Shown: positions 1 to 32,695 of the stretch, one piece after another
Position numbering within the stretch: the stretch's first letter is position 1
Layout: every line of letters starts with the position of its first letter
Virus record (IMG/VR): IMGVR_UViG_3300025483_000043
Coordinates: 1-32,695 of that record
Origin: a virus
Direction: 5' to 3' (one strand)
DNA: 32,695 bases
Translations under genes and position numbers: made by a program
The notes under the pieces: model-generated
What the model was told of the DNA's origin: nothing
What the model saw: the letters and a program-made list of their open reading frames with translations, nothing else
Databases searched by the model: none

Positions 1-307
1 TTGTTATCTCTAACTTGTTTGGATCATAATCTATAGGATAAAAACTAGGTGTCCCTGCATCACAGAATACCTGGACACCATCCTTATCATCATTCTTTAG
101 TGTTTGATTCTCACTACTATCTCTATGTGACTCTACACATCCAGGCATATTAATAATAGGAATACCCACCTGTGAAGTCACGGGTGGGTAAATTGGAATT
201 GCCTGTGGAGGATTAACCATCCAATCAGGCATTACATTAATATTTACATCACGAATATCACCAATATGAATATCATTATTCGGTATATTAATGTTAGGTA
301 TGTCCAT
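1..307 (-). CDS. Pro/Ile-rich protein, N-terminal 102 residues only (cut by window edge)
   Basis: The reading frame opens with ATG at 307-305 and runs without a stop to the left edge, so only the first 102 residues are visible. The start overlaps the stop of the preceding gene by one base (TAATG), which favours translational coupling. The visible part begins MDIPNINIPNND and is rich in Ile, Pro, Asn and Asp, with a second similar stretch GIPIINMPG. There is no signal peptide or membrane segment. The upstream 190-aa neighbour carries a matching IPIINIP segment just after its membrane anchor. I do not recognise a family. Its place at the end of the virion-protein run suggests a virion or virion-associated protein, but that is inference only. 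Confidence 0.8.
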   Translation of the reverse strand, partial: MDIPNINIPNNDIHIGDIRDVNINVMPDWMVNPPQAIPIYPPVTSQVGIPIINMPGCVESHRDSSENQTLKNDDKDGVQVFCDAGTPSFYPIDYDPNKLEIT

Positions 308-879
308 TAGCAATCATTAAATACACTTCCAACCGTAGAACCGAGACTCGATCCTGCTTTCTGTCCTAGGAGCAATGCCCATCCACCTGCTAACCACCCC
401 ACGTAAGGGATGCTAGCGACCGCTGGAACGGCGAGACCAGCAGCTATGCTAGTTCCTGCCATCGCACCTTGTGATCGTGCTCCAGCGTCCGCCACTAAAC
501 ACTCTTCTTCTCGGGCACTCAACTTTCCCTCACCGTCTCCTCCAACACCTCCTAGATTTCTAGTGCCGTCCATAGTGAATTGATCTTTACGCCACTCTCG
601 CCTAATCTCGGTAGTGTTACCACCAAAGAATCCTTTCTTGTTTTTATCTAGGGATAAAGATTTCTGAGACTCAAGGATAGCAGGATCGTTTGCACGATAC
701 TCAACCTCATATCCATCCTTACTACCTTTAATTCTATAAGATGAATAATCACCTTTAGGAATATTGATAATAGGAATCTGAGGTTGTCTCGGTCTGTGAA
801 TTACATATCCCAACAAACCAATATGTGCGATAGCAAATAGACCACCGACAGCACCAGCTACAATCTTTAGTTTGGACAT
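307..879 (-). CDS. membrane-anchored protein, 190 aa, unknown function
   Basis: The N-terminus (residues 6-27) is a clear hydrophobic segment that could be a signal anchor. A Pro-rich stretch (RQPQIPIINIP, 31-41) follows, then a charged middle region. A second long hydrophobic, Gly/Ala-rich stretch covers about 139-173 (VPAVASIPYVGWLAGGWALL), so two membrane passes or a glycine-zipper-like segment are possible. Three Cys are present (127 in ECLVA, and the last residue among them visible as NDC). The gene starts 2 nt after the stop of the 87-aa gene and its stop overlaps the next start by one base, so it belongs to a tight run of small membrane-protein genes. No enzymatic motif is visible. A role in the virion, DNA entry or lysis would be a guess. 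Confidence 0.8.
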   Translation of the reverse strand: MSKLKIVAGAVGGLFAIAHIGLLGYVIHRPRQPQIPIINIPKGDYSSYRIKGSKDGYEVEYRANDPAILESQKSLSLDKNKKGFFGGNTTEIRREWRKDQFTMDGTRNLGGVGGDGEGKLSAREEECLVADAGARSQGAMAGTSIAAGLAVPAVASIPYVGWLAGGWALLLGQKAGSSLGSTVGSVFNDC

Positions 880-881
880 GA

Positions 882-1145
882 TTACATACCAAACGGAATA
901 GCACCACCCGTCGCAGATGGAAGTGCAGGAATAGCGCCGCCAGTAGCACCAGGAAGTTCTGGCATTGCAGAGTCCATCATTCCAGGTAGAGCACCAGTGA
1001 TTGCTTCTGCGGCGGCAGCAGCAACTTGTCCTTTTACATTCTCAATAATAGAATCTTTATTAAGATATAGTGCAGCACCACCGCCGACAATACCAGCAGT
1101 TCCTACAAAAGATAGGATTGCTAAAACATTAATTACTTTTTGCAT
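882..1145 (-). CDS. small membrane protein with C-terminal Gly/Pro/Ala repeats, 87 aa
   Basis: Residues 5-28 form a hydrophobic, Gly-rich segment (VGTAGIVGGGAALYL) suited to a single membrane pass. A short charged stretch and an Ala-rich helix (AAAAAEAITGAL) follow. The C-terminal third is low complexity, with the heptad ATGGAIP occurring twice (67-73 and 78-84). A good ribosome-binding site (GGAG, 6 nt before ATG) fixes the start. The gene lies 11 nt after the 140-aa membrane protein and 2 nt before the 190-aa one. I do not recognise a family. Confidence 0.78.
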   Translation of the reverse strand: MQKVINVLAILSFVGTAGIVGGGAALYLNKDSIIENVKGQVAAAAAEAITGALPGMMDSAMPELPGATGGAIPALPSATGGAIPFGM

Positions 1146-1156
1146 TTTATTCTCCG

Positions 1157-1579
1157 TTACATTTTATACGAATCGTCAGTAGAAATTTTGATTGGTCCCT
1201 GCTCAAGACGAATAGTCTGTGAAGGTGCAGTCTGTGCTGCTTTCTCAATCAATCTTTCCATCTGGTCTTTGGTGATGCCAGCACCACCATTACCACCACC
1301 TTCTCCTGCTTTCTTTGCTGCCTGAACACCAAAAGTAGCCAGCACCCCAGTAAAGACGCTAGCTATGAAAGTTGGATCGAGTTTCTGCTCTGGGATTCCA
1401 AGAGCAGGAGGTAGTTTGATGTACGCTAGGGTGAGTATTCCGCCACTCCAAACAAGGATACCAAGACGGACAAAGGTAGAGAGGATTGCAAGTTGTTCTT
1501 CTTTATCCTCCGCTGCTTCTTTCAGTTTTCCTAAAATACCTTTCTTCTTAGGATCTTCCTTCTTGACTTCTTCTGACAT
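1157..1579 (-). CDS. two-helix membrane protein, 140 aa, holin-like topology
   Basis: The first 30 residues are very charged (Lys/Glu-rich, cytoplasmic in character). Two hydrophobic segments follow at about 31-54 and 69-87, joined by a short loop (PPALGIPEQKLDP). The tail is hydrophilic, with a Gly-rich linker (GEGGGNGG) and a helix-forming end. Two closely spaced passes with charged ends are the topology of class II holins, but small phage membrane proteins of other function look the same and the lysozyme gene is 28 kb away, so lysis is only a possibility. An ATAAATA box lies 22 nt upstream of the start, at the end of the previous gene. No convincing Shine-Dalgarno sequence precedes the ATG. 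Confidence 0.78.
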   Translation of the reverse strand: MSEEVKKEDPKKKGILGKLKEAAEDKEEQLAILSTFVRLGILVWSGGILTLAYIKLPPALGIPEQKLDPTFIASVFTGVLATFGVQAAKKAGEGGGNGGAGITKDQMERLIEKAAQTAPSQTIRLEQGPIKISTDDSYKM

Positions 1580-1600
1580 TAACGAACAGCAAGGCTCTTC

Positions 1601-1607
1601 TATTTAT
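1601..1607 (-). promoter_or_regulatory. late-promoter-like ATAAATA box before the 140-aa membrane protein
   Basis: Read on the minus strand this is GCATAAATAG, one base from the T4 late consensus TATAAATA. It overlaps the stop codon of the 1108-aa gene and lies 22-28 nt before the next start. The same box recurs at matching positions before other virion genes in this window, which is the main support; a single AT-rich heptamer would mean little. Confidence 0.5.
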
Positions 1608-4600
1608 GCCTGAGCCTCCGTCCAGGAGATACGGAAGTCAATCGCCCTTCTGTTAGAACCACGACCACCACCAATGTTCGTTACCTTAACAGCAAGAACC
1701 TCAGGTCCATCGGGGAATATTCCTGTTGGATCGGGTGCTGTACTAGCAGCAAGTTGATCTCCACCACCACCTAAGATCGAGTTAGAGATTTCCTTGACTC
1801 GTCCTAGGTCATAGTCAGCAACACCAGAGTCAGCATAGAATCCGTAGATAACTTCGCCACCAACCAGTTCGTTCGTAATAATAGAAGCACCCTGTGTTAG
1901 GTCTGCGTACTGTGCTAGTGATGTGCCACCAATGTTTTCCCAATCTACAGAGTTTGTAATGTTAGGATTCAATACTAGTTCAACAAAGAATGGTCCGTTA
2001 GCAGACACCTCAGCAGTTCTAAGAATCAACTGCATTCTATTAACTAGTTCTCTAGCACCAAATGAACCAGGGATACCATTATCAACAGATGGTGATGTGC
2101 GAATAGCAAGAAGTGCTTTGGTCTGACCAGAATTAACTTCTCGTCCAGTTCTAGATCCAACTGTATAAACATATGCTCGGTCATCATCAAAGATACCATC
2201 CATAATTACAGATGAACCCCAGTGTGAAATCTGTGGAATAGATGTTGCTTGTATTAATTCAACTCCAGTTGGTTGGACAGCATTAAAAGCAAAGGTTTGT
2301 GCAGCTCCAGAACCCATGGTAATAAAAGAAACCCCAGTTGGGTTCGCAGTTGTAACTGCTTTACTTAAACTAATGCTTGCTCCAGAAATAGAATGAACAA
2401 AAGTATCTGCAGGAACTCCAGCACCAATCACACGTTGTCCCTTCTGAATACCAGTTCCAGAACTTACAGTTCCAGTAGATGCTCCAGATGCAATGGTTAA
2501 ATTAACACCCGTTGCGCCTGCTTGTTCTCTTGTTAGATTTGAGAAGTATCCAGATCTAGCAGTAGATAGTGGAGAGATAGCAGACCCAGTTACATCTGTC
2601 AATGCAATTGGAGTAGAACTTCCCGCCGTCTCAGTGACTGTAAATTGAGTTGATGAAGGTACTGTAGCAACATAATATACTTTGTTTGCTGCAAGATTTG
2701 CAAATGGAGTATCAAATGTAATTGTCTGTACTCCATTTGGTTGCAGACCAGTAGTAGATGCTACCTGAATCTGACTGTTTCCAGATGTTGTGGCAATAAC
2801 ATCTTGAACAAAAGAAACTTTTCCATTGTAATTTACATATTCAACTACTCCTGCAGTACCAGAAGTTGCTCTTCTAATTCTAAGAGTTCCAGAGTCAGGG
2901 AAATGTGTTGGAGCATCAGCAATGTATAACGCAGAGTCTCCAGAAGAAAGAGTTTTTGTTGTAGTTGAAGCTGGAGGAACAGTATTAACTTCATAACGAG
3001 ATGGTAGGTTACCAGATCTCATGTATGCTTCAGTGTTCTGGTTGTTGTTAGGAATCTTGTGTCCATAGATTATGTTACCATCTTGTGCTCTAAATCCCCA
3101 ACGGATGAAACCAGCACCATACCAAGAGTAGTCCATGTAGAACATCTGCATCTTGGTTGGGTCAATAGTGTATCCAGACTTACCAGATCCATCGCAACGG
3201 TCTAGGTTCCATTCGCTTTGATCCCACTCAGTCTCTACAGTTTTAGTTACTGGAACATTATTTGCAGAAGGACCACGATAGTCTGGGAAAATAACTAACT
3301 GTGTGTCGGAAATGATACCATCAACACGATAAGAAGAACCACGAAGAACAATATAATCACCAGGCTTCAACTGTTTAGCAAACTTAGTTCCTTGACCGTT
3401 GGTAGATGTAAAACTAGAAACAAGTGTGCTTCCTTGTGTTACTGTTACCTTACCAGACAACTGGAAGGTAGATGTTCTACGAACAACACTAATGTTTCCA
3501 CTTGCCCAACGGAAGAAGATACCATTTTGTTGATCCATCATACCGATTTCCAATCGGTTTCCGTATGAATTGACTGGAGTTACAGTATATTCTCCACTTG
3601 CAGTGGTCTCACTTGGAGCATTGGCAGCAGTATATTGGAACGTATATGGGTCAATTACATTTGTTACATTAAATGTACCATTGTAATTATTGTCTCCACA
3701 ACTTCTTACATCAACTTGAGTGTCTCTTGTGACATTATGTGCATCTGCTGCTACAACCGTTACTGTTGTACCAGAAGCAGTGATGCTATCAATGTTTTCA
3801 AGTGCAGGTTCTAGAATAGAACCAGTGGAGAATGATACACCTTTACCAGACTGGTAACGGAAGTAACGTTTGGTCTGTCTGATTGCTTGCTGGTTCTTAG
3901 AAATAGAATTAGTCGAGAACTTAACACCACCGTCAAATGCTCTATGAATCGAATTGCCTTGTGGTCTTGGATAAAGTTTAATGGTTCCAGAAGCAACAGA
4001 TCCAGTTGGTGCTGAATCTGGAAAGTAATAGAATCTTGTAGGACTTTCTACTCTAGCAACTGTCCAAGATCCATTTACATTACTACCAGCAGATCCAGTA
4101 ACTGCAATTTCATTACCAACTTCTAAACCATGAGCTTGTGTGCAATCAACCTGAATTGAATCAGACATAACACCAGCAGTTGGCGTGGATAATGTAATTG
4201 TTCCACCAAGAGCTGATCCTGTATAATGAATGCCACTGTATAAAGCAGTTCTTGCACTGTCAATAATTCCACCACTACCAAGAACCCACTCATACTTTGC
4301 TGTATAAACAAAGTCGGTAACTCCAGAAGTTCTATCAACAATGAAGACACCATTAGCACCAGGGAATGTGGTGTCTTGAATGTAGATGGCAGTGCCTGCA
4401 GCAGGACGTGTTGATTGATTTGTATCTACAGAAACGGTGATCTCTCTGCTATTATTTACTGCCTGAACATCAGTAATTACAATCTGATCTTGAGACTTAT
4501 AAGCAAATGGGTTGTTGTTGATCATTGCCAACCCTTCCCACTTGGTATCCTGAATACCATACTCAAAGTCAGTGTCAATTTGAGACTGTGGATTAGATAC

Positions 4601-4930
4601 CTTAGACTTATTTACAGCATCGTGATATGTTTCTGCTGGTTTAATAGTCTCCTCAAAGTCATCGTAAATAATTTGCAACTTGTCAGTATCTGACATAGAT
4701 GTAGTATCATATGTCAATGTAACCTGAGTCGTAGTTACATTTCTGATGTCTGTTGAAATGGTATAAGCAGACGCAGTGAGTTCTGGGTCCGAGAAATTAT
4801 AGATTACTTTGTTATCGGTAACGTTAGTAATCAGAATCAACTGTTCTCTCTGAATGCCACCAGGAATGACTACTTTTCTAGTCGCAGCATCAAACAAGTA
4901 GTAATTAGTTTGAATGGATTTCCTTGCCAT
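1604..4930 (-). CDS. large virion structural protein, 1108 aa
   Basis: The protein has no signal peptide and is dominated by beta-rich, Thr/Ser/Val-rich sequence typical of phage tail and baseplate-associated proteins. The N-terminal region (about 1-160, beginning MARKSIQTNYYLFDAATRK) looks like a separate attachment domain. Two similar modules follow, each with a 'His + NG + W/F.V' pattern (AHGLEVGNEIAVTGS...NGSWTV and DAHNVTRDTQVDVRS...NGTFNV). A central aromatic-rich block (YSWYGAGFIRWGFRAQDGN) I recall from structural proteins of marine T4-like phages. The C-terminal third is again repetitive. The start has AGGA 10 nt upstream and an ATAAATA box 36 nt upstream. The exact role (baseplate, tail or fibre) cannot be told from sequence alone. 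Confidence 0.85.
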   Translation of the reverse strand: MARKSIQTNYYLFDAATRKVVIPGGIQREQLILITNVTDNKVIYNFSDPELTASAYTISTDIRNVTTTQVTLTYDTTSMSDTDKLQIIYDDFEETIKPAETYHDAVNKSKVSNPQSQIDTDFEYGIQDTKWEGLAMINNNPFAYKSQDQIVITDVQAVNNSREITVSVDTNQSTRPAAGTAIYIQDTTFPGANGVFIVDRTSGVTDFVYTAKYEWVLGSGGIIDSARTALYSGIHYTGSALGGTITLSTPTAGVMSDSIQVDCTQAHGLEVGNEIAVTGSAGSNVNGSWTVARVESPTRFYYFPDSAPTGSVASGTIKLYPRPQGNSIHRAFDGGVKFSTNSISKNQQAIRQTKRYFRYQSGKGVSFSTGSILEPALENIDSITASGTTVTVVAADAHNVTRDTQVDVRSCGDNNYNGTFNVTNVIDPYTFQYTAANAPSETTASGEYTVTPVNSYGNRLEIGMMDQQNGIFFRWASGNISVVRRTSTFQLSGKVTVTQGSTLVSSFTSTNGQGTKFAKQLKPGDYIVLRGSSYRVDGIISDTQLVIFPDYRGPSANNVPVTKTVETEWDQSEWNLDRCDGSGKSGYTIDPTKMQMFYMDYSWYGAGFIRWGFRAQDGNIIYGHKIPNNNQNTEAYMRSGNLPSRYEVNTVPPASTTTKTLSSGDSALYIADAPTHFPDSGTLRIRRATSGTAGVVEYVNYNGKVSFVQDVIATTSGNSQIQVASTTGLQPNGVQTITFDTPFANLAANKVYYVATVPSSTQFTVTETAGSSTPIALTDVTGSAISPLSTARSGYFSNLTREQAGATGVNLTIASGASTGTVSSGTGIQKGQRVIGAGVPADTFVHSISGASISLSKAVTTANPTGVSFITMGSGAAQTFAFNAVQPTGVELIQATSIPQISHWGSSVIMDGIFDDDRAYVYTVGSRTGREVNSGQTKALLAIRTSPSVDNGIPGSFGARELVNRMQLILRTAEVSANGPFFVELVLNPNITNSVDWENIGGTSLAQYADLTQGASIITNELVGGEVIYGFYADSGVADYDLGRVKEISNSILGGGGDQLAASTAPDPTGIFPDGPEVLAVKVTNIGGGRGSNRRAIDFRISWTEAQA

Positions 4931-4965
4931 TACCTATGTTCCTCGGAATATTATTATGCTTTATC

Positions 4966-4972
4966 TATTTAT
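4966..4972 (-). promoter_or_regulatory. late-promoter-like ATAAATA box before the 1108-aa gene
   Basis: Minus-strand AGATAAATAG, directly after the stop codon of the 837-aa gene and about 36 nt before the 1108-aa start. It matches the core of the T4 late promoter and the boxes before neighbouring virion genes. Confidence 0.5.
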
Positions 4973-7486
4973 CTACGGTGTTCTTGTAGAAGTTAAACCA
5001 GGGTTTGTGCTTGCTGCTACACCAGTGTAAGTTTCTTTTGTAGCGTTGTAGTTCTGGAATACTTGTGCTGCTGTTAGTGCTCTTGGATAGATACGAACTT
5101 CGCCAATTCTGCCATCCCAATAAAATCCACTGGGACTTATAGTTCTGTACCCAATAGAACTTCCAGAGAAATTGTGAGTGGTATTAGTTCCAGTATTGGT
5201 CCATATCTGTATTCCGTCAGCATATCCAGTAATAGTGTTACCAGATCTTGTTATTATATAATGCCTCCATGTATTGTTAGGTAGGTTTCCAAAAGATCTA
5301 TTACCAATTTCATTTGAATAATATATTAATTCTAGCTGAGAATTTATGGTAGTAAATTGGAATGTTTGTCCGTTCGGTAAAGACCAAATCGTATTTGATG
5401 CTGGTTGAACATCAGTCCATACCCAAGTTTCATACGTAAAATCTCCAGCAAATGTTAGATTAGAATTAGTGGGCAGTTGGATATAATCATCCCCTCCATC
5501 AAACTCCCAGTATCCAGCGGCGTTGTGGGTGGCACCATTCACTACACCATCATTACCTTTACCTGATTGATCTAACCATCCTTCAAGGGGATCAAGTAAA
5601 ATAACTCCATCAACTTCAATAGCAGCAATTCTAGAGAAAGAATTATTGTGTGTCCAAGTTATATTACTAATAGTTTTTCCACCAGCACCCGTAATGTCAT
5701 ACCATTTGAATGTATTGTCAGCAGTAAAACTATTAAAAGTAGAAGTATCTGTAAAAGTAACAGTGATGTTATCAGTCCCAGCTTCTCTAGCAGCATATAA
5801 TCTTAGAGAAGTTCCTACTGCCAATCCCCCAGATGGTGTCCAAGTCAATGAAGTTCCGTTTAAAGCGGTCGTCCAGTTGTTGAGGTTTCCATCAAACGCA
5901 TGTTCTTTTGGATTGGAACTATTGAATTGTGTTCCACTAATCTGACTTGTGTAATCGGTGCCAGATGCATCAGCAATACCAGTGTCGCCCAACAGGTTCA
6001 ACTCTTGGAAGTCAGCAGGTCTAATAGCAGGACCACCACTATACTCAAAGCTATCAGCACTATCCATCTGTCTCCTCTTGTTAGAGACATGAGTAGCAAG
6101 GTCGTCAAAGAGAATTTTGTTAGCGTTGAATGGATAGGCGACAAGATCACTTGTGTCATTCCTCACAGAACCATCTGATAGTCTACCAATTTGATCTGGA
6201 GTGCTTATGATTTGATATTCAATAGTTGTAGATCCATCAGAAGAATATTCAAAATCCCCAAGTCCATTACCAGACGTACTTACTTTACCAAAAGTATACG
6301 TAGTAGGGTCTTGACCACCAATTACTTCATCATTAAAAAGTAGGTAATAAAAAGATGGGTCGGCATCTAAACTTACGTTATAAAATCGCAAGCTTGAATC
6401 TCTCGAACTTTCAAGAAACCTTCTCCAAACACGATCTCCATTCTTAGAATATTTACTTAAGACTCCCCTCTGGATGAGTATTCCACCTGAAGTTGTTCCA
6501 AAAACAACTACTTGTTCTGTCTCGCTATCTGAAAATACTTGATCAAAAGTAAAACTAATAGAAAGACCTTCGTCAGTTTGTTTTTGCCAAATAATATTAC
6601 CTTCTGCTGTATATTTAATAATGAATCCATGATTAGATTTGTTTCCTACGATATAAATTTGACCATTAGAATCAATAAAAATATCTTTACACTCAACATC
6701 TTGGTATGGATTCGCTCCGACGGTAGGATCATATTGTGATTTGATAGTTCTATCCCATAGAACTTCTCCTGTACTAGAATCAATCTTAACAATATATCCT
6801 TTTTTGGCACTATCATCTTCTAGATAACCAACAGCAACTACTTCTCCTCTACTATTAGAAGTAATCTTAGTAAGAACAGCATCTCGTCCGAGCATTAAAG
6901 CAGACTTACCCCATCCAGGGTTGCCATTACTATCAAATTTTTCTACAAATGCTACTGCTGCACCTGATTCTGGTGTATTACCACAAGCATAATAGTTTCC
7001 GTTGCTATCTGATGTAACACCTGTATACTCTACATCTCCAGTATAAGATGTTGATTGCCAGTCAAGTACACCAGCATTAGAATACTTAGCAATATAAGGT
7101 GCTACTGTTCCATAGTCACCATTCACACCACCAGATTTACCAACAACAATTATATCATTATTACTATCTAACTCGATGGTAGTTAGAGTTAGAGCACTGT
7201 TGTATACAGTTGGATTTATTCTAACTCCCCACTCCTCTGTTGATGTCCCACTCCCCCCATTATAGTCTCTTTTTTCTACCCAACCAAATGAATCATTTCC
7301 CAATCCCGTGCCCGACAGAAGAAATTTTTGATCCAAATAATTATATTTAATTTGACTTGTAAGAAATTGTCCTTCATTTGGATTAGAGGACTTATCAATT
7401 GCTTTGAAAAAATTTGTTACTGCTTCTGCTCCAGACGAACCTAAAAGAAAAAGGTTTCTGGCGGCACTACTAAATCCTGCTGGCAT
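4973..7486 (-). CDS. propeller-repeat and LamG-domain virion/adhesion protein, 837 aa
   Basis: Residues about 55-440 contain repeated units of the type 'G..Y..KY...G...W.....', such as GYIVKIDSSTGEVLWDRT and GFIIKYTAEGNIIWQKQ. This is the pattern of bacterial SBBP-type beta-propeller repeats. A middle segment (about 500-620) resembles a galactose-binding or discoidin-like beta sandwich (EHAFDGNLNNWTT). Residues about 625-815 form a LamG/concanavalin-like jelly roll, with GYWEFDGGDDYIQLP at its start, NTWRHYIITRSGN in the middle and GRIGEVRIYPRALTAAQV at its end. Such domains bind sugars or proteins, so a host-surface-binding fibre or accessory adhesin is likely. GAGGA 8 nt before the ATG overlaps the stop of the upstream 1172-aa gene, so the two are probably co-translated. 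The 778-aa protein in this window also has a LamG domain. Confidence 0.85.
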   Translation of the reverse strand: MPAGFSSAARNLFLLGSSGAEAVTNFFKAIDKSSNPNEGQFLTSQIKYNYLDQKFLLSGTGLGNDSFGWVEKRDYNGGSGTSTEEWGVRINPTVYNSALTLTTIELDSNNDIIVVGKSGGVNGDYGTVAPYIAKYSNAGVLDWQSTSYTGDVEYTGVTSDSNGNYYACGNTPESGAAVAFVEKFDSNGNPGWGKSALMLGRDAVLTKITSNSRGEVVAVGYLEDDSAKKGYIVKIDSSTGEVLWDRTIKSQYDPTVGANPYQDVECKDIFIDSNGQIYIVGNKSNHGFIIKYTAEGNIIWQKQTDEGLSISFTFDQVFSDSETEQVVVFGTTSGGILIQRGVLSKYSKNGDRVWRRFLESSRDSSLRFYNVSLDADPSFYYLLFNDEVIGGQDPTTYTFGKVSTSGNGLGDFEYSSDGSTTIEYQIISTPDQIGRLSDGSVRNDTSDLVAYPFNANKILFDDLATHVSNKRRQMDSADSFEYSGGPAIRPADFQELNLLGDTGIADASGTDYTSQISGTQFNSSNPKEHAFDGNLNNWTTALNGTSLTWTPSGGLAVGTSLRLYAAREAGTDNITVTFTDTSTFNSFTADNTFKWYDITGAGGKTISNITWTHNNSFSRIAAIEVDGVILLDPLEGWLDQSGKGNDGVVNGATHNAAGYWEFDGGDDYIQLPTNSNLTFAGDFTYETWVWTDVQPASNTIWSLPNGQTFQFTTINSQLELIYYSNEIGNRSFGNLPNNTWRHYIITRSGNTITGYADGIQIWTNTGTNTTHNFSGSSIGYRTISPSGFYWDGRIGEVRIYPRALTAAQVFQNYNATKETYTGVAASTNPGLTSTRTP

Positions 7487-7496
7487 TTATCTATCC

Positions 7497-10400
7497 TCAA
7501 CTGAAGTCTGTGTTGCCTTGTCCGAATACTCTGGTGACACCAGAATTATCTCGAACGATTACAAAGGTAAGAATATCAGTATTTGATGTAGAGATTGGTG
7601 GAGAACCGCCAGACCATCTAACACCATTCGTTACTGATGTTCCATCAACAGAACAAGCATCACCATAGGTCGCAGCAGTGTTAGAATCCAATATAACTGT
7701 TAGAGTAATCGACTGTCCATTGACCAAATTGACTCCAGTAAATGCCCACTCATTAATTGCGGATGTTGCTGGAGTACCAAGAATCGTGTTGCTTCCTGCT
7801 ACATTAAGAGTAATAATATTTGCTGATGGAGTTAATGTAGTATTGAAACTGTTGAATACTTTCTCAACTACTCTGCCACCTAAATTAGTAGCACCATCAA
7901 CATCTAGTCCAGTCAGTGTGCCAACAGATGTGAGTGAAGAATTAACAACAGTCGATCCAAGTGTTGTAGCATCTAGTGCAAGTTGGTTACCGATAACAAA
8001 CTTCTTACCTAGTGCAATCTCAAGGTTCTCAGAGAATACCCAATACTTATCAGTTCTACTGTGGTCATAAAGAATAGTCTTATCAACAGAACCCTTAACA
8101 ATTATTCCACCACCATCAGCTGCAAGATCAGATGGACCAGATGCAGTAAAGGTTGCTGTGCCACTACCAGTTACAGAGTTAGAAAGAACTGCAGTGTTAT
8201 TTGTAATAGAAACAATAGTTGTTCCAACAGGAACACTGATGCCACCAGTAGTAGAATTGACTTCCATACCAGGAATCAATCCTGCTGTTGGAGTGATAGC
8301 AGAAATTCCAGTTGTATTATCTACAGTAACTGCTTGGAAAGTTGTATTGACAACAGCAGCAAGTTCAATGTTCTTGTCATCAACTGACATGACGTTTGAA
8401 TTTACTGTCGTGGTTGTACCATTGACAGTCAATGATCCTTGAATCAAGGTGTCACCATTAACGGTAAAGTCATTAGGGATAGTTACCTTAAAGTTACTAT
8501 CACCATTAATCCAAGACTCTGTTCCAGAACCAATAACTAACTGTCTATCTCCACCAATATTTGGTGGTGCATATGTAGCATTAGTTGAGTTCTCATCATC
8601 AGCAGGACCAATAAGAACGTTTCCATTTCCAGTGATAGCATAACCAGCATAGTGACCAATACAAACATTGGCATCACCTGTAGTGGCAATCTCCATTGAG
8701 TTACTACCAATAGAAACGTTCTTAGCACCATTAAGGTTGCCAAGTTGAGATGAACTACCAATCGCTACGTTGTCAGCAGCAATACCACCAACAGGTAATG
8801 CATTGTATCCGATCGCTACGTTATCATCTCCAGTATTGATAGTTCCAAGAGCAGAGTATCCGAACGCAGTGTTTCTTGCACCAGAAATATTGCTTTGAAG
8901 AGCATCGAATCCAACTCTAGTGTTTGAAACTACTGCTCCGCCACCTCTACCAATTCTAATAGGATTGCTGCCACCACGAATTAAGATGTCTGCATTCTCT
9001 GAGTTAAGAGTACCATTGATAGTAATGTTATCAGAAATTCCTGTGCCAACAGTTAAGTCTTCAGTGACAACTAGATTCTGATTGATGTTGAATGTTCCAC
9101 CAACAGCACCCATGTTGATGGTTGTCGCGGCACCAAATGCAGTGATGGTTGTCGCAGCAGCATTTAGTAAAGTGAATGTGCCAGATGTAGTAGCGATTCC
9201 AGTTAAGATTGTTGGGTTTGTCTGGAAGACAAGACGATCAAGACCAGTAGTATCACTAATCAATCCACGAAGTTGTGTAGAGGTTGTGGAAGAGAACGAT
9301 GCAAGTGTATCTGATCTGTATGCTACGTTACCACCCTGTCTAAAGTTGATTGAAATTTGTGATCCATTATTATCACTAGTAAATAGAAGACTTCTATCAG
9401 CTTTAACTGCTTTAGTTGCCGATACCTCAAAGGATGCGGACGCAGTAGATACAATTTCTAATCCGTTAATAGAAGTAGCAGTAGCAGCTCCAAGAACTGG
9501 AGCACTCAGCGTAGGAGCGGTTAAAGTTTTGTTAGTGAGAACTTGTGTCTCATTTTCTGTTACAAATCTATTAGCAATAGATCCATCAAAAGATCTCCAG
9601 TATCCACCAGACTCATACCACTGCAGTTGTTGATATGATGCTACATTCTCATTGGCATCTGTTGTTCTATTGACTTGGATACCACCATCCGCACCAACTA
9701 AACTTGGACCCCTTCTCAATTCAATAATATTATCTTCTACAACCAATGTAGTGGTGTTTAAAATAGTTTGGTTTCCAGTTACAAGTAAGTCGCCACCAAT
9801 GGTAACAGTAGATCCATCATCTTCTATCAAACTATTTGCAAACTGATTGTTTCCACTATCCCATTTCAGGACTTTGTTGCCAGTGAAGTTTGTATTATTT
9901 TTTAATTGGAAATCATTTACTACTTTAATGATACCACCAGATGAAGTCAGAGATCCACCAGTATTGGTATCTGTAGAACTAATATCAATTGTAGTAACTC
10001 CACCAGAAGAAGTTGCAGTAAGACTGGTAGCACCAGAAGAAGTAAGTCTAAACTCTCCAGCAGAAAGAACTTCAGAATTTGCTGCTAGTTTTGTAACAGT
10101 ATCGCTATCAGTAGAATCAACTGTAATCGTTTGACCACTCTGAGAAACTGTGCAGTTAGTTCCACCAACAACTCGTACCTGTCCAGATACTGGAGTAGCA
10201 GTCAAACCACCAGCAATTTCAGTAACTGTGTTATCAGAATCTACTGTAATTGTTGGATTATTTGCACCATCAGTTCCTTGAATAACTTGAGTTGCACCAC
10301 CACCAAGGAACGTAAAATCTCCATCTACATAAGTGTTACCTGTAGTTGCTCTGAGTCTAGTAATAGTATCAGTATCTGTAGCAGTAATTGTAATTACTTG

Positions 10401-11015
10401 TCCAGATTGCGACACAGAAGCAGCAGATGCTGCAGCAATTCTAACTACTCCACTAACAGCAGTACCACCAGTGTCTGCCTGAACTGTAGTGATAGTATTA
10501 GTGTCAGTAAATGATGATGCTAGTGTAATCTCATCTCCATTTCTGGAGATAGTCATGTTTGTTCCAGCAACAATACTAACATCATCCGAAGTAGAATCAG
10601 ACCCAGTTAATCTAATTGTCTTTGTGTCTGATGTTAGTCCATCAATCACTGATACTTGATAAGTAGTATCAGAGCTAGTAATATCAATAGTCCCACCAAG
10701 AACAACTTCCGATCCATTAATCGTGATCGAAGAATTAATCAAAGAAGCATTCGGAATACTAGAAATAGTATTAGCAGATGCAGAAATTGTACAGTTTTGA
10801 AGAGTTTTATTTGTTAGTGTCTGTACCGTGGTTAGATATACATCTCCAGGAGTGTCCCAGAATACCCCACTGCCGTCACTCGTTAAATACTTTCCAGCAC
10901 CAGTATCCCCACTGACAACAATACCATTACCAGTAAAATCTAAATTGTCACCTGATACAAGTTCTTCAATCTTCTTGGATACAGAGTTAACAATTAACGG
11001 AAAACGATCAGCCAT
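7497..11015 (-). CDS. long tail fibre with YadA-head-like repeats, 1172 aa
   Basis: The N-terminus (MADRFPLIVNSVSKKIEEL) and a following segment with the recurring string TNKTL resemble cyanophage fibre proteins. Residues about 170-350 are repeats of roughly 50 residues with a 'SGQ.ITI...DTDT.T.L' pattern. Around residues 695-810 there are short repeats such as NTAFGYSALG, DNVAIGYNAL, DNVAIGSSSQ and KNVSIGSNSM. These match the left-handed beta-roll repeat of YadA-type trimeric adhesin heads. The C-terminal about 120 residues (WSGGSPPISTSNTDI, ending FGQGNTDFS) form a separate domain that I recall at the ends of cyanophage fibres. Length, repetitiveness and lack of enzyme motifs fit a trimeric host-binding fibre. 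Only a weak ribosome-binding site is visible. Confidence 0.85.
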   Translation of the reverse strand: MADRFPLIVNSVSKKIEELVSGDNLDFTGNGIVVSGDTGAGKYLTSDGSGVFWDTPGDVYLTTVQTLTNKTLQNCTISASANTISSIPNASLINSSITINGSEVVLGGTIDITSSDTTYQVSVIDGLTSDTKTIRLTGSDSTSDDVSIVAGTNMTISRNGDEITLASSFTDTNTITTVQADTGGTAVSGVVRIAAASAASVSQSGQVITITATDTDTITRLRATTGNTYVDGDFTFLGGGATQVIQGTDGANNPTITVDSDNTVTEIAGGLTATPVSGQVRVVGGTNCTVSQSGQTITVDSTDSDTVTKLAANSEVLSAGEFRLTSSGATSLTATSSGGVTTIDISSTDTNTGGSLTSSGGIIKVVNDFQLKNNTNFTGNKVLKWDSGNNQFANSLIEDDGSTVTIGGDLLVTGNQTILNTTTLVVEDNIIELRRGPSLVGADGGIQVNRTTDANENVASYQQLQWYESGGYWRSFDGSIANRFVTENETQVLTNKTLTAPTLSAPVLGAATATSINGLEIVSTASASFEVSATKAVKADRSLLFTSDNNGSQISINFRQGGNVAYRSDTLASFSSTTSTQLRGLISDTTGLDRLVFQTNPTILTGIATTSGTFTLLNAAATTITAFGAATTINMGAVGGTFNINQNLVVTEDLTVGTGISDNITINGTLNSENADILIRGGSNPIRIGRGGGAVVSNTRVGFDALQSNISGARNTAFGYSALGTINTGDDNVAIGYNALPVGGIAADNVAIGSSSQLGNLNGAKNVSIGSNSMEIATTGDANVCIGHYAGYAITGNGNVLIGPADDENSTNATYAPPNIGGDRQLVIGSGTESWINGDSNFKVTIPNDFTVNGDTLIQGSLTVNGTTTTVNSNVMSVDDKNIELAAVVNTTFQAVTVDNTTGISAITPTAGLIPGMEVNSTTGGISVPVGTTIVSITNNTAVLSNSVTGSGTATFTASGPSDLAADGGGIIVKGSVDKTILYDHSRTDKYWVFSENLEIALGKKFVIGNQLALDATTLGSTVVNSSLTSVGTLTGLDVDGATNLGGRVVEKVFNSFNTTLTPSANIITLNVAGSNTILGTPATSAINEWAFTGVNLVNGQSITLTVILDSNTAATYGDACSVDGTSVTNGVRWSGGSPPISTSNTDILTFVIVRDNSGVTRVFGQGNTDFS

Positions 11016-11047
11016 TTAACTTGCCAGTAGATACTAGTGCTCAGGTT

Positions 11048-11054
11048 TATTTAT
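11048..11054 (-). promoter_or_regulatory. late-promoter-like ATAAATA box before the 1172-aa fibre gene
   Basis: Minus-strand GCATAAATAA, just after the stop of the protease-cupredoxin gene and about 33 nt before the fibre start. It is one base from T4 late TATAAATA and one of a repeated set in this module. Confidence 0.5.
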
Positions 11055-11057
11055 GCC

Positions 11058-13121
11058 TCAGGAGACAACGATCTGTCCAACCATTCCACCATGGAACTGA
11101 CAAATGTAATAATATGTTCCTGGTGCTACACCTGCCGTATCCCAAGTTACTGTTCCTACTGTACTTCCTTGTCCAGTAACAGTTCCAGTGGTAACTTGAT
11201 TACCTGTTCCAGTACTAGCAGATGTCTTGATATAGAATGGATGTCCCGATGCATTTACATTGAAACGTAATACATCACCAACGTTACAAGTGATTGTTGG
11301 ATCATTCGCATTGCTGTGAGATGTCGTGGAATCTGATCCAGTAAATACATAGTGACTTGCTCCACTGTTAGTCACAGTAAATGTATATGTATTTACAGAT
11401 GATGTGGGTGCTGGTGCATTAATAACAGAAATTCTAGGGAATGTTTGTCCAGTAGTTCTATTTCCTTTTTGCTGTTGAATAAATCCACTAACAGATCTTG
11501 GATTTTTAATGCGAAGATACTTGTTAGGACTTCCCATACGAGAACTATCGTCATCAAATCCACCACCAGCAGTATCAAATGTCATGTCACCGTAGATACT
11601 AAACTGATTCAAGTATCCCAAAGCATCTTCTTGTGTAAATCTTTCTTTGCCAGTAGCAAGACAAGCAATCACACCACAAACCTGCGGTGATGCCATACTA
11701 GTCCCACTAGCAGTAAAATAATAGTTGCCACCTCCACCATATTTGGTGTCATTAAATCCTCCCGTATTACCATATGCAGAAAGAATTTGATCACCAGGAG
11801 CAAAGACATCAACAGCAGGTCCAAACATAGTATAAGTAGATCTTCTAAAGTCAGCAGAGTCAGACAATGCACCTACGATGATAGCACCGCTATCAGGTGT
11901 ATTAGGACAACCTCCTCTATTATAATAAAAAGTTTCGTTCTCTCCATTCTTAAAAATTACAAGACTATTATCATAATCTTGATCTCCTACTTCTGCTATC
12001 AATAAATTATCATTGCCAGCAGATCCAATAACCACAACGCCATCAGCAATTGCATCCTGCACATCAGATATGATTGCGGCATTCCATGCTGGATATTCTG
12101 AAAGACCAAATCTCACACCAAAATCAGATTCTACTCCAGCTTCAGTCCAACCAGATGGTCCAGGATTATTTGCATCATATGTTACTCCACGAAAATTTAC
12201 AGCAACTAAATCAGGAAAGTCTAATCTGTAAATGATCCCACCTTCCCCATCAGTTCCTTTGCTTGGCATTCGAATAATGCCACTGTAACTATGATTACTA
12301 ATAGTAGGATTTCTTTTTCCTGTTTCAGGATTGATCGCTTTATTTAAATGAAACGCTCGTAAGTAGTCAAAGATAAGAAGAAGAGGAATTACCTGTCCGC
12401 TATCCCAGAAATCTGTTACAGAAAGGTTGTAAATGTTTGCTTCTGTTGCCCATCCATAATGCCGACCAGCAACAGTTCCCGCTACATGGTTACCATGATA
12501 CTGAGGTGTATTAAGATTAGGAGTATAGACAATTGTTCCTATTGGTTCGAATTGATTATCGTCATCAATACTAGTAGCAATAGAATTTAAATCATCCATC
12601 CATTGATACTCAACAAATCTACTTTGACCTGGGTTAGATGGACTTAACCACTCCTGACTATCATAAGATACAGGGTCATCTACAATAACAACATCTACAT
12701 GTCTGCCATTATTAAATACTTCTACGGTATCAGTTACAACTTCATTTGTTGGAGATGATCCGTCACCCCAACTTCCTTTTCTTTTTTGTGCTTGATTTCC
12801 AGCACAATGAAGATGACCCCATTGTCTCAGGTTAGGATTGAGAGTAGAGGATGGCGGAGCATTTTTAAAAAAATCACCAGAGATAACATATGGTTCGTTA
12901 TTAACTACGTGTCTTTTGATATGAATATTATCTACTGTTTCGACTGCCAACACCCTATGATCTTGGCGCAGTCTCTCTGCCTGATCGGCAGTCATCATAT
13001 AATGAGTGTTCCTACTAATAGGACGCTTCTTTACAAGAGGAAAGTTAGTAAGATACATCTCATTGTAAAACTGCTCCAGGTCTTCCTTCCTGTGGAGCGT
13101 TACAACGTATTCCTTATCCAT
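11058..13121 (-). CDS. subtilisin-like serine protease with C-terminal cupredoxin domain, 687 aa
   Basis: Residues about 1-75 resemble an I9-type prodomain (EYVVTLHRKEDLEQFYNEMY). The S8 protease domain spans about 140-545. The catalytic residues are visible: Asp148 or Asp149 (VDVVIVDD), His209 (YHGNHVAGTVAG), the oxyanion Asn370 (IGSAGN) and Ser475 (SGTSMASP). Residues about 575-687 look like a plastocyanin/azurin-type cupredoxin, with candidate type-1 copper ligands His627 (SGHPFYIKT), Cys674, His677 and Met680 (YYICQFHGGM). There is no signal peptide, so it is probably a virion-bound enzyme. It starts 1 nt after the 360-aa fibre-like gene, with GAGG well placed inside that gene's stop region. 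It may process virion proteins or degrade host surface proteins. The copper domain may instead be a metal-free structural fold. Confidence 0.88.
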   Translation of the reverse strand: MDKEYVVTLHRKEDLEQFYNEMYLTNFPLVKKRPISRNTHYMMTADQAERLRQDHRVLAVETVDNIHIKRHVVNNEPYVISGDFFKNAPPSSTLNPNLRQWGHLHCAGNQAQKRKGSWGDGSSPTNEVVTDTVEVFNNGRHVDVVIVDDPVSYDSQEWLSPSNPGQSRFVEYQWMDDLNSIATSIDDDNQFEPIGTIVYTPNLNTPQYHGNHVAGTVAGRHYGWATEANIYNLSVTDFWDSGQVIPLLLIFDYLRAFHLNKAINPETGKRNPTISNHSYSGIIRMPSKGTDGEGGIIYRLDFPDLVAVNFRGVTYDANNPGPSGWTEAGVESDFGVRFGLSEYPAWNAAIISDVQDAIADGVVVIGSAGNDNLLIAEVGDQDYDNSLVIFKNGENETFYYNRGGCPNTPDSGAIIVGALSDSADFRRSTYTMFGPAVDVFAPGDQILSAYGNTGGFNDTKYGGGGNYYFTASGTSMASPQVCGVIACLATGKERFTQEDALGYLNQFSIYGDMTFDTAGGGFDDDSSRMGSPNKYLRIKNPRSVSGFIQQQKGNRTTGQTFPRISVINAPAPTSSVNTYTFTVTNSGASHYVFTGSDSTTSHSNANDPTITCNVGDVLRFNVNASGHPFYIKTSASTGTGNQVTTGTVTGQGSTVGTVTWDTAGVAPGTYYYICQFHGGMVGQIVVS

Positions 13122-13122
13122 A

Positions 13123-14205
13123 TCAAGCCTCTAGTTGAACGTAAGTAAGAGTTACTGTAACATTAGCAGTAGCACCACTCTTATTTACAACCTTAGCATA
13201 AGTTGTTCCCGTTGCATTAGCATTGTATGCAATTGTTCCAGGAGAAATTAGTTGAGTGGTAGCACCCGTAGTAATAACTTCTGCAATCACACCAGAACCA
13301 GGAGTGGGATCTGTGGTTTCTGATCTACCACCATCATTTGTTCTGCTAGTGGTATCTGTGTAAAGAGTAACCCAAGCAGCATGTGATGTCTCGATTTTCA
13401 GCAGAGCGTATGCAGGAGGTGTTGTTATAGAAACAGCAGCATCCGAACCATCAGGAAGAGATGCTGCTGTGATTTGAGATGTTGTTCTAGACTGCAATGG
13501 TGTTCCAGGTGTGCTCCAGTTAGCACCAGTTGCATTTCCTGATCCATCATTACCTGTTGCAGTAATAACCTGACCTGCTACACCAGTATTAGAATCAAAA
13601 GAAATAGTAACAGGAAACCCGCCATTAGTTAGTTCTAAACTTCCTCCTGCTCCCAGTCCTTCAAGTTGTACAATACTTGGAGTACCAGTACCAGGATCTC
13701 CAACACCAAAGTAAGCAGTGCTAAGAGTGCTAACTAAAGATGCCGAATTAGTATTATTAACCCATCCAGGTATGCCAGAGTTATATACCAACACATCCCC
13801 ATCTTGGACATTGCTAACAGTGACATCAGATAAAGAATCGACTGTAACTGAGAAATCTGTATTTTCCCATGCAAGATTAGAAGAATTATATCTAAGAACT
13901 TGATCTGCTTGTGGATTTACAATTGATACATCACTATGATTACTTACTGAACCATAAAGAGTTAAATATGAGGACAGATCAGGTGGAGTATAACTAAAAT
14001 CTCCAGTGTTACTATCATATGCCAATGATCCACCACCAGAAGCAGTAGCATTGGTAACACTAAAAACTGTTAGATTGGTAGCAGTAGCACCAGACCCAGC
14101 AGCAGTCCAACTCTCTCCGTTCCACGAGTAAGTAATACCTGCTACAACATAGGTAAATGTTCCATCAGTTGCCTGCCCTGCTGTTGAGGGAAAATTGATT
14201 GCCAT
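13123..14205 (-). CDS. fibre-like virion protein, 360 aa
   Basis: The N-terminal about 40 residues (MAINFPSTAGQATDGTFTY...YSWNGESW) match the start of the adjacent 778-aa protein in pattern ('M A . . F P ... G.T(W/Y) .(W/Y)(N/D)G..W'). The middle repeats 'SDVTVSNVQDGDVLVYNSG..GW' twice (about 90-115 and 123-150), a motif also present in the 993- and 778-aa proteins. The C-terminal about 105 residues, with the landmark DPTPGSGVIAEV, are clearly homologous to the C-terminus of the 993-aa fibre (DPTPGSGVISEV). It therefore looks like a short mosaic of modules from its neighbours. An AAGGAG sequence lies about 12 nt before the ATG. A role as a fibre tip or short fibre is inferred. Confidence 0.82.
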   Translation of the reverse strand: MAINFPSTAGQATDGTFTYVVAGITYSWNGESWTAAGSGATATNLTVFSVTNATASGGGSLAYDSNTGDFSYTPPDLSSYLTLYGSVSNHSDVSIVNPQADQVLRYNSSNLAWENTDFSVTVDSLSDVTVSNVQDGDVLVYNSGIPGWVNNTNSASLVSTLSTAYFGVGDPGTGTPSIVQLEGLGAGGSLELTNGGFPVTISFDSNTGVAGQVITATGNDGSGNATGANWSTPGTPLQSRTTSQITAASLPDGSDAAVSITTPPAYALLKIETSHAAWVTLYTDTTSRTNDGGRSETTDPTPGSGVIAEVITTGATTQLISPGTIAYNANATGTTYAKVVNKSGATANVTVTLTYVQLEA

Positions 14206-14229
14206 TTCTTAAGATGCTCCTTCCGTTAT

Positions 14230-14236
14230 TATTTAT
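14230..14236 (-). promoter_or_regulatory. late-promoter-like ATAAATA box before the 360-aa gene
   Basis: Minus-strand AAATAAATAA, immediately downstream of the stop of the 778-aa gene and 25-31 nt before the next start. It is in the same arrangement as the other boxes in this module. Confidence 0.45.
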
Positions 14237-14237
14237 T

Positions 14238-16574
14238 TCAGTGTGCAATTATCTGAACCGCTAGGGACCCAGTATCAATAAATGAACCCGCTACATTCTT
14301 CACTGAGAAATCTATATGTCCAGTAGATCTAATAGATGCTACAACCATTGCTTCAGCACCATCCATATGGTGAGCAAAGACATAATAGTCAGTAGTATTA
14401 GTGAATGCGTTTGCAAATGTCAGGCGATAATTTCCACTAGATTGTTGTGCGACTGTTACACCCAACGTTCCAGTCCATGCAGGACTTGCACCTAATGTAA
14501 ATGAACCAGCAGAACTGGTTGCTGGTGGTGTATATGTTGTTGTGCTACCACTGACAGGATGTGCTGATGTTGGTGGAGTAAAGACTTGAGTTTGATGCTG
14601 ACCTTCGCTAGCATATCTAACATCTTTAGTGATACGAAGATCATCAATGTATCCATCAAAAGTGTATGTGGAGGTAGCCTGACCACCACCAATGCAGATA
14701 TCATAACTATTGTTATCAATAGCATTTGCATAATCATTACCAGCAGAGGTGCTTGATGATTCAGTACCATTTGTATATAAGTGTAGAGCTCCGTTACTAT
14801 CTCTAGTGAAAGCAACATGCACCCAATTATTGAGATACTTAGGATCCCACTCGACTCCTGCCATATTCTCTAGTGATAATGAATATGTCACGCTATTATC
14901 TACATTGAAGTATTTAAAATACCAGGATCTATTGTAATATGCATCAATGTGGGTATAAATCGACCAACCGCCTGCAGTTTGCCCTGCGTTGCTTTTTGAA
15001 ATGATTTCTTGTTGACCACCATTAGTAGTTTGACTAATATTCGCACTATTGAAATAAATCCAAAATTCAATGGTCCATGTTCCAGTGAAATCATATTCGG
15101 ATCTGTGTGTATACTTAACTCCGTTTCCAGTACATCTTAAAGAATTCGTGCCGAAGACTGATGGAGATGCAACTAAAGTAGCGGGATTAAGTCCAGAGTA
15201 ATGTTGTAAGTCACCAGTTGAACCAAATCTTAAATCATTTGCGTCATTATCAAAATTAGTTCTGATAAGCACTTGGTCCCAATCAGTTTCTGCTGGGATA
15301 GTAGTTACTGCAGCGTTGGCAAAAATAAACTCTTGCCACACAGTTCCATCATAAAAATATGGTTTGCCATTGACCTGTCTTAGTTCACCCAGTGTTCCTG
15401 CTGGTGGGGAAGATGGATTAGTACGGAACTTAAATCCATTGGCGGCAACTACACCATCAATATTTTCGTATAGTTGTCCTAGAGGTGGTGAAGCATCAAC
15501 CCACTGTGTGCTATCAGTATCATTATAGTAAATCTTCAGGCGTCCCTTATCACTCTCCCACCATAGATCACCAGCATTAGCAGAACCAGGAGCAGTATCA
15601 GAGATAGTTACATTAGCACCACCACCACCACCACCTACAGCAGCAGTAACAGCAGGTGCCCAATTAGAACCATTCCAAGTTAGCACATCATTCAGGTTAG
15701 GAGTACTGGTAGCAACATCTGCAAGTTCAGATAGAGAAGAACCAGTATCTAATAGTTGCGTCCAAGCACCAGCATGTGCGAAGTATCCATGACCTTCAGC
15801 ATGAACATGAGCGAACATACCATGATAGGTAGTTGGACTAACTGCATTGAGTGCTGTTATATCAGCAAAGTTATTGGAGTAGAATAACTTACCTGTAGTT
15901 GTAAAATCTCCAGAAATTAAATCAAGACCAGAAGATGTAAATACTGCCCTATCAGTTAATCCATTTTCATTCGTAATTCTGACTGCTGTACCAGCACCAA
16001 GTTTTAGATCTTCAGCACCACCAGGAACTCTTACATCAAAACTATTAGTTGCAGAAACATATAAGATACGACCATTAGAACTAGCACCAAAGTTTAATAC
16101 CTTATTATTAGCAAAGGCACTATTATTATTAAATTGTGTAGTTCCCCCGAAAGTTAGGTTAGAAGAAGTAGTAGCACCTCTACCTGTTACAGTAGCAAGT
16201 GTATCAGTTTCTGCATATGAATTAAGATAGTTTGGAGTCCAGTTCTCCCATCTACCATTAGCAACACTATATCTAAGTAGTTGTGCGTCCTGAAGAGTTG
16301 CTATTGTGACATCAGTGTGACCACTAATATTTCCAAGAGAACTTAAGTAACCAGCACTAGCATGGTCTCCCCAACCATATGCATCGTTCCAGTTAGTAAT
16401 ATTCTGATTAACAATACTAGACGCAGGGGATGCCGTGAAAACAGGATCAGTTTCCGACGAAGTAAATTGGAACCTACCCAGAACCTTCCAGGTTGTTCCA
16501 TCATAAGTCCAAGTTACGCCGCCAAACGTATATGTATCATTAATATTTGGCGACGCAGGGAAATCTAATGCCAT
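14238..16574 (-). CDS. modular tail fibre with LamG domain, 778 aa
   Basis: Residues 1-35 form the N-terminal module shared with the 360-aa protein. Residues 41-80 are one copy of the ETDPVF...AYGWGDHA..GYL repeat that occurs three times in the 993-aa fibre. A 'GDLWWESDKGRLKIYY...QWVDASP' box at about 330-365 also has a counterpart in that protein. Residues about 445-690 form a LamG/concanavalin-like jelly roll (WTIEFWIYFNS, NNWVHVAFTRDSNG, FDGYIDDLRITKDVRY), likely a glycan- or protein-binding head. A short C-terminal beta domain follows. It has no signal peptide or catalytic motif. The start has no strong ribosome-binding site, and a CTAAATA variant of the late box lies about 30 nt upstream (16601-16607). 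A role in host-surface binding is inferred from the domains. Confidence 0.85.
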   Translation of the reverse strand: MALDFPASPNINDTYTFGGVTWTYDGTTWKVLGRFQFTSSETDPVFTASPASSIVNQNITNWNDAYGWGDHASAGYLSSLGNISGHTDVTIATLQDAQLLRYSVANGRWENWTPNYLNSYAETDTLATVTGRGATTSSNLTFGGTTQFNNNSAFANNKVLNFGASSNGRILYVSATNSFDVRVPGGAEDLKLGAGTAVRITNENGLTDRAVFTSSGLDLISGDFTTTGKLFYSNNFADITALNAVSPTTYHGMFAHVHAEGHGYFAHAGAWTQLLDTGSSLSELADVATSTPNLNDVLTWNGSNWAPAVTAAVGGGGGGANVTISDTAPGSANAGDLWWESDKGRLKIYYNDTDSTQWVDASPPLGQLYENIDGVVAANGFKFRTNPSSPPAGTLGELRQVNGKPYFYDGTVWQEFIFANAAVTTIPAETDWDQVLIRTNFDNDANDLRFGSTGDLQHYSGLNPATLVASPSVFGTNSLRCTGNGVKYTHRSEYDFTGTWTIEFWIYFNSANISQTTNGGQQEIISKSNAGQTAGGWSIYTHIDAYYNRSWYFKYFNVDNSVTYSLSLENMAGVEWDPKYLNNWVHVAFTRDSNGALHLYTNGTESSSTSAGNDYANAIDNNSYDICIGGGQATSTYTFDGYIDDLRITKDVRYASEGQHQTQVFTPPTSAHPVSGSTTTYTPPATSSAGSFTLGASPAWTGTLGVTVAQQSSGNYRLTFANAFTNTTDYYVFAHHMDGAEAMVVASIRSTGHIDFSVKNVAGSFIDTGSLAVQIIAH

Positions 16575-16607
16575 TTTTAGACGCTACTACTCTTCTGATA
16601 TATTTAG

Positions 16608-16874
16608 TTATCTATTATAGTAACCTCTTGGGAAGAGTAATCCAAAACTAGGTCTTCTTCCTGTGAGGAATCCACGACGCGCACTCACATCACTACTAGC
16701 AGATTCAAAGTCATCAATATTATAATTATATGGCGTAGATACACTACTAGCAATTCTATCTACACCAGAATACTCTGGTGTAATAACAGCAGTAGCAGTG
16801 TTAGCAAGAAATCTAATCTGATCATATCCAGATGCCGCTGTGTCTGGAGTTTCGGATAGTGTTATGTTTGCCAT
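16608..16874 (-). CDS. small virion-associated protein, 88 aa, second copy of a duplicated gene
   Basis: Its start overlaps the stop of the 783-aa gene by one base (TGATG). It is clearly paralogous to the 95-aa gene at 19259-19546: both begin with a short beta-rich segment (ITLSETPDTAASG / IILSEAPDAPADS) and contain a central YNYNIDDFE / QNFDINDLD segment. Both end in a nearly identical basic-aromatic tail, GRRPSFGLLFPRGYYNR here and GRRPYFGLLFPRGYYNR there. The conserved tail and strict pairing with the preceding large gene suggest that it binds or assembles its partner, for example as a chaperone or a small fibre subunit. That is inference. Confidence 0.8.
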   Translation of the reverse strand: MANITLSETPDTAASGYDQIRFLANTATAVITPEYSGVDRIASSVSTPYNYNIDDFESASSDVSARRGFLTGRRPSFGLLFPRGYYNR

Positions 16875-19225
16875 CAGTTTATACGAGCGAGGAACAGCAT
16901 ACCAATAGCACTACTATTAATTACACCATCAAGACCAGCTTGATTGGTATCATATCCAGCTAAGATAACTTCATATATTTCAGAAGGACTAATTGTTACA
17001 GTATCTCCTGGTCTGAATGTAGTTTGTCCTGGTGTGGTAGAGAACTGAAGCATAACAAAATCATCAGGTAGATAATAAGGACATGGAGCTATGTTATGTG
17101 CTATAGGAATACCTTTGATTGGTCTATAGTAATCAGCATTAGTGCTCATACTATAGTCACCATATCTATCATAGGTACTGTTCCTATAGTAAGTCATGAC
17201 TTGATTATCAGTAGTCTCATTATTATCTGTTTTAATATTACAAGCATACTTTGTTCCGAATTGATAACTGTTTGTATCTCTAGCAAATCCATAACTAGAT
17301 TCTCTAGCTTTCGATGATGAGGATACAGGTTCCGCACCTGACATGTCAGTCAATGTACCATAATATCCTGGGATATAATAATACGTATTAACAACTCTAG
17401 ATTGACCTACAGGAACCTCATATGTTGATATTGTTCCAAGGAATACATCATCTAAATCCCATAGGTTAGTTCCAAATCCAGCACCTTTATGAATGGTAAA
17501 TGCTCCATATGGAATAATAACTTCATTAACCGTTTGACAGAATTGAATGATAGCAAAGTTAGTATCCTGTGGTGCCTGTGCTCTATACACTCTGATGCTC
17601 ATTGGATAAGCATTTGGTGTTAATGTAGTAGCAATAGGAATTCTCGTCCATGCTGCGTTAGCAGATCTATTGATGTACTCTCTAGATAGGCTTTTATCCA
17701 AACCAACGACACCACCAAATTGTCCATAATTAGTCTGACCATTGGTGCTGACAGTTTTAGTTCCGTAACGATTCATCCATTCCCAATGATTGCCGCTATT
17801 AATATACAAATGAGTGTCACCATGGTTTGATGTTCCAAATGTATAATATGAAGTGCCATATCTTTTACTGGCATCATTGACTACTTTCAGAACGGCAAAT
17901 TCACCAGTGTCACTCTTCTGATAAAAATTAGATCCAGATCCAAGATTAGTAACATGCACCTCACATATTCCATCATTCGCATTGGATGATGTTTCTGGAG
18001 TAGCGACTCCAAATCTAAGATCATCTTCTGGAGTAGAACCACCAATCTGATCACCAGGAATTGTAAATACTTCTCCGTTTGACCATCCACTACCTATACT
18101 ATTAATTAAAATTTGTTGAATGTGTCCATATAGATGGTCTCGGTAAATTCTTAGTTTTAATTCAGATCTACCGCCACTAGCAGGGACAGTATATTTCCAA
18201 TAATCATCTATGCCAGAATTATTTTGTAATGCTGGACTAATTACAATTTCACCTTTCATAGCAGACTCTGTGCTGCTACAATAAATGTATTTTGTTAGTC
18301 CATAATTGCTAAAAATTTTTTCGGTATTAGATCTAAAATCTATAGGAATTTGTTCATCGGGAAGATTCTTTTCGTTTTCTGATTGGTACCAATAAGCTCC
18401 GTTGAAAGTACATGTTCCAGAAGAGATATTATCATTAGTTGGTATAGCAGCCAGTCCTGGGGAACCAACAATATCTCTCCAACTAGGAGTGGTTAAAAGT
18501 TTATTTGCATCATAGTCATCAGTTCCGCCACAAAGGTTAAAGGTACCACCACTAGTATCATCCACAGCGAAGTAAATAACATCACCTGATTCAATATTAA
18601 TTGTGCGGTTATCAAAAGAAGCATCATTAATATCTCTAAAATTATAACCAGTGTTAGATTTAAGAGCAGAGGTGCTTGCCCAACCGCCATAACTCAGTGT
18701 AATCGCAGTATCATTAGCAGCATCTGTAGCGTTTGCGGCTAGTTTAAAGTAATCATCATCAACAACAATTATATAATAAATTGTATCTAATGTGAGACCA
18801 GCAACATTTTGAGTCTCTATTGTTCCACCAGGAGCCCAATGAACTGCTTGACCCGTAGTAAATCCATGTCCATCAATTCTAATCTCATTTGGGTGAGTTG
18901 GATCAGTATCAGCATAAAAATAATATGCACTTGTGACACGATGCTCTTTCAGCATTCTATAAGCAGTAGTCCCCTGACTGATTACAGTATAGTAATGACT
19001 AGTATAAGCAGTAATTGGAAGATCTCTAGAGGCAGTATCAAATCCACCAGTATTATAAGTAAGACTGCCAGTTGGCGATCCCACCCATTGAGGAACTCCA
19101 CTTATACCAGTACCACCGTGCATTCCCAAGTTAGCAAAGACAGTTTCCAATGCATCAATTACATTTTCTTTTGTCCAACCAGAGTTGCCGTTATTGACAT
19201 CCACTACCGATCTTAAGATTGCCAT
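16874..19225 (-). CDS. large virion protein, 783 aa, second copy of a duplicated gene
   Basis: It is a paralogue of the 781-aa protein encoded just upstream. The N-terminal 45 residues (SVVDVNNGNSGWTKENVIDA), a central block (NVAGLTLDTIYYIIVVDD, FKLAANATDAAND), the GDQIGGSTPEDD segment, RVYRAQAPQDTNFAIIQFCQ and the last 60 residues (YYLPDDFVMLQFSTTPGQT) align throughout. Residues about 48-85 and the segment near 620-660 differ most. It is Tyr/Asn/Gly-rich with no signal peptide or catalytic motif, which fits a large beta-structured virion protein. A CTAAATA element at 19252-19258 lies about 30 nt before the start. I recall similar proteins in marine T4-like phages without a defined role. Confidence 0.84.
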   Translation of the reverse strand: MAILRSVVDVNNGNSGWTKENVIDALETVFANLGMHGGTGISGVPQWVGSPTGSLTYNTGGFDTASRDLPITAYTSHYYTVISQGTTAYRMLKEHRVTSAYYFYADTDPTHPNEIRIDGHGFTTGQAVHWAPGGTIETQNVAGLTLDTIYYIIVVDDDYFKLAANATDAANDTAITLSYGGWASTSALKSNTGYNFRDINDASFDNRTINIESGDVIYFAVDDTSGGTFNLCGGTDDYDANKLLTTPSWRDIVGSPGLAAIPTNDNISSGTCTFNGAYWYQSENEKNLPDEQIPIDFRSNTEKIFSNYGLTKYIYCSSTESAMKGEIVISPALQNNSGIDDYWKYTVPASGGRSELKLRIYRDHLYGHIQQILINSIGSGWSNGEVFTIPGDQIGGSTPEDDLRFGVATPETSSNANDGICEVHVTNLGSGSNFYQKSDTGEFAVLKVVNDASKRYGTSYYTFGTSNHGDTHLYINSGNHWEWMNRYGTKTVSTNGQTNYGQFGGVVGLDKSLSREYINRSANAAWTRIPIATTLTPNAYPMSIRVYRAQAPQDTNFAIIQFCQTVNEVIIPYGAFTIHKGAGFGTNLWDLDDVFLGTISTYEVPVGQSRVVNTYYYIPGYYGTLTDMSGAEPVSSSSKARESSYGFARDTNSYQFGTKYACNIKTDNNETTDNQVMTYYRNSTYDRYGDYSMSTNADYYRPIKGIPIAHNIAPCPYYLPDDFVMLQFSTTPGQTTFRPGDTVTISPSEIYEVILAGYDTNQAGLDGVINSSAIGMLFLARIN

Positions 19226-19258
19226 TTCTAGACTACACTACCTTTCAAATATATTTAG

Positions 19259-26349: not shown

Positions 26350-26989
26350 TGATCTCCTTAAAATCTTTTTCAAAAATTGCTAGACCAGAATCGGTCAGCA
26401 CATGGTTATACATTTTGTCGAATACAGCAGGTGGCAAAGTGCATACGTTAGCACCATATAAGAAACAACGCGAGACGTGATGGACATCTCTCAAACTGGC
26501 AGCAAGGATCTTGGTGCGAACACCATGAGCACAATACAAACCAGAGATAGCACGAACAAGTTCAACACCACTGAAGGAGTTGTCATTCATACGACCCACG
26601 AAAGGTGAGATGTATGTGGCACCTGCTTTCGCTGCCATCACTGCCTGAGCGGCGCTGAAGCACAAGGTAACGTTAGTCTCTACACCTTGAGCGGTGAGTT
26701 CTTTACATGCCTTCAGACCCTCTACAGTGAGGGGTAGTTTGATCGTAACATTGTCAGCAATATCACGATACTTAATAGCATTGGTAAGCATCTCAAAGCA
26801 GGAGTCACCTTCTACTTCAGCAGAGATGCTTTCAAAAGCAAAGTTGGTTGCTAGTGTTTTAATGAACTCCACATAATCCACACCAGACTTACGAACTAGT
26901 GTAGGATTTGTAGTAATGCCATCGACTAGACCAGTCTTATAGCGGTCAGCAATTGCTTCGTAGTCAGCAGTGTCTAGGAAAATTTTCAT
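26342..26989 (-). CDS. talC: transaldolase, TalC type
   Basis: At 215 residues this matches the short (fructose-6-phosphate aldolase/TalC) subfamily rather than the long TalA/TalB type. The start MKIFLDTADYEAI, the TTNPTL motif (26-31), the Schiff-base Lys84 in VTIKLPLT, and the ISPFVGRMND motif (127-136) are the family signature and the expected active-site architecture. It moves three-carbon dihydroxyacetone units between sugar phosphates in the pentose phosphate pathway. In cyanophages it is a well-known auxiliary metabolic gene, thought to push host carbon toward NADPH and ribose for nucleotide synthesis, which fits the nrdA and nrdB genes here. Its stop overlaps the next start by 8 nt. 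Confidence 0.95.
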   Translation of the reverse strand: MKIFLDTADYEAIADRYKTGLVDGITTNPTLVRKSGVDYVEFIKTLATNFAFESISAEVEGDSCFEMLTNAIKYRDIADNVTIKLPLTVEGLKACKELTAQGVETNVTLCFSAAQAVMAAKAGATYISPFVGRMNDNSFSGVELVRAISGLYCAHGVRTKILAASLRDVHHVSRCFLYGANVCTLPPAVFDKMYNHVLTDSGLAIFEKDFKEING

Positions 26990-26991
26990 TA

Positions 26992-27525
26992 TTAGTTGTT
27001 TAGGGGAATGTTTCCAGATGGTCCGTTAGCGATGTTTTCTTCAGGACAATTAAATTTTAAGGCGATTGTAATTCTAGGTTGTGTTCTAAAACTAGTTGCC
27101 CTATGAGGTATTTTACCATCAAAGATGACCAATTGTCCAGGTCTTGGTAGCAATCCGAATATATTGTCATCAACTACAAACTCAGTTTGTCCGCCATCTT
27201 CATATGTTGTTTCTGGATTAACATAAAAGAGGCATGTATATACACTTTCGTCTTCATGAAAAAATGGTTGCTCTCCTGGTCGAAAGAGATTTGCATATAC
27301 TCTATTGATAGATTGATCTTTTAAAGATTTTTGTTTATTGACTGCAATTTCATACAACAAATTAACCTGTTCCTCTTTTAGATTGCATACCATTCCTGTT
27401 GGCGGGTGATCATCGTCATCAACCTCACCATACATAAATTTTCCTGAGTAAAGTAGGTCTTCATAAAGTTCTCTATTCTGCTCTGGTGTCAGAACATTTT
27501 CGAAAACAGCAATAGTATTTTCCAT
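26992..27525 (-). CDS. 2-oxoglutarate/Fe(II)-dependent oxygenase, 177 aa
   Basis: The fold signature of the 2OG-Fe(II) oxygenase superfamily is visible: metal ligands His90 and Asp92 in FFHEDES, a GG turn before TEF (DGGQTEF), the 'RPGQLVIFDGKIPHRA' strand with distal ligand His141, and the 2OG-binding Arg151 in QPRITIALKF. These enzymes hydroxylate proteins, nucleic acids or small molecules using O2 and 2-oxoglutarate. The substrate is unknown. Several such genes of unclear target occur in T4-like cyanophages. The start overlaps the previous stop by one base (TGATG), and talC follows after 2 nt. Confidence 0.9.
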   Translation of the reverse strand: MENTIAVFENVLTPEQNRELYEDLLYSGKFMYGEVDDDDHPPTGMVCNLKEEQVNLLYEIAVNKQKSLKDQSINRVYANLFRPGEQPFFHEDESVYTCLFYVNPETTYEDGGQTEFVVDDNIFGLLPRPGQLVIFDGKIPHRATSFRTQPRITIALKFNCPEENIANGPSGNIPLNN

Positions 27526-27731
27526 CAGACACTAGACCACTCTTCCATATGTGTAAAATGTTCTTCAAGATTATAATACAGTTTATAGTTCTTTGTCAAG
27601 ACATAGTACCCATCGATAGTATATCCATCATCGGTCCACCCATATGCTATTACATGCTCACAACTACCGTTAATAGTAAAACATTTGTTGGTATGAAGGT
27701 AACTTTCATAACGAGCGTCCAGATTAATCAT
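27525..27731 (-). CDS. small protein of unknown function, 68 aa
   Basis: A Tyr-rich, probably beta-structured small protein (ING...HVIAYGWTDDGYTIDGYYVLTKNYKLYYNLE). It overlaps both neighbours by one base, TAATG at its start and TGATG at its end, which supports it as a real coupled gene despite its size. Two Cys (17 and 24) are present, but no motif is recognised. Confidence 0.68.
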   Translation of the reverse strand: MINLDARYESYLHTNKCFTINGSCEHVIAYGWTDDGYTIDGYYVLTKNYKLYYNLEEHFTHMEEWSSV

Positions 27732-27979
27732 TAGCGTTCCTCAAAATTAATGCGACGGACCTTGCGTTGGCGTCGTTCCTCCTGGTATTTTAGGTCACTT
27801 TCTGTTAGAATCCCGTTATATTTAATATTCTTTTCATAATTGACTAAGACGACTTCCCCTAAATCAACTGCTCCAACGGTGTCATCTACTACCCTCATCT
27901 GATTAGGGCAACCGCAGAACTGAACTTTGCTAGTGCTTGTCAATTCTTTGCGACAAACCTTGCATCTTGATGTTAGCAT
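27731..27979 (-). CDS. small Cys-rich, probable zinc-binding protein, 82 aa
   Basis: The N-terminal half has a C6-x2-C9 ... C22-x-C24 arrangement (RCKVCRKELTSTSKVQFCGC) like a small zinc ribbon. The C-terminal tail is highly charged and basic (YQEERRQRKVRRINFEER), typical of nucleic-acid contact. It is the first protein gene after the tRNA cluster, and its stop overlaps the next start by one base. An AGAGG lies about 14 nt upstream of the ATG, rather far, so the start is moderately certain. The zinc binding is inferred from the Cys spacing. Confidence 0.72.
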   Translation of the reverse strand: MLTSRCKVCRKELTSTSKVQFCGCPNQMRVVDDTVGAVDLGEVVLVNYEKNIKYNGILTESDLKYQEERRQRKVRRINFEER

Positions 27980-28008
27980 TTTTTAGCATTTAACCTCTTA
28001 ATGAGTAA

Positions 28009-28080
28009 TGCTCGAAGAGGGGATCGAACCCCCGACAACTTGAATGTAAATCAAGTGTTCTACCGCTGAACTATTCGAGC
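28009..28080 (-). tRNA. tRNA-Val (anticodon UAC)
   Basis: The acceptor stem GCTCGAA/TTCGAGC, D arm, anticodon stem CTTGA/TCAAG with loop TTTACAT, and T arm with TTCGATC are all present. The anticodon TAC reads GUA. The discriminator is A. No CCA is encoded (TTA follows), so it relies on host CCA addition. Confidence 0.93.
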
Positions 28081-28083
28081 GTA

Positions 28084-28155
28084 CTCCCTCTCCTGGATTC
28101 GAACCAGGGACCAAGCGATTAACAGTCGCTCGCTCTACCGCTGAGCTAAGAAGGA
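28084..28155 (-). tRNA. tRNA-Asn (anticodon GUU)
   Basis: The acceptor stem TCCTTCT/AGAGGGA (G.T pair included), anticodon stem AGCGA/TCGCT with loop CTGTTAA, and the T loop TTCGAAT are present. The anticodon GTT reads AAC/AAU. The discriminator is G and no CCA is encoded. The terminal T-A pair is unusual but base-paired. Confidence 0.92.
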
Positions 28156-28159
28156 TTAG

Positions 28160-28242
28160 TGTCGGTAAGAGGACTTGAACCTCCACGTCATAAAGACACT
28201 GGTACCTAAAACCAGCGCGTCTACCAATTCCGCCATACCGAC
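28160..28242 (-). tRNA. tRNA-Leu (anticodon UAG)
   Basis: At 83 nt with a long variable arm (TGTCTTTATGACGT) it is a class II tRNA. The acceptor stem is GTCGGTA/TACCGAC and the anticodon stem CTGGT/ACCAG has the loop TTTAGGT. The anticodon TAG reads CUA. The discriminator is A and no CCA is encoded. Confidence 0.93.
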
Positions 28243-28246
28243 AAGG

Positions 28247-28320
28247 CGACTCAAGTAGGATTCGAACCTACGACCGACTCTTTAGAAGAGAGTTGCTCTA
28301 TCCAGCTGAGCTATTGAGTC
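28247..28320 (-). tRNA. tRNA-Arg (anticodon UCU)
   Basis: The acceptor stem GACTCAA/TTGAGTC, anticodon stem ACTCT/AGAGT with loop CTTCTAA, and T stem GTAGG/CCTAC are present. The anticodon TCT reads AGA/AGG. The 3' end reads G then CCT, so the CCA is not fully encoded. AGA is well used in AT-rich phage genes. Confidence 0.93.
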
Positions 28321-28326
28321 TTGTAT

Positions 28327-28343
28327 CCCCACATTATATGGGG
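28327..28343 (-). other. short hairpin between oxygenase gene and tRNA cluster
   Basis: CCCCA, a 7-nt loop and TGGGG sit just before the first tRNA (Arg). No T tract follows on the minus strand, so it is unlikely to be a full terminator. It may stabilise or help process the 5' end of the tRNA precursor. Confidence 0.4.
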
Positions 28344-28350
28344 TATTTGA

Positions 28351-28887
28351 TTATTCGTCAAGCAACTTGTAGTTGCAGGACAAGGTTTTTCTAAGTTCTT
28401 TGCTAGTATTTTTACTAACTCCATGTAGCATGTGAGCAGGAAAGAAAATAAAATCTCCAGCACAGACATTTGGTGTCCAATACTCACTACAATCCATTAA
28501 CTTTCTCATTGAAAATGAAATTTCTGTGTTGTGTCTTTCTCTGAAATAGAAATTATTCCCATCATTAAGAAAAAATACACCAGCAATGTCTTCATCCCAG
28601 TGATCATGCAGTTCTTGGTAACCACCCTGACTGTATATATTCAACCAGGGATTGCTTACTTGAAAGGCAAAAGGTTTTCCAAGTCTCTTAGATAATTCTT
28701 CTACACTTGGTTGCAATAGATCTAGGTAATCTTCATACCGTAAGGGAACTCTATCAACTTCACACTTATCTCCCCAGTTAAAAGAGGAGTTATCTATGCT
28801 TGTCTCAGTATTTAACTGAGCAATTAACTGTTCGCAATTTGGTGCTTTGAATTGTATGTAAAAGTTATGACGAAAAATATAGTTCAT
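28351..28887 (-). CDS. 2-oxoglutarate/Fe(II)-dependent oxygenase, 178 aa
   Basis: The pattern matches the phage/cyanobacterial 2OG-Fe(II) oxygenase family in which an N(I/P)W.N.(Y/..).GG strand precedes the metal site. Here NPWLNIYSQGGYQELHDHW gives ligands from His94/His96, followed by AGVFFLN. The distal ligand is His155 (FFPAHMLHGVSKN) and the 2OG-binding Arg166 is in LRKTLSCNY. It is a distant relative, not a close copy, of the 177-aa oxygenase at 26992-27525, so two different oxygenases flank the tRNA cluster. Its start overlaps the lysozyme stop (ATGA). The substrate is unknown. Confidence 0.88.
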   Translation of the reverse strand: MNYIFRHNFYIQFKAPNCEQLIAQLNTETSIDNSSFNWGDKCEVDRVPLRYEDYLDLLQPSVEELSKRLGKPFAFQVSNPWLNIYSQGGYQELHDHWDEDIAGVFFLNDGNNFYFRERHNTEISFSMRKLMDCSEYWTPNVCAGDFIFFPAHMLHGVSKNTSKELRKTLSCNYKLLDE

Positions 28888-29450
28888 CCCAAATTGATCT
28901 TTTTAACGTAATCATATGCATAAGATTGGCGATGTCCTTTAATACCCCAACCCAACCAGTAATAGGAAGTAACCATGTATTGAGAGACAGTTTGTCCAGA
29001 ACCCTCAAACTCAGGAAGATAGCGTTGGAAGATAGGTTCGTTGATCATCCAGCGAGTCTGACCTTCCAGACTACTGGGGTCGCAAATATACTTGGCACAG
29101 AAGTTTCCAAGACCTTTGTAGCGACCGATAGAAGTCCATTGGATCAAACCATACCCACCACTCTTACACTCTGTGTAGGAGACGCGAGCACCACCTTCAC
29201 AGATGTTAGGGATGAACTTACTCTCCTGCTTGATGTTCCCCATGATCGTAGCAAGAGCATTACGATCTTTGATTTTAGTTTGTTCCTGAAGTTCTTCTAG
29301 AACAAACTGCTCTTCTGGAGTGCAATCATCACACTTCCATGTGAGTTTATACTGTATCGTAGGGAGAGGTTCTACTGCTGGAGGTACAGGTACTGATGGT
29401 CCTGTGAGACCCACAGTAAGGGCAGCAGAGGCAATCAAAATTTTAAGCAT
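28884..29450 (-). CDS. secreted phage lysozyme-like protein (tail-lysozyme/endolysin type), 188 aa
   Basis: I choose the ATG at 29450, which overlaps the GIY-YIG stop by 8 nt, over the upstream TTG at 29480. The product then begins with a signal peptide or signal anchor (MLKILIASAALTVGLTG). The mature part matches the phage tail-lysozyme family pattern: an 'NALATIMGNIKQESKF' helix with catalytic Glu76 (in the 188-residue numbering), then GGYGLIQW and a grid of hydrophobic residues around R..GLGNF. Six Cys (about 40, 43, 84, 95, 118, 123) could form disulfides, consistent with export to the periplasm. It probably cleaves peptidoglycan, either as a secreted endolysin or as a virion-associated enzyme. 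No certain holin lies next to it. Confidence 0.85.
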   Translation of the reverse strand: MLKILIASAALTVGLTGPSVPVPPAVEPLPTIQYKLTWKCDDCTPEEQFVLEELQEQTKIKDRNALATIMGNIKQESKFIPNICEGGARVSYTECKSGGYGLIQWTSIGRYKGLGNFCAKYICDPSSLEGQTRWMINEPIFQRYLPEFEGSGQTVSQYMVTSYYWLGWGIKGHRQSYAYDYVKKINLG

Positions 29451-29895
29451 TGAAGTAGTCTTTCCTGTAGTAACGTCCAAGGATGTTGCTATTATAGTAT
29501 GCAGGGGTGCCGTCTGTCAAGCTCTCGGTAAGGACATTGTGGAGGAAGAGTTGGCGGGTCTCCTCATAGTTAACTCGTCCTGGAGTACAGTGGAGGGAGA
29601 GGATCTCTCTAGTAAAAGACTCCCGTCCATATTTTTTAACATCTTCTGTAAGTTCTGGACAACTTCCATAGTACTTTCTCCAGTTACTTTCACTTGTAAC
29701 TCTTCGCCGCTTTGTAGTTTGACCAGTATCTCTAGGCTTTCGTTTTTGCCAGAAGTATTTTCTACCGATGTAGGAACGGTTGGTGGTGCTACAGGTAATC
29801 TTGTAAACAAAACCATAATTGTCCCCAATAAGAGACCCGTCAAAGACGCTCCCACGATACATCCAGGGATTTGGATACTCTTTAATTTCTGCCAC
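29443..29895 (-). CDS. GIY-YIG nuclease (SegE-like)
   Basis: The GIY-like strand (YGFVY, 27-31) and the YIG motif (SYIGRKYFW, 41-49) with the catalytic Arg45 are followed by the conserved ESNWRKYYGS block (69-78). A candidate catalytic Glu lies at 111 or 112 (NYEETRQ), and Asn at 135/137 (YYNSNILG). This layout is that of T4-phage free-standing GIY-YIG endonucleases of the Seg type. It could be a mobile endonuclease or a DNA-processing enzyme. The only available start is GTG at 29895, 15 nt after the GGAGG, which is too far for good initiation. That makes translation unusual, since a second overlapping frame uses the same GGAGG better. Confidence 0.82.
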   Translation of the reverse strand: MAEIKEYPNPWMYRGSVFDGSLIGDNYGFVYKITCSTTNRSYIGRKYFWQKRKPRDTGQTTKRRRVTSESNWRKYYGSCPELTEDVKKYGRESFTREILSLHCTPGRVNYEETRQLFLHNVLTESLTDGTPAYYNSNILGRYYRKDYFNA

Positions 29896-29903
29896 ATACT
29901 CAT
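29517..29903 (-). CDS. overlapping membrane-protein frame, 128 aa (candidate gene)
   Basis: This frame lies almost wholly within the GIY-YIG gene in another reading phase, and begins at ATG 29903 with GGAGG (29911-29915) at an ideal 7 nt. The product has a short basic start, a clear membrane segment (14-33: GCIVGASLTGLLLGTIMVLF), then a Pro-rich stretch and a helix-forming region (EELQVKVTGESTMEVVQNLQKML). One N-terminal pass followed by a soluble periplasmic helix is the layout of an inner-membrane spanin or other small lysis protein, and the next gene is a lysozyme. The frame may be spurious, since long overlapping frames arise by chance. The well-placed ribosome site and the membrane segment are the reasons to list it. 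Confidence 0.4.
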   Translation of the reverse strand: MSMWQKLKSIQIPGCIVGASLTGLLLGTIMVLFTRLPVAPPTVPTSVENTSGKNESLEILVKLQSGEELQVKVTGESTMEVVQNLQKMLKNMDGSLLLERSSPSTVLQDELTMRRPANSSSTMSLPRA

Positions 29904-29920
29904 GATTTAACCTCCATTAT

Positions 29921-30082
29921 TTATTCAGTCCCAAGGATCTGGTACTTGAGGCGCATGGCGCTTAGGACCCACGCCTCGCTGAGAGACTTGGGTCCGTCCA
30001 TCACGATCCTCGCGTGGCGTTCGCTCACGTTTGGATCTTGAAGTGCCTTTACCTTCCAACCAGGCAAAGATTCTTTCATCAT
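29921..30082 (-). CDS. small protein of unknown function, 53 aa
   Basis: A frame of 53 codons begins at the ATG at 30082 within the nrdB stop (TTATGATG), with a second ATG immediately after. It ends TAA just before the GGAGG of the next gene. The protein, beginning MMKESLPGWKVKALQDPNV, has normal amino-acid make-up and a helix-forming second half (SLSEAWVLSAMRLKYQILGTE). A longer frame in another phase (29925-30116) encodes an Arg/Ser-rich, low-quality protein. I judge that one to be the shadow. No strong ribosome site is present, so translation is probably coupled to nrdB. No family is recognised. Confidence 0.7.
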   Translation of the reverse strand: MMKESLPGWKVKALQDPNVSERHARIVMDGPKSLSEAWVLSAMRLKYQILGTE

Positions 30083-31269
30083 AACTGGAAACCAGCGAAC
30101 GTATCCTTCTTAACATCTTGTTTAATGCTCCCGATAAGGTAAGATTCTACTTCTGTTTCCTGTGGTGCTACTTGCATACCTTTAGAAGATAACCAGTGCT
30201 CGGTCCATGGTAGAGGGTTATTTGTGATAGGAGTATCAAAAATTGCCTTCAATCCAATAGACTTTAGACGACGATTAGCAGTCCATTCGACATACTTAGC
30301 AAGAAGTTTGTCATTAAGACCGATGAGAGATCCATCTTTAAACAAATACTCTGCCCAAGACTTCTCTTCTTCTACACACTCACGGAACATCTGATAGACA
30401 TTCTCTTCCTCTTCCTTAGCAATCTCAACCATCTCGGGATCATCACCTTCCAACCATTTTTTGATAATGTTCTTGGTGATAGTCATGTGCTGACTCTCAT
30501 CTCTGGCAATGAGACCAATAATCTTAGCAGATCCTTCTAGAAGTTTAAGTTCACCAAAAGCAAACGAACAAGCGAAAGAAACATAGAAACGAATACCCTC
30601 TAGGATATAAACGTTCATGACTGCACGATACAATTTACGCTTAAGTTCATGAAGTTCTATCTGTGCTGTTGGAACTTCATCCAAAGCATGTTCCCATTGA
30701 TTACCTGCACCCCAGTCCTGTGCTGCCTGCAGAAACTCATCATAGGCATGGGTAACTGACTGTGCCCTCGCAAGAATCCTATCATCATCTAAGATTTTAT
30801 CAAAGACATCAGAAGGATCAGCATATACATTCTTGATAATATGAGTATAAGAGCGACTATGGATCATCTCCATGGTCTGCCAGATATTCATGGCACCCTC
30901 AAGCTCGGGTAGGCTGCAATAAGGCATGAAAGCCATGCCAGGACCACGACCTTGTACGGAGTCAAGGAGGATTTGATACTTAAGGTTCGACGTGAAGATG
31001 TGTTTCTGTGCATCATTTAAAATTTGATAGTCAGCGCGATCTTTCTGTAGAGATACCTCTTCAGGACGCCAGAAATAACCTAGTTGTTGCTGTGTAAGTT
31101 TATCAAACACAGGATACTTAAACTTATCGTATCTCTGAACCCCAAGAGGGGGTCCAAAGAACATTTTTTGCTTGGTGCTATCAACGATACCTGTATTAAA
31201 CACCGTCATACCATCTACTTGACTACGCATTTGATTATTTGTTCTAAATTTTGCAACTGTCACAGTCAT
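30079..31269 (-). CDS. nrdB: ribonucleoside-diphosphate reductase, beta subunit (class Ia R2)
   Basis: The subunit holds the diiron-tyrosyl radical that starts ribonucleotide reduction. Visible ligands by comparison with E. coli R2 are Asp80 (DRADYQ), Glu134 and His137 (EMIHSRSY), radical Tyr141, Glu224 (ILEGIRFYVSF), and Glu258/His261 (RDESQHMTIT). The C-terminus FAGFQL is the R1-docking tail. The length (about 380-396 aa) is normal. The start is uncertain: the ATG at 31269 directly follows AGGAGG, the GTG at 31263 has better spacing (6 nt), and ATGs at 31230 or 31212 would give the shorter ends usual in the family. The gene overlaps nrdA by up to 26 nt. With nrdA it supplies dNTPs for phage replication. 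Confidence 0.93.
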   Translation of the reverse strand: MTVTVAKFRTNNQMRSQVDGMTVFNTGIVDSTKQKMFFGPPLGVQRYDKFKYPVFDKLTQQQLGYFWRPEEVSLQKDRADYQILNDAQKHIFTSNLKYQILLDSVQGRGPGMAFMPYCSLPELEGAMNIWQTMEMIHSRSYTHIIKNVYADPSDVFDKILDDDRILARAQSVTHAYDEFLQAAQDWGAGNQWEHALDEVPTAQIELHELKRKLYRAVMNVYILEGIRFYVSFACSFAFGELKLLEGSAKIIGLIARDESQHMTITKNIIKKWLEGDDPEMVEIAKEEEENVYQMFRECVEEEKSWAEYLFKDGSLIGLNDKLLAKYVEWTANRRLKSIGLKAIFDTPITNNPLPWTEHWLSSKGMQVAPQETEVESYLIGSIKQDVKKDTFAGFQL

Positions 31270-32695
31270 CCTCCTCGGTTTCTAAAATTTCTGATAATAA
31301 ATCTTGGACTTGATTTGGTTTCTCATCAATAGCATCTAACAAATCATCTTTGTTATCATATGTGTTTTGATAATAAGAAGTTTTCCATCCATACTTGTAA
31401 GTCTTCAGGAAATCACCTGCCATAACAGATACTGGGACCTCATTATTGTCATAGTTCTCTGGATTATAACTCCAGTTGCCAGAAATTGCCTGATCAAAAA
31501 ACTTTTGCATGGCAGCAACAATTTTGATGTATCCATCATTACTCTTCATATCCCATAGAAGAGTGTAGTTATTTTTGAGACTACCATACTGAGGAACGAT
31601 CTGTTTGAGCGGTCCCTTTTTGCTTTTCTTAGTGGACAAATAGGCTCTAGGTGGTTCGATTCCATTTGTTGCGTTTGACACAACGGAACTGCTTTCAGAT
31701 GGCATCTGAGCAGACAGTGTTGAGTGCCTGAGTCCGTAGGTGGCGATAGATGTCCTAAGAGAATCCCAATCATGATTCAACTCCGTTCCACAGAACTCAT
31801 CGATATCACGCTTGTAAGTGTCGATTGGGAGGATACCGTCTGCATACTTCGTTCTATGGAAATAACCACACTTCCCTTTCTCCTTGGCAAGGTCATTACT
31901 TGACTTGAGCAAGTAATACTGGAAAGATTCAGACAAGTCGTGGATGAGTTTCCATGCTGCGGGATCATCATAGTGTTCTCCATTTTTTGCTAGGTAATGT
32001 GCGAGTCCGATATAACCAATACCAAGAGATCTACGATTCTTGGTGCTCAATTCTGCTGCTTCTACTGGATACTCCTGATAATCTACCAGTTCCTCCAGAC
32101 CACGAACAGCAAGATCACAAATTTCCTCCAGTTCATCTTTCTTTGATACCTTGCCTATGTTAATAGCAGATAAAATACACAAAGCAATCTCACCATTGGG
32201 GTCATCGATATGCTGAAGTGGTTTGGTGGGAAGTGTAATCTCCTGACAAAGATTACTCATATAAACCTTGTCTTTAAAGGAAGAATGTGAATTACAGTGG
32301 TCGATATTCATAAGATATAACCGACCAGTCTCTGCTCTCTCCTTCAGAATATCTAGGATAAGTTCCTGTGCCCCGATAGTCTTTCTCGGAACAGACTGAT
32401 CTGATTCATACTCCACATAGCAAGCGTCAAATGCATCAGTACCAAAAGCATCATAGAGACCTGGTACGTCATGCGGTGAGAAGAGGCTAATCTCTTCATT
32501 GTTAATGAAACGCTCGTAGAAAAGTTTTGAAATTTGGATTGAGTAGTCAAGTTTCCTCACTCGATTGTCTTCTGTTCCCTTATTATTCTTAAGAACAATA
32601 ATGTCTTCTATTTCTTGGTGCCAGATAGGAAAGTGAACTGTAGCAGAACCACCTCTGATACCGTTTTGTGTACAGCATCTGACAGTTGCTTCAAA
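31244..32695 (-). CDS. nrdA: ribonucleoside-diphosphate reductase, alpha subunit (class Ia R1), C-terminal 483 residues
   Basis: The frame continues past the right edge, so only the C-terminal part is seen. Recognisable blocks, counted from the first visible residue, are CCTQNGIRGG near 7-15, the catalytic-site segment YMSNLCQEITLP with Cys150 and Glu152, the redox-partner Cys173 in GEIALCILS, the RPQ-free radical path pair YY in KTSYYQNT, and the C-terminal shuttle Cys pair CDSCKI, matching the E. coli NrdA end. R1 reduces ribonucleotides using electrons from thioredoxin or glutaredoxin. There is no sign of an intein or intron in the visible part. The C-terminus overlaps nrdB, so the two subunits are probably co-translated. 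Confidence 0.94.
   Translation of the reverse strand, partial: FEATVRCCTQNGIRGGSATVHFPIWHQEIEDIIVLKNNKGTEDNRVRKLDYSIQISKLFYERFINNEEISLFSPHDVPGLYDAFGTDAFDACYVEYESDQSVPRKTIGAQELILDILKERAETGRLYLMNIDHCNSHSSFKDKVYMSNLCQEITLPTKPLQHIDDPNGEIALCILSAINIGKVSKKDELEEICDLAVRGLEELVDYQEYPVEAAELSTKNRRSLGIGYIGLAHYLAKNGEHYDDPAAWKLIHDLSESFQYYLLKSSNDLAKEKGKCGYFHRTKYADGILPIDTYKRDIDEFCGTELNHDWDSLRTSIATYGLRHSTLSAQMPSESSSVVSNATNGIEPPRAYLSTKKSKKGPLKQIVPQYGSLKNNYTLLWDMKSNDGYIKIVAAMQKFFDQAISGNWSYNPENYDNNEVPVSVMAGDFLKTYKYGWKTSYYQNTYDNKDDLLDAIDEKPNQVQDLLSEILETEEDDCDSCKI

Follow-up and report, generated by a model that had tools for sequence, protein, structure and literature searches.

What does a subtilisin-like protease with a copper-protein-like domain do among the fibre genes of a cyanophage? 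The question is raised by one gene in a stretch of viral DNA of 32,695 nucleotides, analysed here at its full length (the window). By gene content the 32.7-kb source record is of the T4-like cyanophage type. Its gene order runs from nrdA/nrdB through four tRNAs and transaldolase to large fibre and structural genes in series on the minus strand, among which are the protease gene and its downstream neighbour.

11058-13121, minus strand: S8A subtilase with C-terminal cupredoxin, 687 aa, start codon ATG, full-length match to phrog_9158
7497-11015, minus strand: large virion structural protein downstream of the protease gene, phrog_6002, in synteny with S-H9-1 and S-RSM4

The gene neighbourhood bears out the placement of the protease among fibre and structural genes in the first-pass annotation. 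In S-H9-1, S-RSM4 and S-WAM2 as well, synteny places the protease locus beside fibre genes and genes of large structural proteins, and the record of the neighbouring protein in S-H9-1 and S-RSM4 notes similarity to an S-PM2 protein found by mass spectrometry. No promoter or terminator of the protease's own was detected above shuffle expectation. The cultured relatives nearest to the protease are Synechococcus myoviruses (63-74% identity), several of them annotated as "subtilisin-like serine protease". Because GenBank already annotates S8 in these nearest relatives, the S8 part is not new. Elsewhere in the window, tRNA genes for Val, Asn, Leu and Arg stand in a row (28009-28320, minus strand) beside transaldolase and 2OG-oxygenase genes, as they do in related cyanophages.

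Is the enzyme intact? The 687-aa protein was modelled with AF2 from 36 window and locus sequences (mean pLDDT 83.8), and its residues were compared across 110 aligned proteases of about 30-77% identity (the window reference and 109 non-redundant sequences).

11493-12890, minus strand: mature-protease fold, aa 78-543 (VIA-align Z 32-34)
12678-12680, minus strand: catalytic Asp148 (Asp in 110/110)
12495-12497, minus strand: catalytic His209 (110/110)
12012-12014, minus strand: oxyanion-hole Asn370 (110/110)
11697-11699, minus strand: catalytic Ser475 in GTSMASP (110/110)

Peptidase_S8 (PF00082) matched residues 142-499 above the Pfam gathering score (E=4e-18). In structural alignment, residues 78-543 of the model scored Z values of about 32-34 against aqualysin, proteinase K and keratinase (rmsd 2.2-2.8 A, ~275 residues), with residue 78 falling on the first residue of mature aqualysin and proteinase K. 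The Asp-His-Ser triad occurs in the S8A contexts D-x-x, HGxHVAG and GTSMASP, together with the oxyanion Asn. That all four residues are kept in every aligned protease speaks for a catalytic function. The earlier description of an active-looking S8 protease was supported by domain match, fold and catalytic residues. The catalytic set had been given as Asp148/149, His209, Asn370 and Ser475; all of these residues are at the positions named and 148, 209, 370 and 475 are invariant, but position 149 varies (D/G/S/N/A/Q) across the 110 sequences, which rules out Asp149 as a catalytic residue. As judged from sequence and model, the ORF product is an S8A (proteinase K-like) protease, putatively active.

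The protease fold is flanked by two further segments.

12936-13115, minus strand: N-domain, aa 3-62, I9 propeptide-like (AF2 model)
11400-11492, minus strand: linker, aa 544-574, predicted disordered (low pLDDT), following the C-terminal segment of the S8 fold and containing a TFPR motif

The N-domain lies ahead of the mature enzyme and is called I9-like from topology in the full-protein AF2 model, where it is predicted as beta-alpha-beta-beta-alpha-beta (E3-9 H12-24 E29-31 E38-43 H45-52 E57-62). It contains a near-invariant RPxSRNTHY motif. Inhibitor_I9 (PF05922) is its commonest Pfam match, a weak one found in 7 of 19 members (best E 0.0018) and not in the window member. The protease begins without an evident signal peptide. 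Mean pairwise identity is 0.571 for the N-domain as compared to 0.511 for the S8 core, and N-domain identity was higher than or equal to that of the core in 4373 of 5995 pairs. Propeptides usually change faster than their enzymes. A domain more conserved than its core therefore plausibly reflects a retained role such as docking. At the other end, pLDDT falls under 50 for residues 543-574. A conserved segment near 518-568 was considered as a mobile module and rejected in part, since the model places 506-543 at the end of the S8 fold; this implies that the cupredoxins of some relatives are inserted before that last segment.

The C-terminal domain had been read as a cupredoxin with a full type-1 copper ligand set.

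11061-11393, minus strand: cupredoxin, aa 577-687, ligands H627, C674, H677 and M680 (fold model and ligand conservation)

Structure prediction, the check proposed in the first-pass annotation, returned a cupredoxin beta-sandwich. Residues 575-687 (113 aa) modelled alone gave a pLDDT of 97.8, and the best solved match was the N-terminal domain of Hyphomicrobium copper nitrite reductase (CuNIR; Z 11.1, 2.0 A, 93 residues), followed by rusticyanin (Z 10.3). The Copper-bind Pfam match to the domain falls just under the cut-off. The four ligands are at the positions reported, in a His...Cys-x2-His-x2-Met spacing that we take to be amicyanin-like, and the HCHM set is intact in 118 of 120 non-identical cupredoxin domains. 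Part of the loci had been fetched by a pattern spanning the Cys and His ligands, so the count was repeated on two other sets: HCHM was found in 24/26 domains that lack the scan patterns and in 44/44 new domains from loci fetched through a neighbouring gene, a sample not selected on ligands. The fusion observation is confirmed and is not due to chance. Ligand loss mostly removes both His and the Cys at once and spares the fold motif around them; examples are L030 (TSSA), a fibre domain of L073 and the majority of the g781 family (described below). L042 keeps one His. Joint loss with the motif kept is the pattern expected of selection for metal binding that was later dropped in some copies.

Cupredoxins also occur without a protease, in fibre and baseplate proteins. 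The 37-kb Prochlorococcus podovirus P-SCSP2 (L087, Autographiviridae) has a cupredoxin of the same family at 6001-6333, so the family is not restricted to myoviruses. In S-BM3 (L080:6257-14203), a 2648-aa protein annotated as peptidase S8 carries this cupredoxin, possibly as an independent combination. Two alternatives were considered. The cyanophage plastocyanin petE is a stand-alone auxiliary metabolic gene serving host photosynthesis, which the domain here does not resemble in being fused to a protease within a fibre cluster. A scan of cellular genome contigs with one 7-residue pattern, a weak test, gave 56 stretches with no cellular relative of the cupredoxin among them, and lent no support to a cellular origin.

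The linkage of protease and cupredoxin had been called unusual, which did not hold: the same architecture was found in 49 ORFs from one sample, and the fusion is the usual form of the Synechococcus-myovirus family phrog_9158. The number of cupredoxins per protease ranges from 0 to 5, and on a tree of 109 protease cores their presence changed by at least 10 gains or losses on well-supported branches. At L171:640-2988, next to L012 on the tree, a Laminin_G_3 (LamG_3) lectin-like domain replaces the cupredoxin (E 7e-23). An alpha/beta-hydrolase stands between protease and cupredoxin in 10 non-identical ORFs, including that of the cultured phage S-MbCM7, whose hydrolase hit a feruloyl esterase of solved structure (E 2e-8); all four hydrolases aligned keep the GxSxG, Asp and His unchanged. 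By comparison of these sequences, the cupredoxin is a swappable tip, present in 0-5 copies and replaced once by a lectin-like domain. Being dispensable, it probably serves as an accessory and not in catalysis itself.

Individual loci illustrate these arrangements. Five successive cupredoxin (or partial) domains follow one protease at L028:863-3937; its sister L023 has none. ORFs joining S8, a feruloyl-esterase-like hydrolase and a cupredoxin are L091:5977-8907, L035, L096, L223, L224, L106, L107, L180, L194 and L202.

How might such an enzyme be held on a virion? The gene directly upstream offers a candidate.

13123-14205, minus strand: partner gene, 360-aa fibre-type protein directly upstream of the protease (same arrangement in 67/72 loci)
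13126-13590, minus strand: conserved C-terminal domain of the partner ("CTD"), aa 206-360 (conserved across loci)

The partner's TGA and the protease's ATG are 1 nt apart in the window, and a gap of exactly 1 nt is also the most frequent across loci. Seventy-five protease loci were fetched through the protease or the cupredoxin; three were cut by contig ends, leaving 72 to be scored. A gene with the CTD (~150 aa) is directly upstream of the protease in 67 of these 72, all fetched without using the CTD, and the five exceptions belong to one divergent clade. Conversely, 80 loci were fetched through the CTD alone, of which 78 CTD genes could be classified: an S8 gene is directly downstream in 74 and a g781-type gene in 4. 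As these 80 loci were the nearest to the CTD of the window, the pairing rate may be lower among more distant CTDs. The S-H38 and S-CREM1 partners open with T4_gp9_10_N, the T4 gp9/gp10 baseplate N-domain (E 9e-8 and 3e-7), and in both phages the pair has baseplate wedge genes around it. Through this N-domain and the wedge neighbours, gene content links the pair to the tail, and the two proteins would then be physically associated with it. Gene order suggests that the CTD may contact the protease. The CTD could equally be a protease substrate. A structure search returned no convincing solved relative of the CTD.

We favour, with somewhat better than even confidence, a protease carried on the virion of a T4-like cyanophage that would act at the cell surface and trim host surface proteins. 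The N-terminal part of the partner would anchor to the baseplate or a tail fibre and its CTD would hold the protease. The I9-like N-domain would fold and inhibit the protease and, given its unusual conservation, would probably also dock it. On adsorption, the protease would cut proteins of the host outer layer, while the disordered linker would let the C-terminal modules bind or modify the same surface; here the module is a cupredoxin, and relatives have an esterase, a lectin-like domain or cupredoxin arrays. The copper of the cupredoxin would most likely lock or stabilise the tip, or join in binding, rather than transfer electrons.

The strongest competitor for the same observations, which we nevertheless judge unlikely, is a protease of assembly or maturation that would cleave the partner or neighbouring fibres in morphogenesis (for example with the CTD as an intramolecular chaperone) and need not remain on the virion. 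Such an enzyme would agree with the triad invariant in 110/110, the strict co-linearity with one upstream domain (the CTD), the I9-like zymogen domain and the absence of an evident N-terminal signal peptide. However, a lectin-like domain, an esterase and up to five cupredoxins on one polypeptide are unexpected for a soluble enzyme. The lectin-like and feruloyl-esterase-like additions are easier to reconcile with an enzyme that works on surfaces than with one of phage assembly. Accordingly, of the two roles proposed in the first-pass annotation, attack on the host surface is the better option, and self-processing of fibres is less supported. Two observations count against the favoured reading: the protease family goes unmentioned in the available parts of the published virion proteomics of S-SM1, S-CREM2 and S-SZBM1, and the divergent clade of five loci lacks the CTD gene.

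The tip itself could instead be a redox or copper-handling device, causing oxidative damage to the host surface or gating protease activation by copper. HCHM retention (118/120 and 44/44) and the mostly joint loss of His, Cys and His with the fold motif kept, as for metal binding, speak for it; no electron-transfer partner was seen, and repeated gain and loss, fivefold copies and lectin-like replacement are the behaviour of a binding tip, so that we regard this role as improbable. Still less probable is that S8 and cupredoxin serve as structural building blocks, the protease fold being kept without activity as the selected function. Phage tails often recruit enzyme folds, which counts in favour of this idea, as does the loss of cupredoxin ligands in g781-family sisters that keep the gene; that Asp, His, Asn and Ser are all kept in 110/110 would be difficult to account for if catalysis played no part. 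Returning to the surface protease, a more specific version can be put forward tentatively, at a little under even chance: a two-gene "armed tail" cassette, widespread in marine cyanomyoviruses, in which a baseplate or fibre anchor with a conserved docking domain would carry an active, self-inhibited protease against host surface proteins, its exchanged C-terminal tips being arrays that bind copper, a lectin-like domain or a feruloyl-esterase-like hydrolase, and copper would tune the tip.

Comparison with known systems places these features. The phrog_9158 proteins of S-H9-1 and S-WAM2 ("subtilisin-like serine protease") are of the same family and in the same gene neighbourhood as that of the window; those of S-RSM4, ACG-2014e/i/j and S-CAM4 share this family and neighbourhood and are annotated as hypothetical proteins. 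Unlike the window protein, the S-WAM2 and S-RSM4 homologues have no cupredoxin. The GenBank records of phrog_9158 take function no further than protease and mention neither the cupredoxin nor the partner gene. With proteinase K and aqualysin (MEROPS S8A, I9 propeptide) the phage protein has in common the fold (Z about 33), the triad, the oxyanion Asn and an I9-like N-domain; it differs in having no evident signal peptide, an N-domain more conserved than the core, a cupredoxin tip and a fibre-gene neighbour. Rusticyanin, the Hyphomicrobium CuNIR N-domain, plastocyanin and amicyanin share fold and type-1 ligand set with the phage domain, which in contrast belongs to a virion module, occurs in 0-5 tandem copies and has no redox partner in sight. 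Virion-borne depolymerases and esterases on phage tailspikes act on the host surface; the present case differs in being a protease with a separate coupled gene and exchangeable cupredoxin, lectin-like or esterase modules. P-SSM2 has an S8 peptidase among tail-fibre genes (PSSM2_297), as in the window, but its match to the window protease is limited to residues 128-504 at 28%, and it gave no match to the N-domain or cupredoxin profiles. The S8 peptidase T4-GC518 is also found in cyanophages, P-HM1 and P-HM2 (PMC3037559), and is likened here by description alone. A role in anti-phage defence was dismissed, PADLOC giving only a weak generic subtilase match.

A literature search, mostly outside subscription journals, found no paper on the S8-cupredoxin fusion, the gene pairing or the tip exchange, and none joining phage tail fiber with cupredoxin or with S8 peptidase. 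New here are the protease-CTD gene pairing, seen in both search directions, the swappable cupredoxin tip with its lectin-like replacement and esterase addition, and the N-domain conservation exceeding that of the protease core. To our knowledge, the majority of virion-borne enzymes target sugars or peptidoglycan. The results suggest a tail-borne protein-cutting enzyme with exchanged tips in many marine cyanobacterial viruses. If so, a tail protease that stays catalytically intact throughout a family of marine phages would implicate Synechococcus surface proteins as a barrier or receptor, a testable partner protein would be at hand, and the recurrence of copper-protein-like domains in cyanophage structural genes would be explained.

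The CTD occurs a second time in the window. A 993-aa fibre (21897-24878, minus strand) ends in the same CTD and is followed after 5 nt by the gene of a 781-aa protein, a second pair of CTD and adjacent gene with another payload. The 781-aa protein and a 783-aa one are tandem paralogues (19546-21891 and 16874-19225, minus strand; 50% identity), and each is followed by a small protein (19259-19546 and 16608-16874, 44% identical). In this g781 family (~780 aa), the cupredoxin ligands are intact in S-H9-1 and Sf-CH1b and degenerate in this phage.
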